In this document: one piece after another, positions 1-64,000 of the stretch
How the letters are laid out: each line of letters starts with the position of its first letter
How positions within the stretch are numbered: position 1 is the first letter of the stretch
Assembly (NCBI GenBank): GCA_018266835.1
Contig: JAFDZP010000002.1
Span: forward strand, 1 to 64,000
Length of the DNA stretch: 64,000 bases
From: Bacteroidota bacterium
GTDB taxonomy: Bacteria > Bacteroidota > Ignavibacteria > Tepidaquicellales > Tepidaquicellaceae
Direction of reading: 5' to 3'
The notes under the pieces: generated by a model
Seen by the model: only the letters and a program-made list of their open reading frames with translations
Database searches by the model: none
What the model was told of the DNA's origin: nothing
Made by a program: the position numbers and the translations under genes

Positions 1-163
1 CGGCGACCAGGACGGAACCAACTTCGATTTCGATAGCGCTGGAATAGAATTAAACGAAGAAGATGTGACTCCACCTATCGTTCATCCGGTATTCAACACT
101 CCAAAGTATACTCCCTATGAAAAACTTCCTGATTATTTCCTCGCTGAGCTGCGCTTGGTTTAA
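1..163 (+). CDS. C-terminal part of small acidic protein, paralogue of the next gene (5' truncated by window)
   Basis: An open frame enters from the left edge (first full codon at base 2) and stops with TAA at 161-163, giving 53 visible residues. It is acidic and proline-rich and ends PDYFLAELRLV. The neighbouring protein ends PDYFLAELHLV, so the two are tandem paralogues with a conserved hydrophobic C-terminal tail. I recognise no domain. Its position immediately upstream of the ubiquitin-like conjugation genes suggests it belongs to the same transcription unit; its role is unknown. Confidence 0.6.
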   Translation, partial: GDQDGTNFDFDSAGIELNEEDVTPPIVHPVFNTPKYTPYEKLPDYFLAELRLV

Positions 164-223
164 GTAACATTCCTACAGTCAATTCTAATAACCATTCTAT
201 CAAATTTTAATTTTAAAAAAGTA

Positions 224-517
224 ATGAACAAATATTCATTCGATCTTCCTTACGACTATACTCAGTATGCAAGTGTAAGAGGATTTGTATATGCAAATTC
301 TGAAGACGAAGCACGGGAAAAGGCGAAGCATTCAGAGAACTGGTTCGATGAAGAGTTCGAAGATTCCGATGACTCAGGAGATTCTTATTATAATTATGAC
401 GCATTAGAAGTTGAACTTGATACCGCTAATGTAACTCATGCTCCTATATCAACTATGGCTAGTGTAAACAATAATCCTTATCCTGATTACTTTCTTGCTG
501 AACTTCACTTAGTCTAA
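224..517 (+). CDS. Small acidic protein of the ubiquitin-like operon, tandem paralogue
   Basis: Ninety-seven residues, unrecognised. The N-terminal half (SVRGFVYANSEDEAREKAKH, then an acidic D/E/S/Y stretch, then YDALEVELD) has the strand-helix-strand pattern seen in small alpha/beta proteins that carry an EAREKA-type helix, loosely like the DpnD/PcfM proteins of mobile elements; this resemblance is weak. The last 11 residues (PDYFLAELHLV) match the end of the preceding gene except for one residue. The conserved tail could be a binding or processing motif for the enzymes encoded downstream. It lies 60 bases after the upstream paralogue and 102 bases before the ubiquitin-like gene. Confidence 0.6.
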   Translation: MNKYSFDLPYDYTQYASVRGFVYANSEDEAREKAKHSENWFDEEFEDSDDSGDSYYNYDALEVELDTANVTHAPISTMASVNNNPYPDYFLAELHLV

Positions 518-619
518 TTACTTCGGCACAATTCTTCTCTGCATATCCCTCATATTAATTTTAGAAACTCTAAAGCTTTTAATCATTTTATAAACTTAAA
601 CAATAAAAGGAACAAACTC

Positions 620-883
620 ATGTCCTGGAATTCCAATCCAAACAGCGGCGGCAGTCAAGCCTCCAACAGAAAAAACGTAAGATGTAATAACCAAGACTTC
701 GATATTACAGGTCTATCAGGTGTTGCGCTTACCGACAGACTCAAAGCAATTGCCAGAGATAACGATATATCGAAATTTGATATATATGATTCTCTGAATG
801 CAAATCTCGATGCAACACAGATTGAAGCAGGTAACTTTACCGGCGATTTGACTATCGTCCGTTTCAACGTTGCAGCTGCTTGA
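620..883 (+). CDS. Candidate ubiquitin-like (beta-grasp) protein
   Basis: Eighty-seven residues. After a Ser/Asn/Gly-rich N-terminus of about 18 residues, the sequence follows a beta-grasp order: strand (NVRCNNQDFDIT), helix (LTDRLKAIARDND), strand (KFDIYDSL), and a last strand (GDLTIVRFNVAAA). The size and the genes that follow (E2-like, E1-like, JAMM peptidase) make it the natural modifier of the locus. It does not end in the Gly-Gly of ubiquitin, ThiS or MoaD; it ends in three alanines, which is odd for a protein meant to be adenylated at its C-terminus. The fold assignment is my inference from pattern and context; no motif proves it. Confidence 0.5.
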   Translation: MSWNSNPNSGGSQASNRKNVRCNNQDFDITGLSGVALTDRLKAIARDNDISKFDIYDSLNANLDATQIEAGNFTGDLTIVRFNVAAA

Positions 884-1109
884 ATTTGTAACGGTCAAGT
901 TTAGCATTAACTAGATCTACTCAGTAGTTCGCCAACAGGTATTCTCTTTCTAAAAAAATCCTTATCAGGGTTTGATAATTTTAATATTGAATGAATTATC
1001 ACTACTCATTGCTGATTTTATTAGGGAATACCTGTTTTAATTTAATTCAATTTGTGATCTATTCAGTGTTAAAAATTCCAAGAAAACATAATCAATTAAT
1101 AAAAAATGT

Positions 1110-2021
1110 ATGTCTTCAAATCAATCAGTACAAGAAAACCAAACGGCTCCCCGGGTCCCCAGTCAGCTCCCAGGTCAGTTGAACACTTCATTCTTTCAAA
1201 GAGTAGATGGGATTGAAGAGACCGTTTCATCTGAAAGTGCCGGGAAGAAATCAAAAAATAAATCTGTAACTAATACAAAAACCCGTCCAACTAAAGAATC
1301 AAAAATCCTCCGTCAGTCAGATAAGCATTTAGTGAATATCATCTCCCGGGAAATCAAATACAAAGACCTGAATGAGAAAATGCTGAAATCAAAGCAGGAA
1401 AACGTATTTATAAAGGAAGTATCAATCGAATCAGAAATCGATTATATAAATTCTTTAAAGCAATTGAAGGGGGTATTTAAAACGGAGCTCCAAACAGCAA
1501 TTAACAAAGTAAACAGTCTTTATCAGACAGAGCTTGTTAAGCTTCAGCAGTTATACCGCTCAGCAGTTGTTGGGGAGTCGTTAATAGCGATTATTAAGAC
1601 GATAAGTAAAAAAGACTGGTATCTGCTCATGAAGGATAACTCAGTTAATGCATATAAGTTCTACAATCCTCCCTTTGAAGTTACTGAAGGATATTTCAAC
1701 TCAGGGATAGTTCACGAATATACATCTCCTGTATGTTCAATAAGAGGAATATATGTAAACATTCTGCATCACAAAATCACTCACGGAACAATACACCTTT
1801 CAACAATTGGGCAACATCCTAACTGTAATATTGGTGGATTTGGTCAAGCTTGTCCTGGAAGCTTTGAAGACAGAGATATATGTCTTGCTGATCCAAATAA
1901 ACTATTAACTCTGCTTGAAGAAATATCCTCAACATATGAGAAGATTCATCTGGATAGCAGCTATTATAAACCGACAATTCCATTTGACGTTAAGCAGGAA
2001 TATAAGTGGAAGGCCAGCTGA
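1110..2021 (+). CDS. E2-like (UBC-fold) conjugating protein
   Basis: Three hundred and three residues. Residues 1-60 are polar and low-complexity; about 90-150 are helical, probably coiled coil. The C-terminal half carries YNPPF and then H236-P-N-C-N-I-G-G-F-G-Q-A-C248-P-G. This matches the E2 core pattern HPN...G..C-L/P-G, in which the Cys is the thioester-forming residue, so Cys248 is the likely catalytic cysteine. Known bacterial E2-like families sit beside ThiF/E1 and JAB genes exactly as here. The start is the ATG at 1110; an ATG at 1106 is in another frame. The gene is 80 bases upstream of the E1-like gene on the same strand. Cys239 is a second, less likely nucleophile. Confidence 0.7.
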   Translation: MSSNQSVQENQTAPRVPSQLPGQLNTSFFQRVDGIEETVSSESAGKKSKNKSVTNTKTRPTKESKILRQSDKHLVNIISREIKYKDLNEKMLKSKQENVFIKEVSIESEIDYINSLKQLKGVFKTELQTAINKVNSLYQTELVKLQQLYRSAVVGESLIAIIKTISKKDWYLLMKDNSVNAYKFYNPPFEVTEGYFNSGIVHEYTSPVCSIRGIYVNILHHKITHGTIHLSTIGQHPNCNIGGFGQACPGSFEDRDICLADPNKLLTLLEEISSTYEKIHLDSSYYKPTIPFDVKQEYKWKAS

Positions 2022-2101
2022 TTCATAATCCAATGAAGTAGAGAAATAAGAAATTAGTAGAGTAAAAAGACTCATAAAATAAAATCAACAATCCTTTTAA
2101 A

Positions 2102-2920
2102 ATGGAAAGCACAATAACAGAAATTAATAACAGGCAGTCAAAAATAATCCCTGACCTGTCCGGTGCTATTGCAATTGTTGCCGGACTTGGAGGAATTGGT
2201 TCCTGGGTAGCTTTAGACTTAGCTTTAATAGGAGTCGGTTCAATACTCATCTACGATACAGATAAAATAGAACCAAGTAATCTAAACAGAACTTTATTCA
2301 AAGAATCACAAATCGGACAATATAAAACTGACGCAGTAAAAGAATTAATTGCAGAGAGAAGAAAGGATTGTTTAGTTCTTTCATTCGAAGAATTCTTTGA
2401 AGCAGAGATGCTGAATAAATTAGACGGTGTGGAATACTTTTTTGACTGTACCGACACAACAAGACTCAAAGACTCGATGTATGAGTTTAAAGTAAAAAAG
2501 CAGATGGAGTTTGAAGAGCTTAAAAAGAAAGAAGAGGATAAGAATAAAGTAAAAAATAAATCAAAGAAAAATTCTGAGACTTCTCAAAACAATCAATCAA
2601 ATTCAGGAGCTCAGTATGCTAATTACGGACCCGGAATTACTAATCAATATCCTGCACAATCTATAAATCAAATTCAGGAATACAAATTCCCTCAATATGT
2701 AAAGCTTGGATACGATGGATTCGAAGGAACTATCTGCCTGAATGATTTTAATGCCGGCAGATGGGGAACAGATTCAAGTTACACAATTACTCCCAGCTTC
2801 TTTGGCACTCCACAAATGTTAAGCGCAGCGGCAGTGATTGAAATGTTAATTGTCAAAAACAAGAATGCATTTACTAAAACAGTAAATGTTACAACTCTTT
2901 TGACACTTCTACACGATTAA
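2102..2920 (+). CDS. E1-like ThiF/MoeB-family adenylyltransferase
   Basis: Two hundred and seventy-two residues. The Rossmann nucleotide-binding loop is G28-L-G-G-I-G33, followed by the E1 signature YDTDKIEPSNLNR (residues 51-63), including Asp52, Asn60 and Arg63 that contact ATP in this superfamily. FFDCTDTTRLKD (about 113-124) matches the acidic adenylation-site strand. A Lys/Glu/Asn-rich low-complexity insert of about 60 residues (roughly 125-190) sits where E1 proteins have the crossover loop. There are only three cysteines; Cys212 (GTICLND) is the best candidate for a thioester-forming cysteine. The enzyme would activate the C-terminus of the ubiquitin-like protein and pass it to the E2-like protein. 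Confidence 0.85.
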   Translation: MESTITEINNRQSKIIPDLSGAIAIVAGLGGIGSWVALDLALIGVGSILIYDTDKIEPSNLNRTLFKESQIGQYKTDAVKELIAERRKDCLVLSFEEFFEAEMLNKLDGVEYFFDCTDTTRLKDSMYEFKVKKQMEFEELKKKEEDKNKVKNKSKKNSETSQNNQSNSGAQYANYGPGITNQYPAQSINQIQEYKFPQYVKLGYDGFEGTICLNDFNAGRWGTDSSYTITPSFFGTPQMLSAAAVIEMLIVKNKNAFTKTVNVTTLLTLLHD

Positions 2921-2982
2921 ATTCCTAAAGCTAATAATTAAAATTTCTTCAAACTAGCAAACTTTTTAAATCACATAAACTC

Positions 2983-4035
2983 ATGAAAGAGAAAAACTCT
3001 AAATCAGGAAGTTCAAATAATTCAGATGGAAAAGATGAATCAGACTCCGGACGAAACAAAGCTGAAAACAAAAGCAAAGAAGCTGTTTCTAAAGCTAATG
3101 GTAAAGCTACTTCCGCTCCTGATACTTTATTAACTGAAGTACATACTGCGCGAAACGGCAAAAGAAGTTCTGGTAATGATGTACTTAACTCCATTCTAAA
3201 TGAAACACGAAAACCTTCTGAAGCAGGATGGGAAAGCGGAATAAAGATACTCGATACAGTGAAGGTTATTATTCCTCTGAAGCTCCTGCTTGTTTGTAAT
3301 CAGATAGCTGACAGATTAAGTGGTGAAGAGTTCTCAATACTGGTTAATCTTACAGAGAAAGATAAAGTAATCAGATTATCAGAGGAGTTTCATATTCCGC
3401 AGCAAGTCGTTTCAAATGCATCTATTGATTACATACCGGAAGACTATAACTTCAACACAGTAATACACCGACATCCAGATGGTATGAACTCTTTCAGTTC
3501 AACAGATAAGAACTTCATCAATCAGAACTTTAAATTATCGATACTCTATACTTATAAAGATGGATTCGTTCACGGCATTTATAATCTAAAGCATGATAAT
3601 TATTTAGTTCAGCTTCCAATTGAAATAAGTGTAGATATGGGATTAGACTTAATAGACATACAGAATATCCAAACAGTCAGGGCTTCAAGAAAAGTAATTG
3701 AGATCGATGATGAAAGACTAATCGGAAATGGCAGACAATATGGTTCAATGTTTGAAGTAGAAGATGACTTACCATTCGGGCGATCAATGGATATAAGATT
3801 CGGACACAGAGGTAAACGAAGAATAATTTCAGATGATAAAATTTCAACTTTTGATTTAGATAAGGACGGGTCAGAAGAAGAGAAGCGTGAACTAAAAAAG
3901 CTCGATGAAGAGAACCTGGATTACGGTCTTATAAAGAGAATTATTCTTGAAGATGTAAATGATAATTTAGAAACCCTGGATATGCGATTGACTAACATGG
4001 AAGATTTTATTCAATATTCCGGGCATTTTATATAG
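2983..4035 (+). CDS. JAMM/JAB-family metallopeptidase
   Basis: Three hundred and fifty residues. Residues 1-85 are polar, charged linker. The central domain has the complete JAMM metal site: an upstream glutamate at E115/E116 (SGEEFSILVNL), H162-R-H164-P, and S172-S-T-D175. Members of this family remove or mature ubiquitin-like modifiers by zinc-dependent isopeptide cleavage. The C-terminal region (about 230-350) is highly charged and of unknown function. It is the last gene of the set, 62 bases after the E1-like gene. Placement with E1, E2 and a ubiquitin-like protein supports a conjugation/deconjugation role rather than a DNA-repair RadC role. Confidence 0.85.
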   Translation: MKEKNSKSGSSNNSDGKDESDSGRNKAENKSKEAVSKANGKATSAPDTLLTEVHTARNGKRSSGNDVLNSILNETRKPSEAGWESGIKILDTVKVIIPLKLLLVCNQIADRLSGEEFSILVNLTEKDKVIRLSEEFHIPQQVVSNASIDYIPEDYNFNTVIHRHPDGMNSFSSTDKNFINQNFKLSILYTYKDGFVHGIYNLKHDNYLVQLPIEISVDMGLDLIDIQNIQTVRASRKVIEIDDERLIGNGRQYGSMFEVEDDLPFGRSMDIRFGHRGKRRIISDDKISTFDLDKDGSEEEKRELKKLDEENLDYGLIKRIILEDVNDNLETLDMRLTNMEDFIQYSGHFI

Positions 4036-4191
4036 TTCTCTTCACTTACAAAATCTTTCTACTTCCATCCATTACATCCAACCTTTCATTTCATCACACT
4101 CAACCTACCAATATACCTTCCTTTGCCGAGCTCCTGCTCTTTCTCAAATTCATAAATTCACAAATTATAAATTAAATGAAAGGGGAATTTA

Positions 4192-4329
4192 ATGTTCAAT
4201 TGCATTTCGAAGGAAGTATTAAAGAAAATCTGTATAGTTGTTCTGGAAATTCTTATAGCGGATTGCTTTAATAAAGGTAAGGATTACGTGAAGACGAGGA
4301 GGAAGAAAGCAAAAAAGGGAGAGTCCTGA
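4192..4329 (+). CDS. Short basic hypothetical protein (45 aa)
   Basis: ATG at 4192 follows AAAGGGGAATTTA, one of the few strong Shine-Dalgarno sequences in this part of the window, and the frame runs 45 codons to TGA at 4327-4329. The product begins MFNCISKEVLKKICIVVLEI, a short amphipathic or hydrophobic segment with three cysteines, and ends in a Lys/Arg-rich tail. No family recognised. The ribosome-binding site is the main reason to believe it is translated. Confidence 0.4.
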   Translation: MFNCISKEVLKKICIVVLEILIADCFNKGKDYVKTRRKKAKKGES

Positions 4330-4444
4330 GAATGGATTCTTCCTTCTTGCTTTTGTTCGATTGCCACTCAAAATCCCAATTTCTTAAAATGAGTAAAAAT
4401 TTTACTCAAAATAGAAGTATTGTAAAAACAACAAAATTAAAAAC

Positions 4445-4759
4445 ATGAAACTCTTTACTAAAGAAATAGAAAAAAAGGCTCAAGCTCAATTTCCAAAAGG
4501 TAACGGCCTTGAATCTCAAGTTGTTGTTGCTAAGTTTTTCAATCCAACAGGAGCCGGAACCTGGTATCTAATGAATCAAGATCCGGAAGACACTGATTAC
4601 TGTTGGGGATTATGTCATATTTTTGAATGGGAAATGGGTAGCTTTTCTAAAAGTGAACTCGAAAATTTTAAAGGTAGAATGGGTCTAAGTATTGAGAGGG
4701 ATTTACATTTTCAAGAAGTGAGTGCGAAGGAATTGTGGGATAGTTTAATTAAAGTTTAA
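4445..4759 (+). CDS. DUF2958 family protein
   Basis: One hundred and four residues. The order of motifs is that of DUF2958: a VVAKFFNPTGAGTWYLM strand pair, a CWGLCHIFEWEMGSFSKSELENF segment, and the closing LSIERDLHF. The family is found mainly on integrative and conjugative elements and plasmids of many bacteria; its biochemical role is not known. It lies about 30 bases upstream of the tRNA-Thr remnant, i.e. at the very edge of the left element, consistent with mobile DNA. Confidence 0.8.
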   Translation: MKLFTKEIEKKAQAQFPKGNGLESQVVVAKFFNPTGAGTWYLMNQDPEDTDYCWGLCHIFEWEMGSFSKSELENFKGRMGLSIERDLHFQEVSAKELWDSLIKV

Positions 4760-4790
4760 AAGTTCGAATGCTTTATAGTGACTATATAAT

Positions 4791-4831
4791 TTGTAATCAG
4801 CAGGTCGGGGGTTCAAGTCCCTCTGCCAGCT
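4791..4831 (+). repeat. tRNA-Thr 3' fragment (probable attachment site)
   Basis: From the anticodon loop onward the sequence reads as a tRNA-Thr(TGT) 3' half: TTGTAATCAGC, variable loop AGGTC, T-arm GGGGGTTCAAGTCCCTC, acceptor strand TGCCAGC and discriminator T. The 5' half is missing: the bases before 4791 cannot pair with the anticodon stem or acceptor strand. Such a duplicated tRNA 3' end is the classical scar of tyrosine-integrase insertion and marks the distal end of an element that lies to the left, with the intact tRNA presumably beyond the window. Confidence 0.8.
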
Positions 4832-4837
4832 CAAGAT

Positions 4838-4877
4838 AAACCCCTCAAGAATTAACATCTTGAGGGGTTTTTTTTTT
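4838..4877 (+). terminator. Rho-independent terminator after tRNA-Thr remnant
   Basis: ACCCCTCAAG and CTTGAGGGGT form a 10-bp stem with a loop of about nine bases, followed by a run of at least eight T. It lies seven bases after the tRNA fragment and is probably the original tRNA terminator. The stem is symmetrical enough to stop transcription arriving from the right as well. Confidence 0.85.
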
Positions 4878-4902
4878 ACCCACCTACTTTTTACAATTTC
4901 TG

Positions 4903-4924
4903 GGGACGATTTAGGGACAATTTA
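4903..4924. repeat. Tandem 11-mer direct repeat beside the att remnant
   Basis: GGGACGATTTA (4903-4913) is followed directly by GGGACAATTTA (4914-4924), differing at one base. Short direct repeats next to a tRNA attachment site are often integrase arm-binding sites. No binding evidence exists beyond position. Confidence 0.35.
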
Positions 4925-4944
4925 GCGTTATTAATTGTCTATAA

Positions 4945-5883
4945 TTATATCAACCCTAATATCATTTTTTTTAATTCACTAGATATACCTACATCTGATT
5001 CAATATAAGAAATCATTGCTAGTATCCTTTCATTCATATCGGAGTGTTCATTTTTAATTTTTTCATATGTTAGACTATCCATAGTATTTAAAAATATTAC
5101 ATCCAGATCACCCATGTTACCTTCCTTATACAAAGTTATATTGGTAGATAAAATAGTTGGAATATATAATTTTCTTCCCTCTTTTCTCTTCTCATTAATT
5201 TTTTTTAGATCTTCATCATGGATTTCTTTTAAACGAGAATAAACCCAATAATAAAATTCATGAACTGCTTCAATGTAATCTTCAAACAGATTTCTCAAAT
5301 CAATTTCACCACCAACATTATTCAAATACTTAAGAGTAACTTCATTTATTACTTTTATTTCATTATCTGATTTACTTCGTTTCGTTTGCTTTTCTATATA
5401 AGAAATCAAAGTATCTGTTTCTAAAAGTAATTTTCTAGAGCTTCCATTTTCTCTATCCCAATGAAATTGTCTTGAAGGAATAATAAGTTTTATGTGTTGA
5501 ACGTATTGACGTAATTGAAAAAATATATTAAAAACTGGATTAGAAGTTAACTGCATCTTTTTCTCTTCATATTCTTTATAAAATACAGGAGAATCAATCT
5601 CATAATTGCTCATAACGTTATTTGTTATACTCATTAAGGTATAAGAACTAGAAATAAAATTATGAAGATATCTATTCAAATCTCCAGCATATTTCATAAA
5701 CAAATGCCTATTATGAGTCGCAAATACTTGATCGTTTTCGGAAATAACACCATATTCAATACTTTTAGATAAGTCAATTCCGTTTCCATCAAAAATCTCT
5801 AATGCGTATTGCATCTGATCCAGTTTTCTAATTTTCTGATGTTCTGGCATATTATCTAATTCATCTAAAATATTTTGTTCCAT
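4945..5883 (-). CDS. Hypothetical protein (312 aa) downstream of the nucleotide cassette
   Basis: Unrecognised. The product is soluble, predicted largely helical, with no signal peptide or membrane segment. It has a weakly conserved-looking central part (FQLRQYVQHIKLIIPSRQFH) and a region rich in aromatic residues around 205-225 (EDYIEAVHEFYYWVYSRLKE). It is separated from the thymidylate-synthase-like gene by 161 bases that contain a possible hairpin, so it may be either the last gene of the operon or a separate unit. The base composition matches the cassette. It could be an effector or a passenger; the sequence does not decide. Confidence 0.6.
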   Translation of the reverse strand: MEQNILDELDNMPEHQKIRKLDQMQYALEIFDGNGIDLSKSIEYGVISENDQVFATHNRHLFMKYAGDLNRYLHNFISSSYTLMSITNNVMSNYEIDSPVFYKEYEEKKMQLTSNPVFNIFFQLRQYVQHIKLIIPSRQFHWDRENGSSRKLLLETDTLISYIEKQTKRSKSDNEIKVINEVTLKYLNNVGGEIDLRNLFEDYIEAVHEFYYWVYSRLKEIHDEDLKKINEKRKEGRKLYIPTILSTNITLYKEGNMGDLDVIFLNTMDSLTYEKIKNEHSDMNERILAMISYIESDVGISSELKKMILGLI

Positions 5884-5915
5884 GAGAGTAAAAAATAATT
5901 AATAAAAATAATACA

Positions 5916-5938
5916 GAAGATATTACGTGTAATACTTC
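5916..5938 (-). terminator. Possible weak terminator hairpin after the cassette
   Basis: GAAG-a-TATTAC and GTAATACTTC form a 10-bp stem with one bulge and a two-base loop. On the minus strand the hairpin is followed by T-rich sequence. It would separate the cassette from the 312-residue gene. Weak, because the stem is AT-rich and the T tract is interrupted. Confidence 0.3.
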
Positions 5939-6044
5939 TCCCTATTCAAACAATGTAGAATTTATATTCAAATAATTTGAGAGTGAGAATAGTGTAGAGA
6001 GGTTTACTAATTTCCTACCTAACTTATATCTTTTCTGGTGACGG

Positions 6045-7073
6045 TTAAGTGATGATTTTTTGTTCCTTAAATCGCTTATACCAATTTTCCCACAAAAATA
6101 ATAAAACAGGATTAGAACAATTCGATAGGATTTCTTCAATTAAATAATCCAGTCCTTTTCTTCGAGCAAATTCACTAGTTATTATTAAAAGTATATTTCT
6201 AAATGATTCCGTAGCATTTTTCCATTTTATTATTTCCAAAACTTCTTTAGACGTAACTTTGGTAAAAATTAACTGATTACAAATGCTTTCTAATTGGTTA
6301 AATAGCTTTTCTGAATTTTTTTTATCTATAGCAATTGAGTCTAAATTAGAATCAATCTTGGGATTTTTTTTAAATTCTTCAGAAGATAATAATAGATTTT
6401 TAAAATCCTTTTCATATACATGTAAACTGTCACTAAGCTGATTATATGTTCCTAGTTCTATTCCAAGCCATCCAGCAAGGACTTCTTGTAAATAAGTAAA
6501 TTGAACAAAATTATAGGGAACTCCTAAAAATATATCATTGCTCCTTAATACTTGCATCCATTCCAGCTTGTTGTCTCTTACTTTAGGAATACTGCAGATA
6601 TTACAGGGAATATCTTTACTACGCGGTCTGCCAGTTTCAAAAGGTAAATCCTTTGAGGGATTCCAGATTTGTAGTACAACTTGCCTAGTTTTACTATTAT
6701 TTGAAAGAGCTTTGTATGCACGTTCTAATTGATCAATACCATTATAATCTCTCAATCGTGACCCATATGCACCATAATAATTTTTTACATTTCCAGCAAA
6801 ATTTGGCAGACTACTATTCCAAAAATTAAGAAAATTCGCATTAGATTTTCCATTTACTATCCATACAACTTCAGCAAGTGCAAAAGCTGGATTCAAAGAG
6901 GGTTTGCGAGAAAATATCCACCTGTCTCTTGGATTTTCAAATGTGATCCCTGCATGTAATATTTCCTTGGTTGAACCTAACCTACTATCCGTAATATTTG
7001 TATTATCATCCAACATCTCACGAACAATTTTTTTCCAGACTTCGTCAGCCGACTTTCCATTAAAAGTTATCAT
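6045..7073 (-). CDS. Thymidylate synthase-family enzyme (deoxyuridylate C5-alkylating type)
   Basis: Three hundred and forty-two residues, longer than ThyA (about 264). The ThyA core is clear: TRQVVLQIWNP (129-138), catalytic P156-C157-N158 (most enzymes have PCH), then R177-S-N-D180-x-F-L-G-V-P-Y-N188 and D215-S-L-H218-V-Y220. Asn188 is the residue that in ThyA recognises uracil rather than cytosine, pointing to dUMP as substrate. The chemistry could be methylation or hydroxymethylation; the sequence does not separate these. About 110 extra C-terminal residues are helical and unrecognised. Start and stop overlap the upstream gene as ATGA, so translation is probably coupled. The neighbours argue for modified-nucleotide metabolism rather than housekeeping dTMP synthesis. 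Confidence 0.85.
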   Translation of the reverse strand: MITFNGKSADEVWKKIVREMLDDNTNITDSRLGSTKEILHAGITFENPRDRWIFSRKPSLNPAFALAEVVWIVNGKSNANFLNFWNSSLPNFAGNVKNYYGAYGSRLRDYNGIDQLERAYKALSNNSKTRQVVLQIWNPSKDLPFETGRPRSKDIPCNICSIPKVRDNKLEWMQVLRSNDIFLGVPYNFVQFTYLQEVLAGWLGIELGTYNQLSDSLHVYEKDFKNLLLSSEEFKKNPKIDSNLDSIAIDKKNSEKLFNQLESICNQLIFTKVTSKEVLEIIKWKNATESFRNILLIITSEFARRKGLDYLIEEILSNCSNPVLLFLWENWYKRFKEQKIIT

Positions 7074-8053
7074 TTTTTAATATCGTTAATTCTTTGATTA
7101 ATATTCCATTTGGGAGGATACCAGCAATTAAAACTTTTAGAAGTGGCATTAAAAATTTGTTTAATTCGAGTTCTACCGCTTGAACCTTGAATAGTTGGAA
7201 AGGCGACTCTAGAATACTTACTGATCTCACAAAATAAATTTTGACAGTCGATTAATTGTAATCTTCTACCAAATAAATTCTTAAACTTAATATTTCGTTG
7301 TTCAAATTCTAATTCCTGCCTATCACAGACAATTCTTATAACTTCACTCTCATTTAATCCACCTAAACTTGTAAAGCATTTGCTGATACCATCATATGCT
7401 CCAGGTCCAGGTATTACAAATTCGGATTCTTCAAAATTAATAAGTTCACTATAATTTAGATCTATTGTTAACTGATATGCCAAAAAGTCTCCAAAAGAAG
7501 GATAACTTTTTAAAAGGAAGAATACGTCAAGCAGTTTTTTTGATTCAGTAATTTTTTCAGGAACAAAATCCTTTATCATCAATTCAATTAATTTTAAGTG
7601 ATTACTATGTTTTCTTTTATAGCCGAATTTGTTAGCTGAAGCCATAATATATGCGCCGGAATAGATACTAAATTTATTATCTAAAACTTCATTCAAAACA
7701 CTATTATATTTTTCAAATGAATAATCTTTATAAGTAATTTCCTTAAATTCGTGAAGCAATAAATTCCAGGTCTCTATTTTATTAAATAATTTAAATAAAA
7801 GGATTCGAAAAAAAAGCTCTTTAGGAGATTGTTCCCCTTTATAAATAACATTTTTAATTAAAAATTGACTTACTTTATCTGAAGCACGGTAAGCATTTGT
7901 AAATTTGTAGTATTGCAATATTGGATCATTAGTCCAAGGAGGTTTATTATTCTTGACTCTTTTGAAAAATATCTCTTGTCTTTCTGCAGCAAACTTCCAA
8001 TATGCGTCGTATACTTCAGTAGTTTTAATTGGCTCAAGTGATTTAAATATCAT
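7070..8053 (-). CDS. Thymine-hypermodification family protein (aGPT-pyrophosphorylase / hmdU kinase helical-domain type)
   Basis: Three hundred and twenty-seven residues. Two hallmarks match the DNA-glycosylase-like helical family named after the alpha-glutamyl/putrescinyl-thymine pyrophosphorylases and the 5-hydroxymethyluracil DNA kinases of hypermodified phages: LQYYKFTNAYRASDKVSQ (47-64) and a helix-hairpin-helix-like IPGPGAYDGISKCF (214-227). The phage enzymes act on 5-hydroxymethyluracil in DNA after a thymidylate-synthase homologue has made hmdUMP. Here the same partner types (thymidylate-synthase-like, nucleotide kinase) flank it in a bacterial operon. I assign the family from memory of its motifs; the reaction is unknown. 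Six bases separate it from the kinase gene. Confidence 0.6.
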   Translation of the reverse strand: MIFKSLEPIKTTEVYDAYWKFAAERQEIFFKRVKNNKPPWTNDPILQYYKFTNAYRASDKVSQFLIKNVIYKGEQSPKELFFRILLFKLFNKIETWNLLLHEFKEITYKDYSFEKYNSVLNEVLDNKFSIYSGAYIMASANKFGYKRKHSNHLKLIELMIKDFVPEKITESKKLLDVFFLLKSYPSFGDFLAYQLTIDLNYSELINFEESEFVIPGPGAYDGISKCFTSLGGLNESEVIRIVCDRQELEFEQRNIKFKNLFGRRLQLIDCQNLFCEISKYSRVAFPTIQGSSGRTRIKQIFNATSKSFNCWYPPKWNINQRINDIKK

Positions 8054-8059
8054 AATATC

Positions 8060-8692
8060 TTAAATTATAAACTTAGCTGATTTTAAAGAATTCAAAATAT
8101 GGTTATTGATAGTTGAGTAGCTCAAATATTGGTCAATTATGATAATCTTTTCATCACTTTTCCTTTTTAATTGATTATACAAGGATCTAATATTATTCCA
8201 TTCTTCTAAATTTTTTATATTCCCATACGGTTTTGGAAAATCGAATAAAAATATAGAATTAATTTTTATATTTTTCCAAAAAATTAATTCTATATCTATT
8301 GCAGAATTTAACATTTTACTATTAATATTTTTAAGTTTTCCATATACCCACGTTGACCACCAAAATCTATCTAATAAAATTATATAATTTTCATTAAGTA
8401 AATTTTTTATTTCGTTCTCCAAAATGTTTATATGTGATGCAATATGTAATAATTGAATTGATAAAGGATTTACTTGCTCATGCAAATGATATAATTGATG
8501 ATGTAGATTGTAAATTTTTTTCCCAAAAAGATTAGTATCTTTTCCTGGAAAAGATATATATTTTGCTTTTATTTTTTCCTTTAATAACTGGTTTAATATT
8601 TTTTTTGCTATGGTGGATTTCCCAACATTGTCAGGACCCTCAAAAATAAACAACTGACCTTTTTTAAATCCATATTTTTCTTTTGTAATCAT
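8060..8692 (-). CDS. Thymidylate kinase-like deoxynucleoside monophosphate kinase
   Basis: Two hundred and ten residues, normal length for a Tmk-type kinase. The P-loop is FEGPDNVGKST (G19-P-D-N-V-G-K-S26-T27), preceded by the LFIFEG strand typical of the family, and the D108-R109 motif in LLDRFWWST corresponds to the substrate-binding DR(Y/F) of dTMP kinases. It would phosphorylate a thymidylate-like monophosphate, plausibly the product of one of the two thymidylate-synthase homologues in the operon. Four-base overlap with the upstream gene (ATGA). A housekeeping tmk is expected elsewhere in the genome, so this copy is likely specialised. Confidence 0.8.
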   Translation of the reverse strand: MITKEKYGFKKGQLFIFEGPDNVGKSTIAKKILNQLLKEKIKAKYISFPGKDTNLFGKKIYNLHHQLYHLHEQVNPLSIQLLHIASHINILENEIKNLLNENYIILLDRFWWSTWVYGKLKNINSKMLNSAIDIELIFWKNIKINSIFLFDFPKPYGNIKNLEEWNNIRSLYNQLKRKSDEKIIIIDQYLSYSTINNHILNSLKSAKFII

Positions 8693-9462
8693 TTAGAATT
8701 ATTTTTTAAACTATCAAAATGAATTTTAAACTTTTGGCGTTCTGCTTTTACACTGTCTTTTATTTCTAATAACATTTGTTTTTCTTCTTTTACATCGTTT
8801 CTCAGAATATTTAAATTATTTAAGGTTGTATTCCAAAATACAATGCAAAGAGTAACAACTATGCCCGATAATAATGTAAGCAATGAAACTGCACCCAGTG
8901 CTATATTAGTATAATTTTTTAATTTTTTTGATAATGACGCGGGAGAAGGAATTTTTCCAGAAACATCCATAATATCCTTAGAAGTAATTTTGTTTTGATC
9001 GAAGTTATTATGGCTATTATTGTACGGCTTCGTTTCCGGTGTAGTAAATTTACCAAACCAAATTGGGAAGACTCTCTGATCTTTATCTAGTACTATATCT
9101 CTTGCTCCTGCATTGTAAACAGAAAATTTTAAAATACCTTTAAAGCCAGGGTCTACATGAAAACCGGAAATATTTACAAGCCCTTTAAATTTTATGCCGG
9201 CCTTAATTGAAATTAACCCAAAAAAATCTGACGTTAATCCTAGTGTTTCTTTTGTGGTTAATAATGCAAACTGTCCTGAAGGTATAATAATTTGTGGATT
9301 TTGGTCAGATATTTTTTTTGATCCTTTTCCATCTGAAGATATATAATAATCATTCCCTAACCTCAATTCATAACATCCGCACTCGATCAAATTCTTATCA
9401 AAATCTTTTGTAAATAAATTATCTAAGTTTTTTTCTATCTCATCACTATTTAGAAAGCTCAT
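8689..9462 (-). CDS. dCTP deaminase/dUTPase-fold protein with membrane anchor and coiled coil
   Basis: Two hundred and fifty-seven residues. Residues 1-140 follow the Dcd/dUTPase jelly-roll: E27-C-G-C-Y-E-L-R-L-G, SIKAGIKFKG (85-94), HVDPGFKGIL (102-111), VFPIWF. Dcd enzymes have a catalytic Glu in the strand after DPG(W/F).G (LEL or LEF); here the strand is KFSVYN, so that Glu is absent, while Asp104 is kept. A hydrophobic segment at about 184-210 is a good single membrane helix, followed by a charged coiled coil to the end. The family is normally soluble and about 170-195 residues, so the C-terminal part is an addition. It may bind a nucleotide and report at, or disrupt, the membrane. Overlaps both neighbours by four bases. 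Confidence 0.75.
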   Translation of the reverse strand: MSFLNSDEIEKNLDNLFTKDFDKNLIECGCYELRLGNDYYISSDGKGSKKISDQNPQIIIPSGQFALLTTKETLGLTSDFFGLISIKAGIKFKGLVNISGFHVDPGFKGILKFSVYNAGARDIVLDKDQRVFPIWFGKFTTPETKPYNNSHNNFDQNKITSKDIMDVSGKIPSPASLSKKLKNYTNIALGAVSLLTLLSGIVVTLCIVFWNTTLNNLNILRNDVKEEKQMLLEIKDSVKAERQKFKIHFDSLKNNSK

Positions 9463-10226
9463 GATATAGTTTTTATGTTGTTATAAAAATCTTTTATGTC
9501 CTGTAAGTTAAATTTTGCAGGGTTATATAGGTCAGCTTTAACATTTATACAAGTAAGATTTTTAAATTGTAATCCCATTTCATGGGCTAAAAATTGACCC
9601 AAGTGACATAGCCCTTTAAAATTTCCATAAGCTCTTTCCATTATTAATTGTTTGGGATAATAAGCTATTATACTCAAACCATCACTTCCATTTGATCCTA
9701 ATGGCATAATTGATAACTGCTGTAAACATGGAAAACCATGCTGTGATTTGAAATTATGATCAAGTTTAGGATTGAAAATAGCAACTTGTAATGCGCTAAA
9801 CCTATGGTTATTTTTATTCCAACAACTAATTATATGATCTAATTGATTTGCTTTATTCTCAGCACCATCATAATTTATCATGCGATTGAAATAAATCCCG
9901 CATCTATTACGTTTTCGAGATCTAATCCTATCGGCAACTTTCAAATAATTATCAAATAAAAATTTTCTATCTTTATTTTTATTCCACAAAGAAATTGGAA
10001 ATATAGTTGAAGCTGTATTTTCAATCAATTCAAGTTTTTTCTCGACTAATTTTAAATTTAACTCTTCTTCAATTTTTGATATTATTGGAATACTATTGTT
10101 ATCTAACTCGCTTATAGAAGTAATAATAGTTGTGGAATCAGATGTTTTTTCGTCCAATAATATTTTAATGTTTTTAACCCAGGCTAAAGATAAATTTGTT
10201 TCACTGATATGAATGGTGTTATGCAT
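9459..10226 (-). CDS. Divergent thymidylate synthase-superfamily protein
   Basis: Two hundred and fifty-five residues. The C-terminal half follows the ThyA order: GFPC167LQQLSIMPL (catalytic PC plus following strand), DGLSIIAYYPKQ, RAYGN202FKGLCHLGQFLAHEMGL. The canonical RS.D after the strand is replaced by PKQ, and the N-terminal half is not recognisable, so folate or substrate handling is probably altered. It resembles the short archaeal-type ThyA-like proteins more than bacterial ThyA. With the gene at 6045-7073 it makes two thymidylate-synthase homologues in one operon. It overlaps the ImmA/IrrE gene by eight bases and the Dcd-like gene by four. Confidence 0.65.
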   Translation of the reverse strand: MHNTIHISETNLSLAWVKNIKILLDEKTSDSTTIITSISELDNNSIPIISKIEEELNLKLVEKKLELIENTASTIFPISLWNKNKDRKFLFDNYLKVADRIRSRKRNRCGIYFNRMINYDGAENKANQLDHIISCWNKNNHRFSALQVAIFNPKLDHNFKSQHGFPCLQQLSIMPLGSNGSDGLSIIAYYPKQLIMERAYGNFKGLCHLGQFLAHEMGLQFKNLTCINVKADLYNPAKFNLQDIKDFYNNIKTIS

Positions 10227-11073
10227 TACTGTCCTCCAAAAATTTATATTGGTAATCTCCTATATATTTGTTGCGTGAGACCCTTACAAATGATGACCAT
10301 TTTGTTACAGGGTTAATTAATTTGGAAATACCAAGTTGATTTGCAATGTAAAAATTAGAATTATTGTTTTCTTTAATTTTTAAAATTGAAGTACCTTCAA
10401 CTAGGATTTCTTTTTCCGTTGAGAGATAATCATTAATTTCTATATCAATTAATTCGTTTTCCCAAAACGAATCTATTATGTATAGGTTTGTATTGCAGGG
10501 TGCTTCAAATAATTCCTCTCTTAATTTAATTGGGCGACTTTTTAATAAACTCTCACAATGTATATTAGTAATAATTTTAAGAGTATATGATAAATGTTTA
10601 ACTAATGTAGAATAACCTACTCCAAAATATCTAGAAAGTATATAAATTTGAATAGGTGTAAGATCTTTAGGCTTCCATTCTCTAAGATTAATTGCTCTAT
10701 CAATTAGCATTTTAGGGAGAAGTAAAAAACCCGCAAATAAATTGGTAATCCTCTCTTCTTTTACTGAGGCGTAATTATTAATTATAAGATCTAAAGTTGT
10801 TTGGTGTCCATAAAAATGGTGAGCAAATTCGTGAGCACAATTAAAGTTCTTTCGACCTGTTGGTCTATTAATGTTTAAAATAATATTAGGACCTGGATTT
10901 TTGCAATAAAGACCTTCGAAGCTATTTGCCTCAACAAATATAATATTTATTTTATCATCATATTTGTTTACAACATCATAAATATTTATTGGGACAGATT
11001 GCTTTATATTTAATGAGTGTCTTATTTTATAAGCATCTCTGAATATCTGTGATATTTCTAGTTTGTTAAGCAT
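10219..11073 (-). CDS. ImmA/IrrE-family metallopeptidase
   Basis: Two hundred and eighty-four residues. The zinc-binding H81-E-F-A-H85 (NCAHEFAHHFYGH) and the downstream E107-R-I-T-N-L-F-A-G-F-L-L-L-P, equivalent to the E.eAN.FAA.LLMP motif of IrrE/ImmA, are intact. Members of this family cleave a partner XRE-type repressor on a stress signal and so switch on the adjoining operon, as ImmA does for ImmR. The start overlaps the stop of the XRE gene by one base, the usual pairing. The C-terminal third (about 190-284) is an extra domain that could sense the inducing ligand. Confidence 0.85.
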   Translation of the reverse strand: MLNKLEISQIFRDAYKIRHSLNIKQSVPINIYDVVNKYDDKINIIFVEANSFEGLYCKNPGPNIILNINRPTGRKNFNCAHEFAHHFYGHQTTLDLIINNYASVKEERITNLFAGFLLLPKMLIDRAINLREWKPKDLTPIQIYILSRYFGVGYSTLVKHLSYTLKIITNIHCESLLKSRPIKLREELFEAPCNTNLYIIDSFWENELIDIEINDYLSTEKEILVEGTSILKIKENNNSNFYIANQLGISKLINPVTKWSSFVRVSRNKYIGDYQYKFLEDSNA

Positions 11074-11417
11074 TAATTATTTGATTTTAACGATTGTAAT
11101 ATACTAATAACCTTATCAAAATCTTCCTTTTTTAGCTTCTCTAATTCACGAAACTGTAAACTTAATTTATCCACTAAAGTATTCGCAGTATCATCTATAC
11201 AACTCAACCACTTAATTTCGACTTTGTAGATATTGGAAAACTCAACTAACTCTTCTGCTGTTACACTTCTTCTACCTGCTTCAATTTCTGAAATAGTTGG
11301 TCTGGACATATTGAGCATTTTGGCTACTTGACTTTGAGAAAGCCCAATTTGCTTTCTAGCTAGACTTAGCCGAGAGGCTATTTCTTGCTTTTTTTCTTCC
11401 ATTTGATTTGCTTTCAT
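11073..11417 (-). CDS. XRE-family helix-turn-helix repressor
   Basis: One hundred and fourteen residues. The HTH_3 domain spans about residues 12-70: ASRLSLARKQIGLSQSQVAKML, then NMSRPTISEIEAGRRSVTAEEL. The C-terminal 40 residues are charged and helical, the likely target for the co-transcribed ImmA/IrrE peptidase. Two palindromes upstream of the first gene of the operon are natural binding sites. The first in-frame ATG overlaps the preceding gene by 62 bases; an internal ATG at codon 6 would shorten the overlap without losing the domain. Confidence 0.85.
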   Translation of the reverse strand: MKANQMEEKKQEIASRLSLARKQIGLSQSQVAKMLNMSRPTISEIEAGRRSVTAEELVEFSNIYKVEIKWLSCIDDTANTLVDKLSLQFRELEKLKKEDFDKVISILQSLKSNN

Positions 11418-11679
11418 TGGTAATTATTTTTGTAATGTTTTCAATAACACTTTTAATTGTTTGAGGGACATAATCTACAACAAATAAGTTATCTGGTATT
11501 TTAATATCCAAAATGATTTCTAATTTTGTACATATAAATTCACCGCTCAAGCTATCAAAACCATCAAGACCTTTTACAGGAATTGTTATTAGATTTATAT
11601 ATTGATATCTTTGAGCACACTCATTTTGATGTTCATGTAGAATGTTTATTAATGTATCTTGTATTTCAGATTCCGTCAT
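11356..11679 (-). CDS. Small hypothetical protein, first gene of the cassette
   Basis: One hundred and seven residues, no family recognised. It is probably alpha/beta, with a hydrophobic core segment (FICTKLEIILDIKIPDNLFVVDY) and a Lys/Ser/Arg-rich tail. The start is well supported: AAAAGGAGACCAC precedes the ATG, a good Shine-Dalgarno at normal spacing, and the operator pair lies 27 bases further upstream. The 62-base overlap with the XRE gene is unusually long and suggests coupled or competing translation. Confidence 0.6.
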   Translation of the reverse strand: MTESEIQDTLINILHEHQNECAQRYQYINLITIPVKGLDGFDSLSGEFICTKLEIILDIKIPDNLFVVDYVPQTIKSVIENITKIITNESKSNGRKKARNSLSAKSS

Positions 11680-11705
11680 GTGGTCTCCTTTTAATTCCGT
11701 AATTG

Positions 11706-11740
11706 CTTACCGGCTGTAAGAATAACTTACCAATTGTAAG
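11706..11740. promoter_or_regulatory. Pair of CTTAC-N5-GTAAG operators
   Basis: Two perfect palindromes, CTTACcggctGTAAG (11706-11720) and CTTACcaattGTAAG (11726-11740), have centres exactly 20 bp apart, i.e. two helical turns on the same DNA face. They lie just upstream of the first gene of the minus-strand operon. The half-site and spacing fit cooperative binding of dimers of the XRE protein encoded as the second gene. This is an autoregulatory arrangement by inference; the repeats themselves are plain in the sequence. Confidence 0.75.
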
Positions 11741-11779
11741 AAACTGAAACAATCCCATTTTTTATCTCTTTACTTCTAT

Positions 11780-12472
11780 TTAATTCAAAGGGTGTTTTAA
11801 AATTTGTTCCCTCAAATGATGTACGCATGCCGCCAAATAAATTGTAGTAGTTTTTATATCACTATGCCCCATCATCTTTGACAAAGAGAAAATATCGCAA
11901 CCTCCTTCCAGCATGAGCGTTGCAAATGTATGTCGTAACTTATGAACATGAAATTTTATCCCCGAAGCTTCTTTAATTCTTTCTACTAGTCTTTTTATAC
12001 CACTCTCTGTAAATCCCATATCATAAGTATATGAAGTAAAAAATTCGGGGCAAGTCTTGTCTGCTTTCTTCCTTACTTCTACATATTTTTATAATGCTTC
12101 AGCTAGCAGATAATTAATCGGAATCACTCTATCCTTACTTCCTTTCCTTTGCCTTATAAATATTGAAAGATTTTCTATATCAACATCAGCATACTTCAAA
12201 TCTAATAGCTCTTGTTTTCTTAAACCACTCATGATGAAAGTTGAAAATATAGCATAGTACCTGTAAAGCAAAAACTTGTTATCGCAAGGATAATTGTCAA
12301 ACACTTCCATGATCCGCATCGTATCTCGCTTTCTTAATTTACAAGGCAGTATCTTTTCAAGCTTTGGGATCTCAATATCATCCATCGGATTGAATGACAT
12401 ATTACCTTACTTTATATACCATCGAAAGAAAACAACTAATGACTTATGAGAGACGATATTTCTTATTTTGTT
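11780..12472 (-). pseudogene. Decayed XerC/D-type tyrosine recombinase
   Basis: One reading frame holds a recombinase core interrupted by clean nonsense codons. The 3' part has HKLRHTFATLMLEGG, MGHSDIKTTTIY (the His-x-x-Arg box and the Tyr nucleophile); the middle has SGLRKQELLDLKYADVD (first catalytic Arg); upstream comes FFRWYIK-stop-GNMSFNPMDDIEIPK, the usual link from the N-terminal to the catalytic domain. TAA codons fall at 12091-12089 and 12409-12407, and another in-frame stop (TAG) at about 12475-12473, with no frameshift between them. The residues between the first two fragments (23 codons) read as normal coding sequence. It marks a dead element inside the island. Confidence 0.85.
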
Positions 12473-12621
12473 CTAAATTATAATTGAGTGCACCCAAATA
12501 TTTAAATTTTGACTTTTTTATGGAATAAAAATTTAATTGTTTCTTTCTATCATATTCATAATTATTTTCGAGTATATAAAATTTCTAGTTTTTTCCAAAT
12601 CAAAATTAATCAACTAAATAA

Positions 12622-13107
12622 GTGATTGAGGTTATCGAAAATTTATTTATAGGCAGTCAAATAGATTACGAAAATAAAGTAAAGTTTCAATTAAATTGGT
12701 ATGTAATTCAGGCATGTAAAGAGGCATATCACAGAGAAGCTTTAGGATATTCGGGAAGAGCAGTTAGTAATACTCATCCCGAGTATTTGATAGCATGAAG
12801 AGAAAATAAACTTATATTAAATTTGGTTGACGTAAACGATCATCGATATTTTTCAAGTGAAATATTAGATATTGATTTACATGAAATCGATAAAAACAAA
12901 AGTGATAGGAGAATTTTAGTTCATTGTAATCAAGGTTGTTCAAGGTCACCAATGATTGATCTTTTGTAAATGGTAAGAATAGGTAGGTTGCCTAGTTCTT
13001 CTTTTTTAGAGGCAGAAATTGAATTTAGTAAAATTTTTCCTCCCTTTAATCCCGCTAAAGGAATCAGAGATTTTGCTATGTTGAATTGGGATAAATATTC
13101 AAGTTAA
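12622..13107 (+). pseudogene. Protein-tyrosine/dual-specificity phosphatase-like gene with two nonsense codons
   Basis: From GTG at 12622 a 161-codon frame runs to TAA at 13105-13107 with only two interruptions, TGA at 12796-12798 and TAA at 12967-12969. Its product would contain LVHCNQGCSRSPMI, the phosphatase loop H-C-x5-R-S, preceded by an N-terminus (VIENLFIGSQIDYE) typical of small dual-specificity phosphatases. Both stops are one base from a sense codon (Trp, Tyr). Uniform coding character on both sides of the stops argues for recent inactivation. Readthrough is possible but unlikely with two different stop codons. Confidence 0.7.
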
Positions 13108-13156
13108 AGTAGATATTTCTAGAATTATTCACAAAAGTTCGATGTTTCTTACTAAT

Positions 13157-13714
13157 TTATTTCAGCTGCTCTAAAATTTCTTTCGTTATTATTCCCTGTT
13201 CTTTCATTGGAAGAATTTTAACAAGAAAAATTTCTTTGCTCTCACTTAGTCCATAAGTTTTAATGTTTTTTATTATTTGATTAACTTTACTCTGATATTC
13301 TTCTTCATTTAATAATTCTTCTTTTTTTAATTTGAATAAATTTGTTAATTCAATTTTGAATCTCTCTGAATCATATTGATTTGAACTATGTAATTCATCT
13401 TTCTTAATTTCATTGTATAATATAATCATAGTGATTCTACTGAGAATAAATGTAAACGACCAAAATATAATTCCACCAACTTTAGGTGCATCACTTACTA
13501 ATCCTCTTAACCCAAAGATACTTGCAACATTTTGCATACTTCTACTCCATGACATATTGGATTTAACATCCATAACTAATATGAAAACTATATAAATTAC
13601 ACCTATCAATACAAATAAGACGTATTCAAACTTAATCCCATTTTTATAGATAAAGCCAAGGCCGGGATTAAGTATTTCTAATAAAAATGCTAATTGAGTT
13701 TTGTCTTTTTTCAT
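13157..13714 (-). CDS. Membrane protein with C-terminal SHOCT-like helix pair
   Basis: One hundred and eighty-five residues, no specific family. There are two or three hydrophobic segments: about 10-25 (short, following MKKDKTQLAFLLEI), 29-47 (VLFVLIGVIYIVFILVM) and 83-102 (IIFWSFTFILSRITMIILY). The cytoplasmic C-terminus (LFKLKKEELLNEEEYQSKVNQIIK) resembles the SHOCT motif, a short helix pair found at the ends of many membrane proteins. Encoded 27 bases after the following minus-strand gene, so probably co-transcribed. Confidence 0.6.
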   Translation of the reverse strand: MKKDKTQLAFLLEILNPGLGFIYKNGIKFEYVLFVLIGVIYIVFILVMDVKSNMSWSRSMQNVASIFGLRGLVSDAPKVGGIIFWSFTFILSRITMIILYNEIKKDELHSSNQYDSERFKIELTNLFKLKKEELLNEEEYQSKVNQIIKNIKTYGLSESKEIFLVKILPMKEQGIITKEILEQLK

Positions 13715-13741
13715 TTTTTATTTTTTGGATGTTATAGAATT

Positions 13742-14122
13742 TTATTTAGCTTCCAAAACAGTTCCTTTTACAACCCAGAAAGCAACTGATGTGATTGTTT
13801 TATTTTGGTAATTTATTTCATCATAGTAGAATGCATAGTTATCAAGACCTTGATTCAATTGAGTTTTTCTTGTTGGAGAGCCCAATGCACTTTCTAATTC
13901 ACTGGAAGTTTTACCAACAAACTTTCTTTCTAAATCTTCTATTGTCCAGTATTCTTTAACTTTTTGAGAATTAATCATACTGTTTGTAGAAATATTTTCC
14001 GAAAAATATTCATATGTCTTATTTATCTTTTTGTGTTGTACAGCAAGTGATATTCCAATTGTAATTATTATGATTATGCTTGGTAAGGTAATTTGTAAAA
14101 ATTTCTTATTTTTATTATTCAT
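13742..14122 (-). CDS. Membrane-anchored protein with BamE/SmpA-like domain
   Basis: One hundred and twenty-six residues. A hydrophobic segment at about 9-27 (ITLPSIIIIITIGISLAV) anchors it. The region from about 59 (WTIEDLERKFVGKTSSELESALGSPTRK) followed by aromatic strands (YAFYYDEINY) follows the two-helix, three-strand pattern of BamE/SmpA-type domains, in which the F/V-G-x-T/S...L...G.P motif is usual. The rest of that family is periplasmic. The link is from pattern only; other small alpha/beta lipoprotein folds look alike. Linked to the SHOCT-like membrane protein. Confidence 0.5.
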   Translation of the reverse strand: MNNKNKKFLQITLPSIIIIITIGISLAVQHKKINKTYEYFSENISTNSMINSQKVKEYWTIEDLERKFVGKTSSELESALGSPTRKTQLNQGLDNYAFYYDEINYQNKTITSVAFWVVKGTVLEAK

Positions 14123-14170
14123 TAAGATTAATAGTTTTCTTTAAGAATATTATACCACTTATAAATAAAA

Positions 14171-14312
14171 AAGGACGCAACTTTAAGTTACATCCTCTGC
14201 CGAGGCACTGGTATGCCTACCTAGAGAAATGATAACAGAAAGCGCGTCCTTATTCAGGACGCAGCTTAATGCTTCGTTACTCTAGGTTGAAATTTACCAG
14301 TTTTCGGCAGAG
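14171..14312. ncRNA. Strongly folded inverted-repeat element of unknown function
   Basis: Left arm CTCTGCCGA...CTGGTA...CCTAGAG (14195-14226) pairs with right arm CTCTAGG...TACCAG...TCGGCAGAG (14280-14312), giving three paired blocks of 9, 6 and 7 bp. Between them GCGTCCT (14244-14250) and AGGACGC (14256-14262) form a tight hairpin. A further GGACGC at 14173-14178 can pair with the same GCGTCC, so two mutually exclusive folds exist. No protein frame fits. It could be a structured RNA, a switch, or a DNA recombination/transfer site; strand is undetermined. Confidence 0.45.
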
Positions 14313-14964
14313 AACTTACAGCAAAAGCTACGTTAAAAGCTTTTTATATTTATGAAAATTAAATTTTGTCGATAGTATATAAATTATTTGCTATTAAAAT
14401 AAATAAATCTCTTAGGATAAAAAACTGTAATTTTTGTTTCCATATTTTTATTTCTACTTTGTTCATGAGTATTGTCCCTTTAAATTCTCCTCTCAAATCC
14501 CAAGCTGCCGCCCCCTCTCAGATCGCCCCGGCCAAGATTTGTCAAACAAAGATTAGTTCAGTGACTTTCCGGTAAGATGAAAAAAAATGATGGGATGGCT
14601 TTTAATTAGAGATGCGACCCGATTAATAAGTATCATAAAAATTGTTGTTGTAGTTCTTAAAAGAAAAAACAAACTGCTTCGTTAGAAGCAGCTACTATTT
14701 ATATCTATTATATCTATTATATCTATATAATCTATTAATCTATTAGAAGCGCGGAAGGATGCCAATTTTCTTTAATTCTGCTTTGGAAATACAAGATTTG
14801 AGGTCTGTTGGCATCAATTTTATTCTTGCTTGAACTATAGCTGATAATCATTACTACTAAAAAGAGACTCTTTCAAACCATACTCAATTCTTATTAATAC
14901 TATAGGTATCATCATTCTAACTATAGAAAATTCTTTTTCAGACAATAATATAGTTCTCATAAGA
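14313..14964. other. Intergenic region without a supportable gene
   Basis: About 650 bases. A short GC-richer patch lies at 14480-14540 in otherwise AT-rich DNA. At 14697-14740 an AT-rich stretch repeats TATCTATTA/TATATCTA units. Small open frames here show no start signals or recognisable protein. I see no promoter or RNA gene that I can defend. Confidence 0.5.
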
Positions 14965-15987
14965 TTAATCATATTTACGTCTTTCACATTCGCTTAATTT
15001 TGTTAAAAGTGTTATCTTTAATTCTTCAGATAATCTTACCGGCTCATAACACACTTCTTTTTCGTTGAATCTATGAAACTGGGCATCCTCATGCTGTGTA
15101 ATGTAATATTCCGGATATTCTAAAAGCTTTGAATAAAAATACGCTCTTTTACTTTTGTTATAAAATCTACCGTGCTCTATACCTTTAGTTTTATTAATAG
15201 TAAAGTCTCTCAATCCGTGACCATCTTTACCTTGAATGTAAATATCTTTCTTTTCAGCTTTATTAATTATTACTGACTTAACTTCAGATGTGCACTTGTC
15301 AATATTTTCAAAACTATATTTGCTTTCAGAATAATTTTCTTTACGAGGATTTAAAGTAATAATTACACCATGCATAACTTCAACCAATCCGCAAGCTTGT
15401 AAAACTTCCAAGATAGCCTTGATGGTTCTATTGTCATGTTTAAGCTTCCTTTGAAGTGAAGATTGTGTTTCTTCGGACTCAACTTCATATTCATCCAGTA
15501 AGCAATGACTATTCTTTAAAATCAAGTAATAATAAACTCGGAGGGATTTTAAAATCATTTCTCTATTTTTTACTGGCATATCCCAGGCTGCTTTTATACT
15601 CTCTAAGTTGCTTTCAAAATCATTATAGTAGATTTTCATATATTCTAAAATCTTGTCTTCAGGTGCAACGATGGTTTCTTCAAAGAATGGAGCTTCATCT
15701 TTAAGCCGGTACTTACCATTTTGTTTTTCTATGAGTCCAAACTCTATAAGCTCGTTAATTATTCTGTACACAGTGTCTGAACTGATGTTAAACTTATATC
15801 TGATTTCCTTTAAATCCAGTTTATAGTATACTTGAGGAGCTTTAGTCACGTAGTAGTTGAACTTAAGCTTTAAGTATAAGTATACCCAAGGTGTGAACTC
15901 TGATTTAAAGTTTTTATCCAGGTCAAATAATAGTTCCGGTTTTATGCTTATGAAGTGTGAATCTTTTTTCTTTTTGGTGGTGTTCAT
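14965..15987 (-). CDS. Winged-helix protein, possible replication initiator or element regulator
   Basis: Three hundred and forty residues. Two winged-helix-like units are visible: about 45-100 (LDLKEIRYKFNISSDTVYRIINELIEFGLIEKQNGKYRL) and about 175-215 (LQRKLKHDNRTIKAILEVLQACGLVEVMHGVII). The tandem arrangement is seen in plasmid Rep proteins and in DnaD/RepA-N-like initiators, but no family signature is clear. Charged N- and C-termini, no membrane segment. It is the last of three co-directional genes that all look DNA-binding or small accessory proteins, followed by AT-rich repeats that could act as an origin. Confidence 0.5.
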   Translation of the reverse strand: MNTTKKKKDSHFISIKPELLFDLDKNFKSEFTPWVYLYLKLKFNYYVTKAPQVYYKLDLKEIRYKFNISSDTVYRIINELIEFGLIEKQNGKYRLKDEAPFFEETIVAPEDKILEYMKIYYNDFESNLESIKAAWDMPVKNREMILKSLRVYYYLILKNSHCLLDEYEVESEETQSSLQRKLKHDNRTIKAILEVLQACGLVEVMHGVIITLNPRKENYSESKYSFENIDKCTSEVKSVIINKAEKKDIYIQGKDGHGLRDFTINKTKGIEHGRFYNKSKRAYFYSKLLEYPEYYITQHEDAQFHRFNEKEVCYEPVRLSEELKITLLTKLSECERRKYD

Positions 15988-16019
15988 TTTTTTATATTCC
16001 TATGTAATGGTTTTTGTTA

Positions 16020-16697
16020 TTAGTAGATACTATTTGGGGATTCTTTAATTGTATCTGGCACAATAGCCTGATCAATTTGAGTTAGTTCGTTTTTTGAACA
16101 AGATTCCCTAAATTCACTCTGGTTAATTTTGGGATGGTCTACCGATCCATACTTCTTCTCTAAAAAGTCGTATGTAGAATGATCGTTCGGAATTTTGGAA
16201 TTATAAATAACATGCCCCAGTTCCTCTTCGAAGCAGTTAATAAAGAAATCATTGTAGACCAAACACGTTCTGGTTGATTTATGTTCGGGCTCGACAATAG
16301 AGGACTCTTCTATCAATTTGAACTTTACCAGCTCTCTGTAAGCATCCCTTATGCTGTTTCTGCATATACCTGTTTGCCTGCTGAGTTCAAGTATATTTAT
16401 GTCTTGGCAAATACCAATCTTGAAATAAGCCGGTCTCTTTTCCCAGTTTAAAAACTTCAGCCTGTTCTTAAGAATTAAAAACAGGTAAAAGGAAAAGTAA
16501 CAAGTAAAGGGGATATCATACAATACATCAGAAAACTCGACTTCGATCGAGTCAAAGATTTTCTTTAGTTTCTCGTTGTTATAGTGGTTGTTTTTCCTTT
16601 TAAAGAATTTCTTCTTTTTTTTCTCGATTCGCTTTCGAATGCTTTCTTCCAAAATCTTACGATGTTGTTCACTAATGATGAAGTTTTTTATTGTCAT
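16020..16697 (-). CDS. Helix-turn-helix protein of the same three-gene set
   Basis: Two hundred and twenty-five residues. A very basic N-terminus (runs of Lys/Arg up to about residue 40) precedes a winged-helix segment at about 95-150 (INILELSRQTGICRNSIRDAYRELVKFKLIEESS). Its ATG follows GAAGGAGGTTGTGTAATA, the strongest Shine-Dalgarno seen in the window, placed inside the end of the upstream gene, so translation is likely coupled. No family assigned. Confidence 0.6.
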   Translation of the reverse strand: MTIKNFIISEQHRKILEESIRKRIEKKKKKFFKRKNNHYNNEKLKKIFDSIEVEFSDVLYDIPFTCYFSFYLFLILKNRLKFLNWEKRPAYFKIGICQDINILELSRQTGICRNSIRDAYRELVKFKLIEESSIVEPEHKSTRTCLVYNDFFINCFEEELGHVIYNSKIPNDHSTYDFLEKKYGSVDHPKINQSEFRESCSKNELTQIDQAIVPDTIKESPNSIY

Positions 16698-16699
16698 TA

Positions 16700-16909
16700 T
16701 TACACAACCTCCTTCTCTTCGAGAATTAACTGATTCTTTACAGCTTTATGCCCTTCCTTTAAAAATCTGAAAAAAGGAAAAGTTTGGTAGTAGATTTCAT
16801 GCTCTTCCAGAAGTTTAGCTAATTTTTCTTCGAAGTTCTTACCTAATTGGTAAATTTCGTCTTCACTCATTCCTGAATAGTCGGGTGAGGGTGTTTGAAA
16901 ATAATTCAT
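16700..16909 (-). CDS. Small hypothetical protein
   Basis: Sixty-nine residues, mostly helical and charged (SEDEIYQLGKNFEEKLAKLLEEH). No family recognised. Its stop lies two bases before the start of the helix-turn-helix gene, making an operon likely. The real start may be internal, but the ATG at 16909 gives the whole helical segment. Confidence 0.5.
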   Translation of the reverse strand: MNYFQTPSPDYSGMSEDEIYQLGKNFEEKLAKLLEEHEIYYQTFPFFRFLKEGHKAVKNQLILEEKEVV

Positions 16910-17135
16910 AAACGGATTCCTTATGTATTTTTAGTTTTGATTTTTAAAACATTTTTACTAAAAAACCGAACACAAATATAAAAGTGTTCAGTTCTTATAC
17001 ATAAGTATACCGTTTGATACAAGATTGTGCAAATGTGTAAAATGTTCAATAATCTTTAAAGACTGAGAAACATTTATGGATTTTCTTTTTTTTAGATATA
17101 TATAATTTTTTCAAACAACCTAATTTTAAAAATTC

Positions 17136-18152
17136 ATGGGAAATAAATTTGAAAAAAAACTCGTTTATAAAAACAAGGCTAACTGTAAATTCATGGAGTT
17201 GTATTATATAGAGAAAAAATTTAAAACACTTAAAAATAACACAGCTCAATATTTCGTGTGGTTTAGAACTCCTAATAAATATTCACTTTTGCAAATTATA
17301 GAAAAAGATAACTTTTCAAGTAAAATGCATTTATCAAAAATAGGATTAATGCAGTTTTTTATGAAAAGTATAATTGATGAAGGTTTAAGACGGTTTAAAC
17401 CAAGTAGTAATACGAATAAGAATACTGTTATAAAGTTTTATGGTCCATATGAATTACCTGTTACTAAGGAAAATAAAAATGAAATCAAATCTAATGTGTT
17501 TAATATTTTTATGTTACAAAATGATTATTTCAGTTCTGAGAAAGCTTCAAATAATGATGAGTTTTTAAAATCAATAGCTGAATCTAAAGAGATGTTTCCT
17601 AAAGAAAATGCAGATTTTAATGAGTCTATAGCGAATTTAAATATTAATAAAAATACTAGTTCCAAAAAACAAAACTTGATCAATTCGAAAATATCCGGCG
17701 AAAAAGTAATTGAAAAAATAATTTGGAACAAAAAGCCCATTGATTTGGAAAACTTATTTATAGATTTGCATGAAGAAGATTATGTTGAATTTTATGATAT
17801 AGAAACTTTATCTAGACATTTCAAATTTAAAGTAGATGAACCAGAAATTAATTCTCAAAGTATTTCTTCATTTGAGAAGATAATTTGGAAAGATCAGAAA
17901 ACAAAACTTATGTTCTTAATGGAATTGCTAATAAAAAAGGGAGTTATAACTATAATTGCTGAAAAAAAACATGTCGCAATTTCTCAGCATTTTTGTAAAA
18001 AAGATAATTTAATCTTTAATGAACACACTTTATCACAAACTCTTAATAATGTTCAGACCCAATTAAAAAAACTCAACAAATCTGATCCAAACTATAATAA
18101 ATTTAATAAATCTTATGAAGATTTTATAAAACTTATCAAAAGGCATATTTAA
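17136..18152 (+). CDS. Hypothetical protein with RteC-like C-terminal region
   Basis: Three hundred and thirty-eight residues, Lys/Asn-rich. The middle (about 130-200) is low-complexity. The C-terminus, IIWKDQKTKLMFLMELLIKKGVI...ISQHFCKKDNLIF...TLSQTLNNVQTQLKK, follows the pattern by which Bacteroidota RteC-type proteins and related conjugative-transposon regulators end: W-x-x-x-x-x-x-L-x-x-L-x-x-x-L, a short gap, then HF and a TL.Q.L helix. This is pattern matching only. It is followed by a strong bidirectional terminator. Confidence 0.5.
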   Translation: MGNKFEKKLVYKNKANCKFMELYYIEKKFKTLKNNTAQYFVWFRTPNKYSLLQIIEKDNFSSKMHLSKIGLMQFFMKSIIDEGLRRFKPSSNTNKNTVIKFYGPYELPVTKENKNEIKSNVFNIFMLQNDYFSSEKASNNDEFLKSIAESKEMFPKENADFNESIANLNINKNTSSKKQNLINSKISGEKVIEKIIWNKKPIDLENLFIDLHEEDYVEFYDIETLSRHFKFKVDEPEINSQSISSFEKIIWKDQKTKLMFLMELLIKKGVITIIAEKKHVAISQHFCKKDNLIFNEHTLSQTLNNVQTQLKKLNKSDPNYNKFNKSYEDFIKLIKRHI

Positions 18153-18221
18153 TCTCAATCCCAATCTCACAAAATCTCATCCTACCAAGCATTATTTCTT
18201 AAAAGTTACATTTTATAATAC

Positions 18222-18280
18222 TTGATAGTATTGATTTCTGCGACCAAAATGCTTGATTTCAATACTATCAATTCTTTTTT
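18222..18280 (+). terminator. Rho-independent terminator with 13-bp stem
   Basis: TTGATAGTATTGA (18222-18234) and TCAATACTATCAA (18259-18271) are perfect inverted repeats, followed by TTCTTTTTT. The loop of 24 bases is long, but the stem is perfect. It closes the RteC-like gene and isolates it from the ClpP-like gene. Confidence 0.65.
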
Positions 18281-18427
18281 ACACCCATCTAGTTATATTT
18301 TTGTAGTAGAATATTTAAAACATCTTGTTTTAAAATTTCTCTTATTTATTCGGAATATAGATTTACCATGGAAATCTAATTCAGAGTGAATAAACAAAAA
18401 TATTTATTAATTAAATAATTTAAATTT

Positions 18428-19108
18428 ATGTTAAGAAGTGTTTTACTTCGGGAAGTTGATGAGTCAACTATCCCTATGGTAAACTCAATACTTCAAGAAA
18501 TCCTAGCTTCTCTGGATTCTGAGAAGATTGTTGAGTTTGACCTTCGTGACACCATTGCTCCGGCAACATTGGCGGTTAAATTGTTAAGCCTGGTTCACAC
18601 ATCAAATGTTGATCTGCATATAAAAGCAAGCGGTAATTTATCACCCGGTGCTACATTAATTGCAGCAGCAGGAAACCCTGGTTTTAGAAGTGCCTCGTGC
18701 ACAACTAAATTTGGATTGACTGATTCTGGAAAGAAATTAGGTAAAAAAGCTCTATCAATTGATGAAAATTATGTTTATCAGTTTTTAGCTTTACTTTGTA
18801 AAGATAAAAAAAGTAAAATTGAAAAAGCTTTTATTAACTATGGAGCCGCATATGCAACAGATGCAGTTTCTCTTTCGATAATAGATGAAGTGAGTGATTT
18901 CAAAGATAAATATGCGCAAAAAAAAGAAGCCATTAAAGAAGCAAAGAAAAAAAATACTAAATCGAAAAAGCTTGAAACTGTGGCTAATCCACCTAGCGAC
19001 AATTCAAATTCAACTCCTGAAAGCTCAAAAAAACCTGAGGTAGATAAAAAACTTTTTGATGACGTCGATAAACAAATTAAAACACCGGAAGAGGAGGTCG
19101 GTAAATAA
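18428..19108 (+). CDS. ClpP/crotonase-fold protein, nucleophile kept and catalytic His lost
   Basis: Two hundred and twenty-six residues. The ClpP/SDH fold is visible as VEFDLRDTIAPATLAVKLLS, then SGNLS72PGATLIAAAGNPGFRSASC and, near the end, DAVSLSIIDEV. Ser72 aligns with the ClpP nucleophile (GQAAS-MGA compared with GNLS-PGA). The position of the catalytic His in the following strand holds Thr98 (KFGLTDS). Proteolysis by the usual triad is therefore doubtful; a structural or partner-dependent role is more likely. The last 60 residues are Lys/Pro/Ser-rich. The gene lies upstream of the GHKL ATPase, from which it is separated by a terminator. Confidence 0.6.
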   Translation: MLRSVLLREVDESTIPMVNSILQEILASLDSEKIVEFDLRDTIAPATLAVKLLSLVHTSNVDLHIKASGNLSPGATLIAAAGNPGFRSASCTTKFGLTDSGKKLGKKALSIDENYVYQFLALLCKDKKSKIEKAFINYGAAYATDAVSLSIIDEVSDFKDKYAQKKEAIKEAKKKNTKSKKLETVANPPSDNSNSTPESSKKPEVDKKLFDDVDKQIKTPEEEVGK

Positions 19109-19144
19109 TTGGTGCCTCATTAATTTATTAGTGAGGTAATTCAT

Positions 19145-19186
19145 CACTCTCAGGGTCATTGGGGTTACTCTGAGAGTGATTTTTTA
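19145..19186 (+). terminator. Terminator or attenuator between ClpP-like and GHKL genes
   Basis: ATCACTCTCAG and CTGAGAGTGAT form an 11-bp stem with further pairing inside, followed by TTTTTTAC. The GTG at 19176, sometimes readable as the start of the next gene, lies inside the stem, which makes it an unlikely start. Partial read-through would set the ratio between the two proteins. Confidence 0.75.
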
Positions 19187-19205
19187 CAATAATCAAAAAG
19201 GAGAA

Positions 19206-21068
19206 GTGAAAGCTAAAGTTACTATTTCAACTAAACTTTTGCTATCAATATCCTCTCTTTATGAACCGATACGGGTTTTACTGGAATTTGTAGATAATGC
19301 AATCGATGCTGCTGAAACGTTTTTTACTCCTGAAACTAAATCGTATTCAAAAAAAATTGAGATTTCTGTCAGTATTGACGGAGATTCTTATGAATATGCA
19401 AGAATAGAAATTAAAGATAACTGTACAGGTATAAGAAGTTTGGAAAAACTTTTTAGCTCTGTCGGAAATTCTTCTAAAGTTGGTGATAATGCCTCAAATG
19501 GTGAGTTTGGTTTCGGAGTAATGTCACATCCATTTATTTGCAGCACTATGAAAATTAACAGCAAGCATTCTGATAATGATTATGCTGAAATGGTAAAAGT
19601 GACTTCAGAAATTTTAAACTCTTCAAGTCCTGAAGGGGCCGAAGTTGAAATTACTAAAATACCGGGGTTAAATTATACTTTATCAAACCCACGATCATCT
19701 GGGGTTTGGATTACACTGGAAGATTTTCACAAGGAAACATTCAAGGAGTTAAAAGCAAAAGCTATAAAAAGTGAAATCGAAAAACACTTTGAAGATATAC
19801 TCAGAAGAGAAAATATTTCGATTACAGTAATTGATTTTAAAAAACGAAAGTCAGACGAAGGACGTGAAATATTTGAATGCACACCCTTTGATTACGAATC
19901 ATACGAAGGGATAACATTCGAAAGAACGTTGCATACATTAGAGTACATCAAAAGCAAAAGATATTCAACTGTAGGCACTTTGGATATATCTGCAACGCCG
20001 GTAAAGATTTATTTGAGAATTTTCACTAAGAATTCTTTAGGTAGGTTACCAGTGTTCACTATAAAGGGGAGGCGGATAAAAGAAGTTTCAGAAATTAAAA
20101 ATTTTAAATCGAATTCAAAAATTCAAGTATGGTCTAACAATTATATAGGGGGTAGCATTGATGTAACAAGAATCGTTGAACCGGATATTTCAAGAACGGG
20201 TTTTAAACAGACACTTTATTCAAAAGCCCTGTTTCATACTCTGCTAAAGTTAGAACCTGAAATAAAGGAAGCAATTGCTTCTACTGTTAGTTCTACATCG
20301 TCTTCAGACTTTAAGAAATTAGAAAACGTTCTCGAAAATGCGTTAATCGACTTAACTCAGAAACAAAAAAGAAAACGAAAAAGAAAATCTATAGAATCTG
20401 AAGAAAATAATGCCTTATCGAATCAAGGACGAAATGAAGTTAAAAAGAATATAAAAATAAATGTTCCAATATATAATAATTCAGATGGTATTGAACTTAG
20501 TTGTAATAGCATTGAAAACTTAAATGGTAATCCAAACAGGGATGAATTTGCTTATAATATATTTGGTTTAAAAGGCTCGTGCAAATATGAGAGCTCTACA
20601 TCTAAAAAATATTACTCCGGTCAAACAAAACCTGATACTGTCACCATTTATGAAAAGTCCAAACTTTCTAAACAAGATGAAGCGCCTGATGAAAGCACTG
20701 ACTTGAAGACATTCAAGCTCGATGGCTTAGGAATCAGGATAGATAAAGATTCTGAGCCTATTCTGGATGAAAATGGCAAAGCTTTAAGGTCAACTCTACT
20801 GAATGGGAAGATTGTAATTTTTATGCAGCATCCATTATTTCAAGAAAGATTAATCAGTAAAGAAGATGGATTTGCAAGGTTCACTTTTGAGTTAATTACC
20901 TACATTGCTGCTGAAGTAATTACACAATACACACTACTTCGATTAAATGAAAAAGGTAGTGATATAAATACAAAATTTGTTTTGCAAGATTATGTTGAAT
21001 CTTTGCATGGCTACATTCAGTTGTTAAAAAAGCTAGAAGGGAAAAAGTTGTCTGAGTTAACTTCTTGA
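19206..21068 (+). CDS. GHKL (Hsp90/MORC/MutL-type) ATPase
   Basis: Six hundred and twenty residues from the GTG at 19206, which I prefer over GTG 19176 because the latter falls in the terminator stem and a GGAG lies just before 19206, although the spacing is short. The Bergerat ATP site is complete: EFVDNAIDAAE (N box, from about residue 27), KDNCTGI (DxG box, about 70), GEFGFGVMS (G box, about 99). The N-terminal half looks like MORC/Hsp90-type ATPases; the C-terminal half (about 400-620) is unrecognised. Charged low-complexity RKRKRKS at about 387-393. Together with the ClpP-fold protein it could form an ATPase/protease-like pair, possibly defensive. Confidence 0.75.
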   Translation: MKAKVTISTKLLLSISSLYEPIRVLLEFVDNAIDAAETFFTPETKSYSKKIEISVSIDGDSYEYARIEIKDNCTGIRSLEKLFSSVGNSSKVGDNASNGEFGFGVMSHPFICSTMKINSKHSDNDYAEMVKVTSEILNSSSPEGAEVEITKIPGLNYTLSNPRSSGVWITLEDFHKETFKELKAKAIKSEIEKHFEDILRRENISITVIDFKKRKSDEGREIFECTPFDYESYEGITFERTLHTLEYIKSKRYSTVGTLDISATPVKIYLRIFTKNSLGRLPVFTIKGRRIKEVSEIKNFKSNSKIQVWSNNYIGGSIDVTRIVEPDISRTGFKQTLYSKALFHTLLKLEPEIKEAIASTVSSTSSSDFKKLENVLENALIDLTQKQKRKRKRKSIESEENNALSNQGRNEVKKNIKINVPIYNNSDGIELSCNSIENLNGNPNRDEFAYNIFGLKGSCKYESSTSKKYYSGQTKPDTVTIYEKSKLSKQDEAPDESTDLKTFKLDGLGIRIDKDSEPILDENGKALRSTLLNGKIVIFMQHPLFQERLISKEDGFARFTFELITYIAAEVITQYTLLRLNEKGSDINTKFVLQDYVESLHGYIQLLKKLEGKKLSELTS

Positions 21069-21124
21069 TATGAAAATTATTAAAATTAAAACAAAAAAGT
21101 TCTTATCTAAATGGTATAATATAA

Positions 21125-21439
21125 ATGGAGAATTTAGTCGAAAGTATTAGCTTAAATAATTTTAATGAGTCCAATTTGAAATTACTTTCAGTAAATGAAG
21201 TAAGAAAAATTTTAAAAATTGGTTATAAAGCTGCTACAAAACTTATAACTGACGGGGAATTGCATGCCATCAGAATAAATTCCCGCTATAAAATTCCTCA
21301 AATCTCTTTGGATAATTATATAAAATTCATTTCTACATATCAAATTAATGAAATAAAAAAAGAAGTCAAGGAGATTGACAAACATTCAATTGAAGCTATT
21401 TTAGACGATCTTCATAAAAAATTTTCAAAATTTAATTAA
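21125..21439 (+). CDS. Excisionase-type MerR-like helix-turn-helix protein
   Basis: One hundred and four residues. LLSVNEVRKILKIGYKAATKLITDGELHAIRINSRYKIPQISLDNYI is the HTH_17 pattern of excisionase-family DNA-binding proteins: LS..EV..iL.i....v..li..G.L.a..i...yrI....l..yi. Its stop is three bases before the integrase start, the usual xis-int arrangement. It would bias the recombinase toward excision and bend the attachment DNA. Confidence 0.8.
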   Translation: MENLVESISLNNFNESNLKLLSVNEVRKILKIGYKAATKLITDGELHAIRINSRYKIPQISLDNYIKFISTYQINEIKKEVKEIDKHSIEAILDDLHKKFSKFN

Positions 21440-21442
21440 CAA

Positions 21443-22492
21443 ATGGCATCATTATATAAAATAAAAGGCCGTAAAACTTTTTACTTAAGCTACAGGCTAA
21501 ATAATAAAAACAAAGTAATAAATACAAATATACCCCTAAACAAAAAGAATTTAGCGGAAGAATTTCAAAAAGAATTTGAAGCAAAATTATTTCTTTTAAG
21601 CAAAAGTGATTCTCTTAATTTTAAGATTGAAAAAGACACCCAAGAAAATACTATTACTTTAGGGGATGCAATTAAAGTATTTATCAAAATATATACAGTA
21701 TCTTGGTCTGAAGGGCGACTTTCGAATGTTCAAACGGTGTTAAAAATATTAAAGGAATTTTTAAATCCTGACACCAAAGTGAAAGATATTACATCTCAAG
21801 ATTTATCAGATTTTATAGTCAAAAGGAAAGAAAAAATAAGTGTTACTACAGTGCGATCAGATTTACAAATTCTTAGGATGTTTTTTAACCATCTCGTAGA
21901 AGAAAATATTCTTCAAAAGTCACCATTAAATAAAAAGTTAATTCCAAAACCTGTAATTAAAAATATTGTAACTATGAATGAAGTAGAACTAGAACGTATT
22001 TTTCATTTTACAAAAATGAAAGATAGGTTATTCTTCAAGTATTTAAAATTATTAAGTTTGACAGGTGCAAGGCCAGGAGATATTTTAAGATTAAAGTATG
22101 GTGATTTTGATTTGAAATCAGGGATATTAAAAATTAGTGTTTCAAAAACACAAAGAGAAATTGATTTTCCAATATATGAAGAGTTAAAATTATTTATTAG
22201 AGATGAATTTAAAAATATTAAAAACTCTTCTCCTGAAACAGAAATTTTTAAAGAATATAAATCTTTTACTTTAGGAAGGAAATTTTTAAGATTGAAAAGA
22301 ACACTTAAACTTGATGAAGAGTTTAACTTGAAAACGTTCCGAAAAACATTTGCTACAAAATTAATTAGTAGTGGAGTAGATGGTTCAATTGTTGCTCATT
22401 TATTAGGTCATACATCCGTTAATACAACGAGTAAATATTATATTCGGAAGAATACAACTTCAATTAAAAATATTTTAGATGAAATAAAATAA
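21443..22492 (+). CDS. Tyrosine recombinase/integrase
   Basis: Three hundred and forty-nine residues, full length. A SAM-like N-terminal domain (about 75-165) precedes the catalytic domain. Active-site residues: Arg in SLTGARPGDILRL, Lys in the following beta strands, K-T-F-R-K-T-F-A (His of H-x-x-R replaced by Thr), LLGHTSVNTTSKYY with the Tyr nucleophile. The His-to-Thr change is tolerated in some family members. It lies about 100 bases from tRNA-Glu, the probable attachment target, and is paired with the excisionase-like gene. Confidence 0.85.
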   Translation: MASLYKIKGRKTFYLSYRLNNKNKVINTNIPLNKKNLAEEFQKEFEAKLFLLSKSDSLNFKIEKDTQENTITLGDAIKVFIKIYTVSWSEGRLSNVQTVLKILKEFLNPDTKVKDITSQDLSDFIVKRKEKISVTTVRSDLQILRMFFNHLVEENILQKSPLNKKLIPKPVIKNIVTMNEVELERIFHFTKMKDRLFFKYLKLLSLTGARPGDILRLKYGDFDLKSGILKISVSKTQREIDFPIYEELKLFIRDEFKNIKNSSPETEIFKEYKSFTLGRKFLRLKRTLKLDEEFNLKTFRKTFATKLISSGVDGSIVAHLLGHTSVNTTSKYYIRKNTTSIKNILDEIK

Positions 22493-22520
22493 GGTAGGAA
22501 ATAGAAATAATTTTGTAAAA

Positions 22521-22544
22521 ATTACTGACAGAATTACTGACAGA
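22521..22544. repeat. Two tandem copies of ATTACTGACAGA
   Basis: Two exact 12-base copies sit between the integrase stop and tRNA-Glu. Position suggests integrase arm-type binding sites, comparable to the 11-mer repeats next to the tRNA-Thr remnant, though the two sequences differ. Confidence 0.45.
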
Positions 22545-22552
22545 ATACTAAC

Positions 22553-22590
22553 AAAAAAATGTCCCTGTAACTATCATATATTACAGGGAC
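22553..22590 (-). terminator. Terminator of tRNA-Glu
   Basis: GTCCCTGTAA and TTACAGGGAC form a perfect 10-bp stem with a 10-base loop. On the minus strand the stem is followed by A then seven T. It lies five bases beyond the tRNA 3' end and is correctly oriented for it. Confidence 0.85.
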
Positions 22591-22595
22591 TTACG

Positions 22596-22667
22596 CGGTC
22601 CCAACGGGATTCGAACCCGTGTTTTCACTGTGAAAGAGTGACGACCTAACCCCTAGTCGATGGGACC
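22596..22667 (-). tRNA. tRNA-Glu (TTC)
   Basis: Cloverleaf on the minus strand: acceptor GGTCCCA/TGGGACC with discriminator G at 22596, D-arm with AGGGGTTAGG, anticodon stem TCACT/AGTGA with loop CTTTCAC (anticodon TTC at 22634-22632), T-arm CACGGGTTCGAATCCCGT. CCA is not encoded. It is intact, and the integrase gene lies on its 3' side, the usual place for integration at a tRNA gene. Confidence 0.95.
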
Positions 22668-23003
22668 GAAATTGATACAAACTACAATTTAGCAAAAATT
22701 CCCCACCTTTTCAATCCCAAAAATTACTAAAATTTCAATTAATTTTTAAAAATCCGCTATAAAAGGAAACAGCCGGATTTCCTTCCTTCCGGGAGAAGAA
22801 AAAACGGCTGTACTGCATTGCGAGGTGAGTTTATATCGAAAGGTTTTATGTAATTATTAAATTAATTGAATCCGTTATTAACAGTTTCACAACCTTTTTA
22901 GAATTATAGCCCCCCGGCTTCAAATCATGAAACTATTAATAACAGGATAATGGTGAATCTTAGTTTTTTTGCTTCGTTTTTTTTAGTTTAGAAAATTATT
23001 TTA
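22668..23003. other. Intergenic region between tRNA-Glu and the T9SS protein
   Basis: About 335 bases. No open frame, tRNA-like fold or clear terminator is supportable. It likely holds the tRNA-Glu promoter on the minus strand. Confidence 0.4.
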
Positions 23004-24047
23004 TTATTTGGTAAATACCATTAATTTTGATTCTCTTTGACCTGTTCCCGTTTCCATTACATAATTATATACACCTGAGCTTAAATTCTCTCCGCTGAAA
23101 CTTATCCTGTAATCACCTGCCTGCTTATAACCGCTTAAAAGCTCTTTTATAAATTTACCGTCAATTGTATATACATCAAGCTTTACGTCCATCGGCTTAT
23201 CCAGTGTAAAAGATATTTCCGTGCTCGGATTAAATGGATTAGGATAATTCTGATTCAACTTAAAATCTTTAACTATTATCGAATTATTTGATACTGCTAT
23301 TGTGAAAGAAGTATCTCTTCCCATATAAAAATTAACTGTTGCAGGTGAAGAGGTTATGTTGACATTCTGCGCATGATTTCTATATCCGAATCTTGTTGCA
23401 GTAATATTATAGCTGCCCGGTAAAATCGAATTAATTATATACTTTCCCTGGTTATCGGTAATTGCAAATCCTCTCCATTGATTTCCTGACCTGGCCGTGA
23501 TAATAGCATTTCTGAGCTTGGCATTATGATTAGATGAATCCGCTGCTTCCCCTGTTACAGGTGTGCCGCCGGTTGTTTCATACATCAGTTCAGAACGGAC
23601 ATTGTATGTTCTCACCTGACCGGGTCCCGGAGGAATTACAATTTTAGTTGCTGAAGTCCATAATTGCCCCGATGGATAAAATGATATCATATAATCTTCT
23701 ACCTTATCTCCCGGATAAGCTACAATGTAATATGCTCCGGGAGGAACGCCGGGAATAATATAATAACCATTCTGATTTACATCGGCAGAATCTACAGCCA
23801 TAACATCAGAGCTTGGAGGATTCACTTTAAACAATTTTACATTTCCATGTGTAGCATTCGTATCACGTCCTGCAATATTGGAATATGTTATTCTCCCTAC
23901 CAGCATATTATCATCGTCTTTGTGGCCGCCGTTGCCGCCGCACCATCTGTCTTCCTGAGCATTTACTGTATTAATCTTTATAAAGCTTAATATCATGAGA
24001 AACGCCATAACAAATATAACCGGATTTATAATTGTTAGTTTTTTCAT
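23004..24047 (-). CDS. Secreted carboxypeptidase-regulatory-like protein with T9SS sorting domain
   Basis: Three hundred and forty-seven residues. A signal peptide ends near VNAQ (about 31). Two carboxypeptidase-regulatory-like beta sandwiches follow: about 50-125 (VGRITYSN...GYYIIPGVPPGAYYIVAYPGD) and about 180-240 (NAIITARS...GKYIINSILPGSYNITA). The C-terminal 85 residues are a type IX secretion sorting domain, starting with LNQNYPNPFNPSTEISF and ending GVYNYVMETGTGQRESKLMV. The product is expected on the cell surface, probably in adhesion. It overlaps the upstream regulator by four bases, so the two are co-transcribed. Confidence 0.85.
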   Translation of the reverse strand: MKKLTIINPVIFVMAFLMILSFIKINTVNAQEDRWCGGNGGHKDDDNMLVGRITYSNIAGRDTNATHGNVKLFKVNPPSSDVMAVDSADVNQNGYYIIPGVPPGAYYIVAYPGDKVEDYMISFYPSGQLWTSATKIVIPPGPGQVRTYNVRSELMYETTGGTPVTGEAADSSNHNAKLRNAIITARSGNQWRGFAITDNQGKYIINSILPGSYNITATRFGYRNHAQNVNITSSPATVNFYMGRDTSFTIAVSNNSIIVKDFKLNQNYPNPFNPSTEISFTLDKPMDVKLDVYTIDGKFIKELLSGYKQAGDYRISFSGENLSSGVYNYVMETGTGQRESKLMVFTK

Positions 24048-24895
24048 TTATGTTTTAACTTTTTGTACTCTGAAATTGTATGAGAATTATCCCAATAAAA
24101 ATTAAAAAGGTCTATAAAATTTTTTGCACTATCTTTGTTCTTTATGATTATATCAGAATTGTTATGACGCGGAATATCTTTATCCAAAATATTCATGTAA
24201 ACAATTTCCCTGTCTATTACAGTTATGTTAGATAACTGAAGCTCGGAAACTTTTGCCTGCTCACCATAGCTTTCAAATTTTTCAATGTTATCTAATACCT
24301 GACTAAGATTTCCTTTGGATGAAACACCCTCTTTTTGAATCCTGTACTGCTCGCCAATTTCATATACTGATTTTATCACACCGCCTCTTTTCAGAAAGCT
24401 CTTTGCATTATCATCTAAATCATCCGATACGGCATGTTCAAGTCTTACCATAAAAAGAACTTCGGACTTTGCAAGTTTAAATAGTTCAATAAACTTCAGC
24501 CATCTGTATTTATTATGCCCTCTTATTAACTCAACATTAACTAATTTACTTTCATCTGACTCAGTGCTTTTATAAACTTTCAGTAATTCATTGGTTACAT
24601 CTGTGATTGCGCTGATAGATTCCTTATGGGCTTTTATAAGTTCCTTTTCAATTTTATTTCCGATTATATCAGGCGGAATAATCTGAAACTGAGTAATAGA
24701 ATTTGTTTCAATTTCGTTGCAATATCCTTTAGCAGTAAATTTTTTCAATGCATCATACACAGTGCTGCGCTTCACTTTGGTTTTTTCCGCAAGCTCCGAT
24801 GCAGAAAGAACACCTGCTTTGATTAGCTCAAGCAATATCTTTGCTTCGTATTCTTTGAAGTTTAAACTTTCTAATTTTGATATTACTAAATTCAT
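24044..24895 (-). CDS. TrmB-type transcriptional regulator
   Basis: Two hundred and eighty-three residues. The N-terminal winged helix is the TrmB pattern: ESLNFKEYEAKILLELIKAGVLSASELAEKTKVKRSTVYDALKKFTAKGY. The C-terminal part (about 130-283) resembles the phospholipase D-like effector domain that TrmB-family regulators use to sense sugars or other ligands. TrmB-type regulators are common in archaea and less so in bacteria. The four-base overlap with the surface protein gene suggests it controls that gene. Confidence 0.75.
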   Translation of the reverse strand: MNLVISKLESLNFKEYEAKILLELIKAGVLSASELAEKTKVKRSTVYDALKKFTAKGYCNEIETNSITQFQIIPPDIIGNKIEKELIKAHKESISAITDVTNELLKVYKSTESDESKLVNVELIRGHNKYRWLKFIELFKLAKSEVLFMVRLEHAVSDDLDDNAKSFLKRGGVIKSVYEIGEQYRIQKEGVSSKGNLSQVLDNIEKFESYGEQAKVSELQLSNITVIDREIVYMNILDKDIPRHNNSDIIIKNKDSAKNFIDLFNFYWDNSHTISEYKKLKHK

Positions 24896-25154
24896 TTAAT
24901 ATTGCCGTCGCTATTCGACAACAATATTACGAATGAAATTTTAAATTTCAAGTAAAATTTTTTTCGCTTTTGATTCCCTTAATTATTTAGACGTATTTTT
25001 TTAGAATTCCATGCAGTCCTTTCACTAAATTTCTTTTTAAAATTAGTTATTTTAGACGATATTGAGGTTAAGTATCAATCAATACGCATTATCCTCATTT
25101 TACTCAGAAATATATTTTGAAATGACGGATTTTTGACGGATTTTCTGCGGCTCA

Positions 25155-25853
25155 CTATTCCCGTTTACCTTTTTCTTCCCCTTTTATCGATTTGTAATAT
25201 TCCTCAGCCTCTTTCAGATATGCTTCCCTTTTTTCGCCAACCAAAGTTCTTGTTCGTGTTCTTTTAAATATTTTCTGAATCTCAGGGTCTTCCTCTGATA
25301 TATCCCGCGCTCCTTCCATCTTTTCGTAGATATCTAATTCATCAGGTTCTTCATAATCTATCTCGATTTCTTCGGGATTATTCTCTTCTGGCTGCACTTC
25401 CCTGAATGCCTCCATATCCGTAATCCATACCGGCGCCTCTTTTATCTCAGAATTTTCGTTATTCATTTTTTCTCTGTCAGCATTTTTTATAAGCCGCTGA
25501 AGCGGTTTCTCATTATACTCCATATGCAGCAGCTTTGTATATTTTGTAATTATAGTCAGTACTTCATCATATTTCATCCCTGTTTTTTTTAACTGCCAGG
25601 GGTTGTCCAGCATTTCATATAGAGTGTTTATATGGCGGGAAATAAACTCTATACGGCTGAGCCTTGTATTATTATTTTCATAAAGCAGTTCATCTACATG
25701 ATCCTGCCGTGCTATCAGAATAAACTCGGCAAGCTCTTTATGCCACAGAGTTAAAGTAGTTCTGTGCACCCCTATTGCTTTAGCAATTTTGTACATCGGC
25801 ATACCTTCTGCTTTCAGTTTTACAAATAACATTTTCACCTGCATGTTATGCAT
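25155..25853 (-). CDS. Helix-turn-helix protein of unknown function
   Basis: Two hundred and thirty-two residues. Residues 1-45 are a resolvase/Trp-repressor-like helix-turn-helix (MYKIAKAIGVHRTTLTLWHKELAEF). Residues 140-200 are strongly acidic (EEIEIDYEEPDELDIYEKME); the tail is basic and helical. It resembles small terminase-like or transposase-derived DNA-binding proteins only in the first domain. No neighbours share its strand closely; probably monocistronic. Confidence 0.55.
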   Translation of the reverse strand: MHNMQVKMLFVKLKAEGMPMYKIAKAIGVHRTTLTLWHKELAEFILIARQDHVDELLYENNNTRLSRIEFISRHINTLYEMLDNPWQLKKTGMKYDEVLTIITKYTKLLHMEYNEKPLQRLIKNADREKMNNENSEIKEAPVWITDMEAFREVQPEENNPEEIEIDYEEPDELDIYEKMEGARDISEEDPEIQKIFKRTRTRTLVGEKREAYLKEAEEYYKSIKGEEKGKRE

Positions 25854-26005
25854 AATAGTATTTCCTTTCTGTTTAAATTTTAATCAAGCATAATGCTTTG
25901 ATTATAAAGGATAGAATTTAACAAGAAAATAATTTTTATTGGAGTGAGTTGAACTTATTAGTACTAATAGGGAAAGTTTTTTAGAAATGTGTTGACAGAA
26001 ATATT

Positions 26006-26047
26006 GAAGTATGAAGTATGAAGTATGAAGTATGAAGTATGAAGTAT
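26006..26047. repeat. Six exact copies of the heptamer GAAGTAT
   Basis: Six perfect GAAGTAT units in a row; upstream and downstream sequence is unrelated. A microsatellite of this length is prone to copy-number change by slippage. It lies between genes, so any effect would be on promoter spacing. No gene start adjoins it closely. Confidence 0.9.
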
Positions 26048-26053
26048 GATAAC

Positions 26054-26620
26054 ACTTCCCCCCTCCTTTAGAAGGAGAGCTTGTCCCGCCATAGGCGGGA
26101 GGGACTGAGGGGGCGGTATCAAAACGAAATTCGGAGGTGGCTGACGGAGGTGTTCGTTAAAACACCTCTCCTCCCGATAAATCGGGATACACCCCTCAAG
26201 GGGAGAATTATTATTTGTACTAACTGCTATATTGTAAGAGACCTCCCCCTTCCCCCTCCTTCGCAGGAGGGGGGAATCTCCTAGATTAAATAAGTATCGA
26301 AATTAATTTTTTACCCAAGCTTCCCCCTTCTTTAGAAGGAGAGCTTGCTGTGCCAAGCTTTAGCGTTGTCCCACCATAGGCGGGAGGGACTGAGGGGGCG
26401 GTATCAAAAAATAGTTACGGTTTATTAAAATAGACTTTAACTAACCCAAGCTTCCCCCTCCTTTAGAAGGAGGGGGACTGAGGGGGCGGTATCAAAAAAT
26501 AATTACGGGTTTAATAAAATATAACTTCCCCGGGGTAGGCTAGGGGTCTCGTAAAATTGAATCCTAATTATATTGTACGAGACTCTTCCCCTTCCCCAGC
26601 TGAAAGGGCGGTTACAAAAC
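26054..26620. repeat. Cluster of CCCCCTCC/GGAGGGGG palindromic intergenic repeats
   Basis: At least four related units: 26054-26122, 26241-26280, 26318-26410, 26448-26500, with degenerate forms at 26160-26210 and 26521-26620. The recurring core reads CTTCCCCCTCCTTTAGAAGG, then GGGACTGAGGGGGCGGTATC. Some copies carry an extra inner hairpin (CCCGCC-ATA-GGCGGG). They look like REP- or MITE-type repeats; further copies occur near 31.0 kb and 40.35 kb. Confidence 0.75.
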
Positions 26621-26681
26621 AAAAAAGCCGTTCTGACAAATAAAATCAAAACGGCTTATTAAAATAATTATGAGAAAAATT

Positions 26682-27044
26682 CTACGCGTAGACCGGAGTG
26701 TTATCTATATATATTAAGTACTCGGCAATCTTATCGCCTTCCATTCGGAAAATGTTTACAAATTTTACAGTAACCTGTTTTTCATCTAATCTGGTATATA
26801 ATACTTCTCCCTGCCATGTTATATAATCATCATTCTGCCATGCGTTAACAATTTTATGCTGCGAGCCTTTGATAGTTGTCCAGAAATATCTTACGGCATC
26901 TTCGATAGCTTTTCTTCCGATAACAGGTTCCATATTTCCAAAGCGGAAAGCGCCGTCTTCTTTAATGTAACTTGCAAAACCCTCCGGGTCCATTGCATCA
27001 ATAGTAGTATGCAGGCCTTTCAGCCAGTCTTTTAAATTTTCCAT
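26682..27044 (-). CDS. SnoaL/NTF2-like protein (ketosteroid isomerase fold)
   Basis: One hundred and twenty residues, typical length. The order of helices and strands fits the SnoaL-like/DUF4440 cone fold: WLKGLHTTIDAMDPEGFASYIKEDGAFRFGNMEPVIGRKAIEDAVRYFWTTI, followed by three strands (IVNAWQNDDYITWQGEVLYTR, TVKFVNIFRMEGDKIAEYLIYID). Such proteins act as small-molecule isomerases, hydratases or binding modules; the substrate is not visible. Starts with ATG at 27044; monocistronic. Confidence 0.75.
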   Translation of the reverse strand: MENLKDWLKGLHTTIDAMDPEGFASYIKEDGAFRFGNMEPVIGRKAIEDAVRYFWTTIKGSQHKIVNAWQNDDYITWQGEVLYTRLDEKQVTVKFVNIFRMEGDKIAEYLIYIDNTPVYA

Positions 27045-27210
27045 TTATTTGATTAATTTGAGATGATACAAAATATTAAAATCCGTTTTCACTAAAAATT
27101 CCTTTTTCGGTGACAAATCTACCCGCAAAAAACTTTCGTATTGTATTTAGAAATCATTTAACCTGTTTCATTGTTATATTTTTTACAAAATTAATCCTTA
27201 ACAAAAAACC

Positions 27211-27738
27211 ATGAAGTTAATAAAAATATTTTCAATAACAATTTTATCTTTAATTGTTCTATACGGATGCTCAGTAAAATCTTCCGTAAAAGTTTCCAAT
27301 AATACTGCATCTAAAAATATTTCCGACAGCACGGAATACAAAGGCGAGAAGCTTAGAAAATCCAATGAAGAATGGAAGGCACAGATGACTCCTGACCAGT
27401 ACGAAGTAATGCGGGAAAAAGGAACTGAACGCGCATACACTGGCAAGTACTGGGATAACCACGAGAAAGGAATTTACAAATGTTCTGCCTGCGGACTTGA
27501 GCTCTTCACCTCTGATACAAAATTTGATTCAGGAACAGGATGGCCGAGCTTCTGGCAGCCAATTAACGAAACAAACGTTCTATGGATAAAAGATAATACT
27601 CACGGAATGGAAAGAGATGAAGTAGTCTGCGCAAGATGCGGCAGCCACTTAGGTCACGTATTCGATGACGGTCCCGCCCCGACAGGATTGAGGTATTGTA
27701 TGAATTCGATTTGTTTGGACTTTGTGAAAGAGAAATAA
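27211..27738 (+). CDS. msrB: Lipoprotein peptide-methionine (R)-S-oxide reductase
   Basis: One hundred and seventy-five residues. A lipoprotein signal peptide ends LIVLYGC (Cys20), so the enzyme is exported and membrane-anchored. The MsrB domain has both zinc Cys pairs (CSACG and CARCG), the GTGWPSFWQP substrate motif, HVFDDGPAPTGLRYCMNS with the catalytic Cys. It reduces methionine-R-sulfoxide in oxidised periplasmic or surface proteins. Export of MsrB is less common than the cytoplasmic form. Confidence 0.9.
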   Translation: MKLIKIFSITILSLIVLYGCSVKSSVKVSNNTASKNISDSTEYKGEKLRKSNEEWKAQMTPDQYEVMREKGTERAYTGKYWDNHEKGIYKCSACGLELFTSDTKFDSGTGWPSFWQPINETNVLWIKDNTHGMERDEVVCARCGSHLGHVFDDGPAPTGLRYCMNSICLDFVKEK

Positions 27739-27786
27739 AATTTTTGTTACCCATTTCGGGAGAGCGGTTCATAGATGAAAAAATTG

Positions 27787-27972
27787 CCACGACTTTTAAG
27801 TCGTGGACAAAATGTAAGAATTAAAGTATTTGGCTTTAGCCAAACCCATTATTTGCCCTGAGGGCACTGAAAGGGGTTGAATTTAGTAACCACGCCTTTC
27901 CTGCTTCCCAATCCGCCGCGGCGGATTGGGAAGCTATATTAATATAACATTCCCAACGAGGACGTTGGGAAT
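27787..27972. repeat. Cluster of five perfect hairpins
   Basis: Perfect or near-perfect palindromes follow one another: 27787-27806 (CCACGACTT/AAGTCGTGG), 27829-27844 (TTTGGC/GCCAAA), 27854-27866 (TGCCC/GGGCA), 27904-27933 (a 30-base perfect palindrome around CCGCGG), 27949-27972 (ATTCCCAACG/CGTTGGGAAT). Clusters of small hairpins of this kind are often relics of IS200/IS605-type or REP-associated elements. They also lie between convergent genes and may terminate msrB and uvrA transcription. No transposase is present. Confidence 0.65.
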
Positions 27973-28006
27973 TAGAATATCTGGACTTCAATTTAAATAC
28001 AACAAT

Positions 28007-30901
28007 CTACAACATCTTTTTCAAAAACTTCCCTGTATAACTTCTCGCAACTTTTACAACTTCTTCCGGCGTTCCCATTGCAACAACTTCTCCGCCCTCG
28101 TCACCTGATTCCGGTCCTAAATCAATTATATAATCTGCGCATTTTATTACATCAAGGTTATGCTCAATTACCACAACTGAATTTCCCTTCTTAATAAGCT
28201 CATCAAATGCCTTCAATAACTTTGCAACATCATGGAAGTGTAATCCCGTCGTAGGCTCGTCAAATATAAATAAAGTGTTAACTCCTTTTTCCTGGAAGGT
28301 AAGATTGTATGCAAGCTTCACTCTCTGCGACTCCCCGCCTGAAAGCGTTGCGCCTGATTGACCTAGTCGTAAATAACCTAAACCAACATCATCAAGCACT
28401 TTTAATTTCTTTGAAACTTTCGGGTATGGTTTAAAAAATCCGATAGCTTCGTTCACAGTCATCTCAAGGACTTCACTTATATTCTTCTGAACGTTTCCGT
28501 TTCCCTTTAAATAAATATCAAGAGCTTCCTGCTTATATCTTTTTCCGCGGCAGACTTCACACTCAAGCACTATATCTGCCATGAACTGCATTTCAATTTT
28601 TATCTGCCCTGTACCTTCACACGTTTCACATCTTCCGCCCGGCACATTGAACGAAAAATATCCCGCCGAAAGATTTTTTCTCTCCGCTGTAATTGTCTTC
28701 GCAAATGTCTCTCTAATAACATCAAATGCTTTTATATATGTAACAGGATTGCTTCGTGATGTCTTTCCTATAGCTGACTGGTCAACCAGCTCAACTGCAT
28801 CTATGTTTTCGGAGCCGTACAGATGGTCATGGTCGCCTATTTTTTCATTATAGCTGCCCTCAAGTTTTTTCTTCAGTCCGCCGTATAAAATATCGTTTAT
28901 CAAAGTAGATTTTCCTGAGCCGCTCACTCCGGTAATAACAGTAAACATATTTAACGGAATAGCAGCGTTCACATCTTTCAGATTATTTTCACGCGCGCCT
29001 CTTATATCAATAAACTTTGTTTCTTTGTTAACCTGTTTTCTGTGCATCGGAGCGTTTATCTTCATTCTTCCGGATAAATATTTCCCGGTAAGAGAATTTT
29101 TATCTTTCAGAATCTTCTCATAATCTCCAATGAAAATTATCTCACCGCCGTTTTCTCCTGCCAATGGACCGACATCAACGATACAGTCAGCTTCTCTCAT
29201 CATATCGGAATCATGCTCAACTACCAGAACAGTATTGCCTATATCGCGCAGCGACTTCATTATATTAATAAGCTTCTCGTTATCTCTCGGATGAAGTCCT
29301 ATAGAAGGTTCGTCAAGAACATAAATAGAACCGACTAATGAAGAGCCAAGTGAAGTTGAAAGGTTTATTCTTTGCGATTCTCCGCCTGAAAGCGTATTCG
29401 ACAATCTGTCCAACGTAAGATAAGTTAAGCCGACATCGTTTAAATATTTTAATCGTGAAGTAATCTCCTCCATAATTCTTTCGGAGATTTTTTTATCGTA
29501 TTCATCAAGCTGCAGATCTCTGAAAAATTTATAGGCATCGCTTATCTTCATTTTTACAATATCGAAAATCGTTTTACCGCCTACTTTCACATATAGCGCT
29601 TCCGGTCTCAGTCGCGAGCCGCCGCATGTATTACAAATAGTAAAATTCCTGTAGCGATTTAATAAAATTCTGTAATGAATTTTATACGCCGCCTCTTTTT
29701 CAATCGTCTTAAAAAACTTATATATGCCGACGTAGTCACCGTACCCTTTAAACACTATATCTTTTTCTTCCTCAGTTAAAAGATAGAAAGGTTTATGTGT
29801 ATCAAGTCCCGCTTTGTTCGCGACTCTCAGCAACTGAGTAAGATTAAACGAATGTTTTGGAGTTGAGAATGGCGCAATTGCTCCGCCGAAAATTGTAAGC
29901 TTCTTATTGGGAATCACGAGGTCCATATCTATATCCATCGTTCTTGAAAATCCCTGACATTTCTCACATGCTCCGTAAGGATTGTTAAACGAAAACAATC
30001 TCGGCTCAGGCTCAATAAATCTCATGCCGTCCTTCTCTAAAAATCTGTTGAACGGATAATCATCAAAATCATCTTCATGATAAATTCTTATCACAACATA
30101 TCCTTCACTTTCTCTGAATGACGTTTCGATGGAATCATTCAGACGCGAGATTGATTCCACATCCCCTTCCGTAAATCTGAATCTGTCTATTAATATTTTT
30201 ACTGTCTTATCTTTCTTGAATGCCTTATTGATTTGCTTCGTATCCATTTCATTCAGGTCGAAACTCTCGCCGTCTTCAAGGATTTTAAAATATCCTTTCG
30301 ACTTCAGCGAGTCAATTAAAAGATTTGTGTCAATATCCTTCGTAATATGAATCTCATAGTAAACATAAATCCTTGTAGAATTTTTTTCTCCTACAATTCC
30401 TGAAACTTCTTTAATAATAGAATCAGTTGTATCTTTATATACAATTCTTCCGCTAACTGGTGAATAAATTTTACCCACACGTGCAAATAACAATCTGAGA
30501 TAATCGTACACTTCAGTCGATGTGCCGACAGTTGAGCGCGCAGTCTTCGCTCCCGTTCTCTGTTCAATTGCCATCGAAGGCGCAAGTCCGGATATGTAAT
30601 CAACATCAGGCTTATTCATTCTTTCAAGAAACTGCCTTGCATAGGATGATAAGCTTTCAACATATCTTCTCTGCCCTTCTGCATAAATTGTATCGAACAC
30701 GAGCGAAGTTTTTCCTGAACCGCTCACTCCCGTAACAACAACAAGTTCATATTTAGGAATATCGATATCAACATTCTTAAGATTGTTAACCTTATTTCCT
30801 CTTATAATTATAAACTTCTTCGGATTAGGTAAATTATCGGGAACTTTATCGTTATTTTTTACAGCCTTAGAATTATTTTTGGTAGTTAATCTTTTTGCCA
30901 T
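28007..30901 (-). CDS. uvrA: Excinuclease ABC subunit A
   Basis: Nine hundred and sixty-four residues, full length. Two ABC ATPase halves: Walker A GVSGSGKTS near residue 60 and GVSGSGKST near 660, two LSGGESQR signatures, and Walker B/His-loop pairs (VLDEPSIGLH, IFDEPTTGLH). Both zinc modules are present (CNTCGG... and CETCEGTGQ...CEVCRGKRY). UvrA recognises bulky DNA lesions and loads UvrB in nucleotide excision repair. A Lys/Asn-rich extension of about 28 residues precedes the first domain. Single gene, not linked to uvrB. Confidence 0.97.
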   Translation of the reverse strand: MAKRLTTKNNSKAVKNNDKVPDNLPNPKKFIIIRGNKVNNLKNVDIDIPKYELVVVTGVSGSGKTSLVFDTIYAEGQRRYVESLSSYARQFLERMNKPDVDYISGLAPSMAIEQRTGAKTARSTVGTSTEVYDYLRLLFARVGKIYSPVSGRIVYKDTTDSIIKEVSGIVGEKNSTRIYVYYEIHITKDIDTNLLIDSLKSKGYFKILEDGESFDLNEMDTKQINKAFKKDKTVKILIDRFRFTEGDVESISRLNDSIETSFRESEGYVVIRIYHEDDFDDYPFNRFLEKDGMRFIEPEPRLFSFNNPYGACEKCQGFSRTMDIDMDLVIPNKKLTIFGGAIAPFSTPKHSFNLTQLLRVANKAGLDTHKPFYLLTEEEKDIVFKGYGDYVGIYKFFKTIEKEAAYKIHYRILLNRYRNFTICNTCGGSRLRPEALYVKVGGKTIFDIVKMKISDAYKFFRDLQLDEYDKKISERIMEEITSRLKYLNDVGLTYLTLDRLSNTLSGGESQRINLSTSLGSSLVGSIYVLDEPSIGLHPRDNEKLINIMKSLRDIGNTVLVVEHDSDMMREADCIVDVGPLAGENGGEIIFIGDYEKILKDKNSLTGKYLSGRMKINAPMHRKQVNKETKFIDIRGARENNLKDVNAAIPLNMFTVITGVSGSGKSTLINDILYGGLKKKLEGSYNEKIGDHDHLYGSENIDAVELVDQSAIGKTSRSNPVTYIKAFDVIRETFAKTITAERKNLSAGYFSFNVPGGRCETCEGTGQIKIEMQFMADIVLECEVCRGKRYKQEALDIYLKGNGNVQKNISEVLEMTVNEAIGFFKPYPKVSKKLKVLDDVGLGYLRLGQSGATLSGGESQRVKLAYNLTFQEKGVNTLFIFDEPTTGLHFHDVAKLLKAFDELIKKGNSVVVIEHNLDVIKCADYIIDLGPESGDEGGEVVAMGTPEEVVKVARSYTGKFLKKML

Positions 30902-31009
30902 CTAAAATTGGTAAACATCTAATTTATAATTTTGCAGAACAAATTGCAGTGCCATAATTTATACAGGAAGTAGTTTGAATTATGAGTTATAAGAATTCCC
31001 ATCAGCAAT

Positions 31010-31128
31010 TCTTCCCCCTCCTTGCTTAGGAGGGGGATAGGGGGAGGTCAAAATTAAGGAGCAATTTTAATTTTATATTTCCTTTAACCCCTCCCTGACC
31101 CTCCTCTTAGTAAGGGGAGGGAATATTT
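31010..31128. repeat. Two more copies of the GGAGGGGG intergenic repeat
   Basis: TTCCCCCTCCTTGC...AGGAGGGGGATAGGGGGAGG (31010-31048) and a degenerate copy CCCCTCCCTGACCCTCC...GGGGAGGG (31089-31122), upstream of a plus-strand secreted-protein gene. Same family as the units at 26 kb. Confidence 0.7.
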
Positions 31129-31172
31129 CAAAGTTTATTTTTTTTCAAACTCATTTACTGTAAATTAAAACC

Positions 31173-32096
31173 ATGAAAAAGATATTAACGTTTTTATTAC
31201 TTCTCTTAGTTTCAACAGCATATTCGCAGGAGCTTTATATTATGTCTCATCCTGCGGCGAATCTTGCAAAGGGCAGAGTTGAACTGAGAAACAATTTCAT
31301 GGGCTATGATAACTTTCAGTATTTTCATAATAGTCTTGAACTCAACTACGGGCTGCTTGGTAACCTGACAGTTTACAATTCACTTTACTACACTACAAAC
31401 AGCAACTACAAATTACTCGGAAACTACGATATCGCAACACGGTACAGATTTTATCAGAACGATAAAAAAAATTATCACTTGCGCGCAGCATGGCAGACCG
31501 GAATAAATATTCCTCTTAATCCCACCAAGGTTGAGAACGGAAACGGAACAGTTACATACGAACTTCATCCCGGACATACAGTGACATTTATCGATTACAG
31601 CAATTCAAACTCAAATGCATTTCAGGTAACAATTCCGGTTATTGATTTTCACAGTTCGGATAATCTTACCTACAGAAACGATTTAATCACAACACTACTC
31701 ATTCATAAGTTTGCAGCAACGGGCGAGATGGGATGGAACATAAATATTCCGGAAAATGATTTTAAGTTTGGTAACTATTTCGACTGGACCCTTGCATTCG
31801 GCTATCTTGTTTTCCCGGGTGAATACTCGGGATATAACGATGTGAATATAAATCTTTATATGGAAAATAAGGCATATTATTTTTTCAAGAATAAATATAA
31901 AGGTGAACAGCTGTCAAACTCAGGAGGTTTCCGAATGGATACATATCTGGGTTTGCAGACAATTTTCCTCTCTTCAATAATGGCAGAGTTCTCTTATAAA
32001 CTTCCGGTTCACTCGAACGAATATTCAGTCGATGTGCAGAATATAAAACGACCGAATGCATTTCTATTCAGCCTTAGATATTTATTTAAACTTTAA
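31173..32096 (+). CDS. Outer-membrane beta-barrel-like protein
   Basis: Three hundred and seven residues. A signal peptide ends near AYSQ (residue 19). The rest is aromatic and alternating, with repeated amphipathic strands (RVELRNNFMGYDNFQYFHNSLELNYGL, KSTNYKLLGNYDIATRYRFY) and ends in RYLFKL, consistent with an outer-membrane barrel. The specific family is unknown. The gene is 11 bases upstream of the T9SS protein gene, so they form an operon. Confidence 0.65.
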   Translation: MKKILTFLLLLLVSTAYSQELYIMSHPAANLAKGRVELRNNFMGYDNFQYFHNSLELNYGLLGNLTVYNSLYYTTNSNYKLLGNYDIATRYRFYQNDKKNYHLRAAWQTGINIPLNPTKVENGNGTVTYELHPGHTVTFIDYSNSNSNAFQVTIPVIDFHSSDNLTYRNDLITTLLIHKFAATGEMGWNINIPENDFKFGNYFDWTLAFGYLVFPGEYSGYNDVNINLYMENKAYYFFKNKYKGEQLSNSGGFRMDTYLGLQTIFLSSIMAEFSYKLPVHSNEYSVDVQNIKRPNAFLFSLRYLFKL

Positions 32097-32107
32097 AAAA
32101 TAAAATT

Positions 32108-33343
32108 ATGAAGAAATTATTTCTAATTTTCTTTGTATTATTTTTTACAAATGCTTTTTCTCAAAACTGGACATTAAAGTTAGACGGAAGAAGTGTTTGG
32201 AGCTTAGCCCAGGATAGATTCGGTAATCTCTATGCCGGAGGACTAACATCTTCAAATTCAAGAATCTGGAAATCTAGCAATCAGGGAAATACATGGGATA
32301 CTATTTTCATAGGGACAGGACAGACAATGTGGGGATTCGGATTCGATACTCTTGGCACTCCGGGCAACATGTACGTTGCAAATTTTTCTAACGGTCTCTT
32401 AAAATCAACTAACGGCGGACTGAATTTTACTGTAATGCCGACTTCCCTTTTCATGGGAAAAAATCCTCAAGGAGTGACTTGCAGCAAAGCTGGTAATATC
32501 TATGTAACAACTGCGACAGGATTTTTCAGAAGCACTAACGGAGGTGTTTCTTTCGATACTGCATTAACCGGTTACAACTGCTTACCGGTTTTGGTCGATA
32601 GAAGTAATCAGAATATTGTTTACGTAGGTGTTACATCTGCGGGCGGACAAGGGATAGGATTTTACCGTTCAACAGATGCGGGCGCAACCTTCGGTCCGAA
32701 CTTAAATCCCGGCAAGAACGGATATAATTTTGTACAGAAATCCGACGGCACAATATATCAGGTTACAACTACGTCTCCCTATAATGTGGATAAATCTACT
32801 AACCAGGGATTGAACTGGACAACTCAGGGAAATGCGACGGGAGCAATGCGAAGTGTTGCAATAGGAATATTACCCGGATGGATTTTTGTCGGAGGTAACG
32901 GAGGAGTATTTTCCTCAACAAATGACGGAGCTACTTTTACTAATTATAATCTGACAGGAAGTGTTACTCCGATACTTAGCACCGGTTCAAGACTATTTGC
33001 CGGAGTATCGGGAACTGGCGCAGGATTATATTACCATGACTATCCTACTTCTGTTTCAAATAACTCATTATCTGTTACCGATGATTATCATTTATACCAA
33101 AATTACCCTAATCCGTTCAATCCAACTACAAAAATTGTTTATGAATTAAAGAGAGCTAACTTTATTTCATTAAAAATTTATGATGCATTAGGTAACGAAC
33201 TTAAAGAAATTGATAATGGATTTAAAAATGCAGGTAAATATGGAATTAATTTCATCGGAGAGAATTTATCAAGCGGATTATACTTTGCAAGATTAAATGT
33301 TGACGGTAATACTTTGACAAGCAGATTAGTTCTTGTAAAATAA
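32108..33343 (+). CDS. Secreted beta-propeller-like protein with T9SS sorting domain
   Basis: Four hundred and eleven residues. A signal peptide ends near AFSQ (residue 19). Repeats of the BNR/sialidase Asp-box type recur (SSNQGNTWDT, STNGGLNFT, STNGGVSFDT, STDAGATFGP, STNQGLNWTT, STNDGATFTN), about every 40-50 residues, suggesting a beta-propeller. The C-terminal 85 residues are a T9SS sorting domain (LYQNYPNPFNPTTKIVY ... GLYFARLNVDG). Expected on the cell surface; the ligand is unknown. Confidence 0.8.
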   Translation: MKKLFLIFFVLFFTNAFSQNWTLKLDGRSVWSLAQDRFGNLYAGGLTSSNSRIWKSSNQGNTWDTIFIGTGQTMWGFGFDTLGTPGNMYVANFSNGLLKSTNGGLNFTVMPTSLFMGKNPQGVTCSKAGNIYVTTATGFFRSTNGGVSFDTALTGYNCLPVLVDRSNQNIVYVGVTSAGGQGIGFYRSTDAGATFGPNLNPGKNGYNFVQKSDGTIYQVTTTSPYNVDKSTNQGLNWTTQGNATGAMRSVAIGILPGWIFVGGNGGVFSSTNDGATFTNYNLTGSVTPILSTGSRLFAGVSGTGAGLYYHDYPTSVSNNSLSVTDDYHLYQNYPNPFNPTTKIVYELKRANFISLKIYDALGNELKEIDNGFKNAGKYGINFIGENLSSGLYFARLNVDGNTLTSRLVLVK

Positions 33344-33344
33344 T

Positions 33345-34361
33345 CTAATCATATATAAGATTTGCAGTAAGAAGTTTTACAAAAGCAGGAATGCGGAATT
33401 TACCGTGTTCCTGTTTTATTTTTTTATAGGAAAGTACCAGAATTTTTCTTGTCTCGGGAAGAAACTCAACAAGCTCCTTCACCTGAATTGCATATTTATG
33501 CTTTGCCTTATCCAGCCACTTCCTGAATAAAATTTTCAACAATGGAGAAAACACGAACAGCCAGAAGAGAATAAATAAAATTGCACGAAGAAATATTTGC
33601 AGTGACTTATCTTTCGGTATAAATTGAGGAAATATTTCAAACAAATAATTTAAAAATAATAACGAGATAATTGTAAGAATTAAAATCTTGAACGGTTTAA
33701 TTCTCTTCTTCTTTTTAGGTATTGTCTGAGCATCAACTTCTTCATTCAGATCAATTTTAAAATTTGGATTTTCCTCTGAGTACTTCTCCATAGATTTAGG
33801 AATAGTTGAAACAAAAATACCAAGAACAATTCCTACTATAGCATAGATGGATAAATAGACTATTCCGATAGTTACTAAAATATTCACATCGTTCCAGTGA
33901 AGCTCCTCTGCCGCGCTTTTAAGAAAATCATTTACAGCTTTCCATAGAGCGCTACCGAAAATTAATGTAGCTGTAATAAATTTTTGAAGGCTTGTTTCAA
34001 GTAGTGAAAGAACAAAAACAAGAACGCATGAGATTTTAAAAAATCTTTTTGAGAGGAAAAATAAATATCCCGTGATTCCCTGAAATCCGACAGCTATATA
34101 CGCCATCGGCGGAGTGTGAGGACTCAATGCAGCTTTCACCAATATTACCAGTATCATCGCTTTGAGTATATCTGTTCTCCCGTTGCCATAATAGCCAATC
34201 ATACAAATACAAAAAACAGAAATTGAACAGAGTATTAATCCTTTAAATGGAATGCTGAGACCGTGAAGCAAACCTCCCAGAAAAGCTTCGCTGAATGCCC
34301 ATAAGGCTGTAATGCGGTAAATAGCAGCAGGAGAAATTGTGCTCAGGATATTTTCTTTCAA
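33345..34361 (-). CDS. Polytopic membrane protein of the xanthine dehydrogenase operon
   Basis: Three hundred and thirty-eight residues with about eight hydrophobic segments, a cytosolic Lys-rich loop around residues 200-215, and a soluble charged C-terminus. No transporter family recognised with confidence. The segment RTDILKAMILVILVKAALSPHTPPMAYIAVGFQG resembles energy-coupling-factor S-component-like proteins. It is the last gene of the molybdenum hydroxylase operon, overlapping the MOSC gene by four bases, so uptake of molybdate, cofactor or substrate is a reasonable guess. Confidence 0.7.
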   Translation of the reverse strand: MKENILSTISPAAIYRITALWAFSEAFLGGLLHGLSIPFKGLILCSISVFCICMIGYYGNGRTDILKAMILVILVKAALSPHTPPMAYIAVGFQGITGYLFFLSKRFFKISCVLVFVLSLLETSLQKFITATLIFGSALWKAVNDFLKSAAEELHWNDVNILVTIGIVYLSIYAIVGIVLGIFVSTIPKSMEKYSEENPNFKIDLNEEVDAQTIPKKKKRIKPFKILILTIISLLFLNYLFEIFPQFIPKDKSLQIFLRAILFILFWLFVFSPLLKILFRKWLDKAKHKYAIQVKELVEFLPETRKILVLSYKKIKQEHGKFRIPAFVKLLTANLIYD

Positions 34362-35179
34362 ATCGTTTCCAATATATTTATTTCGCTGTCAAGTTTTAAT
34401 ACAGAACTATCAGTTAATTTACCCGGTACGCAGTAAGTCCCGAATTTAATTTTATTATTAAAATTTCTATAAGTAGCCAGAGTTTTGAGAGGTTCCTTAC
34501 CCATTATTCCCGTCTCTTGTTCAATAGTAGTAATATTGCATCTGCTGCATTGTTTGACCGAGTAAAAATCAGTACCGTTAAGATTAAATTTTTTCCAGGT
34601 GTCTTCTAAATGAGCCTCACCTCCCGTGAAAACTAAATTCGGTCGGAAGCGGTTCATCTTAAAATTATTTCCGGAAATAGTATTATAGTTATCAAGAGCG
34701 GACTGACCGATTATCAAAAAAGGAAAAGCATCGGCAAAACTTACAATATCATCGCCCACGGCAAAATCTTTATCAGCTTCTCTTCGTGAAGTATCGGGCA
34801 TGTACATCAGCTTGCAATCATATCCTGTAATATCTGAAAACCATTTGTCTATTTCAGCAGAGTAATGTATTGCTTCGCAAGTATCTTCCCAAATAGTAAC
34901 ATCAGCCTTCTCACCTGTTTCAATTCCGAAAGGAATATTTACCGATGAAGACTGATTCAGATTTGTAATTTTAAATCCGTTGTTATCAAATGCAGGGCGA
35001 AAAAGACAAAGGGTATTAATTTCGCGCTGTGAAATAAAAATATTATCTTCACGTCCGACAAGGACCCAGCATCTGTCATACTGTAATCCCCTTCTTTCAA
35101 CTTTGGATTCGTTGAGAGAAATTCCCCCAAGTGATTTTACAGGGTAAATATTTATTTCAGATAAAATATATTTATCCAT
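34358..35179 (-). CDS. MOSC domain protein (mARC/YcbX type)
   Basis: Two hundred and seventy-three residues. An N-terminal MOSC beta-barrel domain (SEINIYPVKSLGGISLNESKVERRGLQYDRCW) and a C-terminal MOSC domain. C-terminal QCSRCNITTIEQETGIMGKEPLKTLATYR is the molybdenum-cofactor-ligand motif of mARC-type proteins, with the active-site Cys. These enzymes reduce N-hydroxylated compounds or transfer sulfur. Its place in a molybdenum hydroxylase operon is consistent with use of the same cofactor. It shares one base with xdhC. Confidence 0.85.
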   Translation of the reverse strand: MDKYILSEINIYPVKSLGGISLNESKVERRGLQYDRCWVLVGREDNIFISQREINTLCLFRPAFDNNGFKITNLNQSSSVNIPFGIETGEKADVTIWEDTCEAIHYSAEIDKWFSDITGYDCKLMYMPDTSRREADKDFAVGDDIVSFADAFPFLIIGQSALDNYNTISGNNFKMNRFRPNLVFTGGEAHLEDTWKKFNLNGTDFYSVKQCSRCNITTIEQETGIMGKEPLKTLATYRNFNNKIKFGTYCVPGKLTDSSVLKLDSEINILETI

Positions 35180-36147
35180 CAGACAAGCTCATTCTTGATT
35201 TTAATCACCTCTGCCGCAACACTGACTGCAATTTCTTCGGGAGTTGCGCTGCCGATATCTATTCCAATCGGAGCTTTTATTCTTTTCAGTAAAGCTCTAT
35301 CTATTCCTTCCTTCACACATTCATTAAATATTTTTTTAATCTTTCTCTGAGTGCCCATCAATCCTATATATCGTGATTTTTTATTTACAATCTGTTTTAT
35401 AGATTCTTTATCTGAAATATAACCCGATGTAACAACAAAATTGTAAGAGTAATTGGAATCATTTACATGCCTGCCTGACCTATTGTATGGCAGATTCACT
35501 TTTTCATTCGCGTAAAAATTATTTTCCAGAAATGGAAAATTCTGCCTGTCATCAAAAACCGTTATATGGAAATCCAGTCCGTACAAAATTTTACTAAGTT
35601 CAAACCCCACATGACCCGCACCGAATATATGCGCAAAATATTTATATCCTGCCTTCTCATAATATTCCCACTCATTATCTTTTTCCGATATTTCAAAAAA
35701 ATAATTTTCATTAAAGTCAGGCTTTTTTAAGATCTGAATCTTTCCTTTTTTAAATTTAAGATAATTGTTGGAAGGCTTGTAGTACGCTTTCTGAATCTTG
35801 GCTATGAGTGATAAATCCTTTTCTTTGAAAGTATGAAGATAAATAGTTTCAGAGCCTGAGCATATCAAACCTGACTTTTCAAATTCGGTATTAGTTTTGT
35901 GATGAAGAGTCTTTAGTTCAAAGATTGATTTCCCTTTTAAAAAATTGGATGCACAGTACTCAACAAAATTTTTCTCCATCACTCCGCCGCCTATGGAACC
36001 GTAAGCTTTCCCAGAGGAAGATACAGCCATTTTAAATCCTTGTTTGCCCGGTGAGCCCTTCTGATGTGATAATACTGAAGCAAGCACAACATTATTTTTT
36101 GCTTCAAGTTCAGTTTGCACAAACTGCCAAAGAATTGTTTCTTTCAT
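35179..36147 (-). CDS. xdhC: XdhC/CoxI-family molybdenum cofactor insertion protein
   Basis: Three hundred and twenty-two residues. The N-terminal XdhC domain (VLASVLSHQKGSPGKQGFKMAVSSSGKAYGSIGGGVMEKN) and the C-terminal NAD-type Rossmann fold (HIFGAGHVGFELSKILYGLDFHITVFDDR) are complete. XdhC binds the molybdenum cofactor, arranges its sulfuration and inserts it into the large subunit of xanthine dehydrogenase. The gene is one base from the end of the large subunit gene, an operon position that matches its role. Confidence 0.9.
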   Translation of the reverse strand: MKETILWQFVQTELEAKNNVVLASVLSHQKGSPGKQGFKMAVSSSGKAYGSIGGGVMEKNFVEYCASNFLKGKSIFELKTLHHKTNTEFEKSGLICSGSETIYLHTFKEKDLSLIAKIQKAYYKPSNNYLKFKKGKIQILKKPDFNENYFFEISEKDNEWEYYEKAGYKYFAHIFGAGHVGFELSKILYGLDFHITVFDDRQNFPFLENNFYANEKVNLPYNRSGRHVNDSNYSYNFVVTSGYISDKESIKQIVNKKSRYIGLMGTQRKIKKIFNECVKEGIDRALLKRIKAPIGIDIGSATPEEIAVSVAAEVIKIKNELV

Positions 36148-36148
36148 T

Positions 36149-38473
36149 TTATTTCACCGTTTCTTTCTCCGCCAGCAAGTCAGCATAGGCTTCCTTCAGC
36201 GAAGAAATTTTTTCGTCAATGTTTTCATTTGAATATAAATTCATTAGTACTTTTTCCGCAGTGTAAGGTGAAGAAATTTTAAATGATGCGCCCGGTCTGA
36301 ACGCCTTTACCGCATTCATGATTGCAAAGTAACCACCGATACCGTACATCAACGGCGGCTCACCTATTGCTTTCGTACCCATAATACCTATGGGATTCGT
36401 AAGTCCGAGAAAACGCACATCCATATCTTCGGGAGCGAAATGTATATCCGGCACTTTGTATGTTGAAAGCAAATCAGAAAGCAATCTGCCATCTTTTCCA
36501 TAAATAACTTCTTCTAGTGTCATCCATCCAAGTCCCTGTATAATCGCGCCTTCTGCCTGACCTAAGTCAACAACTTCATTCAGGCTGTCACCAAAATCAT
36601 GCATGCATTTCACTGTATTGAACTGATACGTTCCTTTTAAACAATCAACAGTTACTTCTATATATGCTGTTCCATACACATGATAGAAAAACGCATCACC
36701 TTTATTCGAAACTCTGTCGAAGAATATATTCGGAGTTGCATAAAATGCCTGCTGCTGAAGACTTATTCTTTTATTGTAAGTCTTCATTACCAGATCCGTC
36801 CAGTTTAATTCTGTCGGATTTCCCTTGTGACAGACAACTTCATCTTTAATTGAAAGCTCATACAAAGGTAATTTTAATTCCGCTGCTGCAGAGCGAAGCA
36901 ATCTGTCTTTTAACATACTACTTGCAATTTTTGCAGCGTGACCGTTTAAGTCAGCGCCCGAGCTTGCCGCCGTTGGTGACGTGTTCGCATTGCGCGATGT
37001 GTTAGTCGGTTCAGTTTTTATTTTATCATGAGAAATTCCAAGCACTCTTGAGATAACTTCTTTTATTTTTGCATTCACTCCCTGCCCCATTTCAACTGCT
37101 GCAGTTGTGAACGTAACGCTTCCGTCAGTATAAATATTTATAAGAGCGCTTGCCTGATTCATCAAAGTATTTGTGAATGAAATACCAAAGCAAATCGGCA
37201 TAAAGGCATAGCCTTTTTTCATTAAATCATTTTCAGAATTAAATTTTTCTATAACATCAATCCTGTCATAAACCTTGAACGCCTCTTCCATTTTCTCCCA
37301 TGAAATCTTTGCCCTGCAATGCTTTGTCTTTTGGCCAAAGTGAAACTCATCACCTTCACTTAACAGATTTTTTTTCTGAATTTCATATGCAGGAATTCCC
37401 ATAACTTCCGATGCTTTGAATATTGCAGATTCAATTACGAATTTTCCCTGTGGTCCCCCGAAACCTCTGAATGCTGTATTCGACGGCAGATTTGTTTTAC
37501 ACATCACACCTGTAACTTTAACGTTGGGAATATGGTAAGCATTTGCTGCATGGAATAATGTTCTATCCAATACAGCGGGAGATAAATCTGCTGATGCGCC
37601 TGAGTTCTGATAATAAGTTGCTTCAAGAGCAATTATAGTTCCGTCTGCCTTTAGTCCTAATTTATAATCTGATGAATAGGGATGGCGTTTTCCTGTCATG
37701 CGCATATCATCATGTCTCGGTAAAATTAATTTTACAGGTTTTTTTAATTTGAAAGCTGCAAGAGCTGCCATCGCTCCCCATGGAGAAGCCTGGTCCTCTT
37801 TTCCTCCGAAGCCGCCACCTAATCTAAGCACTTCGACTTCAATTTTATTCATCGGTATTCCTAAAACTTTCGATGCAACACGCTGCACAGCAGTCGGTCC
37901 CTGAGTAGATGAAACAATTTTGATTGCGCCGCCTTCAACGGGATAAGCAAACGCTCCCTGTGTTTCAAGATATAAATGTTCCTGTCCGCCTGAGTCACAA
38001 TCGCCTTCAATTATAAAATCACACTGTGCCCATGCTTCATCAACATTGCCGCCTTCAAAAACTCTTGGCGGAGCAATTAATTTATTTTTTGCAAATGCAT
38101 CTCTCGGGTCAATTATAACTTCGTGCTGTTCAATTTCAATTTTTATTTTTCTTGATGCTTCCCTTGCAATGAATTCACTTTCTGCAACAACTATTGCAAC
38201 AGGCATCTGCATAAAATGTACTTCGTGAGCTGCAAGTAATTCTTCATCCTGTATAATTCCGCCAATCTGATTTTCACCGGGAATATCTATGTAAGTTAAA
38301 ATATCTTTTACGCCTTTTATAGCAAGTGCTTCAGTTAAGTCAAGTTTAATAATTTTTCCGTGTGCGCTTGGCGAGCCGTACACCGTAGCATATAATGTAC
38401 CTGTCGGCACATTCAAATCATCTATGAATTGTGATTCGCCCCTTACGTGATTTATTATATCGTAATTTTTCAT
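36149..38473 (-). CDS. xdhB: Xanthine dehydrogenase molybdenum-binding large subunit
   Basis: Seven hundred and seventy-four residues, normal for the separate large subunit. Characteristic segments: STQGPTAVQRVASKVLG, the QTNTAFRGFGGPQ-type motif (NTAFRGFGGPQG), SSGADLNGHAA and, near the end, GIMGTKAIGEPPLMYG with the catalytic Glu. It oxidises purines such as hypoxanthine and xanthine at the molybdenum centre. The related aldehyde oxidases differ in substrate residues; the FRGFGGPQ and GEPP motifs fit XDH. It is 9 bases after the small subunit gene. Confidence 0.92.
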   Translation of the reverse strand: MKNYDIINHVRGESQFIDDLNVPTGTLYATVYGSPSAHGKIIKLDLTEALAIKGVKDILTYIDIPGENQIGGIIQDEELLAAHEVHFMQMPVAIVVAESEFIAREASRKIKIEIEQHEVIIDPRDAFAKNKLIAPPRVFEGGNVDEAWAQCDFIIEGDCDSGGQEHLYLETQGAFAYPVEGGAIKIVSSTQGPTAVQRVASKVLGIPMNKIEVEVLRLGGGFGGKEDQASPWGAMAALAAFKLKKPVKLILPRHDDMRMTGKRHPYSSDYKLGLKADGTIIALEATYYQNSGASADLSPAVLDRTLFHAANAYHIPNVKVTGVMCKTNLPSNTAFRGFGGPQGKFVIESAIFKASEVMGIPAYEIQKKNLLSEGDEFHFGQKTKHCRAKISWEKMEEAFKVYDRIDVIEKFNSENDLMKKGYAFMPICFGISFTNTLMNQASALINIYTDGSVTFTTAAVEMGQGVNAKIKEVISRVLGISHDKIKTEPTNTSRNANTSPTAASSGADLNGHAAKIASSMLKDRLLRSAAAELKLPLYELSIKDEVVCHKGNPTELNWTDLVMKTYNKRISLQQQAFYATPNIFFDRVSNKGDAFFYHVYGTAYIEVTVDCLKGTYQFNTVKCMHDFGDSLNEVVDLGQAEGAIIQGLGWMTLEEVIYGKDGRLLSDLLSTYKVPDIHFAPEDMDVRFLGLTNPIGIMGTKAIGEPPLMYGIGGYFAIMNAVKAFRPGASFKISSPYTAEKVLMNLYSNENIDEKISSLKEAYADLLAEKETVK

Positions 38474-38482
38474 AAGTAAATT

Positions 38483-39919
38483 TTAATCTATAACTGTATC
38501 TTTAATAGAAATTATTTCAGGAAAAAGTTTTATGAAGTGAGAGTATATCAATCGCTTACATAAAAGTTTTTTATACTCTGCTGCCCCTCTTGCATCAGAT
38601 ATAGGAGCAATCTCAGTCTGTGCAACTTCGCCTGCTTCTTTAATTACTTCAGGTGATAAAACTTTGTTGAGTAAAAATTCTCTGGTCTTTCTTAAATATA
38701 GTGGTATAGCAGAAACTCCCCCCGCTGAAATATGCACATCATTGATTATATCTCCGTTCATTTCAATAAGCATTGTTGAATTCACACTTGCAATATCGAG
38801 ATAAGTCCTCTTGGATACTTTTTCAAAATTAAAGTAGTAATGATTTTCAGGAATTTTGAAATAAAGATACTTCATATATTCATCACCATTACGCGCAGTT
38901 TTTTTATAGGATACATAATAATCTTTCATGGGGATTTCACGCTGATTATCATTCTGGTCAGCGAGCACGATAGTCGAATTTAATCCTAAGAAGAAAGAAG
39001 TCATATCTCCGATAGGAGAAGCGTTGTTTAAGTTTCCTCCAATGGTAGCGCTATTTCTTATAGGAAGTGAGCCAAATAATTCTATAAAATTAAAAAGCGA
39101 CGGGAAATACTTTAACATTATTTTTGAATTCAGTACTTCATTAACTGTAGAAGTACTTCCTATAAAAATGTGACCGTTTTCTTCTCTTATAAATTTTATT
39201 TCAGGGTTATCGTATAAAAATCTTACTGTAGATTTCATCATAACGTCCGGTATTTGAACGAATAAATCAGAGCCTCCTGATACAAAATATGATGAAGTTC
39301 CTTTTGCTTCTCTGTGAAAATCTGCCTTCTCTATTTTTGCAAGCCTTTCTTTTACTGTAACAAAATAATCAGGTACAAAGCCGTAATCTGTTAAAACTTC
39401 AAGTTTGCTTCCATCATGACCGGTAAGTTTATTAAACTTTGAAGTTATGCTTTGCGCTGCGCGAATGATTGAATTATGTCCTGTGCATCTGCAAATATTT
39501 CCGTCCATTGAATATAGTGCTTCGGTCGCATCAAGATTATCTGATGAAAGTAAATATCCTGTGAGTGAAATTATAAATCCCGGAGTGCAGAAGCCGCATT
39601 GAGATGCGCCTTTATCGACAAATGCCTGCTGTATAGGTGTTAGCTCTTTGCCGGGCTGATTAATTCCTTCTATAGTCACCACATGTTTCCCGTGAACATT
39701 TCCCAATGGAAAGAGACATGAGTTAATTGATTTATAAACGACTTCATTGTCTTTGAGTTCACCGATTAAAACTGTGCATGCACCGCAGTCGCCTTCTTTG
39801 CAGCCCTCTTTGGTTCCTGTAAGCTGATTGTCACGAATGAAATCCAGAATAACTGCAGCGGGATTTACATCGGCTTCGATAAGCTCGTTGTTTAATATAA
39901 ATTTTATGTGTCTATGCAT
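38483..39919 (-). CDS. xdhA: Xanthine dehydrogenase small subunit (2Fe-2S/FAD)
   Basis: Four hundred and seventy-eight residues. The plant-type 2Fe-2S centre has C40, C45, C48 (CKEGDCGAC) and C68; the second cluster has C108, C111, C143, C145 (CGFC, CRC). The FAD-binding domain (about 170-350) has NSATIGGNLNNASPIGD and a C-terminal CO-dehydrogenase-flavoprotein domain. Iron-sulfur and FAD modules are fused in one chain, as in the XdhA type, carrying electrons from the molybdenum site to NAD+. First gene of the operon; the divergent gene starts 105 bases away. Confidence 0.92.
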   Translation of the reverse strand: MHRHIKFILNNELIEADVNPAAVILDFIRDNQLTGTKEGCKEGDCGACTVLIGELKDNEVVYKSINSCLFPLGNVHGKHVVTIEGINQPGKELTPIQQAFVDKGASQCGFCTPGFIISLTGYLLSSDNLDATEALYSMDGNICRCTGHNSIIRAAQSITSKFNKLTGHDGSKLEVLTDYGFVPDYFVTVKERLAKIEKADFHREAKGTSSYFVSGGSDLFVQIPDVMMKSTVRFLYDNPEIKFIREENGHIFIGSTSTVNEVLNSKIMLKYFPSLFNFIELFGSLPIRNSATIGGNLNNASPIGDMTSFFLGLNSTIVLADQNDNQREIPMKDYYVSYKKTARNGDEYMKYLYFKIPENHYYFNFEKVSKRTYLDIASVNSTMLIEMNGDIINDVHISAGGVSAIPLYLRKTREFLLNKVLSPEVIKEAGEVAQTEIAPISDARGAAEYKKLLCKRLIYSHFIKLFPEIISIKDTVID

Positions 39920-40024
39920 GCTGAAAAATACTAAAGATTACAGAGGATATAAAGTTCATAATGATTATAGTAAAAATATTTGGTAAATTGAAGAACTTTA
40001 TTCTATATAAACAAAAATATCAAA

Positions 40025-40348
40025 ATGATAATCGGAGTAGCGGGACCTTATTCAGCACCCACAGATGAGCAGAGACAAAAAAATCTTGATGCAATGAATG
40101 AAGCGGCGGCAAGAGTTTTGGAGAAAGGACATATTCCAATTATAGGAATGAATGCAGCGCTGCCTATTGTATCTATTGCAAACATTGAAGATAAATATAA
40201 AGCGACGATGGACATTTCATTAGCAGTGATTGATAAGTGCGATGCGATTTTAATGATAGGTGAAAGTCACGGTGCGAATAAGGAAAGGGATTTGGTGAAG
40301 GCAAAAGGTTTGCCGGTGTATTATTCTGTTGAAGAAATTCCTGATTGA
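40025..40348 (+). CDS. DUF4406 / nucleoside 2-deoxyribosyltransferase-like protein
   Basis: One hundred and seven residues. IIGVAGPYSAPTDEQRQKN, GHIPIIGMNAALP, CDAILMIGESHGANKERDLVKAKGLPVYYSVEEI follow the short Rossmann-like fold of the nucleoside 2-deoxyribosyltransferase superfamily (DUF4406). Such proteins act on nucleotides or nucleosides; substrate unknown. Divergent from the purine-oxidising xdh operon, which is compatible with purine salvage but not proof. Confidence 0.7.
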   Translation: MIIGVAGPYSAPTDEQRQKNLDAMNEAAARVLEKGHIPIIGMNAALPIVSIANIEDKYKATMDISLAVIDKCDAILMIGESHGANKERDLVKAKGLPVYYSVEEIPD

Positions 40349-40349
40349 T

Positions 40350-40476
40350 ACCGCCCCCTCAATCCCCCTCCTTGTAAAGGAGGGGGAAGCAGAGATTTAA
40401 TGGACTCTTGCTACTTCTACTTGCTACTTGCTACTTCTACTTGCTACTTGCTTTCTACTACCTACTTTCTACTTTT
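40350..40476. repeat. GGAGGGGG palindrome followed by TTGCTACTT tandem repeats
   Basis: CCGCCCCCTCAATCCCCCTCC...GGAGGGGGAAG (40352-40391) is another copy of the dispersed palindrome. It is followed by a degenerate tandem array of TTGCTACTT and TTCTAC units (40407-40476). No gene. Confidence 0.75.
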
Positions 40477-41791
40477 GCAGCTTCTCAAGCATTCTCCTTG
40501 CATTTTCATTCTGCGGGCGCATCTCAAGGACTTTTTTGTAATTTGCTATAGCAAGTTCGTTGTTGCCTGCATTCATGTATGCTTCTCCAAGACTGTCATA
40601 AACATTTGGGACATCGGGGAATAATTTTGCATTCAGTTTAAAAACTTCCAATGCTAAATCATTTTCACCGGCTTGCACCAGTTCATAACCGAATTTATTC
40701 AGGTGCATATCATTGTACATAAAATCATTTTGCTGAAGAATATTTTTCAAATCCTTTTCAAGACCTTCAATGCCGTTATCCTCTAATGTTTTATATAACG
40801 TCATCCCTAATGGCAGTTTCGGTTCAGTGTATTTTTCATTCTTTAATATCTTACGGAATCTTTCTTCCACTTCTTCGGCAACTCTGCCAAAGTTTGAGAG
40901 CACAATCAATGTATATCCGCTTTTGTATTGGGCAAATATTGAGTTCCATGTGGGAGTTCCGCCCGCAACAATTTCACCGTTTGAAGGATGAGCTTTTCTC
41001 ATATAAGCATCAAACTTCAACATATCTTCTGCGTTTGTGAAAATCCCGCCCGCAGGTGAAGGAGAAATTTCCATCGGCATGCTTCTTTTTTTATTGGCAA
41101 AATTTATTTCACTTCCCATTGCTGAGTTTGGAATCATATCATCCATCTGCCTGTAATAAGAATTTTTCATTCCAAGAGGTTCAAAGAATCTTTCTTTAAG
41201 ATTATCTGCATACGATTTTCCCGAAGCTTTTTCTATTACTCCGCCTAAAACGGCATAACCTGAATTTGAATACTCAGTATTTGTGCCGGGTTCAAACAAC
41301 AGAGGTTCATTTTTTATAAGCTGGAGGTAATCATTAATAGTCCGGAAGTTTTCTGCATGCTGTCTGTAATTCGGGTCCCTGAGATAATCGCCCAACCCTG
41401 CTTTCATTTCAAGGAGCATTTGAATTGTAATCTTGTTCCCTATTGCATCAGGAAAGATTGAAACATATTTACTAAGCGGATCACTGAAACTAAGCTTGCC
41501 TTCTTTCTCTAACTGATTTACAATTTCACGTGTAAAAGTCTTCGTGATAGATGCTATAAAAAATATTGTCTGTTTATTATTAGCAGTTTGCTTACTCCAG
41601 TCAGCGTAACCGTATGATTTATGGAATACAACGTTGCCGTCCTTTGCAAGCATAACTACTCCTGAAAACAACTGCTGTTTATCATAAGCATTCATTAGCT
41701 CTCCGAGCTTATCGGAATACTCATCAGCAAATGAATTTTTTAAAAGAAAAACTGTAACTAAGAGAACGAGAAAATATTTTAGTCTTATCAT
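40469..41791 (-). CDS. Secreted serine hydrolase (beta-lactamase/PBP-like) with C-terminal TPRs
   Basis: Four hundred and forty residues. A signal peptide ends near SFAD (about 22). The beta-lactamase-type active site shows SITK (S-x-x-K, about residues 80-83, IASITKTFTREIV), Y-S-N (YSNSGYAVLGGVIEKASGKSY) and a third-box SPAGGIFTN. Residues about 345-440 are tetratricopeptide-like helices (YDSLGEAYMNAGNNELAIANYKKVLEMRP). It is a class C/esterase-like periplasmic hydrolase; substrate unknown. Not a clear antibiotic-resistance enzyme. Confidence 0.85.
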   Translation of the reverse strand: MIRLKYFLVLLVTVFLLKNSFADEYSDKLGELMNAYDKQQLFSGVVMLAKDGNVVFHKSYGYADWSKQTANNKQTIFFIASITKTFTREIVNQLEKEGKLSFSDPLSKYVSIFPDAIGNKITIQMLLEMKAGLGDYLRDPNYRQHAENFRTINDYLQLIKNEPLLFEPGTNTEYSNSGYAVLGGVIEKASGKSYADNLKERFFEPLGMKNSYYRQMDDMIPNSAMGSEINFANKKRSMPMEISPSPAGGIFTNAEDMLKFDAYMRKAHPSNGEIVAGGTPTWNSIFAQYKSGYTLIVLSNFGRVAEEVEERFRKILKNEKYTEPKLPLGMTLYKTLEDNGIEGLEKDLKNILQQNDFMYNDMHLNKFGYELVQAGENDLALEVFKLNAKLFPDVPNVYDSLGEAYMNAGNNELAIANYKKVLEMRPQNENARRMLEKLQK

Positions 41792-41947
41792 AGAGTACTA
41801 TATATAATTATTAGATTTTTAGTTATCAATATGACGTTAGAATTTAAAATAAGTCGCACACCCTCATAAATTGATTCTGAAATTCGGATTAATTAATTTT
41901 ATTTTTCTTTACAACTCCCCCTCGCAAAACTTCAAAGGAGATATATT

Positions 41948-42328
41948 ATGAAATTTGAATGCAAACACCTTAGCTATTCCTGTGCCGATATAAAAGCTAT
42001 GAAAGAATTTTATGCAGATAAGCTGGGACTTGAATTGCTGGATAACGGTGAACATTTTTTTGCCGTAAGAGCGGGAGACGTGCGCTTTTCATTTTTTGCA
42101 GGCGGAAAGAAATATCCAATTGCAGATGATTCTGCAGGAATGGGAATAATATTGAAAGCAGATAATGTGAACGATGCCAGAGAATTTGTTCTCAGCAAAA
42201 ATATAACTCTGTTAAATGATATTGTCGAAGCGCCAAATTTTATGAAGTTTTTTACACTGGAAGATCCTGACGGAAATATAGTTCATATCGGCGAGTATCT
42301 TGCAGACCCTTTTCTAAAGAAAGTTTAA
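41948..42328 (+). CDS. Glyoxalase/VOC-superfamily protein
   Basis: One hundred and twenty-six residues. The paired beta-alpha-beta-beta-beta modules of the VOC fold are visible: LSYSCADIKAMKEFYADKLGLELLDNGEHFFAVRAGDVRFSFF and ADNVNDAREFVLSKNITLLND, FTLEDPDGNIVHIGEYL. His6, Glu and the DPDG.N motif are typical for metal sites of this family. An AAAGGAG Shine-Dalgarno precedes the ATG. Substrate unknown. Confidence 0.85.
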   Translation: MKFECKHLSYSCADIKAMKEFYADKLGLELLDNGEHFFAVRAGDVRFSFFAGGKKYPIADDSAGMGIILKADNVNDAREFVLSKNITLLNDIVEAPNFMKFFTLEDPDGNIVHIGEYLADPFLKKV

Positions 42329-42337
42329 AAAATCAAT

Positions 42338-42568
42338 ATGAGTCTAAAAGAAGATACCTGCCCTAAATGCAGTTCAACTGAAATTTATACAAATAATAAA
42401 TGTAATCCACGCGGTGAAAGAGGGCAGATTGTTATCAGCGGGTGGAAATGGATGTGGATTGATTTGTATATATGTATGCAATGCGGTTTTTTTGAAGAGT
42501 ATGTAAATGAAAAGGATTTTGATGAAAAAGCAAAAGCTAAAATAAAAGAAATCTGGAAGCGAGTCTGA
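42338..42568 (+). CDS. Small zinc-ribbon protein
   Basis: Seventy-six residues. Two cysteine pairs, CPKCSS (residues 7-12 area) and CMQCGF, enclose a strand-rich core with GWKWMWIDLYI. A two-knuckle zinc ribbon is likely. No family assigned. It begins 9 bases after the VOC gene, so they are probably co-transcribed. Confidence 0.65.
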   Translation: MSLKEDTCPKCSSTEIYTNNKCNPRGERGQIVISGWKWMWIDLYICMQCGFFEEYVNEKDFDEKAKAKIKEIWKRV

Positions 42569-42743
42569 CAAAATTGTTTTACATGGTCTGCTTTTTGAAA
42601 TAATATAAGATATGAAACTAAAAAAGCTTTAAAATGAAAGAAAATTTCACTAATTTACTGACATTTTTGACTTAAAGTTTCAAAAATTATGACAACATTG
42701 GCATAATTTAATTATATTTTCATAAGAGAAGGAGACCTCAGAA

Positions 42744-43220
42744 ATGAAAAAATTATTTTTCCTCGCGATTTTTATAGTGACAATTTCAGCAAATTTATCT
42801 AAGGCACAAAGCAACAGCGGCTTTGGTCTTGGTATTATTGTCGGCGAGCCGACAGGTGTTTCATTTAAAGGATGGCTTGATTCAAAGAGCGCAGTTGATG
42901 GAGCATTGGCATGGTCATTTTTAAATAACGGTTCATTTCATGTACACGTTGATTATCTTAGACACGTTAATATAGAAAGCACTCCTTCAGGAGAATTTAA
43001 CTTTCATTACGGTATCGGCGGTAGACTGAAAGCAAAAACAAATGATAATGGAAACTCAAACGATGCAAGATTCGGAGCAAGAATTCCTTTAGGATTGGAT
43101 TACAATTTTTCCTCAGAGCCTATAGAACTGTTTCTTGAAGTCGCTCCTGTTTTGGATTTTAGTCCAAAGACAGATGCCTCATTTAACGGAGCATTAGGCG
43201 TGAGATTTTATTTTCACTAA
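42744..43220 (+). CDS. Small outer-membrane beta-barrel-like protein
   Basis: One hundred and fifty-eight residues. A signal peptide ends near SKAQ (about 22), followed by amphipathic strands (FGLGIIVGEPTGVSFKGWL, DGALAWSFLNNGSFHVHVDYLRH, GIGGRLKAKTN) and a terminal aromatic strand GVRFYFH, the usual end of outer-membrane barrels. A strong Shine-Dalgarno (AGGAGA) precedes the ATG. Function unknown. Confidence 0.7.
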   Translation: MKKLFFLAIFIVTISANLSKAQSNSGFGLGIIVGEPTGVSFKGWLDSKSAVDGALAWSFLNNGSFHVHVDYLRHVNIESTPSGEFNFHYGIGGRLKAKTNDNGNSNDARFGARIPLGLDYNFSSEPIELFLEVAPVLDFSPKTDASFNGALGVRFYFH

Positions 43221-43231
43221 TATAAAATTTA

Positions 43232-43729
43232 ATGAATTCAAAAGTACAGTTATTAAAATGGATGCTTGAAGATGTAAGGGCTGAAACATTAAAAGGTATT
43301 GAAGGACTTAACAAAGAACAATTCTTCAAAGCGCCGCTTGAGGGAGAGTTCCCAATCGGCGCTTTTCTTATGCACTTTGGCGAAGTGGATACATTCTGGT
43401 ACTCGCAGCTTACCGGAGAGCAAATGCCGGATGAACTCAGGAAACGGGTTTATGAAAACTGCTGGTTCGATTGTCCCGCAGAGGAATTTAATCCGCCGAA
43501 AGAAGCTCCCGAAGTAAATGAATATCTGGATGCAATTTCCGAAACGAGAAAAATTCTTTTTGAATACATGGATAAAATGAATGACAAAGATTTAGATATT
43601 TTTGTGAGACTAAAAAAGAACGGAGAGCCGATGACTAAAAAATGGATAATTTATCATTTAATAGAGCATGAAGCCCATCACAGAGGACAAATGTTTATGC
43701 TTATCAGAAAAGGAAAACTGCGGGAGTAA
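43232..43729 (+). CDS. DinB-family protein
   Basis: One hundred and sixty-five residues. The four-helix DinB pattern with metal His residues: FLMHFGEVDTFW near 47 and LIEHEAHHRGQMFML near 145, with a WIIYHLIEHEA linking helix. DinB/DUF664 proteins are metal-dependent thiol S-transferases or of unknown role. Encoded 11 bases after the outer-membrane protein gene. Confidence 0.85.
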   Translation: MNSKVQLLKWMLEDVRAETLKGIEGLNKEQFFKAPLEGEFPIGAFLMHFGEVDTFWYSQLTGEQMPDELRKRVYENCWFDCPAEEFNPPKEAPEVNEYLDAISETRKILFEYMDKMNDKDLDIFVRLKKNGEPMTKKWIIYHLIEHEAHHRGQMFMLIRKGKLRE

Positions 43730-43847
43730 CTGATTTCTTCAATTTAATTTATACCCTTCCCATTATACATATCATAGATATTTTTATTATCGCTGTATCA
43801 TATTCTTTAATAGGATAAATTATCTTAACAAAGGTAATTCTACAACC

Positions 43848-44465
43848 ATGAAAAAAATAAAAGCGCTGTTCACAGATATAGGCGGAGTAATACTTACAAA
43901 CGGATGGGACCACATCTGCAGAGAGAAGGCGATTGTGAAATTCAAACTTGAACCTGATAAAGAAGAAATTAATGAAAGGCATCATCTCACATATGATACT
44001 TTTGAGCTTGGCAAAATTGATTTAACAACTTATCTGAAAAGAACAGTATTCTATCAGAAAAGAAATTTCACCCAGAAGGAATTCAAGGATTTTATGTTTT
44101 TGCTTTCAACTCCTTTTCCCGATATGATAAATTTAATAAGGGAAGTTAAATCTAAAAATAATCTGCGGACGCTGGTAATCAGTAACGAATCAAAAGAGCT
44201 TAACAATTACCGTATAAAAAAATTCAGGCTGAAGGAAATAATTGACGGTTTCATTTCATCAAGTTATGTAAATATGAGAAAACCTGACGAAGGGATTTTC
44301 AGAATGGCGCTTGATATTTCCCAGTACGAACCCGATGAAGTCGTTTATATGGATGACAGAATGATGTTTGTGGAAATAGCAAACTCACTGGGCATTAACG
44401 GAATTCAACATACAGATATTGAATCAACAAAACAAAAGCTGCAAAGCTTTGGACTTAAAATTTAA
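43848..44465 (+). CDS. HAD-superfamily hydrolase
   Basis: Two hundred and five residues. Motif I FTDIGGVILTNGW (nucleophile Asp10), motif II LVISNES, motif III/IV with K in NMRKPDEGIFRMALD and DDRMMFVEIANSLG. The cap is a small insert between motifs I and II, as in subclass IA. The second Asp of motif I is replaced by Gly, which is common in this group. Phosphatase or dehalogenase-like; substrate unknown. It lies 32 bases upstream of the transketolase gene. Confidence 0.85.
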   Translation: MKKIKALFTDIGGVILTNGWDHICREKAIVKFKLEPDKEEINERHHLTYDTFELGKIDLTTYLKRTVFYQKRNFTQKEFKDFMFLLSTPFPDMINLIREVKSKNNLRTLVISNESKELNNYRIKKFRLKEIIDGFISSSYVNMRKPDEGIFRMALDISQYEPDEVVYMDDRMMFVEIANSLGINGIQHTDIESTKQKLQSFGLKI

Positions 44466-44497
44466 AATACAATTATAATTAATCTATAATCAATCAT

Positions 44498-46531
44498 ATG
44501 TCACAAGAAAATAAACAGGACAATATTAATAACAATAATATAGATACACTTTGCATTAATACAATCAGAACTTTATCAATGGATGCAGTTCAGAAAGCAA
44601 ACTCGGGACATCCCGGTATGCCAATGGGAGCAGCGCCTATGGCTCATGTACTTTGGGGCGGAACGATGAATTACAATCCCGATGATACTCAATGGCTCAA
44701 CCGCGACAGGTTCGTGCTTTCTGCAGGACATGGATGTATGCTTCAGTACAGCATATTGCATCTTGCAGGATATAAAATTACAATGGAAGATCTGAAGAAC
44801 TTCCGCCAGCTACATAGCATTACTCCGGGACATCCTGAGTACGGTTTAACTCCCGGCATAGAAACTACAACGGGTCCGTTGGGACAAGGATTTGCAACAG
44901 GAGTCGGTATGGCAGTCGGGCAGAAATATCTTGCAGCGAAATACAATAAACCGGGTTTCGATATTTTCAATTACAGAATATTCGGTATCTGCAGCGACGG
45001 TGATTTGATGGAAGGAATTTCAGCAGAGTCCGCTTCGTTTGCGGGACATCTGAAGCTCGGCAACATAATTTATTTTTACGATGATAATCACATCTCAATT
45101 GAAGGTGATACATCGATTACTTTTACAGACGATACTGCAAAAAGATTTGAATCATACGGCTGGCAGGTTTTAGTTGTAGATGATGTAAATGATATTGATG
45201 CATTGAACAATGCTTTGGAAAGCGCAATCAAAGAAACTGAGAAGCCATCCTTAATAAAAGTAAGAACTCATATTGCATACGGAAGTCCGAATAAACATGA
45301 TACAGCAGGTGCGCACGGCTCCCCTCTGGGTGAAGATGAAGTAAAACTTACAAAAGAAGCTTTGGGATTCGACCCGGACAAATCATTCTTTGTCCCTAGT
45401 GGAGTTTATGAGTTTTATAAAAAGGCAGTTGATAAAAATGTTGAGACTTATAACGAATGGAATAAAAAATATTCAGAGTATAAGAGCAAATTCCCTGAAC
45501 TTGCAGCTGAGTTTGAAAACGCAAAAAATAATAAATTAAACTTTGACTGGGAAAAAGTTCTGCCTGTTTGGGAAGCTGATGAAAAAGGTGTTGAAACAAG
45601 AAAAGCATCGGGTAAAGTTATCAATGCGCTTGCTAAAAATATTCCACTGATGATTGGCGGCTCGGCAGATCTATCTCCTTCCAATGATACGGAGATAAAA
45701 GATGCAGGTTCGTTCTCTTACGATAATTACATAGGTAGAAATTTTCACTTTGGAGTAAGAGAACATTCCATGGGCGCAGAGCTTAACGGAATGAACTTAA
45801 CTCCCGGCATAATTGCTTACGGAGCAACGTTCCTTATCTTCTCTGACTACATGAAGCCTGCAATAAGACTTGCAGCTATTATGAAGTTAAGAACAATTTT
45901 TATTTATACTCATGACAGCGTGGGACTTGGAGAAGACGGCACAACTCATCAGCCTATTGAGCAGTTAATCGGATTAAGAGCAATCCCGAATTTAACAGTC
46001 ATCCGCCCTGCAGATGCAAATGAAACTGCATACGCATGGCAGGCTGCAATTGAATGTTCCGAAGGTCCTACTGCATTAGCACTTACAAGACAGAAAGTAC
46101 CTGTATTCGATAGAACTAAATTTGCTTCAGCTGAAGGGTTGCTGAAAGGCGCATATGTATTATCAGATTCTGAAGGAACGCCTGATGTAATTTTTATAGC
46201 AACAGGTTCTGAAGTTCAGCTTGCCGTAAAAGCATCTGAAAGTCTCGCCAAAGAAAATATAAAGTCACGTGTTGTAAGCATGCCGTCATGGGAATTATTT
46301 GAGAAGCAGTCAGATGAATATAAGAACTCAGTGCTTCCTAAAGATATAAAGAAAAGAGTTGTCATAGAAGCTGCATCACCGTTCGGATGGTGTAAGTATT
46401 CAGGAGATGAAGGAGTTATAATCGGAATAGACAGATTCGGAGAGTCCGCTCCCGCTGAACAGATATTCAAAGAGTTCGGATTTACGGTAGATAATGTGGT
46501 AAATCAGGCGAAAAAAATATTAGGTAAATAA
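44498..46531 (+). CDS. tkt: Transketolase
   Basis: Six hundred and seventy-seven residues, full length. N-terminal AVQKANSGHPGMPMGAAPMAH with substrate His residues, the ThDP diphosphate motif in GICSDGDLMEGISAESASFAGH, TGPLGQGFATGVGMAVG, REHSMGAELNGMNL with the catalytic Glu, and the pyrimidine-binding segment following. It transfers two-carbon units between sugar phosphates in the non-oxidative pentose phosphate pathway. Downstream of it lies a perfect hairpin (46555-46580). Confidence 0.97.
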   Translation: MSQENKQDNINNNNIDTLCINTIRTLSMDAVQKANSGHPGMPMGAAPMAHVLWGGTMNYNPDDTQWLNRDRFVLSAGHGCMLQYSILHLAGYKITMEDLKNFRQLHSITPGHPEYGLTPGIETTTGPLGQGFATGVGMAVGQKYLAAKYNKPGFDIFNYRIFGICSDGDLMEGISAESASFAGHLKLGNIIYFYDDNHISIEGDTSITFTDDTAKRFESYGWQVLVVDDVNDIDALNNALESAIKETEKPSLIKVRTHIAYGSPNKHDTAGAHGSPLGEDEVKLTKEALGFDPDKSFFVPSGVYEFYKKAVDKNVETYNEWNKKYSEYKSKFPELAAEFENAKNNKLNFDWEKVLPVWEADEKGVETRKASGKVINALAKNIPLMIGGSADLSPSNDTEIKDAGSFSYDNYIGRNFHFGVREHSMGAELNGMNLTPGIIAYGATFLIFSDYMKPAIRLAAIMKLRTIFIYTHDSVGLGEDGTTHQPIEQLIGLRAIPNLTVIRPADANETAYAWQAAIECSEGPTALALTRQKVPVFDRTKFASAEGLLKGAYVLSDSEGTPDVIFIATGSEVQLAVKASESLAKENIKSRVVSMPSWELFEKQSDEYKNSVLPKDIKKRVVIEAASPFGWCKYSGDEGVIIGIDRFGESAPAEQIFKEFGFTVDNVVNQAKKILGK

Positions 46532-46554
46532 TGCCACAGTCGTTAATTTTTCAA

Positions 46555-46580
46555 CGTTACGAAGCCGGTGCTTCGTAACG
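46555..46580. terminator. Perfect 11-bp hairpin after transketolase
   Basis: CGTTACGAAGC and GCTTCGTAACG flank a CGGT tetraloop. It is placed 23 bases after the tkt stop and would fold strongly. No T-run follows, so it may be a terminator without a tract, an mRNA-stabilising hairpin, or a small repeat. Confidence 0.5.
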
Positions 46581-46673
46581 AGCCGAGATGATTATAATGT
46601 CAATATCACTAAGTTTGTATGTATATTAATTCTATAATTCACTATTTTACGGAAAAAATTAACCTAATATAAT

Positions 46674-46907
46674 ATGAAAATTCAAATTGACTTTCACGGA
46701 GAAATGGGAATAGTGAAAACCTTAAACATGGATAATGCGATTCCGTTACCTGATATAAATGATACAGTAGAAATAAACATGGAAGAATTTGTAGTTGAAG
46801 ACAGGAACTTTGTGTTTTCCGATGACAGCGTTCTTGTTGAAATTTTTCTTACAAAGGAATTTGAAGATGAAGAAGAGTTTGATGAAGAAGAGTATAATAA
46901 TAACTAA
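46674..46907 (+). CDS. Small acidic hypothetical protein
   Basis: Seventy-seven residues: a strand-rich N-terminal half (MKIQIDFHGEMGIVKTLNMD... PLPDINDTVEINMEEFVVEDRNFVFSDDSVLVEIFLT) and a tail of acidic residues and asparagines (EDEEEFDEEEYNNN). Looks like a small folded beta protein. No family recognised. It overlaps the end of the convergent kinase gene by four bases. Confidence 0.65.
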   Translation: MKIQIDFHGEMGIVKTLNMDNAIPLPDINDTVEINMEEFVVEDRNFVFSDDSVLVEIFLTKEFEDEEEFDEEEYNNN

Positions 46908-48814
46908 GAAGCTTTGAATGTAAGTCTGAATGTTGAACCTTTATTCGGTTCGGATTCAAACGTAACTTCACCACCCAAAATATCCGTAAGTTTTTTTACG
47001 ATTGATAAACCAAGACCGGTTGAATGCTCTCCTCCGGTCGGTTTGGCGCTAAGCCGCGCAAATTTATGGAATACACTTTTTTTATCTTCGTCTGTAAATC
47101 CAAGTCCTTCATCTTTAATTTCAATTACCGCACTTTCATTTTCCTTAAAACATTTTACATGAACTGTTTTACCGTTTGGTGAATACTTTATAGCATTCGA
47201 AAGGAGATTTTCAATTATTTCAGTCAGTGAGCTTCCGTCGGTTGTTAACAGCACTTTATCCTCACCGCTCTCAAAATTTATTTTTATCTCTTTTTGAGAG
47301 GCAGCAGTTGTAAAATCTTCAATGATTTTTTTAAGCAGCAATTTTATATCAAACTCCTCATAATGCAGGTTCAGTCTTCCTTCTTCAATTGCATTTATAT
47401 CCAGCATGTTTTTAATAATAAGCTGCATGCGCTCTGCAGTCAGCTCAATTTTACCTATACGTTTTAAGACATCTTCTTTGGAAAACTTATCTATATTTCT
47501 TCTGATGGTCGAAGTGTTCAGAATAATACCTGTCAACGGATTTTTTAAATCGTGCGCAGCTATGCCGAGGAACTCGTTCTTTTCCATATTCAACTCTGCA
47601 AGCTCTATGTTCTTTAATCTGTAAATTTCTGTTTCTTTCTTTTGCTTATCTACTTCATAAAGTACCTGGAGATTTTTTATTTTCTTATCCGATTCCTCAC
47701 TGAATACTTCTTTCCAGTATTTATAATGAAGTTTAAATTGCTCCAGCGCCTTATCAAATTCTCCTATCTGCTCAAATAATTCAGAATAAACTGTATGGCA
47801 CACCGATAAATGATTATATAACTTTAAAGATTCTCCGATTGCTATTGAGTTTTCAATAAAAGTTTTTGCTCTTGAAGGCTTATTGAGTTTTTTGTAAAGC
47901 TTGCCCAGCTCAAGGCTTGCTTCAGCTTCACCGGTTTTATCACCTATAGTCTGCCGCATAGAAATACTTTCAGTCAAACAATCAATAGCTTTATCATTTA
48001 TATCCATATCATTGTAAGTGCTTCCCAGGTTTCCCAGACTAAGCGCCTCACCGTATCTGTCACCAATTTGTCTTTGTAATTCTAAAGCTTTCAAATCTAT
48101 TTCAATACTCTCTTCATACCTGCCCTGATCATGATATATATTTGCAATGTTGTTGAGCGATGTGGAATATAAATGTTTATGATTTACCTTTCCCGCAATC
48201 TCCATTGTATTATTAAAAAGCTCTAATGCCTTATCATATTCATTTAATCTGAAATGCAATGCCCCCATATTATTATATACCATTCCCATAGCATATTCAT
48301 CATTAAGTTCCTGAAAAATTGTAAGTGCCTTCTGGTAATATTCCACTGCAGAAGGATTATCTCCCAGGGATAAATATATGTTAGCATAATTATTATAATT
48401 ATGGGCTACGCCGTTAAGCTGATTATGTTTGCTTCTTAATTCCAGACTCTTTGAATTATGCTCTAATGCTTTATCAAATTCTCCTTCGAAATAATACGTC
48501 TGCCCGATAATGTTTTCAGCTGCTGCTATTCCCAGCTCATCATTAATTTTCTCATAATGCTTAACAGATTCCACAAGAGAATATCTTGCAGAGACATAAT
48601 TTGACATTTTATATGTTGCATAACCTTTATGAAAATGTCCGCAAGCCATACCTTTATCATAATTAATTTCTTTAGAAAGATTTATAATCTCTTCGGCTTT
48701 TATTAACGTAGTTTGGTTAGCAGCATCTTTTAATGCCAATATCTGGGAGACGAGACTATCTATTTTTTCTTTTTTTAGAGAAGACAAGTGAATCAATAAA
48801 TTATATAGCCTCAC
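46904..48814 (-). CDS. TPR-containing sensor histidine kinase
   Basis: Six hundred and thirty-six residues. About residues 40-330 are tetratricopeptide repeats (SARYSLVESVKHYEKIND, NSKSLELRSKHNQ, ALTIFQELNDEYAMGMVYNNMG etc.). After a coiled coil comes the HisKA box EFLGIAAHDLKNPLTGI with phospho-accepting His and the HATPase domain (IENLLSNAIKYSPNGK, IKDEGLGFTDED, TGLGLSIVKKL). No membrane segment: a cytosolic kinase sensing through the TPR domain. No response regulator adjoins it. Confidence 0.9.
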   Translation of the reverse strand: MRLYNLLIHLSSLKKEKIDSLVSQILALKDAANQTTLIKAEEIINLSKEINYDKGMACGHFHKGYATYKMSNYVSARYSLVESVKHYEKINDELGIAAAENIIGQTYYFEGEFDKALEHNSKSLELRSKHNQLNGVAHNYNNYANIYLSLGDNPSAVEYYQKALTIFQELNDEYAMGMVYNNMGALHFRLNEYDKALELFNNTMEIAGKVNHKHLYSTSLNNIANIYHDQGRYEESIEIDLKALELQRQIGDRYGEALSLGNLGSTYNDMDINDKAIDCLTESISMRQTIGDKTGEAEASLELGKLYKKLNKPSRAKTFIENSIAIGESLKLYNHLSVCHTVYSELFEQIGEFDKALEQFKLHYKYWKEVFSEESDKKIKNLQVLYEVDKQKKETEIYRLKNIELAELNMEKNEFLGIAAHDLKNPLTGIILNTSTIRRNIDKFSKEDVLKRIGKIELTAERMQLIIKNMLDINAIEEGRLNLHYEEFDIKLLLKKIIEDFTTAASQKEIKINFESGEDKVLLTTDGSSLTEIIENLLSNAIKYSPNGKTVHVKCFKENESAVIEIKDEGLGFTDEDKKSVFHKFARLSAKPTGGEHSTGLGLSIVKKLTDILGGEVTFESEPNKGSTFRLTFKAS

Positions 48815-48916
48815 TCAAAAATTGGAACCGAGGCAAAAAATATTACAATATAATTACTTTGTTAACTTTACTATGTGGTACAAATCAGCAGTATTCTCAG
48901 TTTGCTTAATGTTTTA

Positions 48917-50902
48917 CTACAAGTTTTTGGAAATAGTAAAATGGAAAGAACTTCCTTTGTTTTGTTCACTCTCAACCCAAATTTTTCCATTATGCGCCCG
49001 TATAAATTCACTGCAAAGGAGAAGTCCCAATCCGGTTCCTTTTTCGCCTGAAGTGCCTTCAGAACTTTCTCTCGTTTCCCAGTTAAAGAGACGCTGAACT
49101 TGAGTTGGCTTCATTCCAATTCCTGTATCTGAAACTGTAACCTGAACAAAATTGGTATCATTAATTGAGTTTACGATTATCTTTCCGTCTCTTGTAAATT
49201 TATTTGCATTAACTATAAGATTTCTCATTATAACGCTTAGCATATTACTATCGGCTTTAAATACGGAATTTTCATCGCATAAATTTTCAAGAATATTATT
49301 TTTAGATTTTAAAAGAAGAGAGAATTCATTCCTTTTTCCTTCAATAAGATTGTAAAGATTAATATTGACTAAATCAGCCGCCATTTCCTTTTCAACTTGT
49401 GAAGTTCCCCAATGAAGAACTTCGTTAAGCATATTAAGCGCAGCGGTTGAATTTTTCTGAAGCTCCTTAAAAATTTCATCAATCATTTCCTGGTCGATTA
49501 CTTTATCAATATACATCGAAATGACCTGCTGTACTATACCCAGAGGATTTCTTAAATCATGAGCTAAAATTGAAAGAATTTTTGTATTTATATCGTTGAT
49601 TCTCCTAATCTCAGAGCTTTGAGAACGAAGAGTATTTAAAGTATCTGAAAGGGTATTATTCTTTAAATTCAACTGCTGATTCAGCTCGTTTAAAGCAGAG
49701 TTTTTTTCACTCAAAGCGTCAGATTCACGCTTCAGAAGAGCAAGCTTGTGCATTGCACTCAGGTATTTTTTCTTATCTTCAAAAAGCAGCTTTAGATTTT
49801 TTAACTGTTCATCCGATTGTAACAGAACGTTTTCATTGTAAAGCTTGTATTGCTCCAACGATTTGACATACTCTCCGGCTTCTTCAAATAATTCGGAATA
49901 GAAAAGATGGCATCCGGCAAGATGATTCGGAGTACTGGCCGTTTTTAACGCATTTTCAACGCATGTTCTTGCTTTTAAAGGTTCGTTCAATTTTTTATAT
50001 AACATACCAAGATCAAGGCTCGCCAAAGATTCCCCTTTTTTATCTCCAATAGTATTACAAATCTTTATGCTTTCGTTGAAACACTCAATTGCCTTATCAT
50101 TTAAATTCAGTTCGGTATATGTGCCTCCGAGTTTTCCAAGGCTATTCGCTTCTCCACGCTTATTATTTATTTCTCTTTGAATCTTTAATGCTTCTAAATT
50201 TATCTGAACGCACTGTTCATGTTTTTCCTGATGAGTATAAATAAGAGATATGTTATTAAGTGTCAGAGTGTAAAGAGTCATATTGTTAAGCCTCTCACAC
50301 ATTTCTTTTGAACAATTGTAAAGTTCCAATGCTTTATCATAATCACGAAGACGGTAATACATTGTTCCCATATTATTATACATCATTGCAATTGAAGATT
50401 CATAGTTCAACTCCTTAAAAATTGACAATGCTTTCTCACTGTTTTCAATTGTAGCAGGATAATCACCAAGCTCCATATAAGTAATAGCCCAGCCATTATA
50501 ATTTAAAGCAATGCCTTCCTTGTCATTGTTTTTAAGGTGAAGGTCAAAGCTCAATGAATTAAATTCCAGAGCTTTATCAAACTCGCCTGTGTAATAATGG
50601 GTTGCTCCTATTATATAATAGCTTCGGGCAAGCCAGATTTCATCGTTAATTTTTTCAAAAATGGAGACTGCCCCGTGAAATAAGCTCCTTGCAGAAAAAT
50701 AGTCTGAATTTTCACTAAGAGCATATCCTTTTAAAAAATAACCGGATGCGATGCCCTTTGCATATGATATACTTACTGAATGTTTAATTATTTCTTCGGC
50801 AATTTCAGATGTGTTTTGTGACGGCGCTTTTCGGTTAGCGTATGCCTGGCTTATTAAATCGTCAAGAGTTTTTATATTAATATCTATATCGGAAGACAAC
50901 AA
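48917..50902 (-). CDS. TPR-containing sensor histidine kinase, paralogue
   Basis: Six hundred and sixty-one residues, same architecture as the neighbouring kinase: TPR array (about 45-340), long coiled coil (about 360-420), HisKA box ILSILAHDLRNPLGIVQQV, HATPase domain (RNLIVNANKFTRDGK, VSDTGIGMKPTQ, GEKGTGLGLLLCSEFI). The coiled coil is longer than in the paralogue. Sequence similarity over the TPR part suggests a tandem duplication. No membrane segment; partner regulator unknown. Confidence 0.9.
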   Translation of the reverse strand: MLSSDIDINIKTLDDLISQAYANRKAPSQNTSEIAEEIIKHSVSISYAKGIASGYFLKGYALSENSDYFSARSLFHGAVSIFEKINDEIWLARSYYIIGATHYYTGEFDKALEFNSLSFDLHLKNNDKEGIALNYNGWAITYMELGDYPATIENSEKALSIFKELNYESSIAMMYNNMGTMYYRLRDYDKALELYNCSKEMCERLNNMTLYTLTLNNISLIYTHQEKHEQCVQINLEALKIQREINNKRGEANSLGKLGGTYTELNLNDKAIECFNESIKICNTIGDKKGESLASLDLGMLYKKLNEPLKARTCVENALKTASTPNHLAGCHLFYSELFEEAGEYVKSLEQYKLYNENVLLQSDEQLKNLKLLFEDKKKYLSAMHKLALLKRESDALSEKNSALNELNQQLNLKNNTLSDTLNTLRSQSSEIRRINDINTKILSILAHDLRNPLGIVQQVISMYIDKVIDQEMIDEIFKELQKNSTAALNMLNEVLHWGTSQVEKEMAADLVNINLYNLIEGKRNEFSLLLKSKNNILENLCDENSVFKADSNMLSVIMRNLIVNANKFTRDGKIIVNSINDTNFVQVTVSDTGIGMKPTQVQRLFNWETRESSEGTSGEKGTGLGLLLCSEFIRAHNGKIWVESEQNKGSSFHFTISKNL

Positions 50903-50950
50903 TAGAGTTATTAAATTATATTACCCCTCTACTATGAGAGGGGCGAAAAA

Positions 50951-52717
50951 TTATTTTATTAAAACCATTGATTTGAATTCAGAATATGAACCTGCCTGTA
51001 ATCTGTAAAAATATGCGCCTGATGAAAGTTTGCTTGCATCAAATGAGACACTGTAGCTGCCTGATGTCTGATATAAATTTACAAGTGTAGAAACTTCCCT
51101 TCCGTTTACATCATAGACTTTCAGTGATACAAATTCACTCTGAGGTAAAGTGTAACTTATTTTTGTTTCAGGATTAAACGGATTCGGATAATTCTGTTTT
51201 AAACTATAAGAAGTTACTTCAGAAGTATTTGATGTAATTCCTACCGGCGGCATTACTCTGAATTTAATATATCCTGTCGGAGCAGTTAATGGTTTTGCAA
51301 CTGTTCTTCCGCTGTTTGAAGTTGCCGATACATAATAATAAACTGTCTTCGGAGCAATCTGAGCAGGGATATTTGCAGTGAATGTATCTCCTGCTGACGG
51401 AGTCATTGGTATCTGACTGTACCCTGCAAGCGTATCTGTAGTCCAGTAAACTTTTGCAGATGCTACACCAGATTTCGTTTTGATGTAAGCTTTAACCTGC
51501 TGTACTCCTGTCAATGAATTGTCTCTTATTGCTGAGTGAGAAATAAACACAGGTTCATTAACACCTATTTCTTTTGTAATACAATGAATTGCGCCGAGTG
51601 ATGTTATGATAGAATTGCAGTCTATTCCGTAAACTTTATAACCCGGCATTGACTGTCTGTAAATTCTCAATGCAGTGGTATCATATTGCTGTGCATATGT
51701 CGGGACAAGAACTGTTTTATTTATTATAAGTGAATTAGTATATGTTCTGTAATCTCCGCCGTTATTCGGATACTGTCCGTTTGGTCCGGGAGGAGCAGGG
51801 ATTCTTACAACCTTATACGGCTTGCCATAGCATGTCTGATAGTTTGCAAGTATATATTGTAAGTTCAGTTCTATCTGCGGTCCATCAGCAACTCCTGCAG
51901 GATACTGACTTACTAAAAGCGTTTCTTCGTCAATCAATTTTATATGCATGTCAATATGATGTATCTGATCATAAGGAAGAGTTTCCATCATAACATACCT
52001 GTTAAGTCCTATGCCCATCCAGGTATTCATTATAGAATTTATCTGTGACTGATTTTTTACCGATACACCAAACGAATTGCCTGCGCCATTATCAGATAAA
52101 ATTAGTTTTGATGAAAATCCCGTTCCGTTACCGTCGCACATAAAATTACCGCCTGTATGAACTAAATCATTCGGAGCAATCAGTGTTCTGTAAACAGGTA
52201 CATTTAAAAATTGTCCTATGGTAACTGAGTTAGTATCGTCGCCTGGACGCGGTCTGTTGTAAATCCAGTCTATTAATTTCAAACTGTCTGCAACACCTGA
52301 GTAAGCTGCCCAGGGACCGTAGTCACGCGACCAGATTGTATTATTGCCTGTGGTATACCCGCGGATGAATCTTATATTTGTTAACGGAATTGATGCATTC
52401 GTCAAAGCAGTTTTGACTGTAACAGAATCTGTAGTGAGAATAAATACTAATCCTTCCTGGCATCCGTATCTTACAATTTCAGTTAAGATGGATGTGAACT
52501 GAGTCCATTTAATTACAAAACCCTGGCACTCTTCCCACTCTGCCATCGTTCTTAACGGAGTTGGTGGTGGATTGTTATCTCTTAAATTATTTGTTGGATA
52601 ATGATAGGTTCTCAATAATGCCTGTTCATCTTCCGTCATATAATGAGGAAGACCTTGTGCGAACAAATTAACTGACGATATTATTGAAACTAATAATAGT
52701 AAAAAAGTTTTTTTCAT
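50951..52717 (-). CDS. Secreted agmatine/peptidylarginine deiminase-family protein with T9SS domain
   Basis: Five hundred and eighty-eight residues. A signal peptide ends near LFAQ (residue 21). The catalytic domain (about 50-380) is guanidino-group deiminase type: WSRDYGPW (Asp), HHIDMHIKLID (His/Asp), TSLGAIHCITKEIG (nucleophile Cys). A beta-sandwich region (about 400-490) and a C-terminal T9SS sorting domain (KQNYPNPFNPETKISYTLPQ) follow. The same combination of secreted deiminase and T9SS signal is known from Porphyromonas. Target here is unknown: small guanidino compound or protein arginine. Confidence 0.88.
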   Translation of the reverse strand: MKKTFLLLLVSIISSVNLFAQGLPHYMTEDEQALLRTYHYPTNNLRDNNPPPTPLRTMAEWEECQGFVIKWTQFTSILTEIVRYGCQEGLVFILTTDSVTVKTALTNASIPLTNIRFIRGYTTGNNTIWSRDYGPWAAYSGVADSLKLIDWIYNRPRPGDDTNSVTIGQFLNVPVYRTLIAPNDLVHTGGNFMCDGNGTGFSSKLILSDNGAGNSFGVSVKNQSQINSIMNTWMGIGLNRYVMMETLPYDQIHHIDMHIKLIDEETLLVSQYPAGVADGPQIELNLQYILANYQTCYGKPYKVVRIPAPPGPNGQYPNNGGDYRTYTNSLIINKTVLVPTYAQQYDTTALRIYRQSMPGYKVYGIDCNSIITSLGAIHCITKEIGVNEPVFISHSAIRDNSLTGVQQVKAYIKTKSGVASAKVYWTTDTLAGYSQIPMTPSAGDTFTANIPAQIAPKTVYYYVSATSNSGRTVAKPLTAPTGYIKFRVMPPVGITSNTSEVTSYSLKQNYPNPFNPETKISYTLPQSEFVSLKVYDVNGREVSTLVNLYQTSGSYSVSFDASKLSSGAYFYRLQAGSYSEFKSMVLIK

Positions 52718-52812
52718 TTAAGGTGAAGGGCAAATAAATTTGCTATGATTTAATAATGGTGATATAAATTATATAAAACCGATTTATAATGATATAAGAT
52801 TTTTGTTGCTCA

Positions 52813-53796
52813 CTATCTTAAATGTGGTTCTGATGTATTCATGTAATTCCCTACATAATCCATTACTGCATCTTCAACTTTAGTTATTTCTTTGATATAA
52901 CCGGTGTTTCTAAGTTTATTCATATCTGCCTGTGTAAAATCCTGATACTTCCCTCTTAATATTTCAGGCATATCGAAATATTCTATATTCTCTTTCAGAT
53001 TCATTGCTTTGAAGACAGGCTTAATCAATGAATTAAAGCTGCTTGCATTACCTGTTCCAACGTTGTAAATCCCGCTGTAAATTTTATTCTGCCAGAAATG
53101 AAGCGTCATATCAACTGCATCTTTTATATAGATGAAATCTCTTCTTTGTCCGCCGTCTTCGTATTTATCGGAATCCGATTTAAATAATCTTGCCTTGCCT
53201 GTTTCTTTTATCTGATCAAATGCTTTTGAAACCATGCTTCGCATATCACCTTTGTGATATTCGTTAGGGCCGTATACATTGAAATATTTCAGACCGACAA
53301 CAGAATTCAAATAACCGTTTCGTTGTGCCCATAAATCAAATAAATGTTTTGAGTAGCCGTATTTATTCAGAGGTCTTAATTCTTTCAGTTTACTTTCATC
53401 ATCTTTATATCCGAGTGAACCGTCGCCGTAAGTAGCAGCAGATGAAGCGTAAATAAAGCGGATATTATTAGCTACAGAAATTCCACAAAGATATTTTGTA
53501 TACTCATAATTATTTATCAAAAGGTACCTCATGTCCTGCTCAGTAGTTGCGCTGCATGCGCCCATGTGAAAAATAGTATCTACTCTGTTTTGTTTAAGAA
53601 AGTCATCGTTCTGTGAAATGATATGTCCGAACTCTTCCTTATCTATCAAATCATAAAATTTGAGATTTAAAAGATTTTTAAACTTATCATCTTTTCCGAA
53701 TTCATCTACTATGAAAATATCTTCAACGCCAAGCTGGTTTAATCTCCATACAAGAGCGCTGCCTATAAATCCCGCTCCGCCTGTAACAATTATCAT
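52813..53796 (-). CDS. hldD: ADP-L-glycero-D-manno-heptose 6-epimerase
   Basis: Three hundred and twenty-seven residues. NAD(P)-Rossmann motif GGAGFIGSALVWRLNQLG at the N-terminus, catalytic Tyr/Lys in YGYSKHLFDLW, and the family-typical FKSDSDKYEDGGQRRDFIYIKDAV. HldD makes the heptose precursor of the lipopolysaccharide inner core. The first strand (GGAGFIGS) and length fit HldD over GalE. Encoded alone. Confidence 0.9.
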   Translation of the reverse strand: MIIVTGGAGFIGSALVWRLNQLGVEDIFIVDEFGKDDKFKNLLNLKFYDLIDKEEFGHIISQNDDFLKQNRVDTIFHMGACSATTEQDMRYLLINNYEYTKYLCGISVANNIRFIYASSAATYGDGSLGYKDDESKLKELRPLNKYGYSKHLFDLWAQRNGYLNSVVGLKYFNVYGPNEYHKGDMRSMVSKAFDQIKETGKARLFKSDSDKYEDGGQRRDFIYIKDAVDMTLHFWQNKIYSGIYNVGTGNASSFNSLIKPVFKAMNLKENIEYFDMPEILRGKYQDFTQADMNKLRNTGYIKEITKVEDAVMDYVGNYMNTSEPHLR

Positions 53797-53853
53797 AAAG
53801 TTATTCTTTAAATTTACTTATACAATTTCTAAAACTATTTTTTAATCTACTTC

Positions 53854-54315
53854 TTAAACTATTTTCCTTAGAGTTTTAAAAAGCTCTTTATTCTTTATGT
53901 GAAGATGAGCTGTTTTTAAAACCTCTTTCTGGTTTACCCAGTGGATTCTACCCACTGCATCTTCGAATGAAAGCCATTCAAATTCAGAATGCTCATCAGA
54001 AATCTTCACATCATCAGATTCCACTTCAGCTATAAAAACAGGAATGAGATTTATAGAGTCATCCATGTAATTATAAAAGTGATTTATGGACGGCGCAACA
54101 AATAATTCAGAAGGCTCCAATCCTGTTTCTTCCTTTACTTCCCTTCTTGCTGTCTCATATGCTTTTTCTCCGGCATCAATTTTAGCAGTTACAATCTGCC
54201 ATATTCCGGGATGGACTTTTGAATCATCGCTTCTTTTTAAAACTAAGAACTTGGGGTCGAAAGTATGATTTTTAAAAACGATGCACTCAATAAATCTTGA
54301 TAATATCTGTGACAA
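53854..54315 (-). CDS. Nudix hydrolase (NudB-like)
   Basis: One hundred and fifty-three residues. The Nudix box is AGEKAYETARREVKEETGLEP: E-x7-R-E-V-x-E-E-x-G-L is intact while the first Gly of G-x5-E is replaced. LVLKRSDDSKVHPGIWQIVTAKI and the following strands are typical. Closest general type is the dATP/dihydroneopterin triphosphate pyrophosphatase group. It lies 33 bases after polA on the same strand, so both may be co-transcribed. Confidence 0.85.
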   Translation of the reverse strand: MSQILSRFIECIVFKNHTFDPKFLVLKRSDDSKVHPGIWQIVTAKIDAGEKAYETARREVKEETGLEPSELFVAPSINHFYNYMDDSINLIPVFIAEVESDDVKISDEHSEFEWLSFEDAVGRIHWVNQKEVLKTAHLHIKNKELFKTLRKIV

Positions 54316-54348
54316 TTTTAATCTGCTTTAATTATTTATAAAATTATT

Positions 54349-57243
54349 TTAATGGGCATCGAACCATGTATCGCCTACGCCGATTTCAACTTCAACCGGA
54401 ACATTAAGCTTAATAGCATTCTTCATTTTATCTGCAACAATTTTTTTTACCGTATCCAGTTCATCTTTCTTAACTTCAAATACAAGTTCGTCATGCACCT
54501 GAAGCATCATGCGTGATTTCAATTTCTTCTTATCAAATTCATTCTGAATATTTATCATAGCTATCTTAATCATATCGGCAGCGGTACCCTGTATAGGCAT
54601 ATTTATAGCCGCTCTCTCATCCTCTGCGCGCGCAGTTGCATTCTGATTGTTGATTTGCTTTAAATATCTTCTTCTTCCTTTAAGAGTTTCCACATAGCCG
54701 TAAGTTCTTGCAAACTGTTTTGTGTTTTCCATATACTCTCTTACGCGGGGATACTCCGAGAAATATCTGTCTATGATTTCCTTAGCCTCTGAGTTTTTTA
54801 TTTCAAGACGGCTTGCTAATCCAAATGCTCCTATTCCGTAAATAATTCCGAAGTTAACTTCTTTTGCCTTCCTTCTATGATTACCCGTCATTTCATCCTT
54901 ATGCTGCAGCTTGAAAATTCTCATTGCAGTCTCTGTATGAATATCGTGGTTATTCTTAAACGCTTTAATCATATTCTCATCGTTTGCATAATGAGCCATA
55001 ATTCTTAATTCAATCTGTGAATAGTCAGCAGATAAAATTTTAAATGTGCTGTCTTTCGGTACAAATGCTTTTCTTATGCTTCTTCCCATTTCAGTTCTAA
55101 TAGGAATATTCTGAAGGTTGGGATTCAAGCTTGAAAGTCTTCCCGTAACAGCAACACACTGATTAAAGCTTGTATGCACTCTTCCTGTTTTGGTATTCAC
55201 AGCAGCCATTAGTCCGAGCAGATATGTTGATTTTATCTTCGTCACCATTCTGTAATCAAGAATCATAGGAATAATTGCATGTTGGAATCTTAGATCTTCA
55301 AGCACTTTACTATCTGTCGAATATCCTGTCTTTGTTTTTCTTCCTGTGGAAAGTTTTAACTTTTCAAATAAAATTGTCTGGAGCTGTTTTGTTGAACCGA
55401 TGTTGAAAGTTGCACCCGCTTCTTTATAAATACCTTTTTCAAGTTCCTTTATCATTTTGTCGGCAGTCTTATCAAGCTCGCCTAAAATTTTAGGATCAAT
55501 TTTTACTCCTTCATACTCCATCTCTGCCAATACTTTTACCAGCGGGAATTCAATCTCTTCGCAAAGCTTATACATATTTATTTTCTGAAGCTCATACTTT
55601 ATTCTGTGGAATAGCTCAAGCGTTACATCAGCATCTTCAGCCGCATATTCGGAAACTTTTTCAACATCAACTTTATCCATCGATGTCTGGTCTTTACCGG
55701 TTCCGATTAAATCAGTTATAGGAATCGGTCTGTACCCAAGATAATTTTCCGCAAGAGTATCCATATCGTGGTGACCATCGGGACTGAATATAAAAGAACC
55801 AATCAGTGTATCGAAATACAGGTTCTGCATTTCAACTCCGTAGTTCTTCATAATCATATAATCGTATTTTATATTCTGCCCTATCTTCTTTACTTTTTTG
55901 CTTTCAAGATACGGTCTCACACCTTCGATAGCCGTTTTTAATTCAACACCGATTGTGCTCTGGCTTGATTTCTCCGTATCGAACAATCCCTTCTCACCTT
56001 TTGCCTTATGAAGAATAGGAATATAATAAGCTTCATGCTCTTTCCACGCAAATGACATTCCTACTATATTACACGTCATACAATCCTTTGCATCTGTTTC
56101 AGTATCGAATGAAATAAGCGGCTCATCTTTCAGCTTCTTTAAAAAATCCTTAAACTCTTTTTCATCTTTAATAGTGTAGTACTTATGCTCAACATCCTTT
56201 ATTGTTTTTATGACTTTCGGCTTCTCAACTATGTTAACTTTTATGCTATCGATGTTTTCAATTTGTCTGTTTCCTTTTTCCTGTGAGCCGCCTGCTTTAT
56301 CTTCACCTTTTGTTTCTTTTACTTCTTTTAAAATATCAGCGCCTGAGCCCGGTAACTTATCTTTTACAATTTTCTTTAATAACGTTTTGAACTCAAGTTC
56401 AGCCATAAGCTCAACTACTTTATCCACATCAACATCTTTCTTATTAAGATTATGGAAGTTTACATTCAAAGGAACGTTAGTATTAATTGTAACAAGCTGC
56501 TTGGAGAGCAAAGCCATTTCTTTATGAGTAAGTAAATTCTCTTTCAGCTTTGGTTTAGAAATGTCATCTATGTTTGCATACATATTTTCTATCGTTCCGA
56601 ACTGTTGAATTAAAGCAGTTGCAGTTTTTTCACCGACACCTTTTACTCCGGGCACGTTATCTGAAGTATCGCCCATCAGTCCCAGCACATCAATAACTTT
56701 TTCAGGATGCACTCCGAACTTTCTTTCAACACCTTCAATGCCAACTATTTCCTTATCTGCTATTTTATTTCCGTAAACATTTCTTGCCGGCTTGTAAACA
56801 AAAATTTTGGAAGTTACCAGCTGCATGTAATCTTTATCGGGAGTAACCATGTATGTCTCGGCTTTTTCCTTTTCCGCCTGCCTTGCAAGAGTTCCGATAA
56901 TATCATCAGCTTCGTATCCGTCGCATTCTATCATAGGAATATTCATGGCACGGATAACTTTTTTACACATCTCAATCTGCCACGGCATATCAGAAGGAAT
57001 TTCCTGACGCTGCGCTTTATATTGAGGAAACGCTTTATGTCTGAATGTCGGAGCTGATGTATCGCAGCAGACTGCAATATGCTCGGGATTTTCTTCATCA
57101 AGAATTTTAACTACCGAACCTAAAAATCCTGATACAGCAGAAACATTTTGACCTTTGGAATTGATAAGAGGATTTGATATCAATGCAAAATAGGCACGGT
57201 ATATCATTGCCATTGCATCAATAAGAAACAGTTTTTCAGCCAT
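54349..57243 (-). CDS. polA: DNA polymerase I
   Basis: Nine hundred and sixty-four residues. The 5'-nuclease domain (FLIDAMAMIYRAYFAL, ECDGYEADDIIGTLA, GVPGVKGVGEKTA) is complete; the 3'-5' exonuclease domain retains ISFDTETDAKDC; the polymerase domain shows motif A LSADYSQIELRIMAHYA, motif B RRKAKEVNFGIIYGIG, motif C LQVHDELVFEV. A charged linker of about 40 residues separates the nuclease and exonuclease domains. Fills gaps in repair and Okazaki-fragment processing. Single-copy housekeeping gene. Confidence 0.97.
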   Translation of the reverse strand: MAEKLFLIDAMAMIYRAYFALISNPLINSKGQNVSAVSGFLGSVVKILDEENPEHIAVCCDTSAPTFRHKAFPQYKAQRQEIPSDMPWQIEMCKKVIRAMNIPMIECDGYEADDIIGTLARQAEKEKAETYMVTPDKDYMQLVTSKIFVYKPARNVYGNKIADKEIVGIEGVERKFGVHPEKVIDVLGLMGDTSDNVPGVKGVGEKTATALIQQFGTIENMYANIDDISKPKLKENLLTHKEMALLSKQLVTINTNVPLNVNFHNLNKKDVDVDKVVELMAELEFKTLLKKIVKDKLPGSGADILKEVKETKGEDKAGGSQEKGNRQIENIDSIKVNIVEKPKVIKTIKDVEHKYYTIKDEKEFKDFLKKLKDEPLISFDTETDAKDCMTCNIVGMSFAWKEHEAYYIPILHKAKGEKGLFDTEKSSQSTIGVELKTAIEGVRPYLESKKVKKIGQNIKYDYMIMKNYGVEMQNLYFDTLIGSFIFSPDGHHDMDTLAENYLGYRPIPITDLIGTGKDQTSMDKVDVEKVSEYAAEDADVTLELFHRIKYELQKINMYKLCEEIEFPLVKVLAEMEYEGVKIDPKILGELDKTADKMIKELEKGIYKEAGATFNIGSTKQLQTILFEKLKLSTGRKTKTGYSTDSKVLEDLRFQHAIIPMILDYRMVTKIKSTYLLGLMAAVNTKTGRVHTSFNQCVAVTGRLSSLNPNLQNIPIRTEMGRSIRKAFVPKDSTFKILSADYSQIELRIMAHYANDENMIKAFKNNHDIHTETAMRIFKLQHKDEMTGNHRRKAKEVNFGIIYGIGAFGLASRLEIKNSEAKEIIDRYFSEYPRVREYMENTKQFARTYGYVETLKGRRRYLKQINNQNATARAEDERAAINMPIQGTAADMIKIAMINIQNEFDKKKLKSRMMLQVHDELVFEVKKDELDTVKKIVADKMKNAIKLNVPVEVEIGVGDTWFDAH

Positions 57244-57266
57244 GCAATATTAAATACTTTCTATAA

Positions 57267-58124
57267 TTATTTGTGAAGGGCCAGCAGCGGTACATCAGTA
57301 TGGCATGCAAGCTTTTTCGAAATACTTTTATGAAAGAGATTATCAAGAAAATCCCTTTTCTTTTTGGAGACTACAATTAAATCTGCTTTCAAAGTATGAA
57401 CCATTTTTTCTATACAGTCAGAGACATTCACGCACTTTGCAAATTCAAACTTGCAGCTTGTATCTGCCAGATTTTCTCTTAGTTCATCGAAACACTTTTT
57501 TTCATCGTCAGTTAAATCATCTTCAAGCTCTCCGCTGAGATGCAGGAAAGTTAAGTCTGATTTTTTTAAATCAACTATTTCCTTAATCTGATTTACAGCA
57601 GGAATTTCAGAGCATGTCAGATCTATCGGATATAAAATATTATTAAAACCTTTGTACTCAGATTTTTCCGGGACAACTAAAACCGGAACTTTGGATTTTT
57701 CAAGAACTGAATAAGCATTGCTGCCAATAATCACTTCTTCAATTCCGCTTGCCCCTTTAGTGCCCATTATAATAAAATCAAACTTCCCTTCATCAACAGT
57801 TTTTTCGATAGCCTGTATTGTATTTCCTTCGGCAGTAATTTTATCGTCTACAAAATCTTTGAAGTCAGGATATGATTTTTGAAATTCCTCTATTAATAAA
57901 TTTAAACCTTCTGAAGAATTTTCAGATGATTGCTTTATTACGTCAGATAAAATTTCAGGCGGCATGTTAGGATCGTAAACTGCAAAGTTGTAAACATTCA
58001 TTAAGGAAAACTTACATCCTTTTTCTTTACAGTAATGATATGCGAATTTTACGGCATTTGCAGCATCGCTTGAAAAGTCAGTTGGAACCAGAATCTTTTT
58101 CATAAGCATTATTAGGTTTCTCAA
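57267..58124 (-). CDS. Tandem universal stress protein
   Basis: Two hundred and eighty-five residues with two UspA domains: about 8-150 (ILVPTDFSSDAANAVKFAYHYCKEKG) and about 160-285. The ATP-binding G-x2-G-x9-G-S pattern is present at the end of the first domain (GTKGASGIEEVIIGSNA, KVPVLVV); the second domain has only a partial motif. Function in stress tolerance is general; no further specificity. The ATG at 58124 precedes MRNLIMLMKKILVP; an internal ATG (MKKILVP) is the more typical start. Confidence 0.9.
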   Translation of the reverse strand: MRNLIMLMKKILVPTDFSSDAANAVKFAYHYCKEKGCKFSLMNVYNFAVYDPNMPPEILSDVIKQSSENSSEGLNLLIEEFQKSYPDFKDFVDDKITAEGNTIQAIEKTVDEGKFDFIIMGTKGASGIEEVIIGSNAYSVLEKSKVPVLVVPEKSEYKGFNNILYPIDLTCSEIPAVNQIKEIVDLKKSDLTFLHLSGELEDDLTDDEKKCFDELRENLADTSCKFEFAKCVNVSDCIEKMVHTLKADLIVVSKKKRDFLDNLFHKSISKKLACHTDVPLLALHK

Positions 58125-58428
58125 ATTTACTTATATAATGGCAATTAAAAAATGAAAAAAGGTCAGCCACATGCTAAAATGCGTTTTCAATAATATTTCT
58201 TCTGCAAAATAAAATTCATAGTTTATATACTATTTTTTTTCATTTAATTCTCTTAAATTTGCTTATTAATTATTGTAGATAACATATTGAAATATAACAC
58301 AGGTATATTTACAATTTTTTACAATAATTTGATTTCTTTATATATATATTAAAAAGTAAATTTCTTATATATTCACTATTAAATTTCACTAGCGGGGAAA
58401 TTTTAAAATTCTAACTAAAAAACGATAA
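58125..58428. other. Intergenic region upstream of the polysaccharide locus
   Basis: About 300 AT-rich bases between divergent genes. It should hold two promoters. I do not see a terminator, RNA gene or clear operator. The ATTTTACAATTTTTTACAATAATTTG stretch is only simple sequence. Confidence 0.4.
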
Positions 58429-60480
58429 ATGAAAAATCTCTTCATTTTTATGAGCAGAACTGTTTTTCTGGTTTTGATCACAGGAATAATAGCACTCTCA
58501 TCTGCAAACATAGCGTTTTCGGGCACGCCTAGAACTTATGATATCCAAATGTTCGAGACTGACCAGTACAATAAAGGACCGGTAAGTTCTTCGGTTTTCT
58601 TTTTTGACTCAAAACCTTACGTTGAGGATTATACAAACATTACTCTCGACGTAATCTATTCAAATGCAGAGATTATCTTGCCTCGTGTGAGTTTCATAAC
58701 TATCGCTGTTAATAATATTCCCCTGGCTAGCCGTGAGGTGAATTCCAGAAATCCTGATACTGCTTCCTTTAAGGTAACCATCCCTAAAGACAAGCTTTTA
58801 CCGGGATTCAATGAAATCAAGATTGTTTCAATCTTAAGAACATCTGATGACCCTTGTAAAGATATCTATAATAATGCTTGCTGGCTTAGAATTTTAAAAA
58901 GCTCAACAATGCATATAGAGGCAGTTCTTAATAATAACTACCCTCTATATTATTATCCTTATCCTTACATCGATACTTATATGAAGAACCCGATTCAGGC
59001 ATCGGTATTTCTTCCACAGAAACCTTCAACAAATGAAATTGAGAACGTATTGAAATTAATCAGCGACTGGGGCATCGGCTCACCGTTCGGTAATTTCAAT
59101 TTCAAAGTCAGCACAGATGCAACCGGAGTTCCCGGAAAACAAATTAAAGTCGGTGATATTACAAAATTAGGAACAGACGGATTCGGCGTTAGCGAAGGCA
59201 ACGGTCTTGTAAAACGCGAAGGCGGACCTGACAGAGACCCTATTTTATTCGTATCAGGAAAAGGAACTGAAGGCTTAAATAAATCAGTTTCTGCTCTTAC
59301 AAATACAGGAATGGTAAACCAGATGGACTCTACAGTTTCCATTATTACCAAATTCCCGAACGTAACCAACACAAATAAGAAATCAACTAAAGCAGGTTTA
59401 TTCACCTTAAATCAGCTTGGTTTCCCGCAAATAGTTTTAGCAGGTATCTTCAATCAAAGAAAAGCATTCATTTTCAGAAGACCATTAAATTACGACATCA
59501 GCAACGATTCATACATCAAAGTAAATTACTATCACTCGGAAGTAATGAATCCGAGAATGTCCATTCTTGTTATCTATATTAATGGCGTTCCTGTAGGTTC
59601 TGCAGCATTAAATGAAACCAATGCAAAGGGCGGTTCATTCACAGTTAAAATTCCGGACAGCGAACTTGATAAAAACGAATGGTCAATTGAATTCTCAGCT
59701 TACCATGAAATCGGTGGTATCAAAGACATTAACTGCGACCACTGGTATGATGAATTAACATGGACAGTAGTAGAAGGAACATCAGAGCTTTACCTTTCAC
59801 CTGGTAACTACAGCGCTCCTCCTTCATTAAAGAATATTCCTTTTGCAATTACAGATAACGGTTTATCTTCAGATCCTATAGTTTTCTGGCTTCCTGCAAA
59901 AATGACAGATGCTCACCTTACTTTAGCAGGTTTACTTGCAGCTAAATCAGGTCAGGCAAATCATCAGTTAACAGGTTACAGAGTAGTAGTCGGCGAAACA
60001 TTAGATGACAGTTTAAAGAAATCTTCAACTATCGTAATGCTTGCTTATCAGAATGAAGGCGCAAGATGGAATACATTAAAAGACAAACTTCCTGTAACTC
60101 CGCAAGGACAGGGATATGCAGTTGATAAGAATTTTAATACAATCAATAACGAGTTAGCAACATCCAGCGCAATCTTACAGGCATGCGTAAACCCATGGAA
60201 CTCTAAGGGAGTCATATACTCCATCATGGTTGATAACGATAACACAGTTAACACAGTCAATAATATTCTGATTAACAGAGAGTCGTTCATGAAACTGAAC
60301 GGACCGCTTTGCTTAGTCAAAAAAGACGGAAGAATTGTTGAAGTAAGTCCTGCAAGAAGCATGTTCAAGAACGTAGAAAAAACTACGAACGTAAAATTAT
60401 GGTACTTCTTAGTAGGCGCAGTATTAATATTAGCATTACTCTTGATTATTTTCAGAAGAAAGATTTTCAGACAAAAATAA
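58429..60480 (+). CDS. bcsB: Cellulose synthase subunit B-like protein
   Basis: Six hundred and eighty-three residues. Signal peptide near the N-terminus (VFLVLITGIIALSSANIAFSG) and a C-terminal membrane helix (LWYFLVGAVLILALLLIIFRRK). In between are two BcsB-type carbohydrate-binding and flavodoxin-like repeats (SFITIAVNNIPLASREVN, ILVIYINGVPVGSAALNE). BcsB is the periplasmic partner of the BcsA synthase that guides the nascent chain. The following genes (kinase, regulator, glycosyltransferase) form one unit with it. Confidence 0.8.
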   Translation: MKNLFIFMSRTVFLVLITGIIALSSANIAFSGTPRTYDIQMFETDQYNKGPVSSSVFFFDSKPYVEDYTNITLDVIYSNAEIILPRVSFITIAVNNIPLASREVNSRNPDTASFKVTIPKDKLLPGFNEIKIVSILRTSDDPCKDIYNNACWLRILKSSTMHIEAVLNNNYPLYYYPYPYIDTYMKNPIQASVFLPQKPSTNEIENVLKLISDWGIGSPFGNFNFKVSTDATGVPGKQIKVGDITKLGTDGFGVSEGNGLVKREGGPDRDPILFVSGKGTEGLNKSVSALTNTGMVNQMDSTVSIITKFPNVTNTNKKSTKAGLFTLNQLGFPQIVLAGIFNQRKAFIFRRPLNYDISNDSYIKVNYYHSEVMNPRMSILVIYINGVPVGSAALNETNAKGGSFTVKIPDSELDKNEWSIEFSAYHEIGGIKDINCDHWYDELTWTVVEGTSELYLSPGNYSAPPSLKNIPFAITDNGLSSDPIVFWLPAKMTDAHLTLAGLLAAKSGQANHQLTGYRVVVGETLDDSLKKSSTIVMLAYQNEGARWNTLKDKLPVTPQGQGYAVDKNFNTINNELATSSAILQACVNPWNSKGVIYSIMVDNDNTVNTVNNILINRESFMKLNGPLCLVKKDGRIVEVSPARSMFKNVEKTTNVKLWYFLVGAVLILALLLIIFRRKIFRQK

Positions 60481-60512
60481 AATTCAATCTGCAATAAACT
60501 GATATAATAAAT

Positions 60513-62030
60513 TTGTCAGCAAAAAGAGTACTATTTGTAGAAGACAACAAACTTGAGCAGCAGGTCTTCCTGCAATACATGAAGTTTCATAAACTCCCTT
60601 ATGAATTTTCAGTTGCAGGCTCAGTTGCCGAAGCAAAAGAAATCCTCACGAAGGAACGTTTCGACGTTGCCATTACTGACTATTTCTTAGGCGATGGCAT
60701 TGCTTTAGATTTATTTGAAATGCTTACTGCCACACCTGTAATTGTTATTAGAGGCGCAGGAGATGAAGAGACTGCCATCAAGGCGATGAAGGCAGGCGCT
60801 TATGATTACTTTGTAAAAAGCTCGAACAAAAATCACCTTAAGCTTTTACCGCTTACGCTTGATAATGCCATAAAGCAAAAAGAGAATGAAAGTAAAATTA
60901 AAATTCTCTCCAATGCTTTAATGAGCATCAACGATGCTGTTTTTATCACGAACCTTAATGACCAGATAATCTACGTTAATAATTCGTTTACAAAGATATA
61001 CGGATACACATTTGCCGAAGTAATGGGTAAAGCATCAAGCGTTATCTGGAAAGACGACGAATACAACGCTTACAAAAACTTATTAAACTCCGAAAAGCAT
61101 AATAAGAAGTTCGAAGGTGAATTTACAAACTGCAGAAAAGACGGAACTACATTCCCGATTTCTTTGTCAGTATCTCATATAAAGGATAACTTCAGCGATC
61201 AGATAGTTGCTTACGTCTGTATCGCAAGAGATATCACGGAGAACAAGAAAATCCGTGAGGAACTTAAAAAATATTCAGAAGAACTTAAGAAATACTCTCA
61301 GGGACTTGAAGTAAAAGTTGATGAGCAATCCAGGAAGCTTGAAGAAGCAAAACGATTTGCCGCTATCGGTGAAACTGCTACAATGGTCGGTCATGATTTA
61401 AGAAATCCTTTACAGGTTTTAGTTAATACTATCTTCCTTGCGAAGATGAAGCTAAGCCCTAAGTTCCTTGAAAAAAATAAGAACTCAGTATCAGAAACTA
61501 CTACCCATACGCTTCAGGTATTTCAGGAGCAGGTAGATTACATGAATAAAATTGTTTCGGACTTGCAGGATATTGCCCGGAACATAGTAGTTGACTGGAG
61601 AGATGTTCAGTTCAAGCCATATATCGAAGAGATTATGACTTCAATTGCTCATCCTTACGATATAAAACTGCATTTAAAGCTCAACCCAAGTCTGCCCCCT
61701 ATAAAATTTGATAACGGACTTATGAAAAGAGTTCTGACAAACCTTTTAACCAATGCAGTACAGGCAATGGAAAAGATGTCAGGCGATATTGTTTTATCTG
61801 CCGATACAGAAGGCGGCAACTTTGTAGTTAGAATTTCCGATGAAGGCACGGGTATTCCCGATAATGTACAGCCCAAGTTATTCCAGCCGCTTGTTACATC
61901 TAAAGCAAAAGGAATGGGAATGGGGTTATCTGTTTGTAAAAGAATAGTCGAAGCTCACAACGGAACTCTTAACTTAGAAAACAACAAGAAAAAAGGCGCA
62001 ACAGCAATTATAAAAATCCCTTTAAAATAG
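60513..62030 (+). CDS. Hybrid response regulator-PAS-histidine kinase
   Basis: Five hundred and five residues. Receiver domain with phospho-acceptor Asp56 (DVAITDYFLGDG) and K in VKSS; PAS domain about 135-255 (YVNNSFTKIYGYTFAEVMGKASS); coiled coil; HisKA with His in TMVGHDLRNPLQVL; HATPase (LTNLLTNAVQAMEK, ISDEGTGIPDN, GMGMGLSVCKRI). Soluble. The start is TTG at 60513, an unusual codon; no nearby ATG in frame gives a full receiver domain. It sits 32 bases after bcsB. Confidence 0.9.
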   Translation: MSAKRVLFVEDNKLEQQVFLQYMKFHKLPYEFSVAGSVAEAKEILTKERFDVAITDYFLGDGIALDLFEMLTATPVIVIRGAGDEETAIKAMKAGAYDYFVKSSNKNHLKLLPLTLDNAIKQKENESKIKILSNALMSINDAVFITNLNDQIIYVNNSFTKIYGYTFAEVMGKASSVIWKDDEYNAYKNLLNSEKHNKKFEGEFTNCRKDGTTFPISLSVSHIKDNFSDQIVAYVCIARDITENKKIREELKKYSEELKKYSQGLEVKVDEQSRKLEEAKRFAAIGETATMVGHDLRNPLQVLVNTIFLAKMKLSPKFLEKNKNSVSETTTHTLQVFQEQVDYMNKIVSDLQDIARNIVVDWRDVQFKPYIEEIMTSIAHPYDIKLHLKLNPSLPPIKFDNGLMKRVLTNLLTNAVQAMEKMSGDIVLSADTEGGNFVVRISDEGTGIPDNVQPKLFQPLVTSKAKGMGMGLSVCKRIVEAHNGTLNLENNKKKGATAIIKIPLK

Positions 62031-62042
62031 GAGAACAATTTA

Positions 62043-62483
62043 ATGGAAAATGTTAGAATTATTATTGTCGATGATGACGTAAGTATCGTTCAGACAATCA
62101 AGGAAATCCTTGAGCTGACCGGTTACGACACTGATACTGCCGATACTGCAAAAGAAGGTCTGGAAAAAATCAGAAGAAACGATTACAATCTCGCATTGTT
62201 CGATATTATGCTTCCTGATATGCTCGGCACTGAGCTGTTAGCTGAGGCGCACAAGGAAAAACCGAAAATGAAAAAGATAATGGTAACGGGTTTTGCAAGT
62301 TTAGAAAATGCTGTGCTTGCTTTGAACTCCGGCGCCGATGCTTATATTATGAAGCCTGTTAATCCTGAAAATCTTTTGAAGGTTATCGAGGAAAAACTTA
62401 TCGAACAGGAAAAAGAAGAAAGAATAAACGAAGATAAAGTAAGCGACTGGATCGAAGACAGATTAAACAATCTGGATACTTAA
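62043..62483 (+). CDS. Response regulator
   Basis: One hundred and forty-six residues, receiver domain plus a 25-residue tail with no output domain. IIIVDDDVS acidic pocket, phospho-acceptor Asp54 (ALFDIMLPDM), Thr/Ala switch region (MVTGFAS) and conserved Lys in IMKPVNPE. Strong Shine-Dalgarno (TAGGAGAAC) before ATG. Probably the partner of the preceding kinase. Acts by protein contacts, perhaps on the adjacent glycosyltransferase. Confidence 0.9.
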   Translation: MENVRIIIVDDDVSIVQTIKEILELTGYDTDTADTAKEGLEKIRRNDYNLALFDIMLPDMLGTELLAEAHKEKPKMKKIMVTGFASLENAVLALNSGADAYIMKPVNPENLLKVIEEKLIEQEKEERINEDKVSDWIEDRLNNLDT

Positions 62484-62518
62484 CAGAGCAGTCAACTTGT
62501 TCAACTAAACTACATTGA

Positions 62519-64000
62519 ATGTACACAGAAGAAACCAGAGGCATACTCGCTAATTATCTTAAAGAGCTTCTAAAAAAGTACGGCGTTAATAATGAAAAAT
62601 TCTTAGGAACCGCTTCCAATGAGCAGAACTATATCAATATCTTACGCGATAAGAAAGTTCTTTTAGACGATGAATTCTTCAGACATCTTGCCAAGGACCT
62701 GAACCTTGAGTACATCGAGAAATCTGCCCTTCGCAACAAGAGCAATCTTGCAATGGGTCTGCCGTTCAATGTTATCAAAAAGAATTTAATTTTTATTCTA
62801 AGCGTTTCCGCAAAGAAAGTTAAGATAGCTACCGCTAATCCTTTCAACTTCAAACTTTTCAAAGAACTCGGTAAAATTTTCAAACGCGATATTGAGATAT
62901 GTGTTGCGACAATTGATGCTATCGAAGAATCACTTGATTACGGCTACCGTGAAATTCATACTTACAAAGCACTTGGTGAACTAAGAGACAGAGCACCTGA
63001 AGAATCAGCATTCACAGTTTTATACAAATGGCAGAAGATATTTATTATCTGCTGCGCAATCTTCCTGATTATATGTCTTATCCTCGCTCCGATAGGCACA
63101 ACGTTTATATTATTTCTTTCAGTTAATCTTTTATACTTCTTCTTAAATCCGTTCAAGCTTTATATATCGCTCCGCGGATTTGAAAACTCGGGTAAAGGTA
63201 TTACAGTTACTGAAGCAGAAGTAAGAAACCTTAACGAAGATAATCTTCCTTTATACACAGTGCTTATTCCTGTTTATAAAGAGGCTGAAGTTCTTTCAGA
63301 TATTATCATCAACATGAACAGAATGGATTATCCTAAGGATAAGCTTGATATCAAAGTTCTTGTTGAAGAAAAAGATGATATTACTTTAAACGAAGCAAAA
63401 CGCCTTGGACTTATCGGCGGAAGACCTGAAGTTATGCTTGGCAATATGTCAGCAGAAGAATATCAGGAATACACAAAAATTTTTGAAATACTCATTGTAC
63501 CCGATGCCGATATTAAAACAAAGCCCCGCGCATGCAACTACGGGCTTTACAGAGCGCGCGGTGAATATACCTGTATCTATGACGCAGAAGATGAACCGGA
63601 TATTGACCAGCTTAAAAAAGCTATCATTGCTTTCAGTAAAGTTGATGACTCCTACATTTGTTTACAAGGCCACTTGAATTTTTACAACCCGAAAGAAAAT
63701 CTTCTTGCAAGATGGTTCTCGCTTGAGTATTCTTTCTGGTTCGATTACTGGCTGCAGGGACTTGACTTCGTTGACGCTCCCCTACCGCTCGGAGGTACAA
63801 GCAATCACTTTAAAACAAAAACTTTAAAGCAGCTTGGCGGCTGGGACCCTTACAACGTAACTGAAGATGCAGATTTAGGTATTCGTATCTCTATCAGAAA
63901 TTATAATACAGCAATGTTGAATTCATACACTCTTGAAGAAGCAAATCTTGAAGTGTGGAACTGGATTCGTCAGCGCTCACGCTGGTTCAAAGGCTACATG
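62519..64000 (+). CDS. Family 2 glycosyltransferase with MshEN-like N-terminal domain (3' end beyond window)
   Basis: Open frame of 494 codons running off the window. Residues about 1-150 resemble the GspE/MshE N-terminal domain that binds cyclic-di-GMP in some proteins (RDKKVLLDDEFFRHLAKDLNLEY...IKKNLIFILSVSAKKVKIATANP). Two membrane segments follow (about 175-210). The GT2 domain has VLIPVYKEAEVLSDIIINM, the D-x-D-like YDAEDEPD, TEDADLG (catalytic Asp) and QRSRWFKGYM (Q-x-x-R-W). It is a processive, membrane-bound synthase, the probable partner of BcsB. The substrate and polymer cannot be told. Confidence 0.88.
   Translation, partial: MYTEETRGILANYLKELLKKYGVNNEKFLGTASNEQNYINILRDKKVLLDDEFFRHLAKDLNLEYIEKSALRNKSNLAMGLPFNVIKKNLIFILSVSAKKVKIATANPFNFKLFKELGKIFKRDIEICVATIDAIEESLDYGYREIHTYKALGELRDRAPEESAFTVLYKWQKIFIICCAIFLIICLILAPIGTTFILFLSVNLLYFFLNPFKLYISLRGFENSGKGITVTEAEVRNLNEDNLPLYTVLIPVYKEAEVLSDIIINMNRMDYPKDKLDIKVLVEEKDDITLNEAKRLGLIGGRPEVMLGNMSAEEYQEYTKIFEILIVPDADIKTKPRACNYGLYRARGEYTCIYDAEDEPDIDQLKKAIIAFSKVDDSYICLQGHLNFYNPKENLLARWFSLEYSFWFDYWLQGLDFVDAPLPLGGTSNHFKTKTLKQLGGWDPYNVTEDADLGIRISIRNYNTAMLNSYTLEEANLEVWNWIRQRSRWFKGYM

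What the first reader, a model, noticed from the sequence alone, without database searches (positions are those of the whole stretch)
1..4035. Ubiquitin-like conjugation operon with E1-, E2-, JAMM- and candidate Ubl genes plus two novel small proteins
E1-like (GLGGIGS...SNLNR), E2-like (HPN...C248), and JAMM peptidase (H162/H164/D175) are all recognisable and in series after a small candidate beta-grasp protein. Similar gene sets (Bil and Bub families) act in bacterial antiviral defence. This one differs in gene order, in having two acidic small proteins at the start, and in a modifier with no Gly-Gly end.
Basis: partly seen in the sequence, partly recalled or inferred. Interest (0 to 1): 0.75.

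Follow-up and report, generated by a model that had tools for sequence, protein, structure and literature searches.

The report
Ubiquitin-like tagging operon shared with phages
This bacterial gene cluster looks like a complete miniature protein-tagging system resembling ubiquitin, and the same four-gene order turns up next to the DNA-copying genes of large environmental bacterial viruses, which suggests that such tagging is used in the conflict between phages and bacteria.

Summary
Window 1-4035 encodes two acidic small proteins, a beta-grasp Ubl, an E2-like protein (HPN...C248), a short ThiF-type E1 and a JAMM peptidase; a DUF2958 gene follows. A paralogous operon lies on another contig, and the cassette recurs at 16 bacterial loci: 15 in 9 of 44 genomes of its order, plus one MAG contig. 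Catalytic residues of E1, E2 and JAMM are invariant in the 15 aligned rows. No E1 cysteine is invariant, and the Ubl ends in Ala-Ala, sometimes with short tails.

The main new result is that the JAMM profile led to environmental phage contigs carrying Ubl-E2-E1-JAMM in the same order (21 distinct contigs complete), directly downstream of T4-type clamp-loader genes and a clamp-like gene. Their Ubls end mostly in Val-Ala-Gly. Phage and bacterial Ubl, E1 and JAMM are homologous by profile comparison (0 of 100 shuffles reach the observed scores). The E2s are not detectably homologous.

Best reading: a working conjugation-deconjugation cassette outside Bil, Bub, CBASS and PRTRC, probably used in phage-host conflict. 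Defence is inferred only from restriction genes nearby. E2 fold evidence is moderate (UBC matches at Z up to 5.7, below CapZ at 7.1).

The parts
2..163 (+). C-terminal part of acidic small protein 1 (ends PDYFLAELRLV); its start lies on contig C8
   Evidence: 128-base contig overlap; complete protein of 100 aa
224..517 (+). acidic small protein 2 (97 aa, net charge -16, C-terminal motif PDYFLAELHLV)
   Evidence: homologues in 14 of 16 loci, the other two (L025, L031) cut by contig ends; no family match
620..883 (+). ubiquitin-like modifier (87 aa), beta-grasp, C-terminus RFNVAAA
   Evidence: AlphaFold2 model with block pLDDT 82-87 over residues 21-80; fold matches are ubiquitin-like/RBD/SUMO/UFM1; homologous to phage Ubls
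1110..2021 (+). E2-like protein: long N-terminal helix, then UBC-like domain (about 167-298) with H236-P-N238 and C248
   Evidence: C248 is the only invariant cysteine
2102..2920 (+). E1-like ThiF-family adenylating enzyme, single domain, no invariant cysteine
2983..4035 (+). JAMM/JAB metallopeptidase (E116, H162, H164, S172, D175) with N-terminal W[ED]S motif
4445..4759 (+). DUF2958 protein, following the cassette in 7 of 16 loci (one a fragment)
   Evidence: PF11171 E 7.9e-17

Best explanation
The operon is a complete ubiquitin-like conjugation and deconjugation cassette of a clade that also occurs in large phages. Proposed cycle. (1) The JAMM peptidase trims C-terminal tails, where present, to expose Ala-Ala (Ala-Gly in phages). 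(2) The E1 adenylates that end. (3) As the E1 has no invariant cysteine, the invariant Cys248 of the E2 attacks the adenylate directly and carries the Ubl as a thioester. (4) The E2 passes the Ubl to an amine on target proteins. (5) The JAMM reverses it. The acidic small proteins are probably adaptors, inhibitors or first substrates. In bacteria the cassette most likely acts against phages or other mobile DNA. Shown: genes, order, conservation, Ubl fold by model, homology of Ubl, E1 and JAMM with phage cassettes. Inferred: every catalytic step, the targets, the role of the acidic proteins, and defence.
For: All active-site residues of E1, E2 and JAMM invariant in 15 aligned loci; 16 loci with E2-E1-JAMM in the same order; Ubl model is beta-grasp; ThiF 85 bits; Prok-JAB hits in 15 of 15 members, best E 6.2e-5. 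Conserved Ubl end R-[FY]-N-[VA]-A-A with tails none, A, L, SIAV, EVNI; phage Ubls [RK]-P-[YF]-[DE]-[VIE]-A-G in 17 of 18 with tails of 0-5 residues, the pattern expected of a processed modifier. Precedent for an Ala end: CBASS CD-NTases end in Gly or Ala and the E. cloacae Ala protein is conjugated (PMC10097602, passages). Bacterial and phage Ubl, E1 and JAMM profiles match, and 0 of 100 column shuffles reach the scores. Restriction or other defence genes beside 10 of the 11 loci other than the window whose large neighbours I scanned, with weak generic hits at the 11th.
Against: The E2 model matches CapZ (Z 7.1) above UBC proteins (Z up to 5.7), Foldseek finds nothing significant, and no Pfam or NCBIfam E2 family matches. 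Bacterial and phage E2s are not detectably homologous: 14 of 100 shuffles score as high. The window JAMM alone is below the Prok-JAB cut-off (15.5 of 25 bits). C116 of the E1 is Cys in 12 of 15 rows, so a cysteine role there is not wholly excluded. The defence link has no background control, and the window's own two scanned neighbours have no PADLOC hit. No activity has been measured.
Confidence: 0.7

Rival explanations
1. The cassette serves a mobile element rather than the host: it derives from a phage or plasmid replication-recombination module and helps that element replicate, protect its DNA ends or resist host defence.
For: Phage copies sit right after clamp-loader genes. In 6 of 16 bacterial loci a Mu Gam-like protein and a conserved small protein follow, with DUF932 in 3 of these. 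DUF2958 homologues are common on plasmids (84 records).
Against: Several bacterial loci lie on long contigs (0.2 to 1.75 Mb) and most scanned loci have restriction or defence genes nearby. No plasmid or GenBank phage record carries the E2, and the bacterial E2 profile finds no viral contig.
Confidence: 0.3
2. It is a sulfur-transfer or small-molecule pathway like ThiS-ThiF or MccB, not protein conjugation: the E1 adenylates the small protein and the cysteine protein makes a thiocarboxylate or peptide product.
For: The E1 profile's best solved matches are ThiF, TcdA and MccB, and it lacks an invariant cysteine, as simple adenylating enzymes may.
Against: A JAMM gene and a protein with HPN plus invariant Cys accompany every copy, no rhodanese or biosynthetic gene was seen to be conserved beside it, and the end is Ala, not the Gly usual in ThiS and MoaD (recalled).
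Confidence: 0.12
3. The fold assignments are coincidental and the middle protein is not an E2 but an unrelated adaptor; only an E1-JAMM pair is functional.
For: CapZ outranks UBC in the fold comparison. JAMM-E1 pairs without a detected Ubl or E2 are common in viral contigs (27 of 53 loci).
Against: HPN and a downstream cysteine 12 residues from the His are invariant in 15 of 15 loci, with strand order and the following helix as in UBC (the UBC layout is recalled); several UBC proteins including BubB are in the list.
Confidence: 0.12

Closest known systems
Operon type 6d of Iyer, Burroughs and Aravind 2006 (equating it with the PRTRC cassette is my recollection)
   Same: Standalone small Ubl, separate E2-like, separate E1 and separate JAB with an N-terminal extension holding a conserved Trp (PMC1779556 section 14)
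   Different: Here the E2 has HPN and a different cysteine context, the bacterial Ubl ends in Ala, and no PRTRC family reaches its cut-off
Bub (bacterial ubiquitination-like) operons
   Same: Ubl, E2-fold protein, E1, JAMM (roles partly recalled); BubB is among fold matches of the E2 (Z 5.1, rmsd 3.4, 98 aligned); E1 profile matches BubCD
   Different: In Bub the JAB and E1 are one protein (BubCD, 458 aa in the PDB; that it is a JAB-E1 fusion is recalled); here separate at 16 of 16 loci
Bil (BilABCD)
   Same: Four-component Ubl system in bacteria with E1, E2 and JAMM (gene roles recalled)
   Different: BilD has inactive and active adenylation domains plus an inserted ~80-residue region (passage of PMC11354881); this E1 is a single domain
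CBASS Cap2/Cap3
   Same: E1-E2-JAMM logic; C-terminal Ala accepted (PMC10097602, passages)
   Different: Cap2 is an E1-E2 fusion and its substrate is a cyclase, not a beta-grasp protein
Lambdoid phage TAPI/TAPK
   Same: Phage-encoded Ubl with JAB peptidase (PMC1779556, passages)
   Different: Tail-assembly genes; no E1 or E2 in the set described there

Membership tests
Ubiquitin-like beta-grasp | beta-beta-alpha-beta-beta fold | tested here: met
   Model m87442b0cfb95, strands and helix in that order; list dominated by ubiquitin-like folds, Z up to 7.1; Foldseek best E 0.012
Ubiquitin-like beta-grasp | Gly-Gly or Gly C-terminus | tested here: not met
   13 of 13 bacterial Ubls carry Ala-Ala; phage Ubls have Ala-Gly in 17 of 18
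E1/ThiF PF00899 | family score and adenylation residues | tested here: met
   85 bits, cut-off 28.1; R11, GxGGxG, N60, R63, K75, D118 invariant in 15; equating them with MoeB residues is recalled
Canonical E1 | catalytic cysteine | tested here: not met
   no invariant Cys in 15 rows; C116 in 12 of 15
E2/UBC | UBC fold | tested here: inconclusive
   Ube2W Z 5.7 (rmsd 3.6, 100 aligned), TSG101 5.5, BubB 5.1, but CapZ 7.1; Foldseek best E 0.46
E2/UBC | HPN motif and downstream catalytic Cys | tested here: met
   invariant in 15 of 15 and in the 13-row set that adds L042
JAMM/Prok-JAB PF14464 | E...HxH...SxxD | tested here: met
   invariant in 15
JAMM/Prok-JAB PF14464 | family cut-off 25 bits | tested here: not met
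   window protein 15.5 bits; 15 of 15 members match at E<=1, best 6.2e-5; the L025 copy (G005:C249) reaches the cut-off
Bil | E1 with two adenylation domains and inserted region | tested here: not met
   single domain, window protein 272 aa with one ThiF stretch
Bub | JAB fused to E1 | tested here: not met
   separate genes at 16 of 16 loci
PRTRC / type 6d | PRTRC family models over cut-off | tested here: not met
   only PRTRC_ThiF at 18.7 bits, cut-off 144.75
PRTRC / type 6d | JAB-N domain with conserved Trp and Arg | tested here: inconclusive
   W83 invariant; no invariant Arg before the HRH motif
CBASS type II | E1-E2 fusion beside a CD-NTase | tested here: not met
   E1 and E2 separate at 16 of 16 loci; no cyclase among the cassette genes scanned
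Antiphage defence system | protection against phage | not testable with these tools
   no wet assay

The most novel reading that the evidence does not exclude
Large T4-type phages carry a Ubl conjugation cassette as part of the replication module, directly after clamp loader and a clamp-like gene, and use it to modify their own sliding clamp or replisome, as eukaryotes do with PCNA. The Ignavibacteria operon is the cellular branch of the same system, perhaps captured and turned against phage replication.
Probability: 0.22. Interest if true: 0.93.

Novelty: new variant of a known kind. Interest (0 to 1): 0.77.

Why it matters
Bacterial ubiquitin-like systems with known roles are few, and the ones I know of act on the host side. 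A cassette with the same gene order in bacteria, often among restriction genes, and in phage replication modules makes testable whether phages run their own ubiquitin-like conjugation and whether clamp modification exists outside eukaryotes and archaea. The minimal parts (single-domain E1 without an invariant cysteine, Ala-Ala end) bear on how thioester relay arose from simple adenylation.

Tried and rejected
Bil, Bub, CBASS and PRTRC membership: rejected on E1 architecture, fusion state and family scores. Search for E2 relatives in plasmids and GenBank phages: none; JAMM in plasmids: none; E2 and Ubl profiles of the bacterial branch in viral contigs: none. Phage-type E2 in 395 genomes of the phylum: none (no positive control).

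Homology of bacterial and phage E2s: not supported. That DCWG of phage E2s pairs with the C248 region is only a weak, non-significant alignment.

Sliding-clamp identity of the gene between clamp loader and Ubl: not supported by sequence. No Pfam clamp family in the one protein scanned (L070), no PDB match, no GenBank phage match, T4 gp45 comparison at 1.4% probability. The name rests on position and size. Clamp loader genes are supported (PF16790 E 9.7e-12; AAA and Gp44_lid).

DUF2958 plasmid neighbourhoods (3 of 84 records viewed) showed no annotated Ubl genes; one had a DpnD/PcfM gene just before DUF2958. A likeness of the acidic proteins to DpnD/PcfM is recalled, not tested.

In the fold list for the Ubl no single family stands out (RBD, SUMO, UFM1, ubiquitin are tied). 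The viral fold library gave no match at E <= 0.001.

E1 cysteine count in phages: I picked the 15 rows by a pattern that required CTD, so that cysteine is invariant by selection.

Papers on Bil, Bub mechanism and bacterial Ubl diversity are not held; statements on them come from passages of other papers, PDB titles, or recall. That the phage cassette is undescribed rests on searches of an open-access library only.
Full report
What is there. The window begins at the end of contig C2 of a 4.0-Mb assembly of 8 contigs. Named relatives of the cassette are mostly Ignavibacteria MAGs. On the + strand lie the tail of an acidic protein (2-163), a second acidic protein (224-517), a small protein ending RFNVAAA (620-883), a 303-aa protein with HPN and C248 (1110-2021), a ThiF-family protein (2102-2920), a JAMM protein (2983-4035) and a DUF2958 protein (4445-4759). 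A whole second copy, with two acidic genes, lies on contig C6 (L008).

Conservation. Among 148 relatives, 9 genomes carry the E2. A complete draw of the order gives 9 of 44 genomes with 15 copies. An even sample of the phylum gives 2 of 395, both from that order, and the JAMM profile finds the same two genomes. The genome-contig scan confirmed 12 loci of 78 pattern stretches, 11 of them places already held and one new (L042, filed as a Sphingobacteriia MAG). Over 16 bacterial loci, E2-E1-JAMM is present in 16, the Ubl in 13 (missing at L025, L029, L031; L025 and L031 are cut by contig ends, and L029 has runs of N), acidic proteins in 14, DUF2958 in 7, a Gam-like plus a conserved small gene in 6, DUF932 in 3, and a CcdA/CopG-like upstream gene in 6.

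Components. E1: PF00899 at 5.8e-24. All residues that I recall as the MoeB adenylation site are invariant in 15 rows, but no cysteine is. JAMM: E116, H162, H164, S172 and D175 are invariant. The Pfam score is weak for the window protein but all 15 members hit. E2: the model is confident over about 167-298 (block pLDDT mostly above 90), with a meander of strands, HPN, C248 and a helix at 262-276, after a long helix at 109-166. The nearest solved folds are CapZ (Z 7.1, rmsd 3.8, 96 aligned), then Ube2W (5.7, 3.6, 100), TSG101 (5.5, 3.8, 102), Ube2S (5.2, 4.3, 114) and BubB (5.1, 3.4, 98). By the tool's own note Z under 8 may be only a common arrangement, so the motif is needed to favour an E2. 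Ubl: ubiquitin-like order of elements and a list of ubiquitin-like folds at Z up to 7.1. No Pfam family matched E2 or Ubl convincingly over 15 and 11 members, and no NCBIfam family matched E2.

The phage branch. The bacterial JAMM profile found 4 viral contigs. Three of them show Ubl, a cysteine protein, a short E1 and JAMM in the window's order, after clamp-loader-like genes; the fourth starts at JAMM. Scans with phage E2 and JAMM alignments gave 20 and 53 loci. Counting distinct contigs, 21 hold the complete Ubl-E2-E1-JAMM order and 20 of these also have gp44-like, gp62-like and clamp-like genes before it. Three more contigs (L078, L082, L087) have the upstream block and Ubl-E2: L082 and L087 stop at contig ends, and L078 shows no E1 or JAMM in about 9 kb. 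L081, L082, L083, L106 and L107 have the same or nearly the same match figures, so the independent number is smaller. The other viral JAMM loci mostly hold only a JAMM-E1 pair (27 of 53). Contigs reach 235,765 bases. Clamp-loader genes are supported by Pfam for L070. The clamp-like gene is not supported by sequence.

Homology. hhalign gives Ubl 87% (E 4.1e-6), E1 99.9% (1.3e-30) and JAMM 97.4% (1.4e-11) between bacterial and phage profiles, with 0 of 100 column shuffles reaching each score; for E2, 14 of 100 shuffles do. E-values are for single comparisons. The phage protein in the E2 slot has its own invariant motif (Y194, H195, D200, C201, W202, G203 in 18 of 18 rows), so it is analogous in place and perhaps in function, but unproven as an E2.

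C-termini. The 13 bacterial Ubls read R-[FY]-N-[VA]-A-A, followed by nothing (7), A (3), L (1), SIAV (1) or EVNI (1). The 18 phage Ubls read [RK]-P-[YF]-[DE]-[VIE]-A-G in 17, with tails of 0 to 5 residues; L088 ends DEASAS. This is the pattern of a modifier whose tail is removed. CBASS gives the precedent for conjugation through Ala (PMC10097602, passages).

Context. I chose large neighbours by eye in 11 loci apart from the window. Restriction-modification or other PADLOC matches appear at L008, L026, L027, L028, L029 (weak; NACHT and Mrr by Pfam), L030, L032, L034, L035 and L037. L036 has only weak Cas3-like helicase hits. The two window neighbours (ThyA-like and 5-hmdU DNA kinase), the DUF932 protein of L031 and a protein of C8 had no PADLOC hit. 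There is no background rate, so this is suggestive only.

Mechanism and uncertainty. The most economical reading is JAMM maturation, E1 adenylation, direct capture by E2 Cys248, conjugation, and JAMM reversal. Only the parts list and conservation are shown. The lack of an invariant E1 cysteine is a sequence fact; direct transfer is an inference. In phages the place beside the clamp loader suggests a replication target. In bacteria the company of restriction genes suggests defence, while the Gam-like and DUF932 genes at some loci leave a mobile-element role open.

Comparison. Type 6d of PMC1779556 (section 14 read) is nearest in gene set. Bub, Bil and CBASS differ in fusions and E1 architecture. 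Bub operons have not been shown to protect against phage (PMC13373217, passages). Whether the phage cassette has been reported could be checked only in the held open-access library (searches; none found). A term search of the main text of the jumbo-phage review PMC7824862 found no JAB, Ubl, E1-like or E2-like term.

Noticed in passing
window 6045-8053 (-): Thymidylate-synthase-like gene (PF00303 E 2.2e-25) next to a 5-hmdU DNA kinase helical-domain gene (PF18723 E 1.7e-107), a predicted DNA base-modification pair beside the operon.
   Followed up: partly
L008:11327-18616 (-): Upstream of the C6 copy: patatin phospholipase (PF01734), a 1403-aa protein and a weak response-regulator-like protein in a row.
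   Followed up: partly
L111-L142 and others (27 of 53 JAMM loci): Many viral contigs carry a JAMM-E1 gene pair without a detected Ubl or E2 of this kind.
   Followed up: no
L069:5959-8258: The crAss-like phage Kolpuevirus OQ198718.1 carries adjacent 'metalloprotease' (JAMM) and 'thiamine biosynthesis' (E1-like) genes near primase and helicase.
   Followed up: partly
L078:5317-6621: Phage contig with Ubl and E2 but no E1 or JAMM found downstream.
   Followed up: no
L057:8285-9324: Bacteroides uniformis plasmid with a DpnD/PcfM gene just before DUF2958; a likeness to the acidic small proteins is recalled, not tested.
   Followed up: no
L036 and L037 (one genome, G014): Two cassette copies about 44 kb apart on one contig, both with four-residue Ubl tails.
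   Followed up: no

Follow-up and report, generated by a model that had tools for sequence, protein, structure and literature searches.

DefensePredictor systems carrying, together or apart, thymidylate synthase (TS), dNMP kinase, and 5-hmdU-kinase domains protect E. coli from phage, according to the main text of a 2026 paper (PMC13092281). All three domain types occur in an operon of a Bacteroidota bacterium located in the window (the whole 64 kb stretch of DNA analysed), where they correspond, by domain names, to the products of genes F, G, and H. Since phage defence has been validated for TS/5-hmdU-kinase systems, as set out in that main text, the kind of system is partly known. The initial annotation cited general descriptions of related conflict-associated families but none of this exact set; it missed that phage-defence tests of systems with related domains exist. 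Neither “acyl carrier” nor “ImmA” is mentioned in the main text of that paper, and a module joining an acyl carrier protein (ACP), an XRE repressor, an ImmA peptidase, and a TS-like protein was not found in the reachable literature; Iyer 2013, Burroughs 2015, and Lee 2018 may describe part of these operons. No E. coli copies of the cassette were detected by DNA similarity.

Phage hypermodification operons offer a second comparison. In phage M6, gp055, a homologue of gene G, has the P-loop protein gp054 next to it and the TS gp058 close by, and in phage Epa43 the kinase, G, and TS genes are contiguous; as in the present operon, a P-loop kinase, a PF18723 protein, and a TS-family enzyme are kept close together. 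The phage kinase, however, appears to come from another P-loop group, and the phages also encode tailoring enzymes and an amino-acid:DNA transferase, whereas the present operon has a membrane Dcd homologue and a switch made of repressor and protease, and no match to the amino-acid:DNA transferase (aGPT-PPlase) was found among its eight proteins. The enzymes could instead modify the DNA of the mobile element itself in order to evade restriction, in the manner of hypermodified phages. The F-G-H order mirrors the phages that do so, and conjugative plasmids carry many homologues, but the operon is without a transferase of the M6 gp051 type, and its XRE/ImmA control, together with the replacement of ACP-XRE-ImmA-D by TIR plus Nmad2 at some loci (p ~1e-8), is more readily understood in a response system than in a permanent mark, such that we consider this account unlikely.

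The eight open reading frames lie on the minus strand between 6045 and 11679, where the initial annotation had placed them, and nearly all of the genes overlap (intergenic spacings of -62, -1, -8, -4, -4, +6, and -4 nt), spacings which point to one operon, as had been claimed. Beyond the end of the coding stretch at 11679, two palindromes with identical arms, CTTAC-N5-GTAAG, occupy 11706-11720 and 11726-11740 (assigned to the minus strand as the upstream region of the operon). A motif count gave exactly two matches in the 64 kb, 20 nt apart, against an expectation of 0.04, and 0/100 shuffles gave two matches; the twin palindromes are probably the XRE operators. Any such palindrome pair was present in 4/72 upstream regions of the family (expected 0.6), which led to the rejection of a family-wide feature and marks the twin palindromes as locus-specific. 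A 312-aa gene at 4945-5883 was left out of the cassette, and no relatives of it were found among the related loci.

Linkage was counted over 94 distinct loci carrying a PF18723 gene, with genes scored by domain. The ACP/XRE/ImmA/TS-like module (genes A to D) was complete in 69 of the 94 loci and contiguous and in order in 66 of these; gene D was accompanied by ImmA in 73/74 loci, and all eight genes occurred together in nine loci of several phyla, so the set is not confined to this genome. In an even sample of 396 genomes from the same phylum, gene D adjoined the PF18723 gene G in five of the six D-bearing genomes (P=1.6e-9). A chance neighbourhood is rejected by both counts, and the refuting condition named at the outset, co-occurrence by chance, is not borne out, as the neighbourhood recurs across phyla; the mobile island setting of the cassette is supported. 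The gene set recurs in at least ten bacterial phyla, and gene G has at least 532 relatives, a spread wide enough that an answer obtained here would hold across many phyla. Neighbours, which speak for a conflict role, include CBASS-type phospholipase, TIR, SIR2, caspase-family, CHAT, and ABC-3C genes.

Gene H (6045..7073, minus strand) encodes a predicted dUMP hydroxymethylase with intact TS catalytic residues (PF00303, 2e-25). It is closest to the dUMP hydroxymethylases, a call made by homology as the residues do not separate it from TS, and the nearest phage proteins include the dUMP hydroxymethylases of SPO1, SP8, and Goe9. It aligns with the SPO1-group enzyme gp29 over ~90% of its length with the catalytic residues retained, albeit at ~28% identity and here in a bacterial operon context. 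The best solved relative is MilA, by ~20 orders of magnitude (5e-41, against 1e-21 for the best TS), a CMP hydroxymethylase of mildiomycin synthesis. A role as host thymidylate synthase was rejected because the host has ThyX, and gene H is for the same reason not housekeeping; the second thymidylate synthase homologue of the initial annotation is correct as to fold, with its nearest kin being dUMP hydroxymethylases and MilA. The kinship with MilA also bears on a nucleoside antibiotic cluster, in which the carrier protein would load an acyl or aminoacyl group for an hmU or hmC nucleoside exported against competitors. The occurrence of acpS near 36 loci and of radical SAM genes near nine is in keeping with such a cluster, but none of the eight genes was found to serve adenylation, transport, or self-resistance, the flanks of related loci hold no recurrent additional gene with such a role, and the link to XRE/ImmA is strict, leaving this proposal very improbable.

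Gene F (8060..8692, minus strand) encodes a thymidylate-kinase-like P-loop (d)NMP kinase (PF02223, 6e-18), is fused to G in 23 other loci, and has a profile score of E 0.029 against M6 gp054, of the 5-hmdU DNA kinase group. It is adjoined, as expected of a hypermodification pathway, by gene G (7070..8053, minus strand), which encodes an all-helical HMUDK_hel protein with a GPGA hairpin motif (PF18723, 1.7e-107). Both proteins are what they had been annotated to be, namely a dTMP-kinase-like enzyme and a member of a thymine-hypermodification family, and the homology of F, G, and H supports the suggested modified-pyrimidine pathway of phage type. Two further assignments of gene G were rejected: a canonical glycosylase, given a weak hairpin-glycosylase likeness (best Foldseek E 0.1, probability 0.80), and a homologue of the amino-acid:DNA transferase, given a non-significant comparison with M6 gp051.

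Gene A (11356..11679, minus strand) had been noted as a small protein; the gene is present, and its nature had been missed. In a comparison of its family profile with the PDB, the best 60 of 123 matches were all acyl or related carrier proteins (best acyl carrier protein match 1.3e-6), and the putative attachment residue, Ser43 in a GFDSL motif, is invariant across 62 homologues. By its carrier-family sequence and invariant attachment serine, the 107-aa product is an acyl carrier protein. Gene B (11073..11417, minus strand) encodes an XRE repressor (HTH_3, 2.9e-15; capH, 1.5e-10) and gene C (10219..11073, minus strand) an ImmA/IrrE metallopeptidase with an intact HExxH motif (PF06114, 8e-11; capP, 9e-13), of which H81, E82, H85, and E107 are invariant across 69 homologues, in support of the proposed control of the operon by such a pair. 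Both score against the CapH/CapP regulators of CBASS, but here the pair stands between the ACP, upstream of XRE, and a TS-fold protein, downstream of ImmA, and no match to a CD-NTase, a requirement of CBASS, was found among the eight proteins.

That TS-fold protein, the product of gene D (9459..10226, minus strand; TIGR03283, 4.4e-9), is divergent, as initially recognised: its predicted structure (pLDDT 94.5) has TS and MilA as top Foldseek matches (~1e-7). When searched for the TS motifs (Cys, RSxD, Asn, and HxY), it retained Cys167 and Asn202, both invariant, and had lost RSxD and HxY, and with them the phosphate Arg, the Asp, and the His/Tyr motif. Gene E (8689..9462, minus strand; TIGR02274, 5e-19) combines a dCTP-deaminase fold with a C-terminal transmembrane helix, present in 35/37 homologues, and a charged tail. 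The catalytic Glu (Glu138 in E. coli) is Ser here, and Ser or Ala in 31/32 homologues, such that an active dCTP deaminase was rejected and a catalytically dead Dcd, probably a sensor, is indicated by sequence. The host has a separate Dcd, which keeps the catalytic Glu, so gene E is not housekeeping. Of the two roles initially offered for this membrane protein, that of a sensor remains tenable, and that of an obligatory effector does not, because gene E is optional (present in 36/94 loci and missing from 58/94). Neither E nor TIR can be obligatory, as 50 loci carry neither, and no other recurrent candidate effector was found in those loci; with about half of the loci free of Dcd and TIR, the core enzymes must suffice. 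The same counts weigh on a guard model in which E and D would watch a phage-disturbed pyrimidine pool, H, F, and G constitutively making a ligand whose loss or excess triggers an effector. A membrane-bound, inactive enzyme of nucleotide-binding type and a TS-fold protein retaining Cys and Asn without the dNMP phosphate site would both befit such a guard, but the frequent absence of E, and the want of an alternative recurrent effector in the 50 loci, make it improbable.

On balance, and with slightly more belief than doubt, we read the operon as an inducible, horizontally spread conflict cassette, most likely anti-phage, built around phage-type hmdU chemistry. Genes, families, candidate operators, conservation, and linkage being drawn from the sequence, we infer the reactions, trigger, and outcome as follows. 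At rest, XRE at the twin operators would keep the operon off until infection or DNA damage leads ImmA to inactivate XRE in a PprI/IrrE-like manner, a switch to which the acyl carrier protein, as the first product translated, probably belongs. H would then convert dUMP into 5-hydroxymethyl-dUMP, to be phosphorylated by F, and the substrate of G would be hydroxymethyl-uracil, as a nucleotide or as a base, presumably like that of its homologue next to the M6 kinase, giving nucleotides or DNA derived from 5-hydroxymethyl-deoxyuridine. The modified nucleotide or base may stop the phage from propagating, either as a poison of replicating DNA or as a ligand. D, which retains the base-reading half of the TS site, may be a reader or processor within the switch, and E an optional additional membrane receptor. 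A bolder claim, that this is a new class of bacterial immunity whose inducible second messenger or poison is an hmdU nucleotide made by phage-type enzymes, read by the ACP/XRE/ImmA switch via the repurposed TS fold of D and, where present, via E as a dead dCTP-deaminase receptor in the membrane, seems to us fairly unlikely. Should the cassette work as we propose, bacteria would have turned phage DNA-modification chemistry into inducible defence, a modified pyrimidine nucleotide would join an immune chemistry in which cyclic nucleotides and ADP-ribose derivatives now prevail, and acyl carrier proteins would gain a role in conflict.

Synthesis of hmdU by the H/F route is not universal, since K (MazG-MazG_C) replaces F and H in about half of the loci; a search with a positive control found no MazG_C partner elsewhere in this genome. 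Loci L119-L122, on alphaproteobacterial plasmids, retain the XRE-ImmA-D series seen here, but have, instead of G, MazG_C and (where the annotation shows one) a gene of the uracil-DNA glycosylase superfamily, along with an additional papain-like protease.

The eight genes, designated A to H in order of translation, form a minus-strand operon spanning 11679-6045, with intergenic distances of -62, -1, -8, -4, -4, +6 and -4 nt, confirming the single minus-strand unit described in the initial annotation. They encode an acyl carrier protein (A), an XRE protein (B), an ImmA protein (C), a divergent thymidylate synthase (TS) fold (D), a dead Dcd with a transmembrane helix (E), a thymidylate-kinase-like protein (F), the PF18723 protein HMUDK_hel (G), and a TS family member (H). 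Gene A, previously listed only as a small protein, was identified by its family profile, which picks up PDB acyl carrier proteins (best match 1.3e-6), and by one serine invariant across 62 otherwise variable sequences. Upstream of the operon lies a pair of CTTAC-N5-GTAAG palindromes, 20 nt apart and the sole two in the window (0.04 expected).

The nearest phage relatives of H include proteins of SPO1, SP8, and Goe9, those of SPO1 and Goe9 being annotated as dUMP hydroxymethylase or deoxyuridylate hydroxymethyltransferase; gp319 of phage G is likewise close. The H-family profile matches the CMP hydroxymethylase MilA at 5e-41, as against 1e-21 for the best thymidylate synthase, and Cys157, Arg177, Asp180, Asn188, His218, and Tyr220 are invariant. 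The genome holds no other ThyA-type match and encodes ThyX. The DNA of phage M6 carries 5-(2-aminoethyl)deoxyuridine, and 5-hydroxymethyldeoxyuridine (5-hmdU) is phosphorylated within DNA by 5-hmdU kinase (PMC6449724). In phage Epa43 the kinase, G, and TS genes are contiguous, while in M6 the G homologue gp055 (2e-24) adjoins the P-loop protein gp054, with the TS gp058 three genes further on. Deposited as a terminase small subunit, the small gp054 (21686-22249 of M6 locus L124), beside the PF18723 gene, is probably the 5-hmdU kinase. The model of G (pLDDT 91) is all-helical and contains a GPGA hairpin. The closest matches by structure, albeit weak (E 0.1), are hairpin DNA glycosylases, with the phage 5-phosphomethyl-deoxyuridine glycinyltransferase among the weaker ones. 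From phage to bacteria, G has 22 invariant columns, including C275-E276, K279, R282, and K298-Q299.

The model of D (pLDDT 94.5) has a thymidylate synthase fold, matching TS and MilA at about 1e-7 in Foldseek. Profile alignment with H revealed that the nucleophilic Cys167 and base-reading Asn202 are retained and that the Arg-Ser-x-Asp and His-x-Tyr motifs are replaced; judged by these residues, D should therefore recognise a pyrimidine but lack the usual mode of binding free dNMP. Alignment of E with the host dCTP deaminase places Ser or Ala at the catalytic Glu position in 31 of 32 homologues, and 35 of 37 carry a transmembrane segment at the C-terminus.

G is rare, being absent from all 28 family relatives and present in 7 genomes of an evenly drawn sample of 396 from the same phylum. 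In that sample D occurs in six genomes, adjoining G in five (P = 1.6e-9) and MazG_C and a uracil-DNA glycosylase fusion in the sixth. With G as query, a scan of bacterial genomes recovered at least 532 relatives. The top 80 were annotated together with plasmid and same-phylum loci using profiles made in this analysis; removal of three duplicates left 94 loci, a set skewed, unlike the 396-genome sample, towards loci whose G is closely related to that of the window. A, B, C, and D co-occur in 69 of these 94 and are contiguous and in order in 66 of the 69. The complete set of eight is present in nine loci, namely the window, Fodinibius, and genomes titled "bacterium OM1", Myxococcales, Bryobacterales, Dehalococcoidia, Verrucomicrobiales, Chloracidobacterium, and Phycisphaerae.

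Among the 94 loci the parts fall into modules. The A-B-C-D set and a TIR plus Nmad2 (PF18753) set are largely mutually exclusive, with D and TIR together in three loci against 12.6 expected (p 1e-8) and Nmad2 present in 15 of 16 TIR loci. G is partnered by F and H (F and G being fused in 23 loci), by a MazG-MazG_C gene (K, PF18722), or by a radical SAM gene. H is found alongside K in six loci where 16 would be expected (p 5e-6), and no locus has both K and radical SAM. L013 (6358-11516) and L029, which unite G, radical SAM, and an unassigned 500-aa protein, represent another way of combining these parts, and the Parabacteroides G/radical SAM arrangement also has TIR and Nmad2. On alphaproteobacterial plasmids, XRE, ImmA, a papain-like protease, and D face MazG_C, which a uracil-DNA glycosylase superfamily gene adjoins where annotated. 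A Bradyrhizobium metallophosphoesterase with a TS-like second half (L121, 9615-11798; PF00303, 1.2e-3) adjoins a D locus, and a minimal variant (L123, 7442-11381) comprises a trypsin-like protease, MazG_C, D, and a glycosylase fusion without XRE or ImmA, the uracil-DNA glycosylase being joined to a Panacea (SocA-like) domain. Neither E nor TIR is present in 50 of the 94 loci, whose flanks yielded no other recurrent partner; the core enzymes must therefore suffice, and E is accessory. The initial interpretation, a modified pyrimidine nucleotide with the membrane protein E as sensor or effector, is supported in part: a modified-pyrimidine pathway of phage type and E as a possible sensor fit the findings, and E cannot be the obligatory effector.

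ImmA/IrrE proteases lift repression by XRE-type proteins, and CBASS operons are under the control of XRE/ImmA pairs; profiles of the CBASS regulators capH and capP match in the window set. PprI lifts such repression on encountering single-stranded DNA (PMC10904395). By analogy with both, ImmA would relieve XRE repression of the operon, and the carrier protein would be part of the switch, perhaps via its pantetheine arm. The operon would yield hydroxymethyl-uracil nucleotides or DNA. Work in humans casts hydroxymethyl-dUMP as a compound that has to be cleared by a pool sanitiser (PMC10603095), which makes a poison plausible by analogy; a role as ligand of D or E is just as plausible.

Neighbours of the plasmid loci include CBASS-type phospholipase, TIR, SIR2, caspase-family, ABC-three-component, and CHAT genes. 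DefensePredictor (PMC13092281) reports phage protection by E. coli systems with 5-hydroxymethyluracil kinase and thymidylate synthase domains, and predicts a defensive role for MazG, MazG-C, dUTPase, and nucleotide-modification domains. PADLOC 2.0.0 contains no model matching G, and its matches in the set are to single genes only. The cassette is a variant of an emerging kind; its distinctive part is the carrier-protein/XRE/ImmA/TS-like module, of which no description was found in the accessible literature.

A tyrosine recombinase in two fragments with a broken frame (11780-12400), just upstream of the operon, is a probable relic of earlier integration. A tyrosine integrase at 21443-22667, whose end lies about 100 nt away from a tRNA-Glu gene, likely marks the right boundary of an integrated element; a search of the window, which starts at the contig edge, found no further copy of the tRNA end. 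At 1110-4759, a ThiF/E1-like gene (PF00899) has an unassigned gene on either side, the second of which may contain a JAB-like HxH motif; a DUF2958 gene follows, and the group is reminiscent of the PRTRC modules of mobile elements. Lastly, L128, a contig of a viral collection, carries ACP-XRE-ImmA-D together with radical SAM and an F-G fusion; phages or satellites may therefore be further vehicles of the cassette.
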